Source: Reyranella sp.
GTDB taxonomy: Bacteria > Pseudomonadota > Alphaproteobacteria > Reyranellales > Reyranellaceae
Reading direction: 5' to 3'
DNA length: 64,000 bases
NCBI GenBank assembly: GCA_030684475.1
Contig: JAUXWB010000156.1
Coordinates: forward strand, 19,592 to 83,591
The position numbers were made by a program, and so were the translations under genes. Below the pieces are notes generated by a model that saw nothing but the letters and a program-made list of their open reading frames with translations, was not told the DNA's origin and searched no databases. Below are positions 1 to 64,000 of the stretch, in pieces (the stretch's first letter is position 1; each line of letters opens with the position of its first letter).

Positions 1-512
1 CGCGGCTGCTCACGCCAGCGTCCCCAGACCTGCGGACGGAAGCGATCGAAATGCGACTCGAAATGCGTGACGTTGCCGACGAGTCCCTCGGCGAGTGCCT
101 TGCGCACGGTCAGGAAATCGCTGTCCCAGCGGCGATTGTGGAATACCGACAGGAGCACGCCATGGCGCCGAGCCAGGGCAACCAGCTCGCGGGCCTCGGC
201 CAGGTCGACCGTGAACGGCTTCTCGACGACGACATGCTTGCCGGCCGCGAGTGCCGACCGCGCGATCGACGCATGGCTGTCGTTCGGCGTGGCGATCACG
301 ACCAGATCGACCCGGCCGGATGTGGCGATCACCAGGGGATCGGAGTCGACCTCGGCGTCCGGCAAGTCGGCGCGCACCTTGGCGGCGTCACTCGACGCTA
401 CGGCGACGAGTTCGAGACCCGCCACCGCCTGGATCAGCGGTGCATGGAACGTCTTGCCGGCCAATCCATAGCCGCAAAGGCCGACGCGAACGGTGTGGGG
501 AAGATCCGCCAT
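1..512 (-). CDS. Gfo/Idh/MocA family oxidoreductase (partial, runs off the window start)
   Basis: Minus-strand reading from CAT at 510-512 gives MADLPHTVRVGLCGYGLAGKTFHAPLIQAVAGLELVAVASSD...VVIATPNDSHA...GKHVVVEKPFTVD, a Rossmann NAD-binding oxidoreductase pattern. No stop inside the window, so it is absent from the ORF track. Confidence 0.9.
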   Translation of the reverse strand, partial: MADLPHTVRVGLCGYGLAGKTFHAPLIQAVAGLELVAVASSDAAKVRADLPDAEVDSDPLVIATSGRVDLVVIATPNDSHASIARSALAAGKHVVVEKPFTVDLAEARELVALARRHGVLLSVFHNRRWDSDFLTVRKALAEGLVGNVTHFESHFDRFRPQVWGRWREQP

Positions 513-896
513 GTATATCTCAGGAATTCCCAGCCCGGTCTCGTTCGCCACCCGTGGAAGACACGTTTTCACGCCCGAATTTCGACCGACGCGGCCTGGT
601 GCGGAGCAAGGATTCTTCGTCTATTAGGCTTCCTGCCATGGACATCAATGCGCCCTCCCTGTACGCCACCCCGGCAAGCGTGTGAAGTTGCCGGCTCCGG
701 CTGGCTCCAAGACCCTCTTCTATCGGATTGATTTTGCAGTGTTTAGCATGCTTTTGATCGACGGCGACCGGGTCGCTTGGCGCAAGACATCCTCCGGTCT
801 CTTTGCCTCAGCCGGGATCGAACGGGTCCTTTGGCTTCCAGGCGGGAAGTTCATTCGCCAGTCCAACGCACCCATGCGCAGCCCGTGTGATTCCAG

Positions 897-2120
897 ATGA
901 AGACTTGCCGCCTGTGTTCCAGCAAGAACCTGACCGACGCCATCGACCTGGGCGCAATGCCGATCGCCCACCGCATGAGGAAGCGGCAGGACGAGGCCGA
1001 GCAGCACTACCCGCAGCGCTATGTGCTGTGCCGTGATTGCGGCCTGATGCAGATCGCGGACCCGATCGATCCCGAGGAGCTTTATCGGGAATTCAACTTC
1101 TGCTTCTCCGGCTGGAAGCCGCAGCCCCATATCGCGGCGGAGTTCGCGATGATATCGCGCACATCGCCAGGGAAATCGATGCTGGAGATCGGCAGCAACG
1201 ACGGCCTGTTCCTAATCGAGGCACGCAAGAGCGGCTTCGGTCCCCTTCTCGGCATCGAACCCAATCGGCTCGCGACCGAGCAGGCGCGCTCGGGCGGTCT
1301 TTCGATCGTCAACGAGATGCTGACGCCGGCGCTCGCCGCCGACCTTGTGGCCAAGCACGGCAGGTTCGACACCGTCGTCGTGCGGCAGGTGCTCGAGCAC
1401 TTGCTCGACATTCCCGGCTTCTTCACCTGTGTCGACCTGCTCCTTGCACCGCAGGGCATCCTGTTTGTCGACGTGCCCGACGTCGAGCAAGGCATGCGCA
1501 GCGGCGACGCGACAATGCTTTGGGAGGAGCACGTCAACTCCTTCACGACGCCCGTCCTCGAAAGCGCGCTGGCCCGCTTTGGTTTCGCGGTCGTCGAAAG
1601 CGAGCGATACAACTTCTCCGGGGGCACGATCGCGGTCGCGGCGCGACGCGGCGCCGCTCGGGGGACGCCTCTCGATCTCGAGAAGCACCTGGCGGTCGCC
1701 GGCAAATTTGCCGAACGCGTCGAGGGCTACCAGAAGAGGCTGAAATCCGTTCTGAGCCGGGCACGCGACGCCGGCTTTGGCATCGTGCTTTACGGCGCGG
1801 GCAATCGAGCCTGCACCCTGACCAATTCAGGAGATCTCAAGGGGCTGATCGACTACGCGGTGGACGATCAGCTGGAGCGGCAAGGCCTCTTCATGCCGGG
1901 AACGGGCATACCAGTCCGGCCGTCGGCGGAGCTTGCACAGGAGAGCCGGCCGTTTCTTTGCCTCCTGGCCGTGAACAACGAGCACGAGACGAAGGTGACC
2001 GCCAAAGTGCGCGAGCTCGCCCGAGCGCCCGCTCACATCTTTACCGGCCTGTCGCCGGCGGATATCCACGCGGAGCTGGATCGCGTGTCGGCCCTGCTCG
2101 ATCGCGAAAACGCACCATGA
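897..2120 (+). CDS. SAM-dependent sugar C-methyltransferase-like protein with N-terminal Cys-rich zinc-binding domain
   Basis: CRLCSSKNL...CRDCGLMQ followed by MLEIGSNDGLFL SAM motif and EEHVNSFT; architecture of the NovU/TylCIII-like C-methyltransferase group. Confidence 0.8.
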   Translation: MKTCRLCSSKNLTDAIDLGAMPIAHRMRKRQDEAEQHYPQRYVLCRDCGLMQIADPIDPEELYREFNFCFSGWKPQPHIAAEFAMISRTSPGKSMLEIGSNDGLFLIEARKSGFGPLLGIEPNRLATEQARSGGLSIVNEMLTPALAADLVAKHGRFDTVVVRQVLEHLLDIPGFFTCVDLLLAPQGILFVDVPDVEQGMRSGDATMLWEEHVNSFTTPVLESALARFGFAVVESERYNFSGGTIAVAARRGAARGTPLDLEKHLAVAGKFAERVEGYQKRLKSVLSRARDAGFGIVLYGAGNRACTLTNSGDLKGLIDYAVDDQLERQGLFMPGTGIPVRPSAELAQESRPFLCLLAVNNEHETKVTAKVRELARAPAHIFTGLSPADIHAELDRVSALLDRENAP

Positions 2121-3340
2121 GCAATCCGCCGCCTGCGGGCAGGCTTTACTCCTACTATCGCGACTCGGGCATCTCACCGACCTTCGGCTCGCTTCAGACC
2201 GAGGCCGATCTCGATCGCTTCTGCGAGCAACGGGCGCGACTCTTCACGCTGAAGCTGCAGATGCCGCCCGAGATGTTCCGACATGCACGGCTGCTGGAGT
2301 TCGGACCGGACACCGGAGAGAACGCGCTCGTGTTCGCGCGCTGGGGTGCGCAAATCGAACTGGTCGAACCGAACACGGCGGTGTGGCCCCAGCTGCAGGC
2401 CTATTTCCGCCGCTTCGGACTTGAAGACCGACTGCTCGGCCTCCACGACAAGCCGATCCAGGAGTTCTCGCCGGCAGATCCAGCAGACATCGTGGTCGCC
2501 GAAGGGTTCATCCACACCGTCAAACCGGAGAAGCAGTGGATCGACGTCGTACGCAAGGCGGTTCGGCCCGGCGGTTACCTGATCCTGTTCTACTACGAAC
2601 GTCGTGCCCTCCTCATGGAGGCTTTCCATGCGGCGCTCTATCGCGAGTATTGCCGATTGATCGGCCAAAGGGGCCCCGACGTGGCCCGTCGGCTCTATGG
2701 CACGAAATGGGACGCGATTGCCCATGTCAGGCGCTTCAATTCGTGGGTCATGGACGTTCTCGAGAATCCGTACACACGTTCGCAGTTCACGATGGACGCG
2801 CCGCGCCTGGTGCAAATGATGGCCGAGTCGGAGTTCGAGCTTTACCAGTCATGGCCCCGGTATCGGGATGATCTCAGGATGCTGTGGCACAAGACACCGG
2901 AGTCACCGGGGTCGATTGCAGGAGAAGTGACCGGGCATTTGCAACGCAGTGCCCTCAGCCACGCGCTGGGCCGGACGCTCTACTGTATCGGAGACGACGC
3001 CAGCGTCGCGGCGATTGGCCGCCAGCTCGACAGGCTCCTTCAGACGGTCGACCAGGCGATGGAGACGGGCGGTCACCAGGTCTGGACTTCGATTGCGGAG
3101 GGCTTCCTGGACCTGCAGGTAAGCATCGACCAGGACAATGTGATCTACGCCCTGTCGGCAGATGCCCGTCGCTCGGTAAAGGCGATGCTCAACTCCGCCA
3201 GCCGTTGCGCGACCTTGGCGGCAACTGGCGATGCGACCGAATTGGCCGCTTTTGCCAATGTTGATCAGCCGTTCATATCTTTCTGGGGGCAGCCTGCACA
3301 CTATGGCGTCTTCAGAAAGCGCACTCCGACAGACCTCTAG
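2117..3340 (+). CDS. class I SAM-dependent methyltransferase
   Basis: ATGA overlap with the upstream stop (ATG at 2117); MSNPPPAGRLYSYYRDSG...LLEFGPDTGENALVFARWGAQIELVEPN. Confidence 0.75.
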   Translation: MSNPPPAGRLYSYYRDSGISPTFGSLQTEADLDRFCEQRARLFTLKLQMPPEMFRHARLLEFGPDTGENALVFARWGAQIELVEPNTAVWPQLQAYFRRFGLEDRLLGLHDKPIQEFSPADPADIVVAEGFIHTVKPEKQWIDVVRKAVRPGGYLILFYYERRALLMEAFHAALYREYCRLIGQRGPDVARRLYGTKWDAIAHVRRFNSWVMDVLENPYTRSQFTMDAPRLVQMMAESEFELYQSWPRYRDDLRMLWHKTPESPGSIAGEVTGHLQRSALSHALGRTLYCIGDDASVAAIGRQLDRLLQTVDQAMETGGHQVWTSIAEGFLDLQVSIDQDNVIYALSADARRSVKAMLNSASRCATLAATGDATELAAFANVDQPFISFWGQPAHYGVFRKRTPTDL

Positions 3341-3386
3341 ATTTCGCCATTTGGCCAACGGCAATCAACCTAGCGACGGAAAGCGC

Positions 3387-3899
3387 ATGCTGTTTCGATT
3401 GATCCCGCCACCAGAAATCGCGTTAGCGATGGCGCTTTCGCTTCTTCTGCCAATCCTCTTTGCAGCTGTCGGTAAGTCATGGCCCAGTGAATCGATCCTT
3501 GTTCAATTGGCCAAAAGTTCGGCGCTCTGCCTCGTCCTATGGTTAGCCGCTATCAGGCTCATCGGAATCCGAGTAGAGCCAAGCGCAGCGATCGCATGCC
3601 TTTGCATCCTCGCAATTGCCTCCATGGTTCTTTACGTTGGCGTTTCGCTTCTTGCGTATAGTTTTCGCCTTGAGACCCTTCTGACCGTCGGGCGCCATCC
3701 AGATGGGCTGACGTACGAAGAAGTGGCGGCGACCTTCGGCGATGGTGCAGGACTGAGTGCCCTGTCCAATGGTCGTATTCGTACGCTGGAATTGCTGGGA
3801 ATGATCCACCGGGCCGGCGATACAGTGGAGATCACCCCTCTCGGCAGCTTTGTCGCGAAACTTTACGGCGTCGTTCGCAACATCACAAATTTGGTGTGA
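3387..3899 (+). CDS. small membrane protein with C-terminal winged-helix-like tail
   Basis: Hydrophobic N-terminal segments then LTYEEVAATF...RIRTLELLGMIHRAGDTVEITPLGS. ORF opens at 3231; ATG at 3387 preferred. Confidence 0.6.
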   Translation: MLFRLIPPPEIALAMALSLLLPILFAAVGKSWPSESILVQLAKSSALCLVLWLAAIRLIGIRVEPSAAIACLCILAIASMVLYVGVSLLAYSFRLETLLTVGRHPDGLTYEEVAATFGDGAGLSALSNGRIRTLELLGMIHRAGDTVEITPLGSFVAKLYGVVRNITNLV

Positions 3900-4384
3900 T
3901 GATGAGCGACTATGTATGCGCCATTGCGGGTTTTGCACTTGTCCTGCTGCTGTCCTTGGTGTGTCTGCAAGTAACGGCTCGAACCAATCCTTTCCTCGTG
4001 CTCATCACATTGGCAATTCTCATCAATGTATGCACGGCGGCGGGGGCTCATCTCTTTATTCCGACGCTCCGCTATTGGCACTACACGCCGCCTTTTTTCT
4101 TGTTGGTCATGATCACGATTTTTTGCCTGGGAGCGGTGTTTTCTTCGGCATCCCTGCAAGTGCTGCAGGCGATTTCGCAAAGTGGCGGAAAAGCGACTGC
4201 CGCGACTTTGCATGAGGGCGTCATTAAGGAAAATCTGTTCAAACGGCTCGACGAGCACGTCGCCGCGAACCGTGTCCGCCAGTCGGGTGACGCATATCGC
4301 GTCACCGAGAATGGCCGATCTCTCATCACATGGATCGAGAAGTTTAAGCGGTTCTTTTCGATTGAGCAGACAGGAATCTATTGA
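3896..4384 (+). CDS. small membrane protein with C-terminal winged-helix-like tail
   Basis: GTGA overlap with the previous gene; TM segments then ATAATLHEGVIKENLFKRLDEHVAANRVRQSGDAYRVTENGRSLI. Confidence 0.6.
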   Translation: MMMSDYVCAIAGFALVLLLSLVCLQVTARTNPFLVLITLAILINVCTAAGAHLFIPTLRYWHYTPPFFLLVMITIFCLGAVFSSASLQVLQAISQSGGKATAATLHEGVIKENLFKRLDEHVAANRVRQSGDAYRVTENGRSLITWIEKFKRFFSIEQTGIY

Positions 4385-4385
4385 A

Positions 4386-6572
4386 ATGCGGAAGCTGCAA
4401 ACGCCCAATCGGAAAGCCGTCGCGGAAATAGCAAAGCGGAGCTTCAGTGAGTTGAGGACGAGGGTAACGACTTTCTTCCAGGCAAAGGCTTCGGGTTTTG
4501 TGGACGCCTCTGAGGCTTGGTGTTCGGGACCGCAGACAAGTACCGGAATGCTTCGCGGAACCGCAATTGCGCTATGGGGAGCGTTAATTGGAGCTGTGAT
4601 CGCGTCGCTAGCCGCCTATTGGTTGATCGAGATATCAGAGGCAAGTCGTGCTTATTTCGGGCAGAACCTGGCACAATATCCGGTGTTAGATGAATATAAA
4701 AAATCAGCCCTGACCAAGAATGCAGAGAAGACCTTTTATTTTTTATTCTATGGTTTCGGCGTGATATGTGCTGCTGCGGCACTGCATTTTCGTAGGGCCC
4801 TGGCGCGCACTCGGGCGTTCACCTTCTTGATCTCGGCCAGTGCCGCCATCCCAGCGCTTCATGTGCTGGTCGCCGGAACCACTCAGCGAAGCGATATTTC
4901 GTTCTTCGCCCTGCTGGTTGTCGCCGCAGCTCTGTTCGTTCCCGCTTTAGTGTTTCGCTTTGGCTCGGGGCGGCAGTTGGCGGATGGCGTGCGCCAATCA
5001 AGCACAATCGTTTTTGATCCGAGGCTTCTTCGGATAGACGGATATGTAGTCATAGTGCTCGCACTGCTGATTATTCCCTTAAAGCTTCAATTTATTGCGT
5101 ATGAAAGTGCATATAACAGTCATCCGGTATCATTTTTGATCGGCCCAGCACTGTCCGCACTTGCTGATGGGTTGTTGCCTGGTCGGGATTTCATCGCATT
5201 TTATGGGCAAGGCCCATCCTATCTATTCCGCCCATTCCTAAGTACGGATCTTGCGGCAGTATACGGGCGCTATGTCGTCTTTCTGTCGGCGATTGTCTTT
5301 GCAATCCACGTGTCTTGCTATTTTGTCTTGCGCGATTTTTATCGCGATCGCGCCCTCGCTTGCGTGACCGCAATTGCATTGATCTTCACTTATCATTTTG
5401 GAGCCGGTTCCGTGCTTATGGGACCATCAGCTCTCCCGGTACGGTTTGCCTTGATCTTCGTTCTCGCTGCGGTGACGGTTCAAGCAATGACCAGCTCAAG
5501 AAGCATTCGCTGGCTGCTGCTGAGCGGTGCAATCGTCGGCGTTTCAGTATTTTGGAACAGCGAAACCGGCGTCCTCATGTTCGTGGCAGTTCCGGTCGCT
5601 TACGTCGGGAATGAAATTTTCAACAGGAAGTTTCCGTGGCGGATCTTCTTCTTCATCGCTTCCGCGATCGCTACTTTTTTGGCTGTGTCAGCCGCCGCAT
5701 TTGGAGTCGACGCGCTTAGCCAACCTTTTTTTGCATCGCTTGTGGAGCCCCTTCGCCTGCACTCGGCAGGAAACTGGGTGGGCATCGTTATGAATTGGGA
5801 GCCTGGAAGCGGCTATATCTACCAGATCAGCGCCCCAGCAGTTGCAATCGCGACCGGCATGGCGGCTCTGGCGAGGGGCAAAGATGCCGAGCCACGACTA
5901 GACCGAGAGAGGGCTTATTTGATCTTTTTCTCTATTGTCGCACTGATCTTTACTCCGAAATGGATCAATCGCTCCCTGGATGCCGTATGGCAACAAAATG
6001 CTTTCGCATTCCTAATCATTGCGGTGTGGTGGGCACGAATTGCTCTAAGAGGCGCGTATTCCTACTACCCGTCCAAGAACGGCGCAGCGACGCTCATTGC
6101 CTCCGGTGGGATTTTTGCCCTGTTGATGCTCTGGAGTATAGCGGATCGCCTGCAGCCCAACATTAAAGTCGGCCTCAAAGCGTACGTCGAATTCCCTACC
6201 GCTATCAATCTCTCGCGCTTGTTTCGCAGCGAAGATTATGGGATCGACATGCTCGTGGATGACAGCGATTTCAAGCTGGTCAATTCATTGCTCAAGCTGC
6301 GGGAGCCAATGCTGCTCCTTTCGAATCGGGACTGGTTGGTCCTGATGAAGCTGGGACGAGCACCCAAGAGCTATTTCCTGCCACTCGATGAAATCTTTAG
6401 TTCTGATCATTTGGCGCGAAGTTTCGATGGTGCCAAGTACTTGTTCGTAGATCGAGACTACAAGTTCCCCCCATATGTTTGGCTCAAAGACGATCTTCAG
6501 GATCGCCTGCAGCGTGAATTTCGTTTGGTGGGCGAATCTACGCGATTTCTGGTATACGGACGCATACAATGA
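4386..6572 (+). CDS. large multi-TM membrane protein, possible GT-C-type glycosyltransferase
   Basis: ATG at 4386 one base after the upstream TGA; many hydrophobic segments and a soluble C-terminus. No catalytic motif confirmed. Confidence 0.6.
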   Translation: MRKLQTPNRKAVAEIAKRSFSELRTRVTTFFQAKASGFVDASEAWCSGPQTSTGMLRGTAIALWGALIGAVIASLAAYWLIEISEASRAYFGQNLAQYPVLDEYKKSALTKNAEKTFYFLFYGFGVICAAAALHFRRALARTRAFTFLISASAAIPALHVLVAGTTQRSDISFFALLVVAAALFVPALVFRFGSGRQLADGVRQSSTIVFDPRLLRIDGYVVIVLALLIIPLKLQFIAYESAYNSHPVSFLIGPALSALADGLLPGRDFIAFYGQGPSYLFRPFLSTDLAAVYGRYVVFLSAIVFAIHVSCYFVLRDFYRDRALACVTAIALIFTYHFGAGSVLMGPSALPVRFALIFVLAAVTVQAMTSSRSIRWLLLSGAIVGVSVFWNSETGVLMFVAVPVAYVGNEIFNRKFPWRIFFFIASAIATFLAVSAAAFGVDALSQPFFASLVEPLRLHSAGNWVGIVMNWEPGSGYIYQISAPAVAIATGMAALARGKDAEPRLDRERAYLIFFSIVALIFTPKWINRSLDAVWQQNAFAFLIIAVWWARIALRGAYSYYPSKNGAATLIASGGIFALLMLWSIADRLQPNIKVGLKAYVEFPTAINLSRLFRSEDYGIDMLVDDSDFKLVNSLLKLREPMLLLSNRDWLVLMKLGRAPKSYFLPLDEIFSSDHLARSFDGAKYLFVDRDYKFPPYVWLKDDLQDRLQREFRLVGESTRFLVYGRIQ

Positions 6573-6752
6573 ACACATCCGGTGTTCCGTCCAGATTTTG
6601 GTCGATGTGGTAATTGTAGCGGAGTCGGACGTCCTTCATTGACCGCCCTTTGATTTGCTATAGCATTTTGCCGCTTTCTCAACCTCCGCTTCGTGTAGAG
6701 TGCCATTGATTCGAAGCAATTCAATCCCCTTCCGGCCCGAGAACTTTGCCGT

Positions 6753-7760
6753 GTGATGTTTCTTACGAATACCGGTTTCAGAACGGCGATTTCCGTATTG
6801 TTGCTCTGCGCTGCTATCGCCTATCTGCTTACGCGCGACGAGTGTTGTTCGATGGATTCAAAGCTGCTGCTTGCCGCGGCGGCCATACAGCCCGTCAACA
6901 TGCTCGTTATTGCGACGTTGGCGTGGCGCTTTGTCCTGCTCGCGCATCCGCCGCGCCCTGGTCTTTGGTCGAGTTTCAAGGCCAGCATGCTGGCAACCGG
7001 GCTGAACATCTTGCTCCCTGCCCGCGGCGGCGACTTTGTCAGGCTTACTTATCTCCGGCAGCGCGAGGGCACGCCGCTCGGTACGGGTCTTTCCATTTCG
7101 ATCATTGAGCGGGTTGCCGATCTGATCGTGCTCTCCGCGATGGCGATCATCGTCGCCAGCTTGGTATTGCAGTCGCAAGTCATCGTGCCGATCGTCGCGA
7201 TCGCGGCACTCGGCGTTGGACTAATTATGCTCTCGGCGCTGCTGCCGTTCTGGCTCGCCATCCTGTACAGGATATTTCCAGCCGCCATGGCAAATTTTCT
7301 CGCGTCGGTCATGACGGAGACTGCGGCTCGAATCCGCGACGGAAAGATCTTTCTCGCGCTCGGCGCTTCCGTCATCTTCATGGGGCTGGGTCTGGTTGCA
7401 ACCCTGATTTTTTTCCGGATCGCGACCGAACAGGAGTTCTCGCTCACCCTCGCGGCGATGGTCCTTGTTTTCGCGAGCCTTGGCGGTGCGATCCCGATCC
7501 TTCCCGGCGGCCTTGCCACATTCGAAGCCGGGGTTATCGCAGCCCTGATGTATGGCGGATATTCGGCAAGCGACGCCCTAATGCTGGCAGTCGTCTATCG
7601 CCTTCAGCAGTACGTCATGGCGACGCCTCTCGCCCTGGTGATCGCTTCCCGTGAGCGCGTCGGCCTGAGCGCGATGTTTTCTGAAATGTTTCGACTGTTT
7701 ACGAACCGGCGCGCGCGAAGGGCCCCAACTCCGACATCCTCTGTGAATGAAAAGCGTTAG
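6753..7760 (+). CDS. LPG_synthase_TM (UPF0104) flippase-like membrane protein
   Basis: ATGLNILLPARGGDFVRLTYLRQREGTPLGTGLSISIIERVADL and GGLATFEAGVIAALMYGGYSASDALMLAVVYRL are typical of the family. Confidence 0.8.
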   Translation: MMFLTNTGFRTAISVLLLCAAIAYLLTRDECCSMDSKLLLAAAAIQPVNMLVIATLAWRFVLLAHPPRPGLWSSFKASMLATGLNILLPARGGDFVRLTYLRQREGTPLGTGLSISIIERVADLIVLSAMAIIVASLVLQSQVIVPIVAIAALGVGLIMLSALLPFWLAILYRIFPAAMANFLASVMTETAARIRDGKIFLALGASVIFMGLGLVATLIFFRIATEQEFSLTLAAMVLVFASLGGAIPILPGGLATFEAGVIAALMYGGYSASDALMLAVVYRLQQYVMATPLALVIASRERVGLSAMFSEMFRLFTNRRARRAPTPTSSVNEKR

Positions 7761-10700
7761 GCCACTCGATCGCGAGAGCGCGCAAGACAAGCCTGCCGAG
7801 ATCGAATGCCGATTCGAACGGGCGCTGACCATCGTCGTTCCGGCACTCAATGAAGCAGCCGCCATTCGCCAAGTCGTCGAAGGATTGGAGCGTGTCGCAG
7901 CAGAATGCCTCGACCGGTTCGAAATCGTGGCCATCAACGACGGCAGCACCGACGATACCGGCACAATTCTCGATGCACTGAAAAAGAAGATTCCCGAACT
8001 TACGGTCGTGCATCACGCACAACGCCAGGGTGTCGGTACCGGTTTTCGCGCAGGGCTCGCGCTGGCAACCACGCCCTTCATCACGGTCGTTCCAGGCGAC
8101 GGCGCCTATCCGCCGCAAAATCTGCAAACGGCGTTCAGGATGGTCGGCAGCGCACGCCATATCGGCTCGATGCGCACGAACCAGCTCTCGGCCCGTGGGT
8201 CGTTTCGTTCGGTCTATTCGTGGGCATACAAGTTCGGCATCGGCTGGCTGCTTCAACTCCCCGTCAGCGATCTCCACAGTCTTCACATTTACGCCGTCGA
8301 CTCGCTGCGGCGGTCGCGCCTCACGCAGGACGGCTACCTGTATGGCATTGAAGCGCTTTCGGCCGCCGACATCGACCCGCATGACCTGAGGGAAACAGAG
8401 GTGACGCTTGCGCCCGATCGGGACCGCGCGAACCGCTCGCTGCGTTTCTCGACCGTGTTGGATTTGCTTTCTGCGCTCGGCGGTCTTTCCGATCGCCTGT
8501 TCGCGGGCTTGAAAGCACGCGGGCTGCTGGCGTTTCTGGCCGCCTATAGTTTGGTTTGGGTCCTAGTCTGCCTGCAGTTCAGCGAGACGCCCCATCTTCA
8601 GGACCTGGTTCCGAGGTCCTCTTGGTCCTATCTCACGGCGACGCTCGCCACGTTGCCAGCAATTGTCCTGATTCCTCTGACATTTGGCCTGTTGCTGCTT
8701 TCGCTATTCGATCGCAAGAACAACATTCCCCGCCCGTCCGATGACCATATCCTGTTGTCGATCATCGCGGGCACGGCTGCGCTCATACCGCTTGGCACAC
8801 TTCTGGGGGCCGCCGGCTTGCTGCGGCCGGCCATTCTTGTGCCGGCGTGCCTGGCTGTCGTCTGGTTCGGATTGCTGCGGCATCCAGGCGCGCTGCTGTC
8901 GTTCTTCGATTACGTGCTGCTTCGCGGCACCGCGACAAGAACTTCCATTGTGCTGATACGCGTGGCCGTGCTCTGCGCGCTCCTGCTCGTCCTGATCGGA
9001 CAGGCTTTGCCGGTGGACGTCTGGATGACGGACGTGATGCAGATTTACTATGCGTTCCTGGCGCGCGTGAAGGCGGCCGGCAACTTCTGGATCGACCCAT
9101 CCGCGCCCGATCTATCCAATTTCCTCATTGGCCGCGGCAACGGGCTGCACCTGATCTTTGCCGCCATGTTTCACCCCTACATCGGTGGCCTGATTAGCTT
9201 CGCCTATGTCTGCGGCATTCTGCTCATCGTCCGGCGGACCGGTACACTGCTGTTGGACGGCACGCTGGGAAAGCAGGCCGACTTGCGGGAAAGCGCATGG
9301 GTGGCGGCCCTAGATCTGCTTGTGTTGGCGACACTGATGTCGGCGCTCTTGCGCATCGAATTCGCGAAGTATCACCTGCAGCTCGGCTTCCTTATTGCCG
9401 CAGGCCTCTATCTCCTCGTCCTGCAACTTCACCGCGGGACGAGTACGGGGGCAAAAGCCCTGCTCGTGACCGCGATCACGCTCGCCGTCGTGCTGCCGCT
9501 CATTCTTCCGCAGCATATTATATTTTCTGGCATCCTCCTCGGCGCCGCTGCCGCTACGGGACTTCTGTACCGAGACTGGAAACTTGCGTCGACTGCCGTG
9601 AGCCTAGGCGTCATTGCCGGCCTCGCCTGCCTCCTCTCGTTGACGGTCAACTACGCTCACGTGGGCATTCCCGAACTTTTTCCTACCTCGATCTTCGCCA
9701 GGTTCGCCGATGTAGAACGGTATGGACAATTATCGAGCTTCGAAGTCTGGCGATATATATTTCTGGCTCAGAATCTGAACGATCAAGCCATTGAGATCGG
9801 CCCCAGAACGGCTGAACGATTGATGACGTTCCTCCACGGAACGCTGGTCAATGCAATGCTGCTCGGTTCGGCGGAGCTGCGCGAATGGGTCCTCCAATGG
9901 GTCGACTATCACTGGAAGTGGCTTGCCGCCGACCCATGGTTTGCCGTCGCCTGCCTCTCTCCCCTGATCCTCGTCACGCTCATCGTCCTGTACAAGCCGC
10001 GCGCGCAGATACTTCCCGTCACCATCGCCGTATTGCTGCTTACGGCCCCGGTCGCCTATATCGCCGGCCAGTGGCCCAGCGTGTTCGTGATCGCCGCGCC
10101 GGTAGCCCTCTATGCGATCCTTTCCGCCCGGGTAGCGGCGCACATTGCGGCGGCATTTGCCAGACCTGCCACGCTCGTCAACGAGCGTTCCGAAAACGAT
10201 GGCGGCATGAGCTTTACTGGAAGGGTGCTGTTGGCATTGATGTTCGTGTGGCTTGGAATGGGGCTTCTTTATGCGCTCGTACCCGGGGAGAGCATCAACC
10301 GGATGTTTCTTGCGTTCGCTCCCTTGACTTCGGTTCTCGTCGTTCTGCTGGTCTGTGTGTGTGCGAGATTGTTCTTGAACGCGCGCTCGACAGCAATGGC
10401 GCTGACAAGAAATACGGGGCATCCGGACCGATTCAAGGTGGCAAATCCCGCTCAGGTCGTTACCGGTCTGATTATCTGCGCAGCCGTGCCCGCTGTTCTG
10501 ATCGGGGTTCCCGCGGCGCAACTCGGCGTCGGCACTCCATTCGCAGCGCTCAGCATCGCCGTGCATATGCTGATTGTCGCTCTGGCGGGCGCCAGCCTCT
10601 ACGGCCTGCTCCGGTCGGCCCCCGGATCATTCAAAGGGCTTTCGCTGTCGCGCTGGGCTTCGCTGGATATGCGTTTTGTCAGCCGAGCAGTCGCGGCTGC

Positions 10701-11319
10701 CTTCGCCCTCTTCGCGCTGACCAGCGTATGGAACGAGCGCGATACTCTTCTTCACATGGTCGAGCAGGTCAGAACGCCGGCTGATGGGCCAGTATATGGC
10801 GAATACGCCTGGAACTTCGATCGCTGCCTCGATATGGCCGAGATCGCAAAGGGACGGGGCAGGATCCTTCCCGTGAACGCGACGGAACAGGCCATTCCCT
10901 GCTACGCGCCGATCGGTCTTCCCCGCGGCACCTTCGTCCATCACTACAATTCGCTCCTCGCGCCCCACTACATGCTGGTGCTGTACGGATCTCCCGACGA
11001 GCTCGAAACGTTCTATCGCGCAAATAACGTGAACTTCTTCTATTTCGACCGGCAGGAACGCGACTATATTTGGGGGCACGGCTTCAGCAGCCTGTTCGAG
11101 TCCGCAAGCCTGGAGCGCCGGTTCGACGTTGCGCACGAGGCGAAGGACTATTTTCTTCTCACCTGGCGGGGACAGGGCCAGCGGCCGGTAGACGCGAAAG
11201 TCGCCGACGAGCTGGCGCGGCTCCAGCCGATCAAGATCAAGAACTGGCCCCTCGCCGAAGAGGCGTACGAACGGCTCAGGCAAGAACTTCTGGACTCTCC
11301 AAAAGCAAAAGCGAACTGA
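7747..11319 (+). CDS. GT2 glycosyltransferase fused to a long multi-TM region
   Basis: ALTIVVPALNEAAAIRQVVEGL...AINDGSTDDT...TVVPGDGAYP (GT2), followed by ~900 aa rich in TM segments; overlaps the upstream gene by 14 bp. Confidence 0.8.
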   Translation: MKSVRPLDRESAQDKPAEIECRFERALTIVVPALNEAAAIRQVVEGLERVAAECLDRFEIVAINDGSTDDTGTILDALKKKIPELTVVHHAQRQGVGTGFRAGLALATTPFITVVPGDGAYPPQNLQTAFRMVGSARHIGSMRTNQLSARGSFRSVYSWAYKFGIGWLLQLPVSDLHSLHIYAVDSLRRSRLTQDGYLYGIEALSAADIDPHDLRETEVTLAPDRDRANRSLRFSTVLDLLSALGGLSDRLFAGLKARGLLAFLAAYSLVWVLVCLQFSETPHLQDLVPRSSWSYLTATLATLPAIVLIPLTFGLLLLSLFDRKNNIPRPSDDHILLSIIAGTAALIPLGTLLGAAGLLRPAILVPACLAVVWFGLLRHPGALLSFFDYVLLRGTATRTSIVLIRVAVLCALLLVLIGQALPVDVWMTDVMQIYYAFLARVKAAGNFWIDPSAPDLSNFLIGRGNGLHLIFAAMFHPYIGGLISFAYVCGILLIVRRTGTLLLDGTLGKQADLRESAWVAALDLLVLATLMSALLRIEFAKYHLQLGFLIAAGLYLLVLQLHRGTSTGAKALLVTAITLAVVLPLILPQHIIFSGILLGAAAATGLLYRDWKLASTAVSLGVIAGLACLLSLTVNYAHVGIPELFPTSIFARFADVERYGQLSSFEVWRYIFLAQNLNDQAIEIGPRTAERLMTFLHGTLVNAMLLGSAELREWVLQWVDYHWKWLAADPWFAVACLSPLILVTLIVLYKPRAQILPVTIAVLLLTAPVAYIAGQWPSVFVIAAPVALYAILSARVAAHIAAAFARPATLVNERSENDGGMSFTGRVLLALMFVWLGMGLLYALVPGESINRMFLAFAPLTSVLVVLLVCVCARLFLNARSTAMALTRNTGHPDRFKVANPAQVVTGLIICAAVPAVLIGVPAAQLGVGTPFAALSIAVHMLIVALAGASLYGLLRSAPGSFKGLSLSRWASLDMRFVSRAVAAAFALFALTSVWNERDTLLHMVEQVRTPADGPVYGEYAWNFDRCLDMAEIAKGRGRILPVNATEQAIPCYAPIGLPRGTFVHHYNSLLAPHYMLVLYGSPDELETFYRANNVNFFYFDRQERDYIWGHGFSSLFESASLERRFDVAHEAKDYFLLTWRGQGQRPVDAKVADELARLQPIKIKNWPLAEEAYERLRQELLDSPKAKAN

Positions 11320-11461
11320 GCGTCGACTCTACGGCTCAAGCCGAACGTTTGGCTCCCTTCATCATCTCCCGTCAGTTCTCTTCATGGTGCCGCTCAATTC
11401 TCGCGCATGGTCGCCGCGACGGACAGATTGTCGGCAACCCATCTTCGAGTATTGTCGTCGA

Positions 11462-12679
11462 ATGACCGTCGACCAAGCAGTGTTTCTCGTCGGAGGACTC
11501 GGCACGCGCCTGGGCAGCCTTACGGCCCACAGCGCCAAGCCCGTTCTCGACGTTGCCGGCAAGCCATTCGTGGAACACCTGCTCGGCGAGGCGAACCGAT
11601 TCGGCTTTCGGAAGGCCCTGCTGCTTTGCGGCCATCGGGCGGCGGACCTTCGCGCTGCCTATGACGGGAGGAGATTTGGTGACTTGAAGGTCGAGGTTGC
11701 GGTCGAAGCCGAGCCGGCTGGCACTGCGGGCGCGCTTGCGTTATCGGCCGACAGGCTGGACGAAGTCTTTCTCCTCGCCAACGGAGACTCCTTCTTCGAT
11801 TTCAACTGGCTCGCCCTCCTCCCGTCCCTCGAGCGTGACGACTGGACCATGCATGCCGCGCTGGCGCTCGGCGTACCCGGCGGCCGGTACGGCCGCGTGG
11901 AGCTCGAGGGGGACCGCATCTCCCGCTTCCTGCCCAAGGGCGAAGGCGACCTGCCGATCAATGCCGGAATCTATCTCGTGCGCCGCCGCCTGCTGGACCG
12001 CATCCAGGCTGTGCCCTGCTCGCTCGAGAACGACATCCTGCCGGCCCTGGCGGCGGAGGGCGGGCTGCTGGGTCGCCCTGTGGAAGGTGCCTTCATCGAT
12101 ATCGGCATTCCCGAGGATTTCGAGCGCGCGCAGTCAGCCCTGCCGATGTTCCTGCGGCGCCCCGCCGTCTTCCTCGACCGCGACGGCGTGCTGAACCACG
12201 ACGACAATTACGTGCACCGGCCCGACCAGGTCCGTTGGACCGATGGCGCCATCGAGGCGGTGCGGTGGCTGAACGATGCGGGCCACTACGTGTTCGTCGT
12301 CACCAACCAGGCGGGCGTGGCGCGCGGCCTCTACGGCGAAGAGGACGTCCTCAGGCTGCACGGCTGGATGCAAAGCGAACTGCGGCGCGTCGGGGCGCAT
12401 ATCGACGGCTTTGAATACTGTCCCTACCACCCCGAGGGCACCGTCGAGGCCTACCGGCGCGTCTCGGAGTTCCGCAAACCCGGTCCCGGCATGATCCTGA
12501 AACTCAAGCAGGCTTGGGCGATCGACGAGGCGAGGTCTTTCCTGATCGGCGACCGGGAGAGCGATCTCCAGGCCGCCGCTGCGGCAGGCATTCCCGGTCA
12601 CCTGTTCACCGGCGGCAACCTGTTCGACTTCGTCAGGCCCCGCGTGCCGGCGCGACGAAGAAATCCCGCCGCCGGTTGA
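11462..12679 (+). CDS. fused sugar nucleotidyltransferase (HddC-like) and HAD-IIIA heptose bisphosphate phosphatase (GmhB-like)
   Basis: N-term MTVDQAVFLVGGLGTRLGSLTAHSAKPVLDVAGKPFVEHLL; C-term PAVFLDRDGVLNHDDNYVHRPDQVRWTDGAIEAVRWLNDAGHYVFVVTNQAGVARGLY...YCPYHPEG. Confidence 0.85.
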   Translation: MTVDQAVFLVGGLGTRLGSLTAHSAKPVLDVAGKPFVEHLLGEANRFGFRKALLLCGHRAADLRAAYDGRRFGDLKVEVAVEAEPAGTAGALALSADRLDEVFLLANGDSFFDFNWLALLPSLERDDWTMHAALALGVPGGRYGRVELEGDRISRFLPKGEGDLPINAGIYLVRRRLLDRIQAVPCSLENDILPALAAEGGLLGRPVEGAFIDIGIPEDFERAQSALPMFLRRPAVFLDRDGVLNHDDNYVHRPDQVRWTDGAIEAVRWLNDAGHYVFVVTNQAGVARGLYGEEDVLRLHGWMQSELRRVGAHIDGFEYCPYHPEGTVEAYRRVSEFRKPGPGMILKLKQAWAIDEARSFLIGDRESDLQAAAAAGIPGHLFTGGNLFDFVRPRVPARRRNPAAG

Positions 12680-13607
12680 TCGCCAGGACGGCCTCCACTG
12701 CCTCCGGCGACAACGGCCCGAGGGTACCCGCCAGGGCGTTCGTTTCGGCCTCTCCGGGGCGCAGGATGCCCGGAATGGTCGTGGAGACCGCCGGGAAGGA
12801 CAGGCAAAAGCGCAAGGCTGCCACTGCCCCTTCCCGCCCTGGCTTGGCCTGGGTGGCCGCCAGAAGGTCGCGCGCGCCGTCGATCCAATTGTCGAGCTGA
12901 GCGCGCGGCCAGGCGCGTCGGTGGTCGCCCGGAGCGAAAGACGTGCTGCGGTCGATGGTGCCCGAGAGGAAGCCGAAGCAAAGAGGGGTCCGGGCGACGA
13001 AGGCGGCCTGGTGCTCTGCCAGAGCGTCCAACAGGCCGGACGTCAGCGCCCGCACGTCCATCATGTTGAAGTTCGCCTGGATGACCGCCATCCCGGCCAT
13101 TTGCAGGGCCTCCAGGGCCGTCTGAGGGGTCTTGGCCGAAATTCCCCACGCCCGAACCTTCCCGACCTCCAGAAGGCGCTCCAGGGTCTGCCGGACGTCG
13201 TTCGAGGCCAGGACCTCGGAGGGCGGATTGTGGAGCTGCAGGACGTCCAGATAGTCCGTCTGCAGGCGTCTCAAACTTGCTTCCGTCGATCGTTGGAGAG
13301 CGGCAGGGGAAAAATCAGGCGCCCGGGTCCAGTCGTCATAGCCGGCCTTGGTAGCGACGACGACGTGTTGCCTTCGCCCGGCGAGCGCCCGACCGATCAG
13401 TTCCTCGCTGTGCCCGGCGCCGTAAGCAGGTGAGGTGTCGAAGAAGGTGATGCCGCAGTCGAGTGCCCGGTGGAGGGCCGCCAACGATTGGCCATCGTCG
13501 GTCTCGCCGTAGGAGGTTTCGCCGGCACTACGACCGCCGATCCCCCACGCACCGAAGCCGACCTCAGAGACAAGGATCCCGGTGCGACCCAGGCTGCGAT
13601 AGCGCAT
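12633..13607 (-). CDS. aldo/keto reductase
   Basis: MRYRSLGRTGILVSEVGFGAWGIGG...ALDCGITFFDTSPAYGAGHSEELIGRAL. Confidence 0.9.
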   Translation of the reverse strand: MRYRSLGRTGILVSEVGFGAWGIGGRSAGETSYGETDDGQSLAALHRALDCGITFFDTSPAYGAGHSEELIGRALAGRRQHVVVATKAGYDDWTRAPDFSPAALQRSTEASLRRLQTDYLDVLQLHNPPSEVLASNDVRQTLERLLEVGKVRAWGISAKTPQTALEALQMAGMAVIQANFNMMDVRALTSGLLDALAEHQAAFVARTPLCFGFLSGTIDRSTSFAPGDHRRAWPRAQLDNWIDGARDLLAATQAKPGREGAVAALRFCLSFPAVSTTIPGILRPGEAETNALAGTLGPLSPEAVEAVLAINRRRDFFVAPARGA

Positions 13608-13619
13608 CTGCGGCCGCGT

Positions 13620-15725
13620 TCAGTAGTGCCCGGCCAACTCGGGCGTGATCTCGAGAGCGCGCGGAGAGTAGAGATACGCACCCTTCTTGTTGCCCCACCA
13701 GACGATCTCGCGGCACCATTTCTGGAAATCGTCATAGGGCTTGCTGGTGCGGTCGATTTCGACCACCAGAGGCATCTTGCGAAGCAAGGCCGGCTCGCCG
13801 CCCCTCACCTTGTTCCAATAGTCGAGCAGATCGTAGTTGAGCTTCACCTTCACATCGGCCCGCGCGAAAGGCTGATGCACCAGGGCATGGTTGAGGCGAA
13901 CGGCCTCCTCCACGACCTCGACCGGCAGGCCGGAACTCCTCGCCCGCACGGTGTCGGTCAAAAGCTCGCCCGCCTCCCTGTAGAAGGCGTCGAACCTTCC
14001 TTCGGCCGTCAGCTTGACGAAAATATACTCATCCGCCGGCCAGAAGATGTTGAGATACTCCTTCGAGAAGACGTACTCCGAGCCACCCTTCTGGATCGAC
14101 CGGGCCTCGCTTTCGAAGAAGGCATTGATCTCCGCGATCATCGGGAAGCGCCTGGGATCGGCGGCCATGAAGGCCTCGATCATGTCCCGGTAGGAAATGC
14201 CGGAAATGCCGTGCGCCAGAATGAGGGGAATCTGGAAAAGCTTGTCGAAGTGCAGCAGCGCGGTCATCCAGCAGAAGGTGCGAGTACGCCGCCAATCGTC
14301 GAGTGGCGTCGCCGCTGTCGCGATCACCAGGTCCTGGACTTCCGGCACATCGTCGTCGAGTTCGACCCGTTCGCCGTGGATGTTGATGATCTTTGATTCG
14401 ACCGTGACCATGCCGTACTTCGCCTGATAGGCCGGATCGCCCATCTCGGCGTTGGGCAGGATCGACAGGTTGTTGAACTGGATGCGGTTGTGCTGGCCGT
14501 TTTCCATCAGCAGGTCGACGCCCCTGACGAACGACTCGTAGGTCTCGCCGGGCAGGCCCAGGATCAGGTCCGAGTAGGTCTCGACCTTGTCGCGTGTGAA
14601 ACGGCGCTGCAGCTCCATGTAGGTGCCGAGCGAGATGTTGTCGCGCTTGATCGCCTCCAGGGTCGGCATGTCGACGCTCTGCATGGAGAGCGCCACCCCC
14701 TTGTTGAGGCCGGCGTCCGAGAGAATCTTCTGCGTCTCGTAGGCACGCTCGGTGGCGTTCTTGGTGTTCTGCACCGAGAGCGCCACCGGATAGCCGGTCT
14801 GCTTTTTGATGCCGGCGACGTAGTTGGCGATGTCGACGTCGCGCTTCTGGATGCCGAAGTTGGCGTCGCAGCAGAATATGTATTCGATCTTCTTTTCGGC
14901 GAACCAGTCGACCTCGCGGAACAGGCGCTCTTCGCCGAACTTCGTCACCTTGGCGGCCGTCGCCGAGCCCCAGTCGCAGAAGGTGCAGCGGAACGGGCAG
15001 CCGCGGTTGGTTTCCCACAGGCCGATCCAGCTTTCCTCCCGATTGGCCGCCATGATCTCGTCGAAGGCACCTTCGAGGAAGGGCGACGGGATTTCGTCGA
15101 GATCACGCACGCGATCGATGTTCTTGGTCCGGACGAAGGTGCCGTCCGGCTTCACCATGCTGATCCCCGGGATCGTCTCCCAGCTTGCCCGATCGTGGAA
15201 GGTCTCGAGAAGCTTCAGGAACGTGCGCTCGCCCTCGTTGTGGACGGCGAGATCGATCTGCGGATTGGCCCGCATGAACGATTCAGACTGGTCCGGCACG
15301 TGCGGCCCGCCGAAGATCACGACGATACCGGGCTTCAAGGCTTTCAGCCGGCGCGCGATCTCGAGCGAAATTCTGCCGTTCCAGACGTAGGTGCTGAAGC
15401 CGACGATGTCGGCGTCCTTCATCGCCTCGACCGCATCCGCGATACGCACGCGCTTGTAGAGCGGCGGCAGGAAGCGATACCGGCCGGGCTCGGGCGCAAA
15501 CTTCTGCACATAGGTCTGCAGCAATGCGACCGAATAGGGTAGATAGTTCTGCCCCGAAAACGAGTTGTTGATCTGGACCAAGCCGACCGTCAGCGCCCCG
15601 GTGGAGGGCGCCGCCTGCGCGATGGATCCTGCGGCTTGTGGCGTCGACATTCGCTGCGCCTCGTGGCCCTCCGTCCCCTCGTCGGCGAGGCTTGCTAGAC
15701 CGATGACAGGCTGGAATTGAATCAC
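13620..15725 (-). CDS. B12-binding domain radical SAM protein
   Basis: N-terminal B12-binding-like region (DIVGFSTYVWNG...VVIFGGPHVPDQ) and radical SAM CxxxCxxC motif in NRGCPFRCTFCDWGSA. Likely start near residue 26. Confidence 0.88.
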   Translation of the reverse strand: MIQFQPVIGLASLADEGTEGHEAQRMSTPQAAGSIAQAAPSTGALTVGLVQINNSFSGQNYLPYSVALLQTYVQKFAPEPGRYRFLPPLYKRVRIADAVEAMKDADIVGFSTYVWNGRISLEIARRLKALKPGIVVIFGGPHVPDQSESFMRANPQIDLAVHNEGERTFLKLLETFHDRASWETIPGISMVKPDGTFVRTKNIDRVRDLDEIPSPFLEGAFDEIMAANREESWIGLWETNRGCPFRCTFCDWGSATAAKVTKFGEERLFREVDWFAEKKIEYIFCCDANFGIQKRDVDIANYVAGIKKQTGYPVALSVQNTKNATERAYETQKILSDAGLNKGVALSMQSVDMPTLEAIKRDNISLGTYMELQRRFTRDKVETYSDLILGLPGETYESFVRGVDLLMENGQHNRIQFNNLSILPNAEMGDPAYQAKYGMVTVESKIINIHGERVELDDDVPEVQDLVIATAATPLDDWRRTRTFCWMTALLHFDKLFQIPLILAHGISGISYRDMIEAFMAADPRRFPMIAEINAFFESEARSIQKGGSEYVFSKEYLNIFWPADEYIFVKLTAEGRFDAFYREAGELLTDTVRARSSGLPVEVVEEAVRLNHALVHQPFARADVKVKLNYDLLDYWNKVRGGEPALLRKMPLVVEIDRTSKPYDDFQKWCREIVWWGNKKGAYLYSPRALEITPELAGHY

Positions 15726-15824
15726 TCAGACAGGTAGAGCGCCACTCTTCGCAATGCAATAGGATTAAAGCTCATAATACCCTGAATTGGCAGGGAATAT
15801 TGAAAGAAGCGCCATGGGGACGGG

Positions 15825-16793
15825 ATGACTCTCGCCGGCAAAAAGGTCCTGATTGCGGGTGGGTCGGGCTTCCTGGGGACGAATCTGGCCCTGAGGCTGG
15901 CAGACTTGGGAGCCCGGCTACGGCTCACCATCCACCGCAATCCGCTCCAGGCGGCCTTTCCCGGCGCCGAAGTACTCGAGGTCGACCTGCGCCGGCCCGA
16001 GGATTGTGCCCGCGCAACCGAGGGCATGGACGCCGTCTTCATCTGCTCGGCCCATACCTCAGGCGCCGGAGTCATCCGGACAACCCCGCTTGTCCACATC
16101 ACGCCCAATGTCCTGATCAACACGCTGCTCCTCGAGGCAGCCTACGAGGCCCGGGTCGGGAAGGTCTGCTTCCTGTCCAGCGGGGCAGCCTATCCCGGCA
16201 CCGGCGACCGGCCAGTCACCGAGGCCGAAATGTTCGAGGGCGACCCCGAGGAAGTCTACTTCCACGCCGGCTGGATGAAGCGCTACGCCGAAATCCTGTG
16301 CCGGACCTATGCCGAGAAGATTTCCAACCCAATGCAGACCGTGGTCGTACGTCCGTCCAACGTCTACGGGCCCTACGACAAGTTCGACTTCGCCGTCAGC
16401 CATGTGACGGCCGCACTCCTTAGGCGGGTCGTCGAGCGGCAATCGCCGCTCGAAGTCTGGGGCACCGGCGACGATATCCGCGACCTGATCTACGTCGACG
16501 ACTTCGTCGACGGGGTGATCGCGGCCGTGGCCACCGATCTACCGTTCCTCGCCGTGAATATCTGTGCCGGTCGCGGCTACGCGGTCCGGCAAGTACTGGC
16601 GACGCTGCTGGAGGTGGATGGCTTCGGCGACGCCCAGGTCACGTTCGATCGATCAAGGCCCAGCACCGTACCGGTACGGCTGATGGACAACGGTCTTGCC
16701 CGCGCGCTCCTGGGATTCGAGGCACAAGTACCGCTTGCCGAAGGTCTCAGGCGGACGCTTGCCTGGTACCGGGCCAACAAGGCCGGGCATTAA
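15825..16793 (+). CDS. NAD-dependent epimerase/dehydratase (extended SDR)
   Basis: KKVLIAGGSGFLGTNLALRLADLG; VVVRPSNVYGPYDKFD; DLIYVDDFVDGVI. Confidence 0.88.
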   Translation: MTLAGKKVLIAGGSGFLGTNLALRLADLGARLRLTIHRNPLQAAFPGAEVLEVDLRRPEDCARATEGMDAVFICSAHTSGAGVIRTTPLVHITPNVLINTLLLEAAYEARVGKVCFLSSGAAYPGTGDRPVTEAEMFEGDPEEVYFHAGWMKRYAEILCRTYAEKISNPMQTVVVRPSNVYGPYDKFDFAVSHVTAALLRRVVERQSPLEVWGTGDDIRDLIYVDDFVDGVIAAVATDLPFLAVNICAGRGYAVRQVLATLLEVDGFGDAQVTFDRSRPSTVPVRLMDNGLARALLGFEAQVPLAEGLRRTLAWYRANKAGH

Positions 16794-16796
16794 CGC

Positions 16797-17885
16797 CTAG
16801 AATGGCCCTCTGAAGCGCTTGTATCCTTCGGTCATCGAGCGCTCGACCGGCAATTCGATGCCATGCGCAGCACCACGGACCTGCGTCAGGATCGCATCGA
16901 CGGTCTCGTGCTGGCTCGGATAGTAGATATCCTCGAGGCTCTTGGCGGTCGGGCAGGGCGCCGTCGCCATGCCCAGCATAGCCGGCGGCTGGCGCAGGAC
17001 GGTCGGGTCGCGCAGCATGAGTTGTCGGCAAACCTCGGCGGCGACACCGTACTCGAGCCAAGACGTATCCGCGATCACGAGCTTGCCGGTCTTGCGGACG
17101 CTGTTCGCAACAAGATCCCAGTCGGGATGGCTGATCGAGTTGAGGTCGATGATCTCAACATCGATACCCACCTTGTTCGACACGTACTGTGCCGCCCGCA
17201 TCGCCTCGAGCACCATGACCGATGTCGCCACCACGGTCACGTCGCGACCCTCGCGGGCGACATAGCTCGTGAGCGGGATCGGCTTTGCCGAAGCCGACAC
17301 CGAGAAGTCGAGATTGTAGAGCAGGCGATGCTCGATGCTGACCACCGGCCCGGGATGGCGGTTGATGATCTGCGGGTACATGTCGACGATCGCCTGGCTG
17401 GTCGACGGCATGACGACTGTCAGGCCTGGATAGTGGGCGAAGGTCGCCTGCGGGCTCTGCGAGTGCTGTGCGCCCTGCCCCCAGCTCCGGCCGACGATCA
17501 CGCGAATCAGCATGGGGCACGACATGATGCCGCCGAACATGTAGCGATACTTCGAGGCCAGATTGATAATCTGATTCATGGCCAGAAAGGCGAAGTCGGC
17601 ACGGATGTGCGTCGTGATCGGATAATCCCCGACCAGAGAAGCGCCGATCGCCACCCCGGTCATGCCCTCTTCCATAAGGGGCACATCGAACACGCGCTTT
17701 GCGCCATATTTGTCGGCGAGCCCGGTCGTCGAACCGAAGATGCCTTTGAAGTCGTCGACTCCCTGCCCCATGATGAACGTGTTGGGGTGCGCCGCCAATG
17801 CGCCGTCCATCGTCTCCAGAAGCGCCCCGGCGTAAGACAGGACACGTGACTGGGTCGGCTGATGCTTCTTCGCAGTGACACTCAT
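16797..17885 (-). CDS. TPP-dependent alpha-ketoacid dehydrogenase E1 beta-like subunit (copy 1)
   Basis: KRVFDVPLMEEGMTGVAIGASL...VGRSWGQGAQHSQS...HPGPVVSIEHRLLY; PCPTAKSLEDIYYP. Confidence 0.88.
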   Translation of the reverse strand: MSVTAKKHQPTQSRVLSYAGALLETMDGALAAHPNTFIMGQGVDDFKGIFGSTTGLADKYGAKRVFDVPLMEEGMTGVAIGASLVGDYPITTHIRADFAFLAMNQIINLASKYRYMFGGIMSCPMLIRVIVGRSWGQGAQHSQSPQATFAHYPGLTVVMPSTSQAIVDMYPQIINRHPGPVVSIEHRLLYNLDFSVSASAKPIPLTSYVAREGRDVTVVATSVMVLEAMRAAQYVSNKVGIDVEIIDLNSISHPDWDLVANSVRKTGKLVIADTSWLEYGVAAEVCRQLMLRDPTVLRQPPAMLGMATAPCPTAKSLEDIYYPSQHETVDAILTQVRGAAHGIELPVERSMTEGYKRFRGPF

Positions 17886-17900
17886 GCTCCGGGCCTCGGA

Positions 17901-18932
17901 TCAAATGACGTCGGTCAGCAGTTCGGTGCGGCCCGGCGCGGGACTGCGCTCGGCGAAGTCGACCGCAGCAGCGATTTCCCGTTCGATTTCGGGGGTGAGC
18001 TCCTCGACCAGCGTCCGGTCGAGAATCAGTGGATCGCGCGCCTTCCAGGCATCGATGCTGTCGGCGCTGCGATAGCCGAAATGGAAGTCATCGCCGACGC
18101 CGACATGTTCCTTGTATCGCCCCGTGGCGATCTCGAGCACGAAGGGCTTGCCTGTCCGGACGACGGCGAGCGCGTCCAGCGTCGCCTGCCGGACGGCCAA
18201 CATGTCCCAGCCCTCCTCGACCCGGCGCGACTCGATACCGAAAGTTGCCGCGTGCTCGGGCAGGCGGTAGGCCTGCCGGACATGCCTGAAGCTGTGGACG
18301 GCGAGCCCGTTATCCTCGCAGATGAAGAGCACCGGCACCTTCGTCAGGGACGCAAAATTCAGGCTCTCGTGATAAACGCCCTCCTCGGTGGCGCCATCGC
18401 CGAACACAGCGACGGCAACCCGCGAGCTGCCCGTGCGCTTGAAGGAGAGCGCGGCCCCGACGGCGTGTGGAATGGTGCTGGCTACGACGGCAGACGAACC
18501 CATAAGCCCCACCTCGGGAGCAGAGAGATGCATGGAGCCGGCCTTGCCCTTGGAAATGCCGCCGAGGCGCCCGTAAAGTTCCGCAAACATCGCATTGAGC
18601 GGGCCGCCCTTGGCGACATAAAAGCCATGCGACCGATAGGTCGCGAACACCAGGTCGTCGGACTTGAGCGCGTCGCAGACGCCGACGGCGACGGCTTCCT
18701 GTCCAATCGACAGATGGACCGGGCTCTGGATGCGATCCGAGGGATAGAGCTCGATAACGCGCTCTTCGACCAATCGAATCAGGAGGGCGGTCCGGAAGAG
18801 GCGGCGATAGAGGTTATTCGTCTGCAAGAGTTGGCGCTCCCGGTTGGCGGCAGGAGTTACTAAAGTAACATATTCCGACTGGCAATCGCGCTGGCGTTCG
18901 GCGTGGCCTCGCCGCATCCAATTGGAATCCAT
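17901..18932 (-). CDS. TPP-dependent dehydrogenase E1 alpha-like subunit (copy 1)
   Basis: HLSIGQEAVAVGVCDALKSDDLVFATYRSHGFYVAKG...GDGATEEGVYHESLNFASLTKVPVLFICEDNGLAVHS. Confidence 0.88.
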   Translation of the reverse strand: MDSNWMRRGHAERQRDCQSEYVTLVTPAANRERQLLQTNNLYRRLFRTALLIRLVEERVIELYPSDRIQSPVHLSIGQEAVAVGVCDALKSDDLVFATYRSHGFYVAKGGPLNAMFAELYGRLGGISKGKAGSMHLSAPEVGLMGSSAVVASTIPHAVGAALSFKRTGSSRVAVAVFGDGATEEGVYHESLNFASLTKVPVLFICEDNGLAVHSFRHVRQAYRLPEHAATFGIESRRVEEGWDMLAVRQATLDALAVVRTGKPFVLEIATGRYKEHVGVGDDFHFGYRSADSIDAWKARDPLILDRTLVEELTPEIEREIAAAVDFAERSPAPGRTELLTDVI

Positions 18933-18964
18933 GACCGACTTGGGGTAGTAGGAAAGGCCCCTTC

Positions 18965-20152
18965 ATGTTCCGGCAGAAGCAGTTGCAGCCGTGGATGGAT
19001 GCGCATGCACTGCCAAGGACAGAAAGCGGAATGACGACCGAGTTCGCAAAGATTGTCGCAGCGGCATTGCAGCGCGAACAGTTCACCTTGCTCGATCTCG
19101 GCTGCTCTGGTGGCATCGATCCCGCCTGGCGCGTCTTCGGCAACCGGTTCCGGGCGCTGGGCATAGATGCCAGCGCCTACGAGTGCCACCGCCTGGTCGG
19201 CCTGGAACAGCATCCTCATGTGCACTATCGCGCGGCCTTCGTTCGCATGCTGCCGGACCATCCTGCCTACCGCGACTTCGTCGGGAAGCCGTTCAGCACA
19301 CATCATCCATTCAAACGCACCAACGCACACCGCACTGTTCGCCTGCTGGACGAAACGATCGAAGGGGGATCCTCGGAAGACAAGTTGCTATTCAATCAAT
19401 GGGCGCATACCGAGCTCGCGAACGAGGCGGAGCCGATCAGCGTGGAGATAGCGCTCGCCGAGCGGAAGTGGGACGACGTCGACTTCATCAAGATCGATAT
19501 CGACAACGCCGACTTCGAGGTCCTGACAGCCATCGCTGACAACCTGGCGGAATGGAAGGTCCTAGGCACGAAACTCGAGGTCAATTTCTTTGGCGGCACG
19601 ACCCCGACGGAAGCGACATTCCACAACACCGATCGCGTCATGCGCAACAAGGGCTTTACCCTCGTTGGCCTGGAGCCGCGGAGCTATTCCATGAGCCCGT
19701 TGCCAGCGAGATATGTCAACACGGTAGCCGCTCAAACACATACAGGCCGCGTGTTCCAGGCCGATGCGTACTACGTCCTGGATCTGGCTTCGGACGACGA
19801 CCGGGCTATTGCCCATTCAATGTCGGATGAGAAGCTGGCCAAGCTCGCTGCGATATTTTCGATCTGCAATCAGCCGGACTCCGCCGCCGAACTGATGATT
19901 TTGTTTCGAGATCTCTTCAGCACGCTGCTCGATGTAGAACAAGCTCTCGATCTGCTGGCTTTCCAGACCCAAGAAGATCGCGCCGAGAAGCGCGCCTACA
20001 AGGACTACATCAAGGAATTTGAGGCTGATTCACCCTACTTCTACCCGCGGCGAGAGCAGCATCTGGCCCCGGCGCCCGTTCGCGCGCTTACGCTTATCGA
20101 GCGGCTAAGGGCTGCATGGCAGGCATTCAGCCAGAAATTCGGCAGTTCCTAG
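18965..20152 (+). CDS. FkbM-like SAM-dependent methyltransferase
   Basis: FTLLDLGCSGGIDPAWRVFG; DDVDFIKIDIDNADFEVL. Confidence 0.75.
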   Translation: MFRQKQLQPWMDAHALPRTESGMTTEFAKIVAAALQREQFTLLDLGCSGGIDPAWRVFGNRFRALGIDASAYECHRLVGLEQHPHVHYRAAFVRMLPDHPAYRDFVGKPFSTHHPFKRTNAHRTVRLLDETIEGGSSEDKLLFNQWAHTELANEAEPISVEIALAERKWDDVDFIKIDIDNADFEVLTAIADNLAEWKVLGTKLEVNFFGGTTPTEATFHNTDRVMRNKGFTLVGLEPRSYSMSPLPARYVNTVAAQTHTGRVFQADAYYVLDLASDDDRAIAHSMSDEKLAKLAAIFSICNQPDSAAELMILFRDLFSTLLDVEQALDLLAFQTQEDRAEKRAYKDYIKEFEADSPYFYPRREQHLAPAPVRALTLIERLRAAWQAFSQKFGSS

Positions 20153-20162
20153 GGCGAACGTC

Positions 20163-21245
20163 TCAAGCGGCGTCCCACAACGCCCGTGACACTATCCGCT
20201 CTGGCAACTCGACGTCGCCCAAGCCCCAGTTTGCATCGTTCATTGGCCTTGATACATCGTTCCGTGCAAAGCGCGTCGCCCTGGCCACGAAGTTGCGCTC
20301 GATCGACGGCGCGAGAACACTCTCGATGCCCAGCACACGCCGCTTCGGATAGTCGAGCAGCATTCGGAACGTGTGACCTAGATCCCTCTTGTTCCTTTCC
20401 ACGAACCACCTGTCGAGACGCTGCTGCCATGGCGCCCAGACTGGAAAGACCCGCTGATTGTGGGTCATTGCCTGAACGATCTTGTAGACGGCACAATCAT
20501 CGGGCCAGCACACCTCCCGTGCGCCATAGCCCGCTGCGGCGTGGAGCGCGATAGAGTCGGCGTCCAGTCCCAATACCGTCGCGTCCGCGGGATATCCCCG
20601 CATCTGGTGCCATCGTTCATTCGACAGCAGGGTGAAGTCGCCACAGCCATTCGTATGGAGGTCGCGAATTCTCCACTGCGGACTTTGCTTTTGGCGCACG
20701 TGTCGCTGCATCGGCGCACATACCAAGAGTTCGAACAACGCATCATCGGATACGCGAAGCCAGTCGTCGCCCCCGAGTTCTACGTCGCAACGGTCGACGC
20801 GATAGACGCATCCGTCGTTCAGATCCTGCTTTGCAATGCGGGCGATAAGCTCGTTCGAGTAGAATGTGTCCAGTGCCTTCGGCGAGAGAAAGACGCCCCG
20901 AGCCCGACGGATACCGACACTGAGCGCCGCTACCGTCGGCAGCCCACGCTCCTTCCAGCCCTTCAGGCGCTTGTGGTATTTTTCGTCGACTTCGACGAAG
21001 CGGACGGTCGCATACCGAGTATGCAAAGTGCCGAAGAGATCGGACATGCGCGGCCGATCGACGGGCGGATTCCATTCGACGACGATCAACTCAGACGGAA
21101 TCCGGTGCGCCTCGAGTTGCCGAACGAGAAGCCCGATCGCGTGCGTCGTTCTTTCTGCGTAGTTTTCTGTGTAGCCGTCGTTGCGCGTCCAGCCGACGAT
21201 CGTCAGGTAGGGACGCGTCGTCCTCCCCTTGCTCGCCTCCGGCAT
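20163..21245 (-). CDS. glycosyltransferase-like protein (GT-A-like, uncharacterised family)
   Basis: YLTIVGWTRNDGYTENYAERTTHAIGLLVRQLEAHRIPSELIVVEWNPPVDRPRM...ALSVGIRRARGVFL. ORF opens at 21308; start at M22 preferred. Confidence 0.55.
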   Translation of the reverse strand: MPEASKGRTTRPYLTIVGWTRNDGYTENYAERTTHAIGLLVRQLEAHRIPSELIVVEWNPPVDRPRMSDLFGTLHTRYATVRFVEVDEKYHKRLKGWKERGLPTVAALSVGIRRARGVFLSPKALDTFYSNELIARIAKQDLNDGCVYRVDRCDVELGGDDWLRVSDDALFELLVCAPMQRHVRQKQSPQWRIRDLHTNGCGDFTLLSNERWHQMRGYPADATVLGLDADSIALHAAAGYGAREVCWPDDCAVYKIVQAMTHNQRVFPVWAPWQQRLDRWFVERNKRDLGHTFRMLLDYPKRRVLGIESVLAPSIERNFVARATRFARNDVSRPMNDANWGLGDVELPERIVSRALWDAA

Positions 21246-21255
21246 CAGCGTGCGC

Positions 21256-22185
21256 CTAGACTGGCTTCCAGAATAGCTGCGAATAGCCTTCAAGCACCAA
21301 GCTGCCAAAGTTGATGCGCTTGGTTTTTAGAATGCGCGCGCGGCCCTGCTTTTCCAGCTCGATAATTTTACCCGGGAACCCACGCCAGAAATTCCGGACC
21401 TCGTGGGCTTTCCACGCCGTATAGTCGACAAGGTTGTTTTCGTGATCGTACCATTCGTAGATCGGCTCGATGTGGAAGCAACACGCCGGCTTCTTCTTCA
21501 GAATGAATTCGAGGAAACTCTCCCACTGCGTGCCGGTTTGTTCGAGCGCGCCGACGGTGAAGATCGCACTGCCCGCGGGCATATCGAGCGTCTCGTCGGG
21601 GTGAAAGAAGTCGAACTGGCGGCCGGCAACATTCAAGCCGTGCTCCTTGCGCAGCGCCTCGACGATATCAACGGACGGCTGAACCCAATCGAGCCCCATA
21701 ACCCGTGCTCCGGGAAACTGCTGGGCCACATAGGCGACGTTGAAGCCCGATCCTGAGCCGAACTCGAAGATGCTCTTGAAGCCGGAAAGGTGGCGCTGAA
21801 CGAACCAGGCACGGTATATCGAATACCAATTGCTCTCGAAGTTCGGATCTTCGGGCTGCACGAACTCTCCGTACAGCCGCACCGGCAGCCCGGGCCGGAT
21901 ATATTTGGGCAGGAGCGCTTCCAGCTTGCCGCCGCTCTTCTCGAAGTCCTCGAGATTCTCGCCCCAGCCCCGTTCCCAGCGCGACTTGTCCTCATTCTGC
22001 ACCAAAGTGAGCCGTCGGCTCTCAATACGCTGCAGGAGGTCAAGCATGATGCCGTCGCGCTCAGGTCCTTCCAAAACCCGATAGTTCCAGTTGTGGGCAC
22101 CAATCGCTCCGCGCGTGGTCTCTGACAGAAGGTCGAGCGTGGTCCCGAAAATGTCGGCGAAATCGATCGGTTTCAGCGAAGGCAT
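21256..22185 (-). CDS. SAM-dependent methyltransferase
   Basis: FKSIFEFGSGSGFNVAYVAQQFPGARVMGLDWVQPSVDIV; start MPSLKPIDFADIFGTT at CAT 22183-22185. Confidence 0.72.
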   Translation of the reverse strand: MPSLKPIDFADIFGTTLDLLSETTRGAIGAHNWNYRVLEGPERDGIMLDLLQRIESRRLTLVQNEDKSRWERGWGENLEDFEKSGGKLEALLPKYIRPGLPVRLYGEFVQPEDPNFESNWYSIYRAWFVQRHLSGFKSIFEFGSGSGFNVAYVAQQFPGARVMGLDWVQPSVDIVEALRKEHGLNVAGRQFDFFHPDETLDMPAGSAIFTVGALEQTGTQWESFLEFILKKKPACCFHIEPIYEWYDHENNLVDYTAWKAHEVRNFWRGFPGKIIELEKQGRARILKTKRINFGSLVLEGYSQLFWKPV

Positions 22186-22222
22186 GAAAGCTCCCCAAAT
22201 GCCCAGCGCCCGGGCGTCGCAC

Positions 22223-23008
22223 TCATAGCCCCCTGCTCTGGCCGCCATCAACCGTGATGTTCGCTCCATTGACCAGGCCCGCCTGCTGCGAACACAGGAA
22301 TGCGACCACTGCGGCCACCTCGTCTGCCGTTCCCAGGCGGCCCAGTGGATATTCCAGATCGACCATCCGGGCAAAGCCCTCGGGGTCGCGGTCCCGTTCA
22401 TCGTCGAAACCCGTGCCCGGAATATGGATACCCCCCGGCGCCACACAGTTGAAGGTGATGCCGTCGCGCACTAGGTAGGGCATCTGCGACAGAGACTTCA
22501 TGAGCGCAGTTTCGGCAGCCTTCGCCATCGTGAACCACGGCCGTCCGCCACCCTCATTTCCACCAAAGATCGAGGTGATCGTCACGACCCTTCCCCATTT
22601 GGCCTGCCGCATCAGCACGAGCGCACGCCGGGTGAAGCGGACTGCCGCCATTGCGTTCTTTTCATAGACCTCCGACCAGATACGAAGTTCGGTTTCCTCG
22701 ACGATCTCCTTGCCCCAGCGGCCGCCGCCGCCGACATTATTGATGAGGATCTGGATTTCGCCCCACTCCCGCTCCACGGCATCCATGACATGATCCGCGG
22801 CGCTGCTTTCGAGGAGGTCGGCAGGTACAGCAAGCGTGCGCACGCCATAAGCCTCAAGCTCAGCGATCGCGCTTCGTAGGCGGGCCTCGGAGCGCGAGCA
22901 GATGGCAATATTGCAGCCTTCCGCGGCGAGCTGTCGCGCCGTCGCCAGTCCAATGCCGTGACTGCCACCCGTCACCAGAGCTGACCGTCCCTTCAATCCA
23001 TAGTCCAT
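22223..23008 (-). CDS. SDR family oxidoreductase
   Basis: MDYGLKGRSALVTGGSHGIGLATARQLAAEG...INNVGGGGRWG...LGRLGTADEVAAVVAFLCSQQAGLVNGANITVDGG. Confidence 0.9.
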   Translation of the reverse strand: MDYGLKGRSALVTGGSHGIGLATARQLAAEGCNIAICSRSEARLRSAIAELEAYGVRTLAVPADLLESSAADHVMDAVEREWGEIQILINNVGGGGRWGKEIVEETELRIWSEVYEKNAMAAVRFTRRALVLMRQAKWGRVVTITSIFGGNEGGGRPWFTMAKAAETALMKSLSQMPYLVRDGITFNCVAPGGIHIPGTGFDDERDRDPEGFARMVDLEYPLGRLGTADEVAAVVAFLCSQQAGLVNGANITVDGGQSRGL

Positions 23009-23046
23009 GCATCTCTCCGATGCGGGTAGTGGCCAGCCGGCCGCTC

Positions 23047-24087
23047 CTAGAACGGACCCCGGAAGCGGCGTTCGTGACTGAAGAAGTCCTCGTTCTCGAG
23101 ATTCGCAGGCTCGAGGCCGAGCATTTCCTCCACATTGCGCACGATCGTCTTGGCATTGGGGTAGAACTCGTTCTCCAGCTCCCGCACCGTCGGGCATGGC
23201 GTATGGGCGAAGCCGATGCGCCGGACGGCCGCCTTGAGTTTTCCGAAGCACTTCTCGTTGACCAGCGCTGACAGCTCGGCACTGAAGCCGCTGTGGACCC
23301 AGTCGCAGTCGGCGATGACACACCGTCCGGTGCGACTGACCGATTCGAGGATCATGGCTTCGTCGAGCGGCGCCAGCGTGCGTGGATCGACAATTTCGAC
23401 CGAGACGCCGCGGCGGGCCAGGATGTCGGCAGCAAGGCGTGCCTCCACGTTCATCCAGGACAACCCGACAATCGTCACGTCCCTTCCTGGCCGCAGGATG
23501 CGCCCGACCCCGAGCGGCGTCTCATACGGCTCCTCCGGCACGTCCTCCTCAGCCCAATAGAGCCAGCGGTGCTCGAAGCAGATGACGGGATTGTCGTCGC
23601 GGATCGCGGCCGTGAGCATCCCTTTCGCATCGGCGGGGGTCGTCGGAGCGATGACCTTGAGTCCGGGAATATGCGTGAAATTGGAGAACAGGCTTTTGCT
23701 GTGCTGCGCGCCCTGGCCCCAGCCGCGGCCGATGACGGCACGGATTACCAGCGGCACCTTCAGCTTGCCGCCGGTCGAGTAGGTGTAGTTCGAAATCATG
23801 TTGACCAGCTGGTTGGTGGCCAGGATCATGAAATCAACACGAATATGGACGTGAATGGGCCTGAGACCTCGAATGGCTGCTCCCAGTCCAAAGCCAGTCA
23901 TGGCGTCTTCGGAAATCGGCGTGTCGAAACAGCGTTCCTGGCCGAATTTCTCCACCAGGCCACGAGTCGTGTTGAAAATCTTGGAGTACGTCGGGACACC
24001 GATGCCATAGACGAATACTCGGGAATCCCGCTCCATTTCCTGCGACATTGCCTCGCGAAGCGCGCCGCTGTAATCAAGCTTTCTCAT
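23047..24087 (-). CDS. TPP-dependent alpha-ketoacid dehydrogenase E1 beta-like subunit (copy 2)
   Basis: MRKLDYSGALREAMSQEMERDSRVFVYGIGV...RCFDTPISEDAMTGFGLGAAI...VIGRGWGQGAQHSKS; HTPCPTVRELENEFYP. Confidence 0.88.
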   Translation of the reverse strand: MRKLDYSGALREAMSQEMERDSRVFVYGIGVPTYSKIFNTTRGLVEKFGQERCFDTPISEDAMTGFGLGAAIRGLRPIHVHIRVDFMILATNQLVNMISNYTYSTGGKLKVPLVIRAVIGRGWGQGAQHSKSLFSNFTHIPGLKVIAPTTPADAKGMLTAAIRDDNPVICFEHRWLYWAEEDVPEEPYETPLGVGRILRPGRDVTIVGLSWMNVEARLAADILARRGVSVEIVDPRTLAPLDEAMILESVSRTGRCVIADCDWVHSGFSAELSALVNEKCFGKLKAAVRRIGFAHTPCPTVRELENEFYPNAKTIVRNVEEMLGLEPANLENEDFFSHERRFRGPF

Positions 24088-25102
24088 AGAACACACCCGC
24101 ATAAAGTCGTTCCGGCGCTGGAATAGGAGCCAAGCCGGCACGCTCGACGCTCATGCGTACGGACAGGTCAATTTCTTGTTCGATTGTGATGATATCACTC
24201 TCGCTGATGCCGTGTTCTCCCAGCCGCCGACGCTGCACCACAAGGGCATCCCGATCGATCCATTCGCGCTGGTTCGTGGTCTTGTCTCGATATCCCCAGT
24301 TCCAGTCCTCGCCGATACCGACATGTTCAAGATATCGGCAGCACTTGATGTTGAGAAACGCCGGGCGTCGTTGGTGGCGAGCCTTTTCAGCTGCAACGCG
24401 CGTGAGCTTGTAGACGCTCTCCACCTCCCCGGTGTCGTCCTCATAGGAGTCGCAGCCGAAGGGCCTGACGGCCTCGGCGAGCGAGTGCACCATTTGACGG
24501 GCATCACGCGGCGTGTCCACGGCATAGCCGTTGTCCTCGCATACGAACAGAACCGGTAGCCGAAACAACGCTGCGGAATTGATGCTTTCCCAGAAGACTC
24601 CGGCGTCAACGGCACCATCGCCAAAAAATGCGACGGCCATTCGTCCCGTATCGAGCCGCAGGTTCGCAAAGGCAGCACCAACAGCCACGGGGATCTGAGT
24701 GGCGACCACCCCGCTCGACAGCATGTGCCCTTGATCCGGCGCGGCCAGGTGCATGGAGCCGCCCTTCCCTTCGCCAGTCCCGGAAGTGCGCCCGTACAAC
24801 TCCGAGAAGAATCGGTCGGTATCGTGCGTCTGGGCAAGGAATGCCGCATGACTCCGATACGAAGCGAAAACATCGGCCTTGCCCTCGAGCGCCTGGCAGA
24901 CGCCCACCGACACGAATTCCTGCCCCATCGACATATGCATCGGAGTGCGCATATGGTTTTCGGGATAGTGCTTGACGATGTATTCCTCGGAGCGCCGGAC
25001 GAGCAACAGGCTTCTAAAGAGCTGTATCGCAATCTCTCTTGTCATGGGATCAGAGGCACGAGTCATCTTGGGTTCATTGTTTTTGGCGCGATTCTGCAAC
25101 AT
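24074..25102 (-). CDS. TPP-dependent dehydrogenase E1 alpha-like subunit (copy 2)
   Basis: HMSMGQEFVSVGVCQALEGKADVFASYRSHAAFLAQ...FFGDGAVDAGVFWESINSAALFRLPVLFVCEDNGYAVDT. Start may be at an internal Met. Confidence 0.88.
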   Translation of the reverse strand: MLQNRAKNNEPKMTRASDPMTREIAIQLFRSLLLVRRSEEYIVKHYPENHMRTPMHMSMGQEFVSVGVCQALEGKADVFASYRSHAAFLAQTHDTDRFFSELYGRTSGTGEGKGGSMHLAAPDQGHMLSSGVVATQIPVAVGAAFANLRLDTGRMAVAFFGDGAVDAGVFWESINSAALFRLPVLFVCEDNGYAVDTPRDARQMVHSLAEAVRPFGCDSYEDDTGEVESVYKLTRVAAEKARHQRRPAFLNIKCCRYLEHVGIGEDWNWGYRDKTTNQREWIDRDALVVQRRRLGEHGISESDIITIEQEIDLSVRMSVERAGLAPIPAPERLYAGVFYEKA

Positions 25103-25274
25103 AGAGACGTCCGGACTCTAAGGCAACGCCAAGGTCCGGGAGCCGCACCGTTCAGTCGTATTATCAGCCACACGAGGGCACCTGCAGCGTGCGCGGACCG
25201 ATCGGTTTGGGTGGCGTTTTGCGCCTGGCTAACTTAAGTAGACGATGGAATCGGATGATTGGAATGGATAGACG

Positions 25275-26294
25275 ATGGCTGCTCGACGCGCCCTCATCAC
25301 CGGCATCACCGGGATGGTCGGCTCTCACCTGGCTGAATATCTCCTGGAATGCACAGATTGGGACATTGTCGGCATGTGTCGCTGGCGCAGTGCCCTCGAC
25401 AATCTATCGGGCATCATTGGGCGCATAAACTCGGGCGATCGCGTCTCTCTGTTGTATGGCGACTTGCGTGATACGATCTCGATCCAGAACGTCGTTGCCA
25501 AATCGAAGCCGGACTACGTCTTTCATCTCGCCGCCCAGAGCTTTCCCCGTACCAGCTTCGATTCTCCACTCGACACGATGGATACCAACATCCAGGGGAC
25601 GGTTCGCGTTCTCGATGCGCTTCGCGAGCATGCGCCACGAGCCGTCATCCACGTCTGTGCCTCCTCGGAGGTCTTCGGCCGCGTGCCCAGGGAAAAACTG
25701 CCCATCAACGAAGAGTGCGCGTTTCATCCCGCCTCGCCCTACGCCATTTCCAAGGTCGGAACGGACCTGGTCGGACGCTTCTATGCCGAAGCATACGGCA
25801 TGACCGTCATGACCACCCGCATGTTCACCCATACCGGACCGCGGCGCGGAGACGTCTTCGCCGAATCGACCTTCGCCAAACAGATCGCCATGATCGAGGG
25901 TTCACTGATTCCTGCCGTCGTGAAGGTCGGCAATCTCCAATCGCTTCGCACAATTGCCGATGTGCGGGATGCCGTGCGAGCCTACTTCATGCTGGTGACA
26001 GTCAAGCCGACAGCCGGCGCCTACTACAACATCGGCGGCAGCCATACGTGTACGATCAAGGACGTACTTGATTCGCTGATATCGTTCTCACCTCGCAAGG
26101 GAGAGATCCGGATCGAGGTCGATCCCGACCGGCTACGGCCGATCGACGCCGACCTGCAGGTGCCCGACACCTCCAAATTCCGGGCACACACGGGATGGAC
26201 ACCGGAAATACCCTATGAGAAGACCCTGCACGACTTGCTGGAATACTGGCGGTATCGCGTTTCAACCGAAGGCAACCGATTTCTCGCGCGCTGA
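25275..26294 (+). CDS. GDP-mannose 4,6-dehydratase-like extended SDR
   Basis: ARRALITGITGMVGSHLAEYLLE...HLAAQSFPRTSFDSPLDTMDTNIQGTVRVLDALRE...CASSEVFG...PYAISKVGTDLVG. Confidence 0.85.
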   Translation: MAARRALITGITGMVGSHLAEYLLECTDWDIVGMCRWRSALDNLSGIIGRINSGDRVSLLYGDLRDTISIQNVVAKSKPDYVFHLAAQSFPRTSFDSPLDTMDTNIQGTVRVLDALREHAPRAVIHVCASSEVFGRVPREKLPINEECAFHPASPYAISKVGTDLVGRFYAEAYGMTVMTTRMFTHTGPRRGDVFAESTFAKQIAMIEGSLIPAVVKVGNLQSLRTIADVRDAVRAYFMLVTVKPTAGAYYNIGGSHTCTIKDVLDSLISFSPRKGEIRIEVDPDRLRPIDADLQVPDTSKFRAHTGWTPEIPYEKTLHDLLEYWRYRVSTEGNRFLAR

Positions 26295-26335
26295 CAGGCG
26301 ACCCTCCATCGCCCCAAGAGGTTGATCTCCTTCTG

Positions 26336-27331
26336 ATGAAAATGGCCATCTCGCGCACCCCGTACAGGGTCTCGTTCTTCGGCGGCGGTACCGATTATCC
26401 GGCTTGGTACCTCAAGCATGGCGGCGCCGTTCTTTCGATTGCAATCAACAAGTACTGCTACATCAGCGGCCGGCACCTGCCGCCTTTCTTTGGCATTCGC
26501 CACCGCATCGTCTGGTCCCACATCGAGACGGTGGGCGCCATTTCAGAGATCTTGCACCCCGCCGTCCGCGTGGGCCTTCTTGCGCTGGGCTTTGACGACG
26601 AGGAGGGAGTGGAACTGCATCATCAGGGTGATCTGCCGGCACGCTCCGGAATCGGCTCGAGTTCGGCCTTCGCCGTCGGCCTGATCAACGTATTGAACGC
26701 GATGCGTGGCAAAAGCCTTTCACCGCATGCGCTCGCATCGACGGCGATCGATCTCGAGCAGAATAAGCTCAAGGAAAGCGTCGGCTGTCAGGACCAGATC
26801 GCCAGTGCGTTCGGCGGGTTGAACGTCATCAATTTCGGACGCGACGGCGCCTTCTCCGTTATGCCAGTCAATCTCGGCGATTCTCGTCAAAGGGAATTCG
26901 AGAGATGGCTGATGCTCTTCTATACCGGCAGCAGCCGCCTATCATCGGATTTTGCCAAGAACCTCATTGCGAACCTCGACACCAATGCGAGACATCTGCA
27001 CTTGATGCAGCAAATGGTCCCGAAAGCCGTAGAGATGCTTCGTGAAGGGAAGCTGGTGGATTTCGGCCGCCTCCTGCACGAGAGCTGGACATTGAAGCGG
27101 GGTTTGGCGAACGGCACCAGTTCACCCGCGATCGACCGGCACTACGATGATGCCATGCGCGCCGGCGCGCTCGGCGGTAAATTGCTCGGTGCCGGTGGCA
27201 CGGGATTCATGGCGTTCGTCGTGCCCCCCGAATGCCAGCAGAGGGTTCGCGAGGCTCTGTCTCAGCTCATCAGCGTCCCTGTTGCGATCGATTATTCCGG
27301 CTCGACGATCATCTACAGAACGGACGAATAG
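26336..27331 (+). CDS. GHMP kinase, HddA-like (D-glycero-D-manno-heptose 7-phosphate kinase family)
   Basis: MAISRTPYRVSFFGGGTDYPAWYLKHGGAVLSIAINKYCYI; GDLPARSGIGSSSAFAVGLINVL; GGKLLGAGGTGFMAF. Confidence 0.82.
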   Translation: MKMAISRTPYRVSFFGGGTDYPAWYLKHGGAVLSIAINKYCYISGRHLPPFFGIRHRIVWSHIETVGAISEILHPAVRVGLLALGFDDEEGVELHHQGDLPARSGIGSSSAFAVGLINVLNAMRGKSLSPHALASTAIDLEQNKLKESVGCQDQIASAFGGLNVINFGRDGAFSVMPVNLGDSRQREFERWLMLFYTGSSRLSSDFAKNLIANLDTNARHLHLMQQMVPKAVEMLREGKLVDFGRLLHESWTLKRGLANGTSSPAIDRHYDDAMRAGALGGKLLGAGGTGFMAFVVPPECQQRVREALSQLISVPVAIDYSGSTIIYRTDE

Positions 27332-27332
27332 C

Positions 27333-27920
27333 GTGGGCCGCCAACCCATAAGATATCGCGTGGCCTTCTCGACTCCCTGGTTTGAGATCGAGGAATCGAT
27401 TTCGGACGGTGCCTCCGAAATGCAGCCATACTACCGCATGACGGCATCTGACGGCATCATCTGCCTGCCTTTGACGCCCGAAGGCCAATTTCTGATGATC
27501 AGACAATATCGGCCGAGCCTTGATGCCGAAACTCTGGAAATCCCTGCCGGCGCAATGGATGGGGGCGAGTCTCCGTATTCGGCTGCCCACCGCGAGGTCC
27601 TGGAGGAAACGGGATACAAGTGTGGTCTGATGTGCCCTCTTGGATCGGGCCGCCTCTATCTCAATCGCTGCACGCAGCGTGAGCACCTATTTCTTGGTAT
27701 CGACGCGGTTGCCGTCGCCGGTGCATCCGTTGAGGCCGGCATCGCCCCGATCCTCGTTTCGCGCGCCAGCTTTCACGAGATGGTGTTGCGCGATGAAATG
27801 GAGCAAACGGCAGTTCTGTCTTTGATCGGTCTCGCATCTGCCAAGCTTGGCATCGATCTGATCAGGGACCCCATCGAGGATATCCGTCGACGCGTCCAAG
27901 AACACGTCTTCAGGGAGTAA
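27333..27920 (+). CDS. NUDIX hydrolase
   Basis: Nudix-box-like GAMDGGESPYSAAHREVLEETGY; GTG start at 27333 immediately after the upstream TAG (27329-27331). Confidence 0.8.
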   Translation: MGRQPIRYRVAFSTPWFEIEESISDGASEMQPYYRMTASDGIICLPLTPEGQFLMIRQYRPSLDAETLEIPAGAMDGGESPYSAAHREVLEETGYKCGLMCPLGSGRLYLNRCTQREHLFLGIDAVAVAGASVEAGIAPILVSRASFHEMVLRDEMEQTAVLSLIGLASAKLGIDLIRDPIEDIRRRVQEHVFRE

Positions 27921-28435
27921 TGGAGATGGAAGTGTTCCCGACCAAACTCGAGTCGGTTCTCTTGATCCGGCCGCCTACAGTATTCGAAGATTTTCGAGGC
28001 CACTATATCGAGACCTACAACCGGGACGTCTATTTCAAGTCCGGTATCCCGATAGAATTCATTCAGGATGACATCTCGATATCTCACCGGCACGTGCTGC
28101 GCGGCATCCATGGAGACACCAAGACGTGGAAGCTGATTTCATGCCTGCAAGGCAGCTTCTACTTTGTTGTCATCAACAACAATCCGACATCGTCACAGTA
28201 CAGGCAATGGGCGTCCTTCACCCTGTCGGACACAAACCACCTGCAGGTCCTCGTCCCGCCGCATTTCGGGAACGGACACCTGGTCATGAGCGATCAGGCC
28301 ATTTTTCACTACAAGCAGAGCACCGACTACGATCGGGCAGGCCAGTTCACGTTGCGTTGGAACGATCCAAAGCTCAAGATTTGGTGGCCCGTCAGCAATC
28401 CGATCGTGTCCGAGCGCGATCAGGGAGAGGATTGA
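27920..28435 (+). CDS. dTDP-4-dehydrorhamnose 3,5-epimerase-like (RmlC-like cupin)
   Basis: VFEDFRGHYIETYNRDVYFKSGIPIEFIQDDISISHRHVLRGIHGDTKTWKLISCLQGSFYFVVIN. Confidence 0.85.
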   Translation: MEMEVFPTKLESVLLIRPPTVFEDFRGHYIETYNRDVYFKSGIPIEFIQDDISISHRHVLRGIHGDTKTWKLISCLQGSFYFVVINNNPTSSQYRQWASFTLSDTNHLQVLVPPHFGNGHLVMSDQAIFHYKQSTDYDRAGQFTLRWNDPKLKIWWPVSNPIVSERDQGED

Positions 28436-28529
28436 CGCAGCTGCACCCTGTCGCGCGTTCAGCGACAGGGGACGACGGGAGGTGGCGTACCTCTCGGTCG
28501 CCGGCGTGACCCGCTGGAGACGGATCGGA

Positions 28530-29687
28530 CTACGTTGAAGACTCGGCCATAAACCGATCGAGTTCATCTATCGCGCAAATGATGTGGTAGAAGCTGCTCG
28601 CTGGCATCACGTCGGTGCTTGGCATCCCATTGTGGTCCAGCCGATCGATCCAGCCGCCCAATGGTTCAGCAGTCAGGAAGTGCTTGCTGAGCAAATTGGC
28701 CAAAGTCGCCGCTTTGAGACTTGTGCTGCCCCGCCCTTGCCTGGCTTCTGCAAGATTTGCCTTGATCGCCTCCGCTACCGGCCAAAGCCGACGCGAAAGC
28801 GTCCGATGGGAACCGTCGGCCAACACCTCATCGACGACCAGACCGGCGCTGTCTTGACCATAGGTATCAGCATGTGCGTAGAGGGAATTTACATAAGGTT
28901 GAACAGAACGCCCGGACTTGCACTCGAAGCGCCGGAGCAACCAGATCCATTCATAGTGATGCCCCGGCTCTACGACATTTCCGGCCGCGCCCCCAGCAGG
29001 TCGCAAATCGGCATCGAAATATTCCCCTAGGACGCCCGGATCAGGGCGAAAGAAACGATTGGCGAAAAGATCAAATAGGTTTGCGGCCTTCGTCAGGTAA
29101 GTCCGGTCGGCAGAACTCGACCACAGTGCGAGCAGCGCCTCAAACAGATGCATGTGAGGATTCTGCCGGCGAAACGCGTTCCCCGTTGGCAACGCTTCGA
29201 CGTAGCCGCCGCCGGGTGCCTTAAGACTTACTTCCATGAAAGCCAGGGTTTCGTCGGCGAGCGCCAATGCTGTGCGCTTCCCTGTTGCCTGCACATAGGA
29301 AGCTATTGAAAGCAGGGCGAACGCGTGGGCGTAGAGGTCGCGCTGGGGGTCGGCGATCGCCCCGTCACGATGGATCGAATAGATCCAGCCGCCATATCCA
29401 TCTCGCATATGGAAGTCACGCAACATGGACGAATAGGCAAGTTCGACAAGTGCGAGCGCATCAGGATACCAGTTCTTTCGGTACGCAAGTGCATAGACAT
29501 AGATTTGACGGGCCTGAACCATGAGACGCAACGGCGCGTCAGGCATGCGCTCTCCCTTCAGCGACAGGCGTTCCTCGAATCGCCCATGCTCGCCATCGAA
29601 GCCCGACGTCGCCCAGAATGGCAGGGCGTGACGAACGACCCAGTCTCGAAGGGAGGTGGTGGAAGAGGCCAGCAACTCGGCGACCAA
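28530..29687 (-). CDS. AGE family epimerase/isomerase
   Basis: RLMVQARQIYVYALAYR...RDLYAHAFALLSIASYVQATG...QNPHMHLFEALLALWSSS; (alpha/alpha)6 AGE/mannose isomerase pattern. Confidence 0.82.
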   Translation of the reverse strand: MVAELLASSTTSLRDWVVRHALPFWATSGFDGEHGRFEERLSLKGERMPDAPLRLMVQARQIYVYALAYRKNWYPDALALVELAYSSMLRDFHMRDGYGGWIYSIHRDGAIADPQRDLYAHAFALLSIASYVQATGKRTALALADETLAFMEVSLKAPGGGYVEALPTGNAFRRQNPHMHLFEALLALWSSSADRTYLTKAANLFDLFANRFFRPDPGVLGEYFDADLRPAGGAAGNVVEPGHHYEWIWLLRRFECKSGRSVQPYVNSLYAHADTYGQDSAGLVVDEVLADGSHRTLSRRLWPVAEAIKANLAEARQGRGSTSLKAATLANLLSKHFLTAEPLGGWIDRLDHNGMPSTDVMPASSFYHIICAIDELDRFMAESST

Positions 29688-29713
29688 TGTCGAATTTCCT
29701 CTCGTCGGCAGCG

Positions 29714-30892
29714 TTAGGTGCTGATCCTCAGAAATGCCGAGTCGACGCTTCCGGTGCTCGGCGTTTCATGGGCGGCATTGCGAATCAACAGCCAACGCGG
29801 TGCAGCCGAGCCATGCGTCGTCAATGTAAGTCGCTGCGCTGTCGGACGCGCGTCGAGAGTGATCTCGCGACCAAGGAAATCGTTCTTGTCGTCACCCGTC
29901 AGGACAAGCCCGACCGCTCCGGACGACAGTCTTACCTCCAAGTCGGCTGCCCATCTGCGATTGGCCGCCGACGACACGCCGAGATTCCGCACCGCGTCGC
30001 CGATATCCAGGGCACAGGCGTAGTCCCAGATACGAGGCGAACACTGGAAGGCAACTCCTGACGGCTGCCGCGCCGCAGCACCATGGATCGATTCTATCGG
30101 AGCATCCAGGGCACTGACCGTGCGCATGAGCCGCGCGATTTCTGCCGATGACAGGGTATCGTCGACCGGACGATCGACGCGAAGGTCGACCCAGCCATAC
30201 TGGCCGCCGCCAAAGCTGAAGTCGAGAATGGTTGTGGTCGACGCCGGGAAGAGACGGCTCTTGATTCGCTCCACGTCATACCATTCAGCCCATGGCGTAC
30301 GCTCGCCATCGGTTACCTTGCCCCATTCGGTGAAGGGAAGCTTACCTTGCCTTACCCAACGGTCGAACGAGTAGAAGAGCTCGATCCAGCGTCCTTCCGC
30401 TTTCAGCCGATGTAGCAGAATCTGGGCTTCTGCCCGGGCGATATCGAATGGGGCATGATGCAGGGAGCCGTTGGCCCAGACGACATCGAATTCACCTTCC
30501 AGTTTTTCGAGCGAGGCAGGATGCTCAATCCACAGATACTCCGCCTGCGCCGATAGTCCCTGCAATTCGACAAGCCTGCGCACAGCCTCCAGATTGTCTT
30601 TGACGATATCGGCGAACAGCCACTTGGCGCCGTTCTTCATGAAGTAGATGCCGTCGAAGCCCAGACCCGAGCCGACCTCCACGATCCGGCGGCCGGCAAA
30701 AGCTTCACGATACAGCACCTGATACCAGCCGCGATGATCAGGCACGCTTCCCGCTTCATTCATGCGTTGCCATTGCGCAAGCAATTCTTGGTCGGAGAGC
30801 TTGAGCAAATCGGTCGAGTAGCTACGTCCCAGCGTATCGCCGCCGGCTGGCACCTCCCGCCATTTCTCACGAGATACATCAAGAAATTCCAT
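29714..30892 (-). CDS. class I SAM-dependent methyltransferase
   Basis: RIVEVGSGLGFDGIYFMKNGAKWLFADIVKDNLEAV; FDVVWANGSLHHAPF. Confidence 0.75.
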   Translation of the reverse strand: MEFLDVSREKWREVPAGGDTLGRSYSTDLLKLSDQELLAQWQRMNEAGSVPDHRGWYQVLYREAFAGRRIVEVGSGLGFDGIYFMKNGAKWLFADIVKDNLEAVRRLVELQGLSAQAEYLWIEHPASLEKLEGEFDVVWANGSLHHAPFDIARAEAQILLHRLKAEGRWIELFYSFDRWVRQGKLPFTEWGKVTDGERTPWAEWYDVERIKSRLFPASTTTILDFSFGGGQYGWVDLRVDRPVDDTLSSAEIARLMRTVSALDAPIESIHGAAARQPSGVAFQCSPRIWDYACALDIGDAVRNLGVSSAANRRWAADLEVRLSSGAVGLVLTGDDKNDFLGREITLDARPTAQRLTLTTHGSAAPRWLLIRNAAHETPSTGSVDSAFLRIST

Positions 30893-30922
30893 TGTCCTCG
30901 CCTGCCTGACCGGTGTCCGCCA

Positions 30923-31966
30923 TTATGCTTTCAGCACATCTTTCACCCATTCCCCAGCCGCGACAACGATGTTCGCCGAGAGTGGCTCACCTTCAACCCA
31001 TCGGCGGGCCAGGCCGGTTGTTTGTGATAAGATTAGAATCTCATATCTGAATTCTCCCCGCAGCGTCTCAAGCAACGCCGCCTCGCTGCTCCCCTGCGCC
31101 CGCAAGGCGCCGTCGCTCATCTCCATCATCAACACCGGCCGCATGTTCGTCAGCACGTGGCGCGCACCGGCAATCACGTTGGCCTCGCCACCCTCGACGT
31201 CGATCTTGACGACGTCGATACGCTGCAGGCCGAGGCGGGCCACCACGGCGTCGAGCGTTTCCAGCGGCACGCGCTCGACGCGGGCAGGCACCACGTCGTC
31301 GTGGGCGAAGCTGCCCAGCGTGTTGTGCCCGGTGTGCACGCCGTGGGCGAGACGGAGGTCAGCGTGCCCCGCGGCCGCACCGAGGGCGGCCGGCACGATC
31401 GCCACGTTGGCAATGCCGTTGCGCGCCAGGTTGCGCTCGAGGTGGGCGCGCTCGCGCGAGCTGGGTTCGACCGAGACCACCCGCCCCTCCGGCCCGACCC
31501 GGCGCGCCGCGAACAGCGTGTAGTAGCCGTCGTTGGCGCCGACATCGACGAACACCATGCCGGGCTTCAGCAGGCCGTCGAGGAAGTTGAATTCGTTGGG
31601 CTCGAACGAGCCGCAGACATAGAGGCAGAGGCTGTTGTCGTTGCCCAGGGTCACGTCGACCGTCGTGCCGGCGAGCCATTTGACAGTGAGCGGCACCTCG
31701 AGATCGTTGTCGCGCGCAGTCTCCCACAGGGCGCCGCGCCGGCACGCCAGCCACTGCCGCCGATCGTAGAATTCCTCGGCGAAGGCCCAGCCCGGCCGCG
31801 GGCCGAGCTTCGGCGCGGCGGGCGTCCACCAGGCGGCGTACGCGGCGCCGATTTTGGGCGCACGCACGAGCAGCCAACGGCCGAAATTATCCAGATGGTA
31901 GCCCGCGCCCGAGCAAATCCACGCCCATGCACTGGCGGCGCTGATCGGACGGCGAGCGACAGTCAT
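30923..31966 (-). CDS. FkbM family methyltransferase
   Basis: GMVFVDVGANDGYYTLFAARRVGPEGRVVSVEPSSRERAHLERNLARNG; IDVVKIDVEGGEANVIAGA. ORF opens at 32014. Confidence 0.88.
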   Translation of the reverse strand: MTVARRPISAASAWAWICSGAGYHLDNFGRWLLVRAPKIGAAYAAWWTPAAPKLGPRPGWAFAEEFYDRRQWLACRRGALWETARDNDLEVPLTVKWLAGTTVDVTLGNDNSLCLYVCGSFEPNEFNFLDGLLKPGMVFVDVGANDGYYTLFAARRVGPEGRVVSVEPSSRERAHLERNLARNGIANVAIVPAALGAAAGHADLRLAHGVHTGHNTLGSFAHDDVVPARVERVPLETLDAVVARLGLQRIDVVKIDVEGGEANVIAGARHVLTNMRPVLMMEMSDGALRAQGSSEAALLETLRGEFRYEILILSQTTGLARRWVEGEPLSANIVVAAGEWVKDVLKA

Positions 31967-32139
31967 GCGGAAGTTCGGGGCCCTCGGAATGCGGTGTCCG
32001 GCTAACGTACCCACCGGCGAGCGTCAAGCATGCCCGCAAGTTGCCATAGTCGGCCGATATGCCGCGCCCGCCCGTTGCGGCATTGTCGCAACCGACTATA
32101 AGAATACAGTACGAGGCTCTCCTGCCCATCATCGGTCAA

Positions 32140-33402
32140 ATGCCCGCGTCGTTCCTCTACGCCCTTTGCGCCATCCTCCTGGTCCTGTCTCCCGCCCTCG
32201 CGTCGGCGCAGGGTCTGCGCGTGGTCGCACGGGTGAACGACGACGTCATCACCGACTTCGACCTCACCCAGCGCATCCAGTTCGCGATCAAGACCACCGG
32301 CCTGCAGGACAGTCCCGATCTGCGCCAGCGGATGGCGGCCCAGGTCATGCGCCAGATGATCGACGAGCGGCTGCAGATCCAGAACGCCAAGCGGCTGGGT
32401 GTGCCCGCCTCCGAGGCGGAGGTCCAGCAGCGCCTGAGCGAGATCGAGCGCGGCGCCGGCATGAGCCAGGGCCAATTCAGGCTCTTCCTGCAGAGCATCG
32501 GCGTGCCCTACGACAACATCGCCCAGCAGTTCGAGGCGCAGATCGCCTGGGGAAAAATCGTGCGGCGCAGGGTGCGGCCGCAGGTCGACGTCTCCGAAAC
32601 CGAAATCGACGATGCGATGACCCGGCTGCGGGCAAACCTGGGCAAGACCGAATCCCGCGTGGCGGAGATCTTCGTGCCGGTCGACCGGACCGACGGCGTC
32701 GACGAGGCCAAGCGCAGCGCCGACCGCATCCTCGATCAGCTGAAGCGCGGCGCGCCCTTCGCGGCGGTCGCCCAGCAGTTCTCGCAGGGCACCTCGTCGC
32801 AGACCGGCGGCGACCTCGGTTGGGTGCTGCCGGGATCGCTCGATCCGGCCCTCGACGCGGCCCTCGACAAGCTCCAGCCCCGGCAATATTCCGATCCTGT
32901 CCGCAGCGCTGCCGGATGGCATATTCTCTACGTCGTCGAGCGCCGCCAGTTCGCGGCGACGCGGCCCGACGACGTCCGGCTGAACCTGACGCAATTGACC
33001 CTGTCGTTGCCCATCAACGCCTCGGCCGAGGAAACCAACCGCGCATCCGCCGATGCGCAGAAGGCGATGTCGGCGGTGCGCCAGTGCAGCGACCTGCATG
33101 CCCAGGCCCGGCAACTCAAGGGCGCCACCTCCGGCGACCTGCAGGGCGTGCGCATCGGCGATCTGGCGGCCAACCGCCAGATGTACGAGGAGATTCCCCG
33201 CCTGCAGGTCGGCGGGACCGCCGGCCCCTTCCGGGTCGCCGAAGGCATGCAGATCGTCGCCCTGTGCAGCCGGGCCGGCGGCGACGGGCTGCCAACCCGC
33301 GACGCGGTCTCGCAGCAGATCCTGCTCCAGAAGCTGGAGGCGGCCAGCCGCCGCTACATGCGCGACCTGCGGCGCACGGCGACCGTCGACGTCAAGCCGT
33401 GA
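32140..33402 (+). CDS. surA: periplasmic peptidyl-prolyl isomerase SurA-like chaperone
   Basis: Signal peptide MPASFLYALCAILLVLSPALASAQG; VVARVNDDVITDFDLTQRI; parvulin segment FAAVAQQFSQGTSSQTGGDLGWVLPGSLDPAL; followed by pdxA and rsmA. Confidence 0.88.
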   Translation: MPASFLYALCAILLVLSPALASAQGLRVVARVNDDVITDFDLTQRIQFAIKTTGLQDSPDLRQRMAAQVMRQMIDERLQIQNAKRLGVPASEAEVQQRLSEIERGAGMSQGQFRLFLQSIGVPYDNIAQQFEAQIAWGKIVRRRVRPQVDVSETEIDDAMTRLRANLGKTESRVAEIFVPVDRTDGVDEAKRSADRILDQLKRGAPFAAVAQQFSQGTSSQTGGDLGWVLPGSLDPALDAALDKLQPRQYSDPVRSAAGWHILYVVERRQFAATRPDDVRLNLTQLTLSLPINASAEETNRASADAQKAMSAVRQCSDLHAQARQLKGATSGDLQGVRIGDLAANRQMYEEIPRLQVGGTAGPFRVAEGMQIVALCSRAGGDGLPTRDAVSQQILLQKLEAASRRYMRDLRRTATVDVKP

Positions 33403-34412
33403 CACCGGCTCTGCCGCTCGCCATCACCATGGGCGAGCCGGCCGGGATCGGCGGCGAACTCAGCCTCAAGGCCTGGCTGTCGCGAAAGCCGTCGGATAGG
33501 CCGTTCCTGATCCTCGACGACCCGGCCCGCCTCGCGGCCCTCGCGCGCAATCTCCACCTCGACGTGCCCCTGCGCGAGATCTCCCGGCCGGTCGATGCAG
33601 CGGCGGTCTTTGCAACGGCCTTGCCGGTGCTGCCGGTGAGGCTGCGCGCGGCGGCAATGCCCGGGCGACCCGATCCGGTCAATGCGCCGGCGACGCTGGA
33701 AGCCATCGAGCGGGGCGCAGCCCTTGCCCTGGCCGGCGACATCGCCGGCGTGGTGACCAATCCCATCCAGAAGAAGACGCTGCAGGAGGCGGGGTTCCGC
33801 CATCCCGGACATACGGAATTCCTGGCCGAGCTCGCCTCCGCCGCCACGGGCAAACCGGTCGAGGTCGCGATGATGCTGGCCTGTCCCGGGCTCAGGGTGG
33901 TCCCGGTCACCATCCATCTCGCCCTGGCCGAGGCGGTGCGTGCGCTCGACGCCGACACCATTGCGCGGGTCGGCCGGATCGCGGCGGCCGGCCTCACCGC
34001 GCTGTTCGGCATCGCCCGGCCGCGGCTGGTCGTGGCGGCGCTCAATCCGCATGCCGGCGAACAGGGCGCAATGGGCGACGAGGAGCTCAGGGTGATCACG
34101 CCGGCGGTTGCGGCCCTGCGGCACGACGGCATCGACGTCCGAGGCCCCGCCCCGGCCGACACGCTGTTCCATCCGGCGGCGCGCGCGACCTATGACGCGG
34201 CGCTGTGCATGTATCACGACCAGGCGCTGATCCCGATCAAGACCATCGACTTCGCGGGCGGCGTCAACGTGACCCTGGGGCTTCCCTTCGTGCGGACGTC
34301 ACCCGATCATGGCACCGCGCTCGACATCGCCGGTACCGGTCGTGCCGATCCGGCCAGCCTGATCGCGGCCCTCGCCCTGGCGGACGACATGGCCCGCCGG
34401 CGCCAGACGTGA
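33399..34412 (+). CDS. pdxA: 4-hydroxythreonine-4-phosphate dehydrogenase
   Basis: GTGA overlap with surA; LAITMGEPAGIGGEL, GVVTNPIQKKTLQEAGFRHPGHTEFLAEL, CMYHDQALIPIKTIDFAGGVNVTLGLPFVRTSPDHGTALDIAG. Confidence 0.95.
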   Translation: MTPALPLAITMGEPAGIGGELSLKAWLSRKPSDRPFLILDDPARLAALARNLHLDVPLREISRPVDAAAVFATALPVLPVRLRAAAMPGRPDPVNAPATLEAIERGAALALAGDIAGVVTNPIQKKTLQEAGFRHPGHTEFLAELASAATGKPVEVAMMLACPGLRVVPVTIHLALAEAVRALDADTIARVGRIAAAGLTALFGIARPRLVVAALNPHAGEQGAMGDEELRVITPAVAALRHDGIDVRGPAPADTLFHPAARATYDAALCMYHDQALIPIKTIDFAGGVNVTLGLPFVRTSPDHGTALDIAGTGRADPASLIAALALADDMARRRQT

Positions 34413-35263
34413 TCCCGGATTCGTCCCGGGTCGATCCCGCGATATCCCGGCTGCCGCCGCTGCGCGAGACCATCGCCGCCCACGGTCTCGACGCCCGCAA
34501 GCGCCTCGGCCAGCATTTCCTGCTCGACCTCAATCTGACGCGGCGCATCGCCCGTGCCGCGGCACCACTGTCGCCCGGCACCGTAATCGAGGTCGGCCCC
34601 GGCCCCGGCGGGCTGACCCGCGCCCTGTTGCTCGAGGGCGCGACCCGCGTCGTCGCCGTCGAGGTGGACAGGCGCGCCATCGCCGCCCTGGAGGAGCTGC
34701 AGAAAGCCGCCGATGGCCGCCTCCAGGTCGTCGAGGGCGATGCGCTGGGCATGGATCTCGCGCCCCTGGGACCGCCGCCCCGCCGGATCGTGGCCAACCT
34801 GCCCTACAACGTCTCGACCGCCCTGCTGGTGCGCTGGCTGCATGCCGCCGACGACGTGGCCGACATGGTGCTGATGTTCCAGAAGGAGGTTGTCGACCGG
34901 CTGGTCGCCTCGCCCCGAACCAAGGACTACGGCCGGCTCTCGGTCCTGGCCCAGCATGTCTGCACCGTGCAGCGACTGTTCGACGTCGCGCCCTCGGCCT
35001 TCGTGCCGCCGCCGAAGGTGACCTCCTCGGTGGCCCGCCTCACCCCGAGACCACTCGGCAACCGCCTTGCCGATCTCAGGCCGCTGGAGCGTGTCACGGC
35101 AGCAGCCTTCGGCCAGCGCCGCAAGATGCTGCGCGGTGCCCTGGCGGGGCTGTTTCCCGACCCTGTGTCGGTTCTGACCGGGCTCGGCCTCGCGCCCACG
35201 GCCCGGGCGGAGGAACTGACCGTGGCCGAATTCGTGCGGCTGGCAGGCGTTCTTGACAAGTGA
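34409..35263 (+). CDS. rsmA: 16S rRNA dimethyladenosine transferase RsmA/KsgA
   Basis: GTGA overlap with pdxA; RKRLGQHFLLDLNLTRRIARAA...VIEVGPGPGGLTRALL...IVANLPYNVSTALLVRWL. Confidence 0.95.
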   Translation: MIPDSSRVDPAISRLPPLRETIAAHGLDARKRLGQHFLLDLNLTRRIARAAAPLSPGTVIEVGPGPGGLTRALLLEGATRVVAVEVDRRAIAALEELQKAADGRLQVVEGDALGMDLAPLGPPPRRIVANLPYNVSTALLVRWLHAADDVADMVLMFQKEVVDRLVASPRTKDYGRLSVLAQHVCTVQRLFDVAPSAFVPPPKVTSSVARLTPRPLGNRLADLRPLERVTAAAFGQRRKMLRGALAGLFPDPVSVLTGLGLAPTARAEELTVAEFVRLAGVLDK

Positions 35264-35288
35264 GTGAACACTCACTATTGTATCGACC

Positions 35289-36092
35289 ATGATCCGGTCC
35301 CTGGCCTTCAACGCCTTTTTCTATCTCGGCACGCTCCTCACTGCGGTGATCGGCATCGTGCTGGTGCCGATTCCGACACCGGTGCTGCTACGCGGCCTGC
35401 TCCATCTTTGGGCCCGCGCGGTCGTCTGGGGCATGCGCTGGATCGGCGGCATGACCGTCGAATTTCGCGGGCTGGAGCATCTCCCGGCCACCGGTCCCGC
35501 CCTGCTCGCCGGCAAGCACCAGAGTGAGTGCGACGGCATTCTCCTTGCGGCGCGGATCCGCGGCATCGCCTTCGTCGCCATGCAGGAGCTGTTCCGCTAC
35601 CCGCTGATCGGCGCCATCCTCTACCGGCTGCAGATGATCCGCGTCGACACCTGCGGCGGCGGCAAGGAACGCGAGAACCTGGCTCAATTCGCCAGGCGCG
35701 CTTACGACAGCGGCCGCCACATCGCGATCTATCCCGAAGGCAACCTGATGGCGCCAGGCGAACGCGAGCGCTACCGCTCCGGCATCTATTACCTGTATCG
35801 CGATCTCGATCTGCCGGTGATCCCGGTCGCCACGAGCGTGGGCCTCGTCTGGAACCGCCGCGACTGGTGGAAGAAGCCGGGCCGTGCCGCGATCGAGTTC
35901 CTGCCCGCGATCGAGACCGGCCTCGACAAGCAGACCTTCATGCGGCGCCTGGAGGAAGCGACCGAGGGCGCCAGCGACCGACTGATCGCCGAGTTTTCGG
36001 GCCGTCCCTACGTGCCGAGCCAGATCGTCCTGCGCTCGCAGGGCCAGACGGGCATCGGCATGCCGATCACCGCCCCTCGCGCAGCGCCTTGA
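35289..36092 (+). CDS. 1-acyl-sn-glycerol-3-phosphate acyltransferase (PlsC-like)
   Basis: ALLAGKHQSECDGILLAARI (HX4D-type motif), IAIYPEGNLMAPGERERYRSG. Confidence 0.88.
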   Translation: MIRSLAFNAFFYLGTLLTAVIGIVLVPIPTPVLLRGLLHLWARAVVWGMRWIGGMTVEFRGLEHLPATGPALLAGKHQSECDGILLAARIRGIAFVAMQELFRYPLIGAILYRLQMIRVDTCGGGKERENLAQFARRAYDSGRHIAIYPEGNLMAPGERERYRSGIYYLYRDLDLPVIPVATSVGLVWNRRDWWKKPGRAAIEFLPAIETGLDKQTFMRRLEEATEGASDRLIAEFSGRPYVPSQIVLRSQGQTGIGMPITAPRAAP

Positions 36093-36717
36093 CGAATTCC
36101 GACAGGCCGAACTGGCGGTCGCGTTTCAGCCGCTCGGCCGTCAGGACCGACTTGAGCTGGATCAGGCTGGTGGCGATGTCGCGGTTGATGATGGCGTAGT
36201 CGTACTCCGCCCAGTGGCTCATCTCGTCGGCGGCCTTGGCCATGCGCCGTGCCACCACGTCGGGCGCATCCTGGGCGCGCGAGATCAACCGCCTCTCGAG
36301 GTCGCGGGTCGACGGCGGCAGGATGAACACCGTGACGACATCGGTGCTGCCCTTCTCCTTGAGCTGCTGCGTACCCTGCCAGTCGATGTCGAACAGCATG
36401 TCGCGGCCGGCGCCCAGCGCCTCCTCGACCGGCGGCTGCGGCGTGCCGTAGAAGTGGTCGAAGACACGGGCGTGCTCGAGGAATTCGCCGCGATCGATCA
36501 TGCCGCGGAAGGTCGCGGTGTCGATGAAGCGGTAGTCGACCCCGTCCTTCTCGCCCGGCCGCCTGTCGCGCGTCGTGCAGGAGACGCTGAGCTGGATCTG
36601 CGAGTCGTTCTCCAACAGCTGCCGCGACAGGGTGGTCTTGCCCGCGCCCGACGGCGAGGACAGCACCAGCATCAGGCCGCGCCGCTGGATGGGCGGCGCT
36701 TCGGCGTTACTCGACAT
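36067..36717 (-). CDS. gmk: guanylate kinase
   Basis: [25 protein letters not shown]...LSVSCTTRDRRPGEKDGVDYRFID; FDIDWQGTQQLKE. Start at CAT 36715-36717. Confidence 0.95.
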   Translation of the reverse strand: MSSNAEAPPIQRRGLMLVLSSPSGAGKTTLSRQLLENDSQIQLSVSCTTRDRRPGEKDGVDYRFIDTATFRGMIDRGEFLEHARVFDHFYGTPQPPVEEALGAGRDMLFDIDWQGTQQLKEKGSTDVVTVFILPPSTRDLERRLISRAQDAPDVVARRMAKAADEMSHWAEYDYAIINRDIATSLIQLKSVLTAERLKRDRQFGLSEFVKALREGR

Positions 36718-37606
36718 TCTGGACCTGCTCCCGCATGCGCTCGACGGCGCCCTTGAGGTCGATGCCGATGCGCGTGAGCTCGATGTCGGCCGACTTCGAG
36801 CACAGCGTATTGGCCTCGCGATTGAACTCCTGGCAGAGGAAGTCGAACTTGCGTCCGACCGGATTGTCCGCCCGCGCCTCGGCCAGCAGGGTCCGTGCCT
36901 GGGCATTGTGGGCCGCGAGCCGGTCGAGTTCCTCGCGCACGTCGGCCTTGCCGACCAGCAGCGCCACTTCCTGCGCGAAACGCTCCTCGGAAAGTGCCGG
37001 CACGCGTTCCATGAACTCGGCGAGCTGGCCTTCGAAACGAGCGCGCACCGTGCCGATCTGCACCTGCGCCCTCTCGGCGGCGCGCTTGCACAGGTCCTCG
37101 ATCTCGCCGACATGGCCGTCGATCACCCGGGCCAGCGCCTTGCCCTCGGCTGCGCGGGCGGCGACGAGGGCCTTCAACACCTCCTCGAGCGTGGCCGTGA
37201 GCGCCTTGTCGAGCGCGGCCAGTGCCTCATCGGTCTGCTCGCCCTCCTCTTCCTCCTCGATGACACCGCGCACGCGCAGCAGGCCGTCTGCCGAAGGTGC
37301 TGCGGCGCCGGTGCTCTTGCGCACCTCCTCGGCCAGGGCGCCCAATTCGGCCAGCAGGGAGCGGTTGATACGCAAGGGTTTGCTCTGGCGCTCGCTGGTG
37401 AGGGTGAGTGTCAGCGAGACATTGCCGCGCTTCAGCCGCCCGCCCACGGCGGTGCGGGCGGGATTTTCCAGACGGTCGAAGCCCTGCGGCACCCGGCAGC
37501 GGATCTCGAGGTTGCGTCCGTTGACGCTGCGCGCCTCCCACACCCAGCGCCGCCGGTCATCCGATCCCTGCGCCCGCGCGTATCCTGTCATGCTTGCAAT
37601 CAACAC
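36707..37606 (-). CDS. yicC: YicC family protein
   Basis: ASMTGYARAQG...WEARSVNGRNLEIRCRVPQGFDRLE; C-term KFDFLCQEFNREANTLCSKSADIELTRIGIDLKGAVERMREQVQNVE. Confidence 0.92.
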   Translation of the reverse strand: MLIASMTGYARAQGSDDRRRWVWEARSVNGRNLEIRCRVPQGFDRLENPARTAVGGRLKRGNVSLTLTLTSERQSKPLRINRSLLAELGALAEEVRKSTGAAAPSADGLLRVRGVIEEEEEGEQTDEALAALDKALTATLEEVLKALVAARAAEGKALARVIDGHVGEIEDLCKRAAERAQVQIGTVRARFEGQLAEFMERVPALSEERFAQEVALLVGKADVREELDRLAAHNAQARTLLAEARADNPVGRKFDFLCQEFNREANTLCSKSADIELTRIGIDLKGAVERMREQVQNVE

Positions 37607-37709
37607 TCGGCTCCTGCCACTCCACTTGTCACTTCACTGCCGCAATGCGGCGCGGCACTCTAGTATCGGCTCCGAACGCAGACAACGCGCGACGCCGGAA
37701 GGTTATCCC

Positions 37710-38462
37710 ATGAAGCGATTCTCAAGCATCGTCATCACCGGCGCCTCGAGCGGCATCGGCGAAGCCCTGGCGCTTGACTATGCGGCGCCCGGGGTAGCGC
37801 TCGCCCTCACCGGCCGGGATGCCCAGCGCCTCGAAGCCGTCGCCCAGGCCTGCCGGGCGAAGGGCGCTACTGTGGTGGCCGCTCCGATCGACGTCGTCGA
37901 CCGAGACGCGCTGGCGGCCTGGCTCACGGCCTTCGACGACGCCCATCCCGTCGACCTCATCCTGGCCAATGCCGGCATTTCGATCGACAAGGACAATTCC
38001 TCGCTCGACGACTTCTCCGTCATCCGCAAGACGCTCGACGTCAATGTCGGCGGTGTGCTCAATACCGTGGAGCCGCTGATGTCCCGCATGATCGCCCGCA
38101 AAGGCGGCCAGATCGCCATCGTCTCGTCGCTGGCGAGCTTCATCGGCTTGCCCTACTCGGCCTCCTACAACGCCAGCAAGGCCGCCGTCCGGGTGTGGGG
38201 CGAAAGCATTCGCTATGTGCTGAAGAAGGACGGCATCGGAGTCAGCGTCATCTGCCCCGGCTTCGTGGTCAGCCGCATCACCGCCAGCGCGCCCTTTCCC
38301 ATGCCGTTCCTGATGTCAGGCGCGCGCGCTTCGGCGATCATTCGTGCCGGCCTGGCCCGCAACAAGCCGCGCATCGCCTTTCCCATCGGCACCAAGGCAG
38401 CGGTATGGCTGGGTGGCGTGTTGCCCGGCGGCCTCACTGCACGCCTGCTCGGCGCCGCCTAG
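37710..38462 (+). CDS. SDR family NAD(P)-dependent oxidoreductase
   Basis: MKRFSSIVITGASSGIGEALALDYA...ILANAGIS...SYNASKAAVRVWGESIRY. Confidence 0.9.
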   Translation: MKRFSSIVITGASSGIGEALALDYAAPGVALALTGRDAQRLEAVAQACRAKGATVVAAPIDVVDRDALAAWLTAFDDAHPVDLILANAGISIDKDNSSLDDFSVIRKTLDVNVGGVLNTVEPLMSRMIARKGGQIAIVSSLASFIGLPYSASYNASKAAVRVWGESIRYVLKKDGIGVSVICPGFVVSRITASAPFPMPFLMSGARASAIIRAGLARNKPRIAFPIGTKAAVWLGGVLPGGLTARLLGAA

Positions 38463-38480
38463 TCGCCATGCCGAATATCG

Positions 38481-38515
38481 TCACTTCATCTGATTGGTCA
38501 GCAGCGCGGCGGCGT
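38481..38515 (-). pseudogene. short remnant matching the 3' end of the VWA-like gene at 42737
   Basis: + strand cacttcatctgattggtcagcagcgcggcggcg (from 38482) matches cacttcatctggttggtcaacagcgccgcggcg (from 42738) at about 30 of 33 positions; both read ...AAALLTNQMK-stop on the minus strand. Confidence 0.4.
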
Positions 38516-38570
38516 GCTGACACTGCCAGCAGCCCAGCAAGTCATGCACGGCAGGAATGCAATAGGAGAT

Positions 38571-38600
38571 TTGCAGGTTTCGCCGGAATCGTCCTATAAA
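38571..38600 (+). promoter_or_regulatory. candidate sigma70-type promoter
   Basis: TTGCAG (38571-38576), 18-bp spacer, TATAAA (38595-38600), in an intergenic region. Confidence 0.4.
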
Positions 38601-38606
38601 TCCGCT

Positions 38607-38830
38607 ATCGTCGCACGAGGCCTGACTTCAAAGGCCGAGCCGCCCGGTCACTTTGCACGGGACGGCGGTCGTGACTGACCCAAGGCGTCCGTGCCACCGG
38701 GCCTCCCCCCGGCGTGCCCTAAAAGCTCTTCAGAGAGCGCCTGCGCCTGGCGTGGTCCTGACCACGCCCTCGACACCGAAGAACGAGACCCAAACAGCAA
38801 ACAGCGCCGACGACGAACGTCGGCCTTGTG
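38607..38830 (+). ncRNA. candidate structured intergenic RNA
   Basis: Follows the candidate promoter; long-range complement AAGGCCGA (38631-38638) / TCGGCCTT (38820-38827); internal hairpin GGCGTGGT-CCTG-ACCACGCC (38749-38768). No convincing ORF. Confidence 0.22.
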
Positions 38831-38971
38831 GACCGATTTGCAATGCGATTCCCGGCATGATTCTGGGCGGGATTCTGGACAGAACGCGTTACATTCAGGC
38901 GTCCACAAATAATGCGAGAAGGCCGTGAAAACACGGCATCGAACGGCCCTCCGGGCCGTGAAAAACCATGT

Positions 38972-39019
38972 GGGACTTGGCCGGGGACTTGGCCGGGGAC
39001 TTGGCCAGGGACTTGGGGC
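38972..39019. repeat. short tandem repeat, 12-bp unit GGGACTTGGCCG, about 3 full copies plus degenerate copy
   Basis: gggacttggccg gggacttggccg gggacttggcca gggacttggggcc read directly. Confidence 0.85.
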
Positions 39020-39085
39020 CAGGGACACGGGCAGGGAGTTTGCCCGCGTCACCCGCGACGCCCGCTCCTCGTCCCGGTCGCCGGG

Positions 39086-40405
39086 TCAGGTGTAGCTGGC
39101 CAGGCCGAGTTGCTGCGGCAGCCAGAGAACGAGCTGCGGAAACAGGATGAAAGTGGCTAGCCGCGCGAGATCGGCAATGAAGAAAGGCACGATCCCGCGG
39201 AAGATGGCGGCGAGCGGCACCTGGGGCGCCATGCCATGCAGCACGAAGACGTTGAGGCCGATCGGTGGCGTTATCATGCCGGTCTCGATCAGGACGATCA
39301 TCACCAGGCCCCACCACACCGGGTCGTAGCCCAAGCCGATCACCAGCGGATAGACGAACGGCAGCGTGATCACCATGCCGGCCGTGGTGTCGAAGATGCT
39401 GCCGATCACGATGAACACCAGGGCCAGCAGGAAGATCACGACCAGCGGCGGCAGTCCCTGCGCTTGAATCCAGGCGACGAGGAGGCCGGGCGCGCCCGAA
39501 AGGGTCACGAAGTACGACATCGTCGAGGCGCCGATGATGATGACGAACAGCATCGCCGTCGTCGCCGCCGTGTCGCCGAGCACCCCCGTCAATCTGCCGC
39601 GACTGGTGTCGCCGCTGGTGAGATAGAACAGGAACGCGAGCCCCGCGCCGATGGCGGCCGCCTCGGTGACGGTGAAGGCGCCGCCGTAGATGCCGCCGCT
39701 GATCAGCGCCGCCAGAGCGACGACTCGCCAGCTCTGGCGCGCGGCGGCCGCGCGCTGCCGCCAGTCCGACCGCGCAGTGGCGGGACCGGAGTCGGGGTTG
39801 AGCCGCACGTAGGCGGCGATCGCGATCATGTAGTAGACGACGGTGACGAGGCCGGGAATAACGGCCGCGGCGAACATGCTGATCACCGACTGCTCGGTCA
39901 GCACGGCATAGAGTACCATCAGGATCGACGGCGGGATCAGCATGCCGAGCGAGCCGCCGCCGGCGATCGCCCCGGCGGCGAGGCGCGGGCTGTAGCCGCG
40001 CCGCAGCATCTCGGGCAAGGCCACCTTCGTCATGGTGGCGGTGGTGGCGATGGACGAGCCGCTGACCGCGCCGAAGCCCGCGCAGGCGCCGATGGTGGCG
40101 ATCGCCAGGCCCCCACGCAGGTGGCCGAGAAAGGCCTGGGCAAGGCGGTAGAGGTCGCTCGACATGCCGCTTGCGGAAGCGAAGCCGCCCATCAGCAGGA
40201 ACAGCGGAATCACCGACAGTTCGAGGTTCGACAGCGCGCTGACGGTTTCGGTCTTGAGGATGGAGAAGGCGCGACCGAGATCGCCTTCGAGCAGCGCGAA
40301 GCAGGCGATCCCGGTGGCCGCCATGGCGATGCCGATCGGCACGTGCAGGGCGATCAGGACGAACATGCCGGCGAGGCCGGCGACGACGATCAGGGTGGGG
40401 TCCAT
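39086..40405 (-). CDS. dctM: TRAP transporter large permease (DctM-like)
   Basis: MDPTLIVVAGLAGMFVLIALHVPIGIAMAATG...LFLLMGGFASASGMSSDLYRLAQAFLGHLRGGLAIATIGACAGFGAVSGSSIATTATM; start at CAT 40403-40405. Confidence 0.92.
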   Translation of the reverse strand: MDPTLIVVAGLAGMFVLIALHVPIGIAMAATGIACFALLEGDLGRAFSILKTETVSALSNLELSVIPLFLLMGGFASASGMSSDLYRLAQAFLGHLRGGLAIATIGACAGFGAVSGSSIATTATMTKVALPEMLRRGYSPRLAAGAIAGGGSLGMLIPPSILMVLYAVLTEQSVISMFAAAVIPGLVTVVYYMIAIAAYVRLNPDSGPATARSDWRQRAAAARQSWRVVALAALISGGIYGGAFTVTEAAAIGAGLAFLFYLTSGDTSRGRLTGVLGDTAATTAMLFVIIIGASTMSYFVTLSGAPGLLVAWIQAQGLPPLVVIFLLALVFIVIGSIFDTTAGMVITLPFVYPLVIGLGYDPVWWGLVMIVLIETGMITPPIGLNVFVLHGMAPQVPLAAIFRGIVPFFIADLARLATFILFPQLVLWLPQQLGLASYT

Positions 40406-40421
40406 TCGGGGAAACGCCGGG

Positions 40422-40949
40422 TCAGAGGGCGGAGCTTTCGGCGGCCGCCGGCGGCGGCGCGCCGACGACCGCGGCGAGCAGGTGGCAGATCGCCACCAGC
40501 GCCTGCGCCAAGGCCGCCAAAATGGCGAGCCCTGCCGCAGCGTACCAGGCCGGGGCGACCGGCCATTGCAGCATGAAGGTGGTGCGGCCGCCGATGTCGC
40601 CCACATTGACGACGAGCTGCCAGGCCACCGCGGAGACGAACGCCAAGGAGACGAACTGGCCGAACGTCTCGAGCCAGGCGTTCCAGCGCCCACCCAACGC
40701 CCGGCCGGCAAAGCGCACCGTTATGTTGCTGCCGAGCGCGAAGCCAGCGGGGAAACAGGCCACCACTGCGACGATCATGGCCAGCGCGACGATGTCTTCC
40801 AGGCCATGGATCGGTGCGTCGAAAAGGAAGCGCAGGGCGACATCGAGCGTCACCGCCAGCGAGACCACCAGCAGGGCGAACACCGCCAGCCATGCCAGCC
40901 GGCGGCTGCCCTCGCGCACCCGGACGAGCAGGAGCAGGAGTCGTTCCAC
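40422..40949 (-). CDS. dctQ: TRAP transporter small permease (DctQ-like)
   Basis: Four-TM protein of 175 aa directly upstream of dctM, containing VALAMIVAVVACFPAGFALGSNITVRF. Confidence 0.85.
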   Translation of the reverse strand: MERLLLLLVRVREGSRRLAWLAVFALLVVSLAVTLDVALRFLFDAPIHGLEDIVALAMIVAVVACFPAGFALGSNITVRFAGRALGGRWNAWLETFGQFVSLAFVSAVAWQLVVNVGDIGGRTTFMLQWPVAPAWYAAAGLAILAALAQALVAICHLLAAVVGAPPPAAAESSAL

Positions 40950-40961
40950 GACGCCTCGTCC

Positions 40962-41978
40962 TCAGTTGCCGCGGATTTTCTTGAGCTCCTCTTCCAGCGC
41001 GGCATACAGCGCCTTGCCGTTGGCGTGCTCCTTCTTCCACTTCTCGACGATCGGCATCAGGGTCTTCTCCCAGTTCGCGCGCTCGCCGGCGTCGAGTTCG
41101 ATGATGGTGTTGCGGCCGGTGGCGCGGGCATCGGCCAGCGACTTCGCGCCCACGATGTCGTAGTTCTTGGCGATGTTCTCGGCGATCCATTCGCCGGTGA
41201 TGCCGTCGATCGCCTTGCGCAGGTCGGGCGGAAGCTGCTCGTAGCGCTGCTTGTTCATCGCGATCATGACCGGCGTGACGCCGAGCGGGACCATGACGTG
41301 GTGGCTGGTCACCGGCGTGACGCGGAAGCTGTTCATCGACTCCCAGCCGAGCAAGGTGCCATCGATCAGGCGCCGGCTCAGCGACTCGGCGGTCTGGGTG
41401 ACCGCGATGCTGCCGACCGGCGTCGCGCCGAGCGCGGTGACGATCTCCGACTGGATCGAGGTGGCGGCGCGGATCTTCTTGCCCTTGAGGTCGGGCAGCG
41501 CGGCATAGGGGAAGGTAAGTTGGAGGTTGTAGGCCGACGTCGTCGCCAGCCCGAGCACCTTGACCTTGTCGTAACCGCGCAGCAGGCCGCGCTCGAACAG
41601 GCGCTGGTGCGCGAGGGCGGCCTCGCGTGTGGTGCGGATGACGAGCGGCAGCTCGAGCAGCGAGTTGTCGGGGAACTCACCGGGCGTGTAGCTCTGCACG
41701 ATGAACGAGATGTCGAGCACGCCGTCGAGCACGAGTTGGAGCTGCTGCGCCGGGTTGCGCCCCAGCGTGCCGCCGGGGAAGAGTTGGATCTCGAGCCGCC
41801 CGCCGGTTTCCTTCTTGACCCGTTCGGCCATCGGTACGAACAGGTCGCTGTGCGTCATCGACTGCGCCGGCAGGAAGTGGCCGAGCTTCAGACGGACGGT
41901 GTCCTGGGCACCGGCGGCACCGGCGAGCCCGAACGTGGCGGCGGCGAATAGCAGCCCGAACAACAGCTTAAGCTTCAT
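40962..41978 (-). CDS. dctP: TRAP transporter substrate-binding protein (DctP-like)
   Basis: Signal peptide MKLKLLFGLLFAAATFGLAGAAGAQ; LKLGHFLPAQSMTHSDLFVPMAERVKKETGGRLEIQLFPGGTLG. Confidence 0.9.
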   Translation of the reverse strand: MKLKLLFGLLFAAATFGLAGAAGAQDTVRLKLGHFLPAQSMTHSDLFVPMAERVKKETGGRLEIQLFPGGTLGRNPAQQLQLVLDGVLDISFIVQSYTPGEFPDNSLLELPLVIRTTREAALAHQRLFERGLLRGYDKVKVLGLATTSAYNLQLTFPYAALPDLKGKKIRAATSIQSEIVTALGATPVGSIAVTQTAESLSRRLIDGTLLGWESMNSFRVTPVTSHHVMVPLGVTPVMIAMNKQRYEQLPPDLRKAIDGITGEWIAENIAKNYDIVGAKSLADARATGRNTIIELDAGERANWEKTLMPIVEKWKKEHANGKALYAALEEELKKIRGN

Positions 41979-42645
41979 GTCGATCCTCCCTCGATGATTG
42001 CCGGCTGGCACGCCGGCGACGCGTTCTATTGGCGGGGCGCGGCTCGGCACGCGGCCGCGCTCCGCGGTTGATCATTCTCATGGTGCTGTCGAACAGGGAC
42101 TCGAGCGGCCAATCCGGCGGCAGGACGCCGGAGAGATGAAGCAGGATGGCGCCATGGGTAGCTGCCCACATCACGTGGCTGAGCTCCTCCGCATCGCCCT
42201 CCAGCAGCCCGGCATCGATCAACGCCGCGTTCTGGCGCACGATCACCTCGCGCGCCCGCATACGGTGCCGCGTCAGTTCGGGGTAGTTCACTTCGTCGGG
42301 CTGGCCGACATCGTACATCAGCCGGTAGAGGTCGGGCTCGGCACAGGCGAAACTCAGGAAGGTCCGGCCGACGGCGCGGGCGCGGGCGACCGGATCGGTC
42401 TGGCTGGCGTAGGCATCCTCCAGCAGGTCGGCGAAGCGGCGAAATGCGTCGGCACGCACCGCGGCGATGATCTCTTGCCGGTCGCGGAAATAGCGATAGG
42501 GCGTCATCGGCGAGCAGCCGAGATCCGCCGCCAGACGGCGCATGGTGACGCCCTGCAGGCCGTCGCGCGAAAAGCGGCGCACCGCCGCCTTGCACAGGCG
42601 TGCGCGAAACGCAGCGACTTCGGACGCGTTCAGACCGCGCGGCAT
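41968..42645 (-). CDS. TetR/AcrR family transcriptional regulator
   Basis: RLCKAAVRRFSRDGLQGVTMRRLAADLGCSPMTPYRYFRDRQEIIAAV (TetR_N); overlaps the dctP start. Confidence 0.9.
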   Translation of the reverse strand: MPRGLNASEVAAFRARLCKAAVRRFSRDGLQGVTMRRLAADLGCSPMTPYRYFRDRQEIIAAVRADAFRRFADLLEDAYASQTDPVARARAVGRTFLSFACAEPDLYRLMYDVGQPDEVNYPELTRHRMRAREVIVRQNAALIDAGLLEGDAEELSHVMWAATHGAILLHLSGVLPPDWPLESLFDSTMRMINRGARPRAEPRPANRTRRRRASRQSSREDRHEA

Positions 42646-42679
42646 CCTCCCCTACTCCACGGCTCGTTGTTTTCTATTT

Positions 42680-42692
42680 TTTACACCGTAAA
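42680..42692. promoter_or_regulatory. candidate TetR-type operator
   Basis: Perfect inverted repeat TTTAC-ACC-GTAAA, 35 bp upstream of the TetR start codon. Confidence 0.45.
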
Positions 42693-42736
42693 TCACCAAG
42701 GCCGGCCAGGCAAGCGGACAATTTCGCGTCCGCCGG

Positions 42737-43441
42737 TCACTTCATCTGGTTGGTCAACAGCGCCGCGGCGCCGCCTTGGTCCCTGCCGTATTTCAGCAAG
42801 GCCGACCGTCCGCCGGCGGCATAGGCGGCGACCGCACCCAGCAGGCGCTTGAGCTGGTCCGGGCTCGAGCGGTCGAACTTGCAATAGGCGCCGCGCGTCA
42901 GCTTGGCGATCTGCGGAAACAGCCGGGACGCGGCGCGGTCATCGCCTTCCTGGAAAACGAACACCGGCAGGCCGAGCAGCCCGAGTTGGCCCGCCTCGTG
43001 GCCGACGGCATCGACATCCTCCTCGCAGCAGTCGCCGACGAACACGACGGCATCGAGTCGGCTCTCGCGGCGCTGCTCGCCGGCATAGCGTAACATCCTG
43101 CTGATCTGCGTCCGGCCGGCGAGACAGCGCACAGCGCCCATCAGACGCGCGAGTTCGCGACCATCGGATGTCCACTTGCTGACCTTGAACTCGTCGAAGC
43201 CGCGATAGAAGGCGAGCCTCACGTCGAGGCCGCCTAGCGCATCGGCGGCAACGAACATCTCGCCCTGGATGGTGCAGGCATGGTCCCAGGTCGGTTCGCG
43301 GCTCGCCGTCGCGTCCATGGCGAACAGAAGACGGCCACGGCTACCGGGCGCGCGATTCGCCGGCAGGCTGCCCACCTGCTTCACGAATGCATCGACCGCT
43401 TTCGCACCTGCGGTAGACGGAACCTTACGATCGTCGGCCAT
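42737..43441 (-). CDS. VWA-domain-like protein
   Basis: GRLLFAMDATASREPTWDHACTIQGEMF...MRYAGEQRRESRLDAVVFVGDCCEED. Start at CAT 43439-43441. Confidence 0.7.
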   Translation of the reverse strand: MADDRKVPSTAGAKAVDAFVKQVGSLPANRAPGSRGRLLFAMDATASREPTWDHACTIQGEMFVAADALGGLDVRLAFYRGFDEFKVSKWTSDGRELARLMGAVRCLAGRTQISRMLRYAGEQRRESRLDAVVFVGDCCEEDVDAVGHEAGQLGLLGLPVFVFQEGDDRAASRLFPQIAKLTRGAYCKFDRSSPDQLKRLLGAVAAYAAGGRSALLKYGRDQGGAAALLTNQMK

Positions 43442-43517
43442 AACTTTTGACCCTCTCCAGCGTGTTGAATATGGTGCGCGCCGCGGCCAAGGACCAGCCC
43501 GAGGGCGCCACCAAAGC

Positions 43518-44777
43518 ATGACCGGAAACGCCCCCACCTTCGCCACCTTGCTGCTACGGGTCTTCCTGCCGTTCGCTCTGGCGTATTTCCTCTCCTACAT
43601 CTTCCGCGGCGTGAACGCGGTGATCTTCCCCTATCTCGAGCGCGATGTCGGGATCACCGCCGGCGATCTCGGCCTGCTCACTTCGGCCTTCTTCCTGTTC
43701 TTCGCCGGCTGCCAGCCGATCCTGGGTGTCATGCTCGACCGCTACGGGCCACGCCGCGTGCAGACCGTGCTGATGGTCACCGCGGCAGTGGGTTCCGCGA
43801 TGTTCGGACTGGCGGCATCGCTGCCGGAGCTGATCGTCGCCCGCGTCCTGATCGGCCTCGGCTTCGCCGGTGGACTGATGGCCGCGATCAAGGCGATCAC
43901 GCTCTGGTATCCGCCGGAGCGCTGGGGCCTGATCACCGGCTTCCACATGATGGCGGGCGGCCTGGGCTCGATGGCGGCTACGCTGCCGATACAGTGGTCA
44001 CTCTCCGTCATGAGCTGGCAGGGCCTGTTCTTCTGGCTGGCCGGCATCTGCCTCGTCACCGCGGCGCTGCTGTTCACCGTCGTGCCGGAGCGCGGATCGA
44101 GCGGCGCCAAGGGCACCCTGCGCGAGCAGTTCCGCGCCACCGCCATCGTGCTGACCGACGGCTTCTACTGGCGCATCCAGCCGCTGCTCGCCGTCCAGCA
44201 GCTCGCCTTCATCGGCTGCATCACGCTGTGGATCGGGCCCTGGCTGCGCGACGTCGGCGGCGTCGCCGATGCAGATGCGCGCGCCGACATCCAGCTCTAC
44301 ACCACGGCCGTCATGACCCTGGGCTTTGCGTCGAGCGGCGTGATCGCCAACGCCTTTCGCCGCATCGGCGTTGGCGACTTTGTTTCGGCCAGCCTCATGA
44401 GCGTGCTGTTCGCCCTGGTGTGCGGCTGGCTCGCCTTCCTGCCTCCAGCAGATCCGCTCATTCCGTGGCTGCTGTTCGGTTTCCTCGGCGCCTGCCCCAT
44501 CCAGTACATGCCGCTGCTGGCGCGGTCCTTCCCGCCGGAATATGCCGGCCGGACCAGCACCAGCAGCAATCTCGTGGTGTTCACCGTCATCTTCGCCGGT
44601 CAATGGGCGATGGGAAAGGTCGTGGACTTGTGGCCCAAGACCGCGACCGGCTACTCACCCGACGGCTACACCTGGTCGTTCGGCGCCCTGTTCATCCTGC
44701 AGGTCGCAGGGCTGGCGTGGCTGGCGCTGTCCCGGGCGCAGCCTCGGGTTCGCGAGGCGGTGCTGGCGGCAGATTGA
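43518..44777 (+). CDS. MFS transporter
   Basis: YFLSYIFRGVNAVIFPYLERDVGITAGDLGLLTSAFFLFFAGCQPILGVMLDRYGPRRVQ. Confidence 0.88.
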   Translation: MTGNAPTFATLLLRVFLPFALAYFLSYIFRGVNAVIFPYLERDVGITAGDLGLLTSAFFLFFAGCQPILGVMLDRYGPRRVQTVLMVTAAVGSAMFGLAASLPELIVARVLIGLGFAGGLMAAIKAITLWYPPERWGLITGFHMMAGGLGSMAATLPIQWSLSVMSWQGLFFWLAGICLVTAALLFTVVPERGSSGAKGTLREQFRATAIVLTDGFYWRIQPLLAVQQLAFIGCITLWIGPWLRDVGGVADADARADIQLYTTAVMTLGFASSGVIANAFRRIGVGDFVSASLMSVLFALVCGWLAFLPPADPLIPWLLFGFLGACPIQYMPLLARSFPPEYAGRTSTSSNLVVFTVIFAGQWAMGKVVDLWPKTATGYSPDGYTWSFGALFILQVAGLAWLALSRAQPRVREAVLAAD

Positions 44778-45627
44778 GCGCTGCCACGAGGTCGCGCACT
44801 TCCTGACGCGCCGCGACATGGCTCAAGGTCAGCGATGGTCCGCCACCTCCACGCTTGAGATCGAGCAGCGTGAGGCCGCTCAGGAACAGCTCCTTGTAGA
44901 TCACGCGCTCGCTCAGGCCCGCAGCGACGCGGAAGCCGATGCGCCTGGCCAGCGCCTCGATCACCGTCCCCATGTCGCGCTTGTTGCGAGCGGCGAGCGA
45001 CGACAGGCGATTGCGCATCACCACCCAGTCGACCGGGCGGCCACCCTGGATGGCGCGCAGCTGACGCTGTTTCCACACCGCCTCGGCATAGATCAAGGGA
45101 CGCACGATCCTCAGCGTATCGGGATCGACCCGCGCCAGCAGGTCGAGGTCGATGAAACTGTCGTTCAGCGGTGTCAGCAGCGTATCGGCCCAAACATGGG
45201 CGGTGCGCGAGAGGTGCGTGTCGCTGCCCGGCGTGTCGACGATCACGAAATCGGCGGCCGCGAGAGTCGGTTCGAGTGCCGTCTCGAAGCGCGCCTTCTC
45301 GTCCGCCTCCGCCGCGGACCGGTCCGGCAAGATCGAGAGCGGCACGGACGAATGGATCGGCATGGGCAAGGCGATGCCCTTGCGTCCCGCGTAGGCGGCG
45401 CGATTCTCGATGTAGCGGCTGAGCGTGCCCTGGCGCGCGTCGAGATCGAGCGTGGCGACGCGGCTGCCCTCGCCCATCAACGCCACGGCGATGTGCAGCG
45501 CCGTCGTCGACTTGCCCGAGCCGCCTTTCTCGTTGCCGATCACCAGCACGTGGGCGCGGCCCGGAACCCGCGCCGACTTGGTCTGGACGATGCTCGGGTT
45601 GGCCGCCGGTTGAAAACCGCTGCTCAC
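44692..45627 (-). CDS. mipZ: MipZ-like ParA-family ATPase
   Basis: HVLVIGNEKGGSGKSTTALHIAVALMGEGSRVATLDLDARQGTLSRYIENRAAY (deviant Walker A plus MipZ-like DLDxRQxTLxRYIENR). GTG start overlaps the upstream TGA. Confidence 0.8.
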   Translation of the reverse strand: MSSGFQPAANPSIVQTKSARVPGRAHVLVIGNEKGGSGKSTTALHIAVALMGEGSRVATLDLDARQGTLSRYIENRAAYAGRKGIALPMPIHSSVPLSILPDRSAAEADEKARFETALEPTLAAADFVIVDTPGSDTHLSRTAHVWADTLLTPLNDSFIDLDLLARVDPDTLRIVRPLIYAEAVWKQRQLRAIQGGRPVDWVVMRNRLSSLAARNKRDMGTVIEALARRIGFRVAAGLSERVIYKELFLSGLTLLDLKRGGGGPSLTLSHVAARQEVRDLVAALNLPPAPPREPEAAPGTAPATPALRPAG

Positions 45628-47735
45628 GCCAGTTTGCGAATCCAGACGGCGGTGTCGTGGAACACCGCACCGCCGTTGGGCCAGCCGGGATCGGCCGAGG
45701 TCACGGCGTTGATGCCGATGCCGGTCTCGAAGTTCCGGTTCGGCCAGATGCCCTCGACCACGACGACGCCCCGCTGCTGGCCCGTCTTGGCCTTGGCATT
45801 GACGATCGTCTTGCCGCGCTCGTTGCCGATTTCGATGCGATCGCCATCGGCCAGGCCCAACGCCTTGCAGTCCTCCGGATTCATCATCGCCGTCGGCCGC
45901 ACCTCGCGCTTCTGCGAGCTCGGCGTCTCGGTGAAGGTCGAATTCAGAAAGGTTCGCGCCGGTGCCGCGACCAGCCGGAACGGCTTCTCCGCCGTGGCAT
46001 TGTCGATCACGTCGAAATGGTCGGGCAGAATCGGCATCTCCTTGCCACGAGGCCCCCAAGCGACCCAGTCGGGCTTGAAGCGGAACTTCTTGTCGGGCCA
46101 GGCGAAGCCATCGAGGAAGTGCGAGGTCTCGAAGCCGAGGTGGTAATCCTGACCGCCTTTGGCCCAGTTGGTCTCGGCATCCCACATGCCGGACACCTTC
46201 AGGGTCTCGTCCATGATCTCCCACGGCGTCATGTCGAAGCCGCGATGCTTGGCGCCCAGCCGCTTGGCCAGCTCGGAGATCACATAATGGTTCTCACGCG
46301 TCTCGCCCGGCGCCTCGATCACCGCCTTGGTCACCTGGAAGAAGGTGTGGCCGCTTGCCGTATAAAAGTCGTCGTGCTCGAGGAACATGGTGGCCGGCAG
46401 CACGATGTCGGCAAAGGCTGCCGTTTCGGTCATGAACTGCTCATGCACGCAGGTGAAGAGATCCTCGCGCGCCAACCCTTTGTGCACCAGTTCCAGCTCT
46501 GGACAGACCATCGCCGGGTTGGTGTTCTGGATCAGCAGTGCCGTCACCGGCGGGCCTTCCTTCAGCGCCTCGCGGTCGCCGGTCAGGATCGGCCCCAGCC
46601 GCGACTGGTCGAGGTCGCGGACCCCGGTGTCGACCATGTCGAGGCCTTCGATCAGCGTGCGGTTCAGCGGATACATGCCGGTGTGGCCATAGAGCGCGCC
46701 ACCGCCTTTGTACTGCCAGGCGCCCGTCACCGCCGGCAGGCAGGTCACGGCATGCATGTTCACCGCCCCGTTGCGGCTGCGGCTAAAACCATGGTGGCAG
46801 CGGACGAAGGCGGCCTTGCTCTTCCCGAACAGACGAGCGAAGGCCACGATCTCCTCGACGGAAAGTCCGGTGATCTTCGAGGCCCACTCCGGCGTGCGGG
46901 TCGCCACATGTGCGGCCAGTTCATCCGGCGCATCGGTGTATTTCCGCAGGTAGTCCCAGTCGGCGTAGCCTTCCTTGAAGAGGACATGCATGACGCCGAC
47001 CGCCAGCGCGCCGTCGGTACCGGGACGCACCGCCAGATGCATGTCGGCCTGCTCGGCCGTGCCTGTGCGGTAGGGATCGACCACGACCAGCTTGGCGCCG
47101 CGCTTCTTGGCCTTCATGGCGTGGGTCATGACGTTGACCTGGGTGTTCACGGGATTGCCGCCCCAGATCACCACCAACTCCGAATGCGCGTCGATTTCGC
47201 GCAGGTCTGCGCCGCGCTTGGCGCCGGCGCCGACGATCCAGCCGGTATCGGACAGCGTCACGCAGATGGTCGAGAAGTAGCGCGAATATTTCATCACGTG
47301 GCGCAGGCGGTTGATGCCGTCGCGCTGCACGATGCCCATGGTACCGGCGTAGTAATACGGCCAGACCGCTTCGGTGCCGTGCTGGCGGGCCTTGGCGATG
47401 AACTGCTCGGCCACGATGTCGAGCGCGTCGCTCCACGAAATCTCGGCGAACTGCTTCGATCCCTTCGGACCGGTGCGGCGCAGCGGTTTCATCAGGCGGT
47501 CGGGATGATGGATGCGCTCGGCGTAGCGGGCGACCTTCTCGCAGATCACGCCCGCGGTGTAGTCGTTGCGCTGCGAGCCGCGAATACGGCCGATCGTTCG
47601 GGCATCCAGGCGTTCGACGTCCAGCGCGCAGGTGCTGGTGCAGTCGTGCGGACAGACCGACGGCATGACCCTGGCGCCGGAATCGATGTTCCTGGCCTGG
47701 GTACCGGGCGAGAAGGCATGGTCGTCAGGGGACAT
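45624..47735 (-). CDS. molybdopterin-dependent oxidoreductase (copy 1)
   Basis: VCPHDCTSTCALDVER...GVICEKVARYAERIHHPDRLMKPLRRTGPKGSKQFAEISWSDALD. Confidence 0.92.
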   Translation of the reverse strand: MSPDDHAFSPGTQARNIDSGARVMPSVCPHDCTSTCALDVERLDARTIGRIRGSQRNDYTAGVICEKVARYAERIHHPDRLMKPLRRTGPKGSKQFAEISWSDALDIVAEQFIAKARQHGTEAVWPYYYAGTMGIVQRDGINRLRHVMKYSRYFSTICVTLSDTGWIVGAGAKRGADLREIDAHSELVVIWGGNPVNTQVNVMTHAMKAKKRGAKLVVVDPYRTGTAEQADMHLAVRPGTDGALAVGVMHVLFKEGYADWDYLRKYTDAPDELAAHVATRTPEWASKITGLSVEEIVAFARLFGKSKAAFVRCHHGFSRSRNGAVNMHAVTCLPAVTGAWQYKGGGALYGHTGMYPLNRTLIEGLDMVDTGVRDLDQSRLGPILTGDREALKEGPPVTALLIQNTNPAMVCPELELVHKGLAREDLFTCVHEQFMTETAAFADIVLPATMFLEHDDFYTASGHTFFQVTKAVIEAPGETRENHYVISELAKRLGAKHRGFDMTPWEIMDETLKVSGMWDAETNWAKGGQDYHLGFETSHFLDGFAWPDKKFRFKPDWVAWGPRGKEMPILPDHFDVIDNATAEKPFRLVAAPARTFLNSTFTETPSSQKREVRPTAMMNPEDCKALGLADGDRIEIGNERGKTIVNAKAKTGQQRGVVVVEGIWPNRNFETGIGINAVTSADPGWPNGGAVFHDTAVWIRKLA

Positions 47736-47811
47736 GTGGACGCTCCGCGAGAACTGCCGCAGCATACAGACGGGGTACGACGGGAGAAAGCACGCTCCGG
47801 GAGTGAGTTCA

Positions 47812-49071
47812 GTGTCCACGGAATCCATCAATGCTGGCGTCGTTCGCCGTGCGATGCCGGCCGACGCCTCGGCGATTGCGGTCTTCGCGCCTGGAGTCCC
47901 GCCGCCAGCGATGAGCGACAACAGGGCGACTTTCGTGATCGAGGGCAACACAGGACTGCTGGCGCTCATCGGCCTCGCCCAGCACGCCGATCACCTGCAA
48001 ATCGAGCATCTGGCCGTTGCCGCGACAGGAACACGCGAGCACATCCGGACGCTGATTGCCTTCGCCGAAGCCGCCGCGCGCGCTGTCGACGTGCGCAAGG
48101 TTCGCCTGCCTTCAGGCGCCCTGCCCGAAGACTTCGCCGCATCTCTGGGATACGTGAATGGCCTCAAGACGATCTCGACCGGCGCCTTCGCGCGCGCCCG
48201 CGATCATCTCGAGGCAGCGGGCGTTCCGCTGTGGCGCGACGGCACTGCTTCGGCCGCGCAAACGCTTTACTACCGGGGTGTCTGGGCGGCGGTTGCCCTG
48301 CTGATCGGCCTGGGCAGCGTCTCGCTGGCGGTATTCAGCGGCACCCAGACGACGTTGTTCCATATCGCGGCGCCAGCCATCCTCTGTACGCTTACCTCTG
48401 TCTTCGCCGTCTGGCAGATCGGCCTGGTCGCGGCGGCCGGCTGGCGCCGCGGCGGCGGGCTCGTGCCGCTTCTCGCCGTTGTCGCCGCGGCCGCCTCCGT
48501 GCTGGCCATCGGCGCCCTGCTCTACGACCGTGCCGTGCCGGCGCTTGCCGAACTGTGGAACATCTATAACGGCGACGAGGAGCTGGGCGACCTCGCGATT
48601 TCGATCAGTCCCGACGGCACCATGCTCCACATCGACGGCACCTACGGCATGGGCAGCGACCAGGCCGTGCGCCGCGCGCTGGAGCAGAATCCCAAGATCC
48701 GCGAGGTCGTGCTGGCCGGTCCTGGCGGGCGCATGGGCGCGGGCTTCGAGATCAGCCGCATGATCCGCAGCCGCCGACTCGCCACACGCGTCGACACCGG
48801 CTGCGCCTCGGCCTGCACCATTGCCTTCCTGGGCGGCGTCGACCGCAGCCTCGCGCCGGGGGCCAGGCTCGGCTTCCATCAGGCGAGCTTCCCGGGCATG
48901 AGCGCTGACGACATGTACGAGGCCAACCGCGACATGAAGCGGTTCCTGACGATGAGCGGCGTGGCGCCCGGCTTCGCTCAGCGCGTGCTCGACACGCCAG
49001 GCGATTCAATCTGGGTACCGACACCGGAGGAATTGCTGGCGGCGCGTGTCATCAAGCGCGTAAACCGCTGA
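47812..49071 (+). CDS. GNAT-like N-terminal region, TM segments and ClpP/crotonase-like C-terminal region
   Basis: N-term RATFVIEGNTG...LQIEHLAVAATGTREHIRTLIAFAEAAARAVDVRKVRL; TM segments; C-term EVVLAGPGGRMGAGFEISRMIRSRRLATRVDTGCASACTIAFLGGVDRSLAPGARLGFHQ. Start uncertain. Confidence 0.65.
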   Translation: MSTESINAGVVRRAMPADASAIAVFAPGVPPPAMSDNRATFVIEGNTGLLALIGLAQHADHLQIEHLAVAATGTREHIRTLIAFAEAAARAVDVRKVRLPSGALPEDFAASLGYVNGLKTISTGAFARARDHLEAAGVPLWRDGTASAAQTLYYRGVWAAVALLIGLGSVSLAVFSGTQTTLFHIAAPAILCTLTSVFAVWQIGLVAAAGWRRGGGLVPLLAVVAAAASVLAIGALLYDRAVPALAELWNIYNGDEELGDLAISISPDGTMLHIDGTYGMGSDQAVRRALEQNPKIREVVLAGPGGRMGAGFEISRMIRSRRLATRVDTGCASACTIAFLGGVDRSLAPGARLGFHQASFPGMSADDMYEANRDMKRFLTMSGVAPGFAQRVLDTPGDSIWVPTPEELLAARVIKRVNR

Positions 49072-49089
49072 GATGAGGTCGCCCCACGC

Positions 49090-50730
49090 ATGATCCCCCG
49101 CGGACTTTCCTACGACGACGCCATGCGGCGTTTCCGCTGGCCCAAGCCCGCGCGTTTCAACATCGGCCGTGCGGTCTGCGAGCGCCATCTGCCCGACACA
49201 CTGGCGATGATCGTCGAGAATGCCGACGGCAGCGTCCGTAACTGGACCTTCGGCCAGCTCCTGGCCGTGAGTTCGCGGCTGGCCAATGCGCTCGGCGCGC
49301 GGGGCGTGTCGAAGGGCGACCGTGTCGGCGTGTTCCTGAGCCAGGGCGCGGAGCTCGCGCTCTGCCATCTTGCCTGCTACCGCATGGGCGCCGTCGCCCT
49401 GCCGCTGTTCACGCTGTTCGGCGAAGAGGCGCTGGAATATCGCATGGCCAATGCCGAGGCGTCGGCCGTGGTGACGGACATGAGCCAGCTTCCCAAGGTG
49501 TTGGCGATTCGTGACCGTCTGCCGCATCTGAAAACGGTGATCGTGATCGGCGCCGGCGCCCACGGCGGCGACTTCCTCGACTGGGATCGCCTGCTCGACG
49601 ACGCCTCCGACCGCTTCGCGACAGTCGATACGGCGGCGGACGATCCGGCGCTGCTGATCTACACCTCGGGCACGACCGGCCAGCCCAAAGGGGCGCTCCA
49701 CGCCCATCGCATGATGCTGGGCGTCATCCCGGCGGTCGAGCAGTGGCTCGGCCACTGGCCACGGGGCAACGAGGTCATGTGGACGCCGGCCGAGTGGGCG
49801 TGGATTGCCGGCCTCTACGACGCCCTCTTCCCCGCCTGGTACTACGGCACGCCGGTGCTCGCCCACCGCTTCAGCAAGTTCGATCCCGAGCGTGCCTTCG
49901 CCCTTCTCGAGAAGAACCGCGTCGGCGTGAGTTTCATTCCGCCCACGGCGCTCAAGATGATGCGCCAGGTTCACAAGCCACAGGATCGTTGGCACTACGA
50001 CGTGCGCGCGGTCTCGACCGGCGGCGAGGCCATGGGCGAGGAGTTGCTCTCCTGGGGCCGCGAGGCTTTCGGCACCACCATTTCGGAGGGTTACGGTCAG
50101 ACCGAGATGAATCTGATGCTGCTCAATTCGCCCGACTGGTTCGAGGTGCGGCCCGGCTCCTGCGGCCGCGCCTGCCCCGGACGGCGGGTGGCGATCGTCG
50201 ATGCGGCAGGCAAAGTGCTGCCCACCGGCGAAGAGGGCCAGATCGCCGGCTGGCGGCACGATCCCGTCGTCATGCTGGAATATTGGCGCAATCCCGAGGC
50301 CACTGCGCACAAGTATGCCGGCGACTGGCTGCTGACCGGCGACCTCGGGCGCATCGATGCCGAGGGCTATGTGTTTTTCAAGAGCCGTGACGACGACGTC
50401 ATCACCTCCGGCGGCTATCGCATTGGACCGGGCGAGATCGAGGAATGCCTGATGAGGCACCCGGCCGTTGCCATGGTGGGTGTGGTCGGCGTGCCGGACC
50501 GGGTGCGGACCGAGATAGTGAAGGCCTTCGTCCAGCTCAGGCCCGAGATCGTGGCCGACGATGCCCTGAAGAGGGATCTGGCCAATTTTGTGAAAACCCG
50601 GCTCGCCGCCCACGAATATCCGCGCGAGGTCGACTTCGTGACCGAGCTGCCGCTCACGACCACGGGCAAGATCCTGCGCCGGGAGCTGCGTCGCCTCGAT
50701 GCCGAGCAGAAGGCCGGAAGGCGACCCTGA
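49090..50730 (+). CDS. AMP-binding acyl-CoA synthetase
   Basis: LLIYTSGTTGQPKGALHAHR; GYGQTEMNL; DEVIT-like SRDDDVITSGGYRIGPGEIEECLMRHPAVA; PLTTTGKILRRELR. Confidence 0.92.
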   Translation: MIPRGLSYDDAMRRFRWPKPARFNIGRAVCERHLPDTLAMIVENADGSVRNWTFGQLLAVSSRLANALGARGVSKGDRVGVFLSQGAELALCHLACYRMGAVALPLFTLFGEEALEYRMANAEASAVVTDMSQLPKVLAIRDRLPHLKTVIVIGAGAHGGDFLDWDRLLDDASDRFATVDTAADDPALLIYTSGTTGQPKGALHAHRMMLGVIPAVEQWLGHWPRGNEVMWTPAEWAWIAGLYDALFPAWYYGTPVLAHRFSKFDPERAFALLEKNRVGVSFIPPTALKMMRQVHKPQDRWHYDVRAVSTGGEAMGEELLSWGREAFGTTISEGYGQTEMNLMLLNSPDWFEVRPGSCGRACPGRRVAIVDAAGKVLPTGEEGQIAGWRHDPVVMLEYWRNPEATAHKYAGDWLLTGDLGRIDAEGYVFFKSRDDDVITSGGYRIGPGEIEECLMRHPAVAMVGVVGVPDRVRTEIVKAFVQLRPEIVADDALKRDLANFVKTRLAAHEYPREVDFVTELPLTTTGKILRRELRRLDAEQKAGRRP

Positions 50731-50735
50731 GGCGC

Positions 50736-50912
50736 CTAAACTAGAATAAGGGCGAGAAGCGTTTGGGCGTTGCCCTCTGGGATGCCGCCAAGGAGAGCCA
50801 CGAAGCCGATCAGGACAGCAGGCCACCACTCGGCAAACCGGGCGAGACCATTGCTGCGGGCGAGAGGTTGTGAGGAATGAGTGGTGATGAACATGGCAAT
50901 GCCTTTTGTCAT
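50736..50912 (-). CDS. putative small single-TM protein
   Basis: MTKGIAMFITTHSSQPLARSNGLARFAEWWPAVLIGFVALLGGIPEGNAQTLLALILV; ATG at CAT 50910-50912; AT-rich upstream region with a small inverted repeat. Confidence 0.35.
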   Translation of the reverse strand: MTKGIAMFITTHSSQPLARSNGLARFAEWWPAVLIGFVALLGGIPEGNAQTLLALILV

Positions 50913-50922
50913 CGTCAAAATA

Positions 50923-50939
50923 TGACCGAAATATGGTCA
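50923..50939. promoter_or_regulatory. candidate operator upstream of small ORF
   Basis: TGACC-GAAATAT-GGTCA inverted repeat in an AT-rich intergenic stretch. Confidence 0.3.
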
Positions 50940-50999
50940 AGCATTAGCCAATACTACCCTGTTTTTCAAGGGAAACTCTAAATTACTTAATGTATCAGA

Positions 51000-52781
51000 T
51001 TAGTCTGCGGCGGCGGCTGGCAGATTGAATTGCAGCTCGGCCAGTCGGGCATAGAGCCCGTCGCGACGGATCAGGTCGGCGTGCCGGCCGACATCGACCA
51101 CCTGGCCGCGGTCCACCACCACGATCCGGTCGGCCTTCTGGACGGTCGCCAGCCGGTGGGCGATCACCAGCGTGGTCCGCTTGTGCATCAGCCGGTCCAG
51201 CGCCTGCTGGACGGCCAGTTCGCTCTCGGCGTCGAGCGCACTGGTCGCCTCGTCGAGCAGCAGGATCGCGGGGTCGCAAAGCAGCGCGCGGGCGACGGCG
51301 ATGCGCTGGCGCTGGCCGCCGGACAGCCGCACGCCGCGATTGCCGAGATCCGTGGCAAAACCCTGCGGCAGGCTCTCGATGAAGGCGAGCGCCGAGGCTG
51401 CTTCCGCCGCTGCCCGGACCTCGGAATCGGGGGCGTCGGGGCGGCCGTAGCGGATGTTGTCGGCGACCGAGGCGCTGAACAGCACCGGCTCCTGCGAGAC
51501 GATCGCGAGCGTCCGCCGGAGGTCGGCGAAGCGCAGGTCGCGGATATCGATGCCGTCGACGCGGATGTTTCCCGCCTCGGGATCGTAGAAGCGCAGCAGC
51601 AGGTTGAAGACGGTGGTCTTGCCGGCGCCCGAGGGGCCGACGATGGCCACGGTCTCGCCCGGCGCGACGCTGAGGTCGAAGCGATCGAGCGCCAGGGCAT
51701 CCGGTCGCGTCGGGTAACGGAACGACACACCCGAGAAGGAGACAACGCCCTGGGTCGGCTTGGGCAGCGACTTTGGTGCCGCGGCCTCGGCAATGGTCGG
51801 CGGCTCCGCCTTCAGCTCGGCCAGGCGTTCGGCCGCGCCCGCGGCCCGCTGCAGGTCGCCGATGGTCTCGCTGATGGCGCCGCCCGAACTCGCTACCAGC
51901 ACGGCGTAGAAGACGAAGGCCGTGAGGTCGCCGGCGCTGATACGGCCGGTGAGCACGTCGTGGCCGCCCATCCACAACAGGAAACCCACCGCGGCGAAGA
52001 CGATGAAGATCACCAGCGTCGTCATGACGGCCCGCCGGGCGATGCGCTGTCGGGCCGCCGCGAAGGCGCGCTCGGCCGCTTCGCCGAAGCGGGCCGAGGC
52101 GCGGTCCTCCTGGGCGAAGGCCTGCACGGTGCGGACGGCATCGAGGGTCTCGCTGCCTTCGGTCACCATGTCGGCCATGCGCGCCTGGGATTCGCGCGAC
52201 AGCAGGCGGACCCGACGCCCGAAAAGAATGATCGGCACCACGGCCAGAGGGACCACGGCCAGCGCCAGCAGGGCGAGCTTGGGATTGGTGACAATCAGCA
52301 TCGCGATGCCGCCCACGCACATCAGGGTGTTGCGTAGCGCCACCGACGCCGACGAGCCGATCACCTGCTCGATGAGCTGGGCGTCGGCAGAGATCCGGCT
52401 CATGACGTCGCCCGAATGCTTGATCTCGAACCAGGCAGGGCCCAGCCGCACGACATGCGCGAACAGGTCCTTGCGCAGATTGCCCACCACGCGCTCGCCG
52501 AGCCACGAGACGAGGTAGAAGCGCGCGCCGGAGGCGATCGCCAGCACCACGGCGACGGCCAGCAACGAAGCCAGCGCGTAGTTGAGAATGTCCGGTCGGC
52601 CCTGGGCGAAGCCACGATCGATCAGGGCCCGAAGGCAGGCGCCGAACGCCAGCACCGTGGCGGCCGCGACCATCAGCGACAGCAGCGCCAGCGCGACCCG
52701 GCCGCGGTGAGGCCTGAGATAGGGCCACAGCAGGCCGAGGCCCGCCAAGCCCTGGCGACCGCTGGCGACGGCCTCGCTCAT
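51000..52781 (-). CDS. ABC transporter, fused permease and ATP-binding domains (MsbA/exporter type)
   Basis: [60 protein letters not shown]. Start at M28 of the ORF. Confidence 0.93.
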
Positions 52782-53083
52782 GGCGCGGTCCAGTTCAGTT
52801 CGACGCCGAACTCGCCCGACAGGGTGGCCAGCAGGTCGCCGCCGCCCCTTGTGTCCCGCCATTGCCCGGAGGCGCTGTCGAAGGCGTAGTGCCGGGCGCC
52901 GCTTTTGGGCGAACTCAGCCAGACCTGCCGGGTCGGCGCATGCTTGTTGATCACCCAGATGCCGCCGTCGCCCTCGACCGTGAGGACGCCGCCTTGCAGC
53001 TCGGCGTCGACATGGGCGCCGATGCCCTCCTCGAGGGTGGCAAGCAGGCTGTCGGCGAGGCTTTCGAAGGAGATATCGGCCAT
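52778..53083 (-). CDS. cyaY: iron donor protein CyaY (frataxin-like)
   Basis: [22 protein letters not shown]...[39 protein letters not shown]. Confidence 0.88.
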
Positions 53084-53227
53084 GAGTCCGCAGGGTCTAC
53101 AGGCCCGCCGGGGCCCGGACAACCGGCTTGTCGGAGGTCCCTTGAAACAGGGGGGCTGGACCGCTATACACCGCGCCCTATTGCGCCGGCCGGTCGGAAA
53201 TCGGCCCTGAAGCGCTGGAGAAGACCT

Positions 53228-53530
53228 ATGAAAGACAAGATCCACCCCGACTACCACAAGATCACCGTGGTGATGACCGACGGCACGTCCTTCGAGACGA
53301 AGTCGACCTGGGGCAAGGAAGGCGCCAGCCTGCGCCTCGACATCGATCCCAAGACTCACCCGGCCTGGACCGGCGTGCGCCAGAGCATCGATCGTGGCGG
53401 CCGCGTGCAGCGCTTCAAGGATCGCTTCGGCATGACCGGCAGCGCGGAAGCGGCCATGGGCGCCGGCACCAAGTCGTCGGGCGCCAAGCCCGAGGACAAG
53501 CCAGCTAAGGCCGCGGCCAAGAAGAAGTAA
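53228..53530 (+). CDS. rpmE: 50S ribosomal protein L31
   Basis: [50 protein letters not shown]-terminal Ala/Lys-rich tail. Confidence 0.95.
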
Positions 53531-53596
53531 GGCCGAGCTTTTCCAAAGCCTCTGCTAGACTGCGCGCCGTAGTCCTTTTTTTGGGGAGACGGTGCG

Positions 53597-55648
53597 GTGA
53601 AGTCTGTTCGAGTCGTCTGCGCGCACGATTGCCCCGACATGTGCTCGCTCATCGCCCATGTCGAGGACGGCAAGGTCGTGCGCGTCCAGGGCGATGCCGA
53701 CCACCCCTACACGGCGGGTTTCGCCTGCGGCAAGGTGAACCGCGACGCCGACCTGGTGAACTCGCCCGAGCGCCTGGCGACACCCCTCAGGCGCACCGGC
53801 CCCAAAGGCTCGGGCCAGTTCGCGCCGATCACCTGGGACGAAGCGCTCGACGAGATCGGCGCCAAGTGGACGGCGATTATCAAGGAAAGCGGCCCGCTCG
53901 CGATCCTGGGCTACGCCTACTCCGCCCATCAGGGCCTGATGAATCGCGGCCTCGTGAGCGGCCTGTTCCACGCGCTCGGCACCTCGCGCCTGCAGGCCGG
54001 CACGGTCTGCGACACCTGCTGCGAGGCTGCCTGGGACGTGACGGTGGGCCCGGTGGGCGGCGCCGATCCCGAATCGATCGTTCATTCCGATCTCGTCGTC
54101 TCCTGGGGCGCCGATCTCGCCGCCACCAACGTCCACTTCTGGGCGCTCGCCGAGGAGCAGCGCAAGAAGCGCGGCGTCAAGATCGTGGTCATCGACCCGC
54201 GCCGCACGAGGAGCGCCAAGGCCGCCGACCTCTACCTGCCGATCCGCATCGGCACCGATGCCGCCCTGGCGCTCGGCATTATGCACATCCTGGTGCGCGA
54301 CAAGCTGGCCGACCGCGACTACATCGCCAAACACACGCTGGGTTTCGACCGGGTCGAACGCGAGATCCTGCCCAAGTTCACACCGGCCCGGACGGCCGAG
54401 ATCACCGGCCTCGGCGTCGCCGATATCGAAAAGCTCGCGGCGATGTACGGCAACGCCAAGGCCGCGCTGATCCGCCTCGGCGAAGGCATGACCCGCCTCA
54501 CCCACGGCGGCCAGGCGCTGCGCACGGTGGTGCTGCTGCCCGGCGTCAGCGGCCACTACGGCGTGAAGGGCGGCGGCGCCCTCCTCCTGACCGCGGCCTC
54601 GTGCGATCTCAACTACGCCGCGGTGCGCAGACCCTCGGGACCGGCCACGGCACGCATGGTCAATCACCTCCGTCTCGGCGAAGAGCTCCTCAACATGAAG
54701 GACCCGCCGATCCGCGCCCTCTATATCTCGGCCAACAATCCGGCGGTGACCTGTCCCGAGGTCCACAAGGTTCGCAAGGGCCTTGCCCGCGAGGACCTGT
54801 TCACGGTCGTGCACGATCCCTTCATGACCGACACCGCGAAGTTCGCCGACATCGTGTTGCCGGCCGCGAGCTACCTCGAGACCGACGACCTCTATCGAGC
54901 CTACGGCGCCTACTGGATGCAGTGGGGCCGGCGCGCCGTCGAGCCTCAGGGCGAGGCGCGCTCCAACTTCGCCGTGGCGCAGGCGCTGGCCAAGCGCATG
55001 GGCCTTGCCGACTCGATCTTCACGCTCGAGCCGCAGGACGCCGCGCGCGAACTGTTCAAGGGCGCCACCGGCCCCGCGTCCAAGGCCGATCCCGCAAAGC
55101 TCTTCGCCGGCGTGCCGATCCATATCGCCCATGATTGGGACGGCCAGCCGTTCAAGACGCCCTCGGGCAAGCTCGAGTTCTATTCCGAGCAGCTGGCCAG
55201 GCAGGGCCTGCCGCCGATGCCCGACTGGATGCCCGATCCGGTCGAGGCGGTGGAAGCCGCCAAGTGGCCGCTGCGCCTGCTGACGGCGCCGGGTTACTTC
55301 CAGGCCCATACCGCCTTCTCCGGCGTCGGCTTCCTGCGCAATCGCGAAGGCAAGCCGTTCTGCATCCTGCATCCCGAAGATGCAGCCAAGCGCGGCCTCA
55401 AGGACGGCGACGAGGTGCGCCTGTTCAACGACCGCGGCGAAGTCGGCCTGATGCTGAAGGTCGCCGACGAAATCCAGCCCGGCGTCGTGCTGGTGCCGGG
55501 CCAGCGCCCGACCGGCGAGGCGGTCGCCGGCACCATCAACATGCTGTGCTCCGACCGCTACACCGACATGGGCGAAGGGGCCACCTACCAGAGCACCTGG
55601 CTCGAGGTCGCGCCCTGGAAGGCCGCAGCCCGCGTCGCGGCCGCGTGA
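53597..55648 (+). CDS. molybdopterin-dependent oxidoreductase (copy 2)
   Basis: VVCAHDCPDMCSLIAHVEDGKVVRVQGDADHPYTAGFACGKVNRDADLVNSPERLATPLRRTGPKGSGQFAPITWDEALDEI. GTG start. Confidence 0.92.
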   Translation: MKSVRVVCAHDCPDMCSLIAHVEDGKVVRVQGDADHPYTAGFACGKVNRDADLVNSPERLATPLRRTGPKGSGQFAPITWDEALDEIGAKWTAIIKESGPLAILGYAYSAHQGLMNRGLVSGLFHALGTSRLQAGTVCDTCCEAAWDVTVGPVGGADPESIVHSDLVVSWGADLAATNVHFWALAEEQRKKRGVKIVVIDPRRTRSAKAADLYLPIRIGTDAALALGIMHILVRDKLADRDYIAKHTLGFDRVEREILPKFTPARTAEITGLGVADIEKLAAMYGNAKAALIRLGEGMTRLTHGGQALRTVVLLPGVSGHYGVKGGGALLLTAASCDLNYAAVRRPSGPATARMVNHLRLGEELLNMKDPPIRALYISANNPAVTCPEVHKVRKGLAREDLFTVVHDPFMTDTAKFADIVLPAASYLETDDLYRAYGAYWMQWGRRAVEPQGEARSNFAVAQALAKRMGLADSIFTLEPQDAARELFKGATGPASKADPAKLFAGVPIHIAHDWDGQPFKTPSGKLEFYSEQLARQGLPPMPDWMPDPVEAVEAAKWPLRLLTAPGYFQAHTAFSGVGFLRNREGKPFCILHPEDAAKRGLKDGDEVRLFNDRGEVGLMLKVADEIQPGVVLVPGQRPTGEAVAGTINMLCSDRYTDMGEGATYQSTWLEVAPWKAAARVAAA

Positions 55649-55839
55649 GTCAGTGGGACAGCGGTCTGCGTCGCCGGGAACTCCGCCGACGACAGTCAAA
55701 CCATTGATCCGCCGGTGAAATCGCTGCCGGCCCGCACCGACGCGTGGGACGCCGGATGACTCGTTTCAAGTTTCCCATCCACCGCGCCGACCGGTTTTCC
55801 AGTCCGGACTGAACGCACAGAGGGATGGGCCTGAGACAT

Positions 55840-55857
55840 GATAGGCAAATACCTATC
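55840..55857. other. palindrome in a convergent intergenic region
   Basis: GATAGG-CAAATA-CCTATC, arms extend to 7 bp (TGATAGG/CCTATCA). Confidence 0.5.
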
Positions 55858-55886
55858 ACGTCCTCTCCCAACGGTCAACCGTCCGC

Positions 55887-57356
55887 CTATTTCACCATCG
55901 TCTCGCTGGCGACGCGGATGCGTCCACTGCGCCGCGCCTTGTCGAGCGCCTCGTAGTCCTTGTCGGTCTGCTTGGCATAGGCGAGCGCGAACCTGGCGAT
56001 GGCGTCGTCGAGTTCGGGCGTGTTGCCGCAATAGCCCGCGATCATCGCCGGGTCGCCCGACTTGGCGTGCGCCAGCGCCAGCGCCCACCCGCACACGGCG
56101 CAATACTCTTCGAATGTCTCCAGTTGATCGACGTCGCCCTCGTTGAACGTAGCGCCGCCCTTCATGTCGGCAAGCTGGCGGACGTAGAAATTGCTGCCTT
56201 GGCCTTCACCCCACCCGAGAAAAATATCGGGCGCGCCCTGCGTCAGGCGCTGGCCGGCGACCACGCGATGGCCCTGGTTCTCGAACGGCAGCTGGCCTTC
56301 GACATACGGCGCCAGAACCGAGGTCTGGGCCTGCTTGACCTGGAGGAACAGCGGATCGTCGTTGTCGATACCCTGCAGCAGCATCACCCAGCAGCCGGTT
56401 CCGACGCTGCCGACGCCCACGACCTTGCGCGCCGAGTCGACGAGGCGATAGCGCGACAGCAGCTTCCGTCGATCGTGCGACAGGGATTCGATGTATGACC
56501 GCAACATGAGGTCGAGGGCAGTGTTGATCGGCGTGCCGTTCTCAAGGTGTGTCTCGCGCACGATCAGCGGCACTTCCTCGATGATGCGGTGCTCGCCGTC
56601 CACCTGCTCGGTCAGCTTGTCGAGAACCTGGACGTGGCCCTTCTCGCGTGCCTTGGCTATGGCCCGTTCGGCCCGCCTGCGCGCCTTGGCCGACAGGGTA
56701 TCCATCACCGCCCGTTCGTCGATGCGGTTGTACCAGACCTCAAGATAGCCCATTTCGGCAAAGCGGCGGATGCGCTTGCGGTAGGAACGCACGGTAGCGC
56801 GAGCCGCGTCGGCGGCCTTGGCCTTGTCGCCCCCCATGAAGCGCACCGCGACGGCGGCACTCGCGGCCAGGCGCTTGAGATCCCACTCCCATGGTCCGGG
56901 ATGAATCTCGTCGAAATCATTGATCGCGAAGATGAGGTTGCGTTCGGCCGAGGCGAAGACTCCGAAATTGGCCACATGCATGTCGCCACAGGCATTGACG
57001 AACACACCGGTGGCCGGCGTACCGGCCAGGTCGGCCGCCATGACCGCGGCGGAGCCCCGCAAGAACGAAAATGGCGAGGCGAGCATGCGGGCGAAGCGGA
57101 CCGGCACGAGTTTCTGCACACGGCGGATGTTCTGCTGCTCGAGGATGGCGATCGGATCCGCCCGATCCGGATTCTTCTCGAAGCGAGCATGCTCGGCCCG
57201 CGGTACCCGATCGCGCAGCGCCTTGCCGATGGCGAGGCGTTCCTTCACCGATGGGCGCTTGTCCGTGAAGCTGGCCAGCATGGCGAGGTCTTCAGTGGCC
57301 TCTCCGAGTATCCGCAGATGGGCCCGATCCTCGGCAAGCCGCTTGGCGATGGCCAT
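55887..57356 (-). CDS. DUF2252 family protein
   Basis: VNACGDMHVANFGVFASAERNLIFAINDFDEIHPGPWEWDLKRLAASAAVAVRFMG, characteristic of DUF2252. Confidence 0.88.
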   Translation of the reverse strand: MAIAKRLAEDRAHLRILGEATEDLAMLASFTDKRPSVKERLAIGKALRDRVPRAEHARFEKNPDRADPIAILEQQNIRRVQKLVPVRFARMLASPFSFLRGSAAVMAADLAGTPATGVFVNACGDMHVANFGVFASAERNLIFAINDFDEIHPGPWEWDLKRLAASAAVAVRFMGGDKAKAADAARATVRSYRKRIRRFAEMGYLEVWYNRIDERAVMDTLSAKARRRAERAIAKAREKGHVQVLDKLTEQVDGEHRIIEEVPLIVRETHLENGTPINTALDLMLRSYIESLSHDRRKLLSRYRLVDSARKVVGVGSVGTGCWVMLLQGIDNDDPLFLQVKQAQTSVLAPYVEGQLPFENQGHRVVAGQRLTQGAPDIFLGWGEGQGSNFYVRQLADMKGGATFNEGDVDQLETFEEYCAVCGWALALAHAKSGDPAMIAGYCGNTPELDDAIARFALAYAKQTDKDYEALDKARRSGRIRVASETMVK

Positions 57357-57423
57357 CGTCCACTCCCCCCGATTGACCGGCACTCCCTAGCAGGTTCAAT
57401 CGGCCGGCGGCACCACAAGGTTC

Positions 57424-57837
57424 CTACACCGGAGCCAACCTTATCAGCGGCTCGGCAGGAATTCCCGTTCTTGCCGCGCGCTGGGGCGCCGTATCGGCGT
57501 AGACCCGCTCCTCGACGATGCGGCCGTCGCGCAGTCTGAATTTATCGACGCCGCGCGAGTCCAAGCGCTGGCCACCGACATGGCGCGTGTTCTGCCATTC
57601 GATGACCACCACATCGCCCCGCGCCGTCCAGTCGAGCAGCTGCCAGACCAGGTCAGGCGCCATCTCCCGGAGGAGGTCGTTGAGCCGCCCCAGCTCCTTG
57701 CCGGCGACGGGCCGGTCGTAGAACGGCGAGTGCAGCACACCGTCGGGATGCCACAGCGCAAGGAATGCCTCGCCGTCGCGCGCCGCCCACGCGGCGGCAA
57801 ATCGGGTCACGAAATCCTGAACGTCCTGCTCGGTCAT
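57424..57837 (-). CDS. nuclear transport factor 2 / SnoaL-like family protein
   Basis: MTEQDVQDFVTRFAAAWAARDGEAFLALWHPDGVLHSPFYDRPVAG. Confidence 0.78.
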   Translation of the reverse strand: MTEQDVQDFVTRFAAAWAARDGEAFLALWHPDGVLHSPFYDRPVAGKELGRLNDLLREMAPDLVWQLLDWTARGDVVVIEWQNTRHVGGQRLDSRGVDKFRLRDGRIVEERVYADTAPQRAARTGIPAEPLIRLAPV

Positions 57838-57929
57838 GTCGGTGCTCCTGCCGTGGGAGCGGACCCTAGGCGGCACCGAGCAGGTGGTCTGGCGCGTTTC
57901 GGACGTCACCTCCCGCCCGGCAAGCGCTC

Positions 57930-58241
57930 TCAGATGAACTTGTGCTGAGTACGCTCGCGATTGGCGAGCTTCGGCACCGCCTGGCCGACGATCAGCGTCT
58001 TGAAGTGCTCGCTCTGCTGGTGCTCGGCAAACGCAGCCTCATCCTTGAAGACTTCGTAGAAGAAGAACTTCGTCGGCTCGGTGAGCGACTGGTGGATCTG
58101 GAAGGCCTTTACGCCCGGCTCGCGCTGGGCCTGCGGCAGGAACTCCCTGACGATGCCGACCAGCGAGTCGACTTCCTCGGGCTTGGCTTCCCAGAATGCC
58201 GTGACGACGAGACCATTCCGAACTTCGTTCAAATCAACCAT
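57930..58241 (-). CDS. antibiotic biosynthesis monooxygenase (ABM)-like protein
   Basis: VVTAFWEAKPEEVDSLVGIVREFLPQAQREPGVKAFQIHQSLTEPTKFFFYEVFKDEAAFAEHQQSEHFKTL. Confidence 0.82.
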   Translation of the reverse strand: MVDLNEVRNGLVVTAFWEAKPEEVDSLVGIVREFLPQAQREPGVKAFQIHQSLTEPTKFFFYEVFKDEAAFAEHQQSEHFKTLIVGQAVPKLANRERTQHKFI

Positions 58242-58318
58242 GTGTTTCTCCCTTGGTACGAGGAGCGATCATGATAGCCGGCGCATCCCGCCCGACGTTT
58301 CGGCGCGGATCGAACCGA

Positions 58319-59725
58319 TCAGGCGGCACGCCTGGAGAGCGACACCAGGCGTCCGCCCATGACCGCGGCGGCCAGCGCCACCGCGACGAAGCTCACCGGC
58401 ACCCAAAAGGCCGCGCCGGCGATGCCGTCGGGCGTCAGTCCGCCCGACAGGCCGGCCACGTTGGCGACGATGCCGGAGGCGGCGGCACCGAGTGCGAAGC
58501 CCGTCTGCTGCACGGTCGCCACGGAGCCCGACGCGAGGTCGCGTTCGCCCGGCCTGGCGCCACTCATGATGCCCTGCACGCCGAACACCCAGCAGACGCC
58601 GATACCGAGACCGGTCAGGACGATCAGCGGCGGCAACACGGCCACGGGCTGTGCGGTCATGAACAGGGCGATTCCGAGCAGGCCCGCGGACATGCCGAGC
58701 GGACCGGCCACCATCATGCGGTCCGACCAGCGGGTCGGCAGCCCGGCAACGGCGACGGCTGCCACCGTCCAGCCGAGCGAGGCACCGGCCACCATGTAGC
58801 CGGCGCCCAACGGATCGAAGCCGTGCAGGTTCTGGAGGAAGATCGGCACGAAGATCGAGAGCGGGCTGTAGGCGACCGAGACCAGAAGAGCGAACCACAG
58901 CGCGACGCCCGTCACCGTGCCGAGCGAAAAGGCGTCACTCGGAAACAACGGCGACGCGGCCCGGCGATCAAGCTGCAACATCGCTATGAGGGCCACGACA
59001 GCGACGGCAAAGACGCCGGCCTTGGCAACAGGCGAACCGACGACACTTGCCGCTGACATGACCCCGATCGCGACGCAGATCAGCGCGACGCGGCCGACCG
59101 GCACACGCCGCACGGCGCCGCCGCGCTCACCGCGCGCACGCGGCAGGAACCGCAGCGCGAAGACCGCCAGCACGATCGCCGAGATCGTCACGGCATAGAA
59201 GGAGCCGCGCCAGTTGCCCCAGGTTGCGAATACGCCGCCGACGAGGGGGCCGACGAGGATGGATACGCTCCACGTGCCGGACAGGAGAGAGCCGACACGC
59301 GGCCACAGCGGTTCGGGGAACGCGTTGCCAACCAGCACATAGGCCATGGCGGACAGGACCCCGCCGCCGAAACCCTGTACGAAGCGGCCGGCGACGACGT
59401 ATTCCATCGACGGGGCCAGCGCGCAAAGCAGAGCGCCGGCACCAAAGACCAGCGCGCCGGCGGCGAACGCGCTCCTGGCGCCGAAGCTGGCGGTCAAATG
59501 GCCCGTGCAGGTCGCGGCAACGATCGACGAAGCGAGGAACGCGGTCGTCGGCCAGCTCATCAGCGCTGCGCCGCCGACCTCCTCGACGATGCTCGGCAGC
59601 ACCGTCGCCAGCATCATCACATTCATCGAATGCAGCAGCACGCCGCCCAGCAACACCGCCAGCAGGGGCAGCCATTCGGGCTTGAGCAGGGCTGACCAGC
59701 GGACCTGGGACGCTTCCGGCGACAT
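58319..59725 (-). CDS. MFS transporter (DHA2-like)
   Basis: Multi-TM; NVMMLATVLPSIVEEVGGAALMSWPTTAFLASSIVAATCTGHLTASFGARSAFAAGALVFGAGALL. Confidence 0.88.
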   Translation of the reverse strand: MSPEASQVRWSALLKPEWLPLLAVLLGGVLLHSMNVMMLATVLPSIVEEVGGAALMSWPTTAFLASSIVAATCTGHLTASFGARSAFAAGALVFGAGALLCALAPSMEYVVAGRFVQGFGGGVLSAMAYVLVGNAFPEPLWPRVGSLLSGTWSVSILVGPLVGGVFATWGNWRGSFYAVTISAIVLAVFALRFLPRARGERGGAVRRVPVGRVALICVAIGVMSAASVVGSPVAKAGVFAVAVVALIAMLQLDRRAASPLFPSDAFSLGTVTGVALWFALLVSVAYSPLSIFVPIFLQNLHGFDPLGAGYMVAGASLGWTVAAVAVAGLPTRWSDRMMVAGPLGMSAGLLGIALFMTAQPVAVLPPLIVLTGLGIGVCWVFGVQGIMSGARPGERDLASGSVATVQQTGFALGAAASGIVANVAGLSGGLTPDGIAGAAFWVPVSFVAVALAAAVMGGRLVSLSRRAA

Positions 59726-59842
59726 GCCGGCGCATGATCACGATCCCGCCGTCGCGGTCAAACCGGATACCCTTCCTCCGCTCGTGACTATCGGGTCCGA
59801 AATCCGCGAGCATCGCCCGCGCGCGCGTGAGAAACTACGGCC

Positions 59843-60907
59843 ATGGAACTGCTCGACCGCAAGACCTACTACCGCACCTTCCAGACCCGCGACGTCCGGT
59901 TCGACGGCCGCGTCTTCGTGGGCGTGACCTCGACCGGCATCTACTGCCGGCCGATCTGTCCGGCGCGCACGCCGAAATTCGAGAATTGCCGCTTCTTCGC
60001 CTCCGCCGCCGCGGCCCAGGAGGCGGGCTTCCGGCCCTGCCTGCGCTGCCGTCCCGAGATCGCGCCCGACCTCGCCTTCTGGCGCGGCACCGCCAACACC
60101 GTCAGCCGGGCGCTGGCCCTGATCGCCGAGGGCGCGCTGGACGAGGACGAAGCGGGCGTCGAGGCGCTGGCCGAACGGCTGGGCGTCGGCGGCCGGCAAC
60201 TGCGCCGCCTGTTCAAGCAGCACCTTGGCGCTTCGCCCGTCGCCGTCGCCCAGACGCGGCGCGTACTCTTCGCCAAGCAGCTCCTGCACGACACCCGCCT
60301 GCCGATGGCCGAGGTGGCGATGTCCGCCGGGTTCGGCAGCGTGCGGCGCTTCAACGAGACCTTCCGCGATCTGTTCGGCCGGCCACCGAGCGCGTTGCGA
60401 CGCCATCGCAAGGGACAGGGGGGCGGCACCGACACGGCGCGGGATGGCGTCACGCTGCGACTGGCCTACCGGCCGCCCTACGACTGGCCCGGCATGCTGG
60501 CCGCCCTCGCCGCGCGCGCCGCTCCCGGCAACGAATGGATCGAGGACGATGTCTGGCATCGGCGGATCGAGCTCGAGGGCACCGAAGGTACCGCGGCGGT
60601 CGCCCATCTTCCGGCGCGCAACTCGGTGGCGGTGACGATCCGCTTTCCTTCGGTGAAGGCGCTGCCCGTCCTCGTGGCGCGCATCCGGCGCGTGTTCGAC
60701 CTCGGCGCCGACATCGCCACCATCGGAAGCCATCTGGCGCGCGATCCCAGGCTCGCGCCGCTGGTCGCCCGGCGACCCGGCCTGCGCGCGCCGGGCGACT
60801 GGGAACGCGAGACGATCGTGTCGGGCATCGACGACAACACGCCGCGGGCGTGGCGACCCTGGCACGCCTATGCCGTGCAACATCTGAGGATGGCGAACCA
60901 TGGCTGA
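59843..60907 (+). CDS. Ada-type Zn-binding/AraC HTH protein with AlkA_N domain, HhH-GPD glycosylase domain apparently missing
   Basis: RKTYYRTFQTRDVRFDGRVFVGVTSTGIYCRPICPARTPKFENCRFF...GFRPCLRCRPE; HTH LAERLGVGGRQLRRLFKQHLG; ends RPGLRAPGDWERETIVSGIDDNTPRAWRPWHAYAVQHLRM. Confidence 0.88.
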   Translation: MELLDRKTYYRTFQTRDVRFDGRVFVGVTSTGIYCRPICPARTPKFENCRFFASAAAAQEAGFRPCLRCRPEIAPDLAFWRGTANTVSRALALIAEGALDEDEAGVEALAERLGVGGRQLRRLFKQHLGASPVAVAQTRRVLFAKQLLHDTRLPMAEVAMSAGFGSVRRFNETFRDLFGRPPSALRRHRKGQGGGTDTARDGVTLRLAYRPPYDWPGMLAALAARAAPGNEWIEDDVWHRRIELEGTEGTAAVAHLPARNSVAVTIRFPSVKALPVLVARIRRVFDLGADIATIGSHLARDPRLAPLVARRPGLRAPGDWERETIVSGIDDNTPRAWRPWHAYAVQHLRMANHG

Positions 60908-61421
60908 GCAACTCCAGTTCCTCGTCGACCGGATGGCGACGCCGATCGGCGAGCTCCTGATCGTGGCCGATCGCGCGGGCAAGTTGCGCACCATCGACTG
61001 GACCGACCACGAAGCGCGCATGCGCCAGTTGCTCGACCGCCAGTACGGCAAGGGCTCCTACACACTTACGGCAGCGCGCGATCCCGGCGGCCTCACCCGC
61101 ACGATGCGGGCCTACTTCAACGGCGACATCGCCGTGATCGACAGCCTGCCGGTCGAGACCGCCGGCACGCCGTTCCAGAGGAGCGTATGGCGGGCACTGC
61201 GCAGGATCCGCGGTGGCAAGACGATCAGCTATGCCGAGCTGGCGCGGCGCATCGGCAAGCCGCGCGCCGTCCGTGCGGCCGGCCTCGCCAACGGCCAGAA
61301 CCCGATCAGCATCGTCGTGCCGTGCCATCGCGTGATCGGCTCGGACGGCAGCCTCACCGGCTACGGCGGCGGTCTGCCGCGCAAGAAGTGGCTGCTCGAG
61401 CATGAGGGGGTGAGTACCTAA
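60900..61421 (+). CDS. ogt: methylated-DNA-[protein]-cysteine S-methyltransferase
   Basis: VWRALRRIRGGKTISYAELARRIGKPRAVRAAGLANGQNPISIVVPCHRVIGSDGSLTGYGGGLPRKKWLLEHEG (PCHRV active site). Confidence 0.95.
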   Translation: MAEQLQFLVDRMATPIGELLIVADRAGKLRTIDWTDHEARMRQLLDRQYGKGSYTLTAARDPGGLTRTMRAYFNGDIAVIDSLPVETAGTPFQRSVWRALRRIRGGKTISYAELARRIGKPRAVRAAGLANGQNPISIVVPCHRVIGSDGSLTGYGGGLPRKKWLLEHEGVST

Positions 61422-61473
61422 AACGGGTCACCTCATATTGACGCCTTCGCTCCTTGGCCATAAGAGCGAATTC

Positions 61474-61848
61474 ATGCCGATACACTTCACGATCGACCAC
61501 AAGGCTCGCTTCGTCGATGCCAAGTTCGACGGCGTCCTCGTGCTGAAGGACGTCGAGCAGTTTTGCGACGCCGTCGTCGGCCAGAACGCCCTGCCTTATC
61601 GCAAGCTGATCGACGGCCGCACGGCCATCGGCAAGTACGACGACAACGATGTCATGGCGCTGGGCGCCCGCCTCAGCGCCTATGCCACGATGGGCCCGCG
61701 CGGGGCGCTGGCGATGGTCCCTGCAGAGGACGCCTCGCTCGAACTGGCGGACCGGCTCATAAATCTCGGCAAGGACGGCCGGCCGGCCAAGGCCTTCCAC
61801 TCGATCGACGAAGCCCGCAAGTGGCTTTTCGCCCAGCCTGAAGCCTAA
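61474..61848 (+). CDS. conserved small protein, possibly STAS/SpoIIAA-like
   Basis: MPIHFTIDHKARFVDAKFDGVLVLKDVEQFCDAVVGQNALPYRKLIDGR...; fold assignment is tentative. Confidence 0.55.
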   Translation: MPIHFTIDHKARFVDAKFDGVLVLKDVEQFCDAVVGQNALPYRKLIDGRTAIGKYDDNDVMALGARLSAYATMGPRGALAMVPAEDASLELADRLINLGKDGRPAKAFHSIDEARKWLFAQPEA

Positions 61849-61850
61849 GA

Positions 61851-62372
61851 CTACGACGCCAGCACGTTGCGGCGCTTCAGCCGAAGTAGCGAGGCCGGCG
61901 AGCGGCCATCCTCGGTCGGCTGGTAGACGACGCTGAACAGGGTGCGGGCCCTGGCGAGCGCCTCGCCGAAACCCTTCTGCTCGCTCTCGAAGGAATCGAA
62001 GCCGCAACGCAACATGAAGGCGATCTGGTCCTGCAGAACGCCGCCGGTCGCGCGCAGTTCGCCTTGGTAGCCGTAGCGGCCCCGCAGCAGACGGGCCTGG
62101 CTGTAGGAGCGGCCGTCGCTGAACTTGGGGAAATGCAACACCACGAGATCGAGGCGAGATACATCGGGCGCCAGCGCCTCGACGGAATCGACGTTGGCCA
62201 ACGCCACGCCGACCGGATCGCGCCGGGCGAGCAAGGCCGCCCGGGTTTCGCGCCAGCGGGCAAAATTCACCAGCACCATGCCGTCGGCCGGCACCGCCGC
62301 ATCGTCGGCAAGCCGCAGCCAGGGATCCTCGACAATGAGTCCCGACGGCCCTCCTTCCCTATAAAGCGGCAT
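61851..62372 (-). CDS. DUF934 family protein
   Basis: VLVNFARWRETRAALLARRDPVGVALANVDSVEALAPDVSRLDLVVLHFPKFSDGRSYSQARLLRGRYGYQGELRATGGVLQDQIAFMLRCGFDSFE; overlaps the downstream end of the sulfite reductase gene. Confidence 0.88.
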   Translation of the reverse strand: MPLYREGGPSGLIVEDPWLRLADDAAVPADGMVLVNFARWRETRAALLARRDPVGVALANVDSVEALAPDVSRLDLVVLHFPKFSDGRSYSQARLLRGRYGYQGELRATGGVLQDQIAFMLRCGFDSFESEQKGFGEALARARTLFSVVYQPTEDGRSPASLLRLKRRNVLAS

Positions 62373-64000
62373 ACATACGCTCCTTGAAGGGTTCGGCGCC
62401 GATGCGCCTATAAGTGTCGACGAAACGCTCGCCGTCGCTGCGGGCGTCGAGATAAGTCGTGACCAGAGAATCGACGGCCCCGACGACCTTGTCGGCCGTG
62501 ACGGCGGGCCCGAGGATCGTGCCGAGCGCCGTCCTGCCGAAATCGACGTCGCCGCCCAGGCTGATCTGGTAGAGCTCGACGCCGTTCTTGTCGACGCCCA
62601 GGATGCCGATATGGCCGACATGGTGATGGCCGCAGGCGTTGATGCAGCCCGAGATCTTTATCTTCAGGTCACCGATGTCGTGCTGGCGCGCCAGGCTGGC
62701 GAAATGGTTGGAAATCCGCTGCGCCACCGGGATCGAGCGCGCGTTGGCCAGCGCGCAATAGTCGAGGCCCGGGCAGGCGATGATGTCGGTGATCTTGCCG
62801 ACATTGGCTTCGGCAAATCCTAGCCGGCCGAGCGCGGCATAGACCGCCGGCAGATCCTCGATGGCGACATGCGGGAAGATCAGGTTCTGCTCATGGCTCA
62901 CCCTGAGTTCGCTCTGGCTATAAGTGTCGGCGATGTCGGCGACGCCTTCCATCTGCACGGCGCTGGCATCGCCCGGCGGCGACCCGGCGGGTTTCAGCGA
63001 CGCCGTCACAATCGCGTAGCCCTTCACGCGATGCGGCGCGACATTGGATTTCAGCCACAGCGCGAAGTCGCGGTTCTCCAGCCTCAGCGCCTCGACGGCA
63101 CCCACCAGGTTCGACTTGGGCGGCAGATCCGGCGGCGCGAACTGCCGTGCGATCGCCTCGATGGTTTCGTCGCTGAGGCCGAGGAGCCCGTCGCGGGTCT
63201 CGGCGTATTCCGCCTCGACATCGGCGCGCATCCTCTCGACGCCGACCTCGTGCACCAGGATCTTGATGCGGGCCTTGTAGAGATTGTCGCGCCGGCCGTA
63301 GCGGTTGTAGACGCGCAGCGTCGCCTCGAGATAGGCCAACAGCTCGTTCCTGGGCAGGAACTCGCGAAGCGTCTTGCCGATCATCGGCGTGCGGCCGAGA
63401 CCGCCGCCCACGATCACCTCGAAGCCGACCTCGCCCTCGGCGTTGCGCCACAGGCGAAGCCCGATGTCGTGCACGCGGACCGCCGCGCGGTCGTTGGGCG
63501 AGCCGGTGATGGCGATCTTGAACTTGCGCGGCAGGAAGGTGAATTCGGGATGGAGCGTCGACCACTGACGCACGATCTCGGCCCAGATGCGCGGATCCTC
63601 GATCTCGTCGGCAGCGGCGCCGGCGAAATGATCGGCGGTGACGTTGCGGATGCAGTTGCCGCTGGTCTGCAGCGCATGCATGTCGACCTCGGCCAGGGCG
63701 GCCAGCGCGTCGGGCGCGTCCTCGAGCTTGATCCAGTTGAGTTGCAGGTTCTGCCGGGTGGTGAAATGGCCGTAGCCACGGTCGTACTTGCGCGAGATGT
63801 CGGCGAGCTTACGCAACTGGCGCGACGACAGTGTACCATAGGGAATGGCGATCCGCAGCATGTAGGCATGGAGCTGCAGGTAGAGGCCGTTGTGAAGACG
63901 CAGCGGCTTGAATTGCTCCTCGGTCAGCTCGCCGGCCAGGCGCCGGCGCACCTGGTCGCGGAACTGATCGACGCGCTCGGAGACGAGCGAGCGGTCGTAA
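62359..64000 (-). CDS. nitrite/sulfite reductase hemoprotein (CysI-like), partial, runs off the window end
   Basis: ISRKYDRGYGHFTTRQNLQLNWIKLEDAPDAL; KISGCINACGHHHVGHIGILGVDKNG (Fe4S4/siroheme). Reading frame stays open to position 64000. Confidence 0.92.
   Translation of the reverse strand, partial: YDRSLVSERVDQFRDQVRRRLAGELTEEQFKPLRLHNGLYLQLHAYMLRIAIPYGTLSSRQLRKLADISRKYDRGYGHFTTRQNLQLNWIKLEDAPDALAALAEVDMHALQTSGNCIRNVTADHFAGAAADEIEDPRIWAEIVRQWSTLHPEFTFLPRKFKIAITGSPNDRAAVRVHDIGLRLWRNAEGEVGFEVIVGGGLGRTPMIGKTLREFLPRNELLAYLEATLRVYNRYGRRDNLYKARIKILVHEVGVERMRADVEAEYAETRDGLLGLSDETIEAIARQFAPPDLPPKSNLVGAVEALRLENRDFALWLKSNVAPHRVKGYAIVTASLKPAGSPPGDASAVQMEGVADIADTYSQSELRVSHEQNLIFPHVAIEDLPAVYAALGRLGFAEANVGKITDIIACPGLDYCALANARSIPVAQRISNHFASLARQHDIGDLKIKISGCINACGHHHVGHIGILGVDKNGVELYQISLGGDVDFGRTALGTILGPAVTADKVVGAVDSLVTTYLDARSDGERFVDTYRRIGAEPFKERMYAAL

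Follow-up and report, generated by a model that had tools for sequence, protein, structure and literature searches.

The gene pair and its neighborhood

The window, a stretch of 64,000 nucleotides from Reyranella sp., contains near its beginning two small genes, which we denote P1 and P2, within a glycan locus that has the following features on the forward strand:

897..2120, + strand: C-methyltransferase of cluster C6 (Methyltransf_13/23/14)
2117..3340, + strand: methyltransferase of cluster C4
3387..3899, + strand: P1, 170 aa, from ATG 3387 to the stop codon TGA at 3897-3899
3666..3896, + strand: P1 tail (residues 94-170), winged-helix-like by homology to the P2 tail
3899..4384, + strand: P2, 161 aa if started at ATG 3899
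4148..4381, + strand: P2 tail (residues 84-161), winged-helix-like by matches to HTH_45, HVO_A0261_N, and Sso10a
4386..6572, + strand: P3, polytopic membrane protein of 728 aa (family C20), GT-C-like by length, number of transmembrane (TM) segments, and context
6753..7760, + strand: LPG_synthase_TM membrane protein (E = 4.9e-34), of the same Pfam family as cluster C14
7747..11319, + strand: GT2/GT-C-like fusion of 1190 aa

Both small proteins have three hydrophobic segments (approximately residues 11-29, 45-63, and 68-92 in P1, and 5-24, 32-52, and 64-86 in P2), followed by a tail of ~75 residues that is predicted to be cytoplasmic. The overlap between the two genes varies with the start of P2, being four bases (GTGA) with GTG 3896, one base (TGATG) with ATG 3899, and none with ATG 3902. 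Because P2 relatives in the alignment of Bradyrhizobium loci begin with MS or MMS, a start at ATG 3899 or 3902 is likelier than one at GTG 3896. An earlier reading of these letters (hereafter the sequence-only reading) had proposed a translationally coupled overlap at GTGA; overlap or adjacency is real, but the GTGA form is disfavored by the relatives. The same reading placed a large membrane protein one base after the pair, and the ATG of P3 at 4386 is indeed one base past the P2 stop at 4384.

The two methyltransferases upstream also neighbor the pair in Bradyrhizobium (E = 2.5e-133 for C6 and E = 2.4e-94 for C4). There, the gene order is C6, C4, C7 (Gfo/Idh oxidoreductase), C5, P1, P2, C1, and C8 (beta-lactamase family), where C5 is a membrane protein of ~556 aa on the strand opposite to the pair, and C1 is a GT2 of 253 aa with no clear TM helix. 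The core is thus a four-gene block of a large GT-C-like membrane protein, P1, P2, and a soluble GT2, with C1 directly after the pair in all 24 loci. One locus (L070, 10291-12006, genome G939) has two tandem GT2 copies after the pair. The window keeps C6, C4, P1, P2, a P3-type protein, the LPG_synthase_TM protein, and the GT2/C11-type fusion. The conservation beside GT-C-like genes that the sequence-only reading had set as a check is found in the Bradyrhizobium loci.

The N-terminal part of the 1190-aa fusion is a GT2 homologous to C1 (E = 1.3e-38) and its C-terminal part is GT-C-like and homologous to C11 (E = 2e-53). The counterparts of the two halves, a C1-type GT2 and a C11-type membrane protein, are separate genes in Bradyrhizobium, and the fusion is, as judged by these homologies, a Rosetta-stone link between the C1-type GT2 and a GT-C-like enzyme. 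C1 itself is a catalytic domain that matches PF00535 (E = 1e-22), and its best PDB matches are structures of ArnC, the Und-P-Ara4FN synthase. Given these matches and the lack of clear TM helices, the GT2 plausibly needs a membrane partner. The C5 and P3 families both have many TM segments and no Pfam or PDB match; C5 carries an invariant acidic DD motif near the N-terminus. Context, TM count, and this motif in C5 make both families putative GT-C enzymes.

Three further reading frames of the window were noted. On the minus strand at 3-620, a frame matches the Gfo/Idh oxidoreductase C7 (E = 2e-12). At 11459-12676, a nucleotidyltransferase and a GmhB-like HAD phosphatase form one protein, whose resemblance to GDP-heptose (HddC/GmhB) enzymes hints at heptose in the glycan. 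A B12-binding radical SAM protein of 701 aa (13620-15725, minus strand) adjoins the glycan cluster.

Distribution of the pair and its joint gain and loss with the GT2

A phylum-wide search with P1 and P2 joined as one query returned the pair from a single genus, in which 48 of the 249 genomes sampled (about one-fifth) have it. By sequence comparison this genus is very probably Bradyrhizobium; in genome G432, the 20 kb around another gene are mostly 87-91% identical to B. niftali. The P1 and P2 of this genus are 21-33% identical to the window proteins. In all 24 distant loci examined, homologs of P1 and P2 adjoin, overlapping by up to 4 bases or lying up to 9 bases apart, and the pairing is thus not chance. 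A scan of the genome collection with P1 alone gave no P1 relatives. Neither protein had relatives in 146 related genomes, ~65 of them from the window's own genus, and P2 had none in 76 genomes of the window's order. A weak P1 match among related genomes (G123, locus L003) was judged to be chance. No match was found in PLSDB plasmids searched with P1, P2, and P3. Within the order of Bradyrhizobium but outside the genus, the P2 profile returned just two weak tail matches; these are in other families of the order (L075 and L076, P2 tail profile E = 1.6e-4 and 7e-4).

The G+C content of P1, P2, and P3 is 52-55% against 64% for the window, and this low G+C, together with the lack of relatives in related genomes, makes the P1-P3 stretch look horizontally acquired. 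Positions 3000-7000, which span the three genes, have 51-57% G+C, which suggests that this part of the glycan locus is an insert with an acquisition history of its own.

Of the 249 genomes, 66 have the C4 methyltransferase, and 47 of the 48 pair-bearing genomes are among them. In the other 19 no pair was detected, and 18 of these made up the pair-less sample. A profile search of the locus found P1, P2, and intact C1 absent in all 18. The flanking C6-C4-C7 genes are retained in these loci (one is without a detectable C6), C7 runs straight into C8 in most of them, and C5 is retained in L084 only. The deletion scars differ in position among genomes: 68 bases from the end of the GT2 survive in L079, and the breakpoints of L080, L081, L090, and L091 lie at other points. 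A tree of the flanking genes (C6+C4+C7 from 39 loci) requires at least seven changes in the presence of the pair; GT2 presence changes along with it in all seven independent comparisons (sign test: P = 0.016), and C5 presence in six or seven of them. These events are suggestive rather than proof, because one deletion removes neighbors regardless of their function and because recombination can spread presence/absence alleles. In the pair-less L093 and L094, the C4 methyltransferase is in pieces, as if the cluster were decaying.

P1 and P2 are a real and conserved pair tied to a GT2, and we infer their function below. At full length they belong to no named family, in keeping with the sequence-only reading, and the literature yielded no paper describing such a membrane winged-helix pair.

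The winged-helix-like tails

When the two families were aligned profile to profile, the match had P = 2e-6 for whole proteins and P = 6e-8 for the tails (hhalign), against P = 0.13 for reversed sequence and P ≥ 0.02 for 18 unrelated neighbor families. Homology of the membrane parts is unsupported (TM against TM, P = 0.07), and BLASTP of P1 against P2 aligned nothing, the tail homology being seen by profiles only. The P2 tail matches HTH_45 (PF14947) with E = 0.0018 and 18.7 bits, below the curated Pfam cut-off of 25.5, and HVO_A0261_N (PF25213) matches 20 of 25 P2 family members, with a best E = 1e-3 that is again below the curated cut-off. Sequence similarity thus makes the P2 tail likely to be a remote relative of HTH_45 and HVO_A0261_N, for which we do not claim membership. 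Against the PDB, the P2 tail gave E = 0.058 with Sso10a (1r7j), and searches with P1, P2, and both families gave no significant match. The P1 tail alone has no library match, and its link to winged helices runs through P2 only. An Arg in helix 3 and, past the wing, a T-x-x-G are invariant in the tails of both proteins. Single-sequence AlphaFold models of P1 and P2 are of too low confidence (pLDDT 57 and 63) to count for or against the fold, and Foldseek with the low-confidence P1 model gave no match at E ≤ 0.001. The winged-helix-like character that the sequence-only reading had seen in the tails is supported statistically, by the tail profiles (P = 6e-8) and by the proximity of P2 to Pfam winged-helix models.

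Topology was read from the charges of the loops. Mean K+R in the relatives is 4.0 in loop 1 vs. 0.1 in loop 2 for P1, and 1.9 vs. ~0.35 for P2, and the N-termini have no K+R; the charge signal in the window P1 and P2 alone is weak. By the positive-inside rule, the basic loop 1 makes both proteins N-out and C-in, with the tails therefore in the cytoplasm. Tails placed in the periplasm would have refuted the sequence-only reading; in both families loop 1 is basic and loop 2 is not, which argues for the cytoplasmic side.

The tails and their relatives HTH_45, HVO_A0261_N, and Sso10a share a predicted helix-helix-helix-wing-helix order, the helix-3 Arg, and the TxxG after the wing. However, the relatives are mainly soluble archaeal DNA-binding proteins, whereas P1 and P2 have the domain C-terminal to three TM helices, with scores under the curated cut-offs. 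If the tails bound DNA as these relatives do, P1 and P2 would be membrane-tethered transcription regulators, a winged-helix heterodimer that binds glycan-gene promoters and senses a lipid-linked intermediate through its membrane part. We consider this rather unlikely. The Bradyrhizobium alignment has conserved sigma-70-like promoter sequences before P1 and before the GT2. The one before the pair (TTGACC-N17-TATAGA), which lies in the gap between the pair and the divergent C5, speaks for a regulator, as do the basic P1 tails of Bradyrhizobium (pI ~10.7). Tail pI, however, is not conserved between the window and the relatives (P1: 6.1 vs. 10.7; P2: 9.6 vs. 7.0), inverted repeats in both intergenic regions are no more conserved than in column-shuffled controls, and the pair never persists without the GT2, while other glycan genes persist without the pair. 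The joint gain and loss of the pair and the GT2, and intergenic regions in which no operator-like palindrome is conserved, instead favor the second of the two options that the sequence-only reading had offered, winged helices repurposed as a structural module, over the first, the sensing of a glycan intermediate.

A candidate membrane partner of the GT2

Three-component glycosylation systems consist of a polyprenyl-P-sugar synthase, a membrane partner or flippase, and a GT-C enzyme (PMC11127046, PMC7389260). The P1/P2 block is like GtrA-GtrB-Gtr (O-antigen glucosylation) and the GtcA/CsbB/YfhO type in encoding small membrane protein(s), a GT2, and a large multi-pass protein together, and its GT2 is probably, like theirs, related to polyprenyl-P-sugar synthases. 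It differs in that the place of a single 4-TM GtrA is taken by two 3-TM proteins whose winged-helix tails are cytoplasmic, and in a GT2 without C-terminal TM helices; none of 25 P1 or 25 P2 members matches GtrA (Pfam) at E ≤ 1. With ArnC/ArnE-ArnF/ArnT (aminoarabinose transfer) the block shares a small membrane pair and a large protein that is likely the final transferase, and its GT2 is closest to ArnC in the PDB. In contrast to ArnE/ArnF, P1 and P2 have soluble tails and are not EamA/SMR-like (no match among the 25 P1 and 25 P2 members), and the large proteins have no detectable similarity to ArnT. The dolichyl-phosphate-mannose synthase DPM1-DPM2-DPM3 and Ppm1-Ppm2 resemble the block in having a soluble GT2 with separate membrane subunits, and fusion forms exist. 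P1 and P2 are unrelated in sequence to DPM2, DPM3, and Lnt (Ppm2), where the winged-helix tails have no counterpart, and members of the two families do not match DPM2/DPM3 at E ≤ 1. DPM1, which has no TM domain, needs DPM3 in eukaryotes (PMC7728079), and Ppm1 binds the membrane protein Ppm2 in mycobacteria, where the GT2 appears to use a membrane subunit (PMC3460810).

The make-up of the block fits three-component systems, and with the DPM1/DPM3 and Ppm1-Ppm2 precedents this leads us to favor P1 and P2 as the membrane partner of the GT2. We give an even chance to the proposal that sugar is transferred here by three components, a GT2, a membrane partner, and a GT-C, and that P1 and P2 are the membrane partner, on whose winged helices the GT2 docks. 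The GT2 would charge a polyprenyl phosphate carrier with a sugar at the cytoplasmic face, and P1 and P2, as the small subunits of a membrane complex working for this GT2, would hold it at the membrane by winged helices that bind protein rather than DNA. The pair might also carry the lipid-linked sugar across the membrane. Its transfer to a glycan outside would fall to a GT-C-like enzyme, which would be C5 in Bradyrhizobium and either P3 or the GT2/GT-C fusion in the window. P1 and P2 would in this way fill the place of GtrA, ArnE/ArnF, or DPM2/DPM3, though unrelated to them by sequence. Putative parts of this scheme are the lipid substrate of the GT2, its physical contact with the pair, the assignment of the large membrane proteins to GT-C, and flipping, should it occur. 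More tentatively, and with somewhat less than an even chance, the pair may represent an undescribed class of membrane component, in which a 3-TM pair docks a soluble GT2 by winged helices and delivers its product to or across the membrane.

The topology agrees with docking in placing the tails on the cytoplasmic side, where the GT2 works. On the other hand, named relatives of the fold class bind DNA, and the GT2 of the window has its own anchor in the fused many-helix GT-C-like domain, yet the pair is retained. The ~140 bases between P2 and the GT2 in the Bradyrhizobium alignment contain a promoter-like sequence, so the GT2, with an apparent promoter of its own, need not be co-transcribed with the pair. 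If the docking proposal holds, P1 and P2 would be a case of winged helices serving as protein-docking modules on a membrane, in pathways of polyprenyl-phosphate sugars whose membrane partners and flippases are poorly known. Two so far nameless families gain a function-linked context, and a pair whose presence tracks that of a single GT2 offers a compact, testable system in Bradyrhizobium.

A reading that we regard as improbable is that P1 and P2 act as a heterodimeric polyprenyl-phosphate-sugar flippase in the manner of ArnE/ArnF; the flipping would then be done by the membrane parts, and the tails would only help in assembly. Small paired membrane proteins occupy the flippase place in the Arn system, and the four-gene block holds no other candidate flippase. 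GtrA-type proteins occupy the same place in Gtr systems, where direct biochemical evidence for the flippase role of GtrA is missing (PMC11127046, PMC7389260). Each of the two proteins, however, has three TM segments instead of four, both have the same topology, and neither resembles GtrA, EamA/SMR, or MATE models. Conservation in the pair extends to the tails and to the junction between TM3 and tail, and the LPG_synthase_TM protein, encoded in the window and in 12 of the 24 loci, could do the job as a possible independent flippase.

The arrangement in the window, with P3 one base after P2 and the GT2 3.4 kb further on, would suit a pair that assists the large membrane protein (C5/P3), for instance as a chain-length or specificity factor, and that is tied to the GT2 by gene order only. 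The three pair loci without C5 (L064, L066, and the window) all have a P3-type protein, which also speaks for this reading. We nevertheless see little chance for this explanation, as P3 relatives (L008-L011) and C5 (L084) occur without the pair and the pair is never found without a GT2. The close relatives of P3 in Bradyrhizobium, at 38-40% identity, are those of L008-L011, which carry no pair, and P3 was accordingly rejected as a bait for it; more distant P3 relatives do occur in pair-bearing loci. The large membrane proteins C11, C14, C17, and C20 are swapped among strains (L056, L066, L024, L022, L064, and other pair loci), and C6-C4-C7 stay constant while the large membrane proteins vary, as in serotype-type loci.
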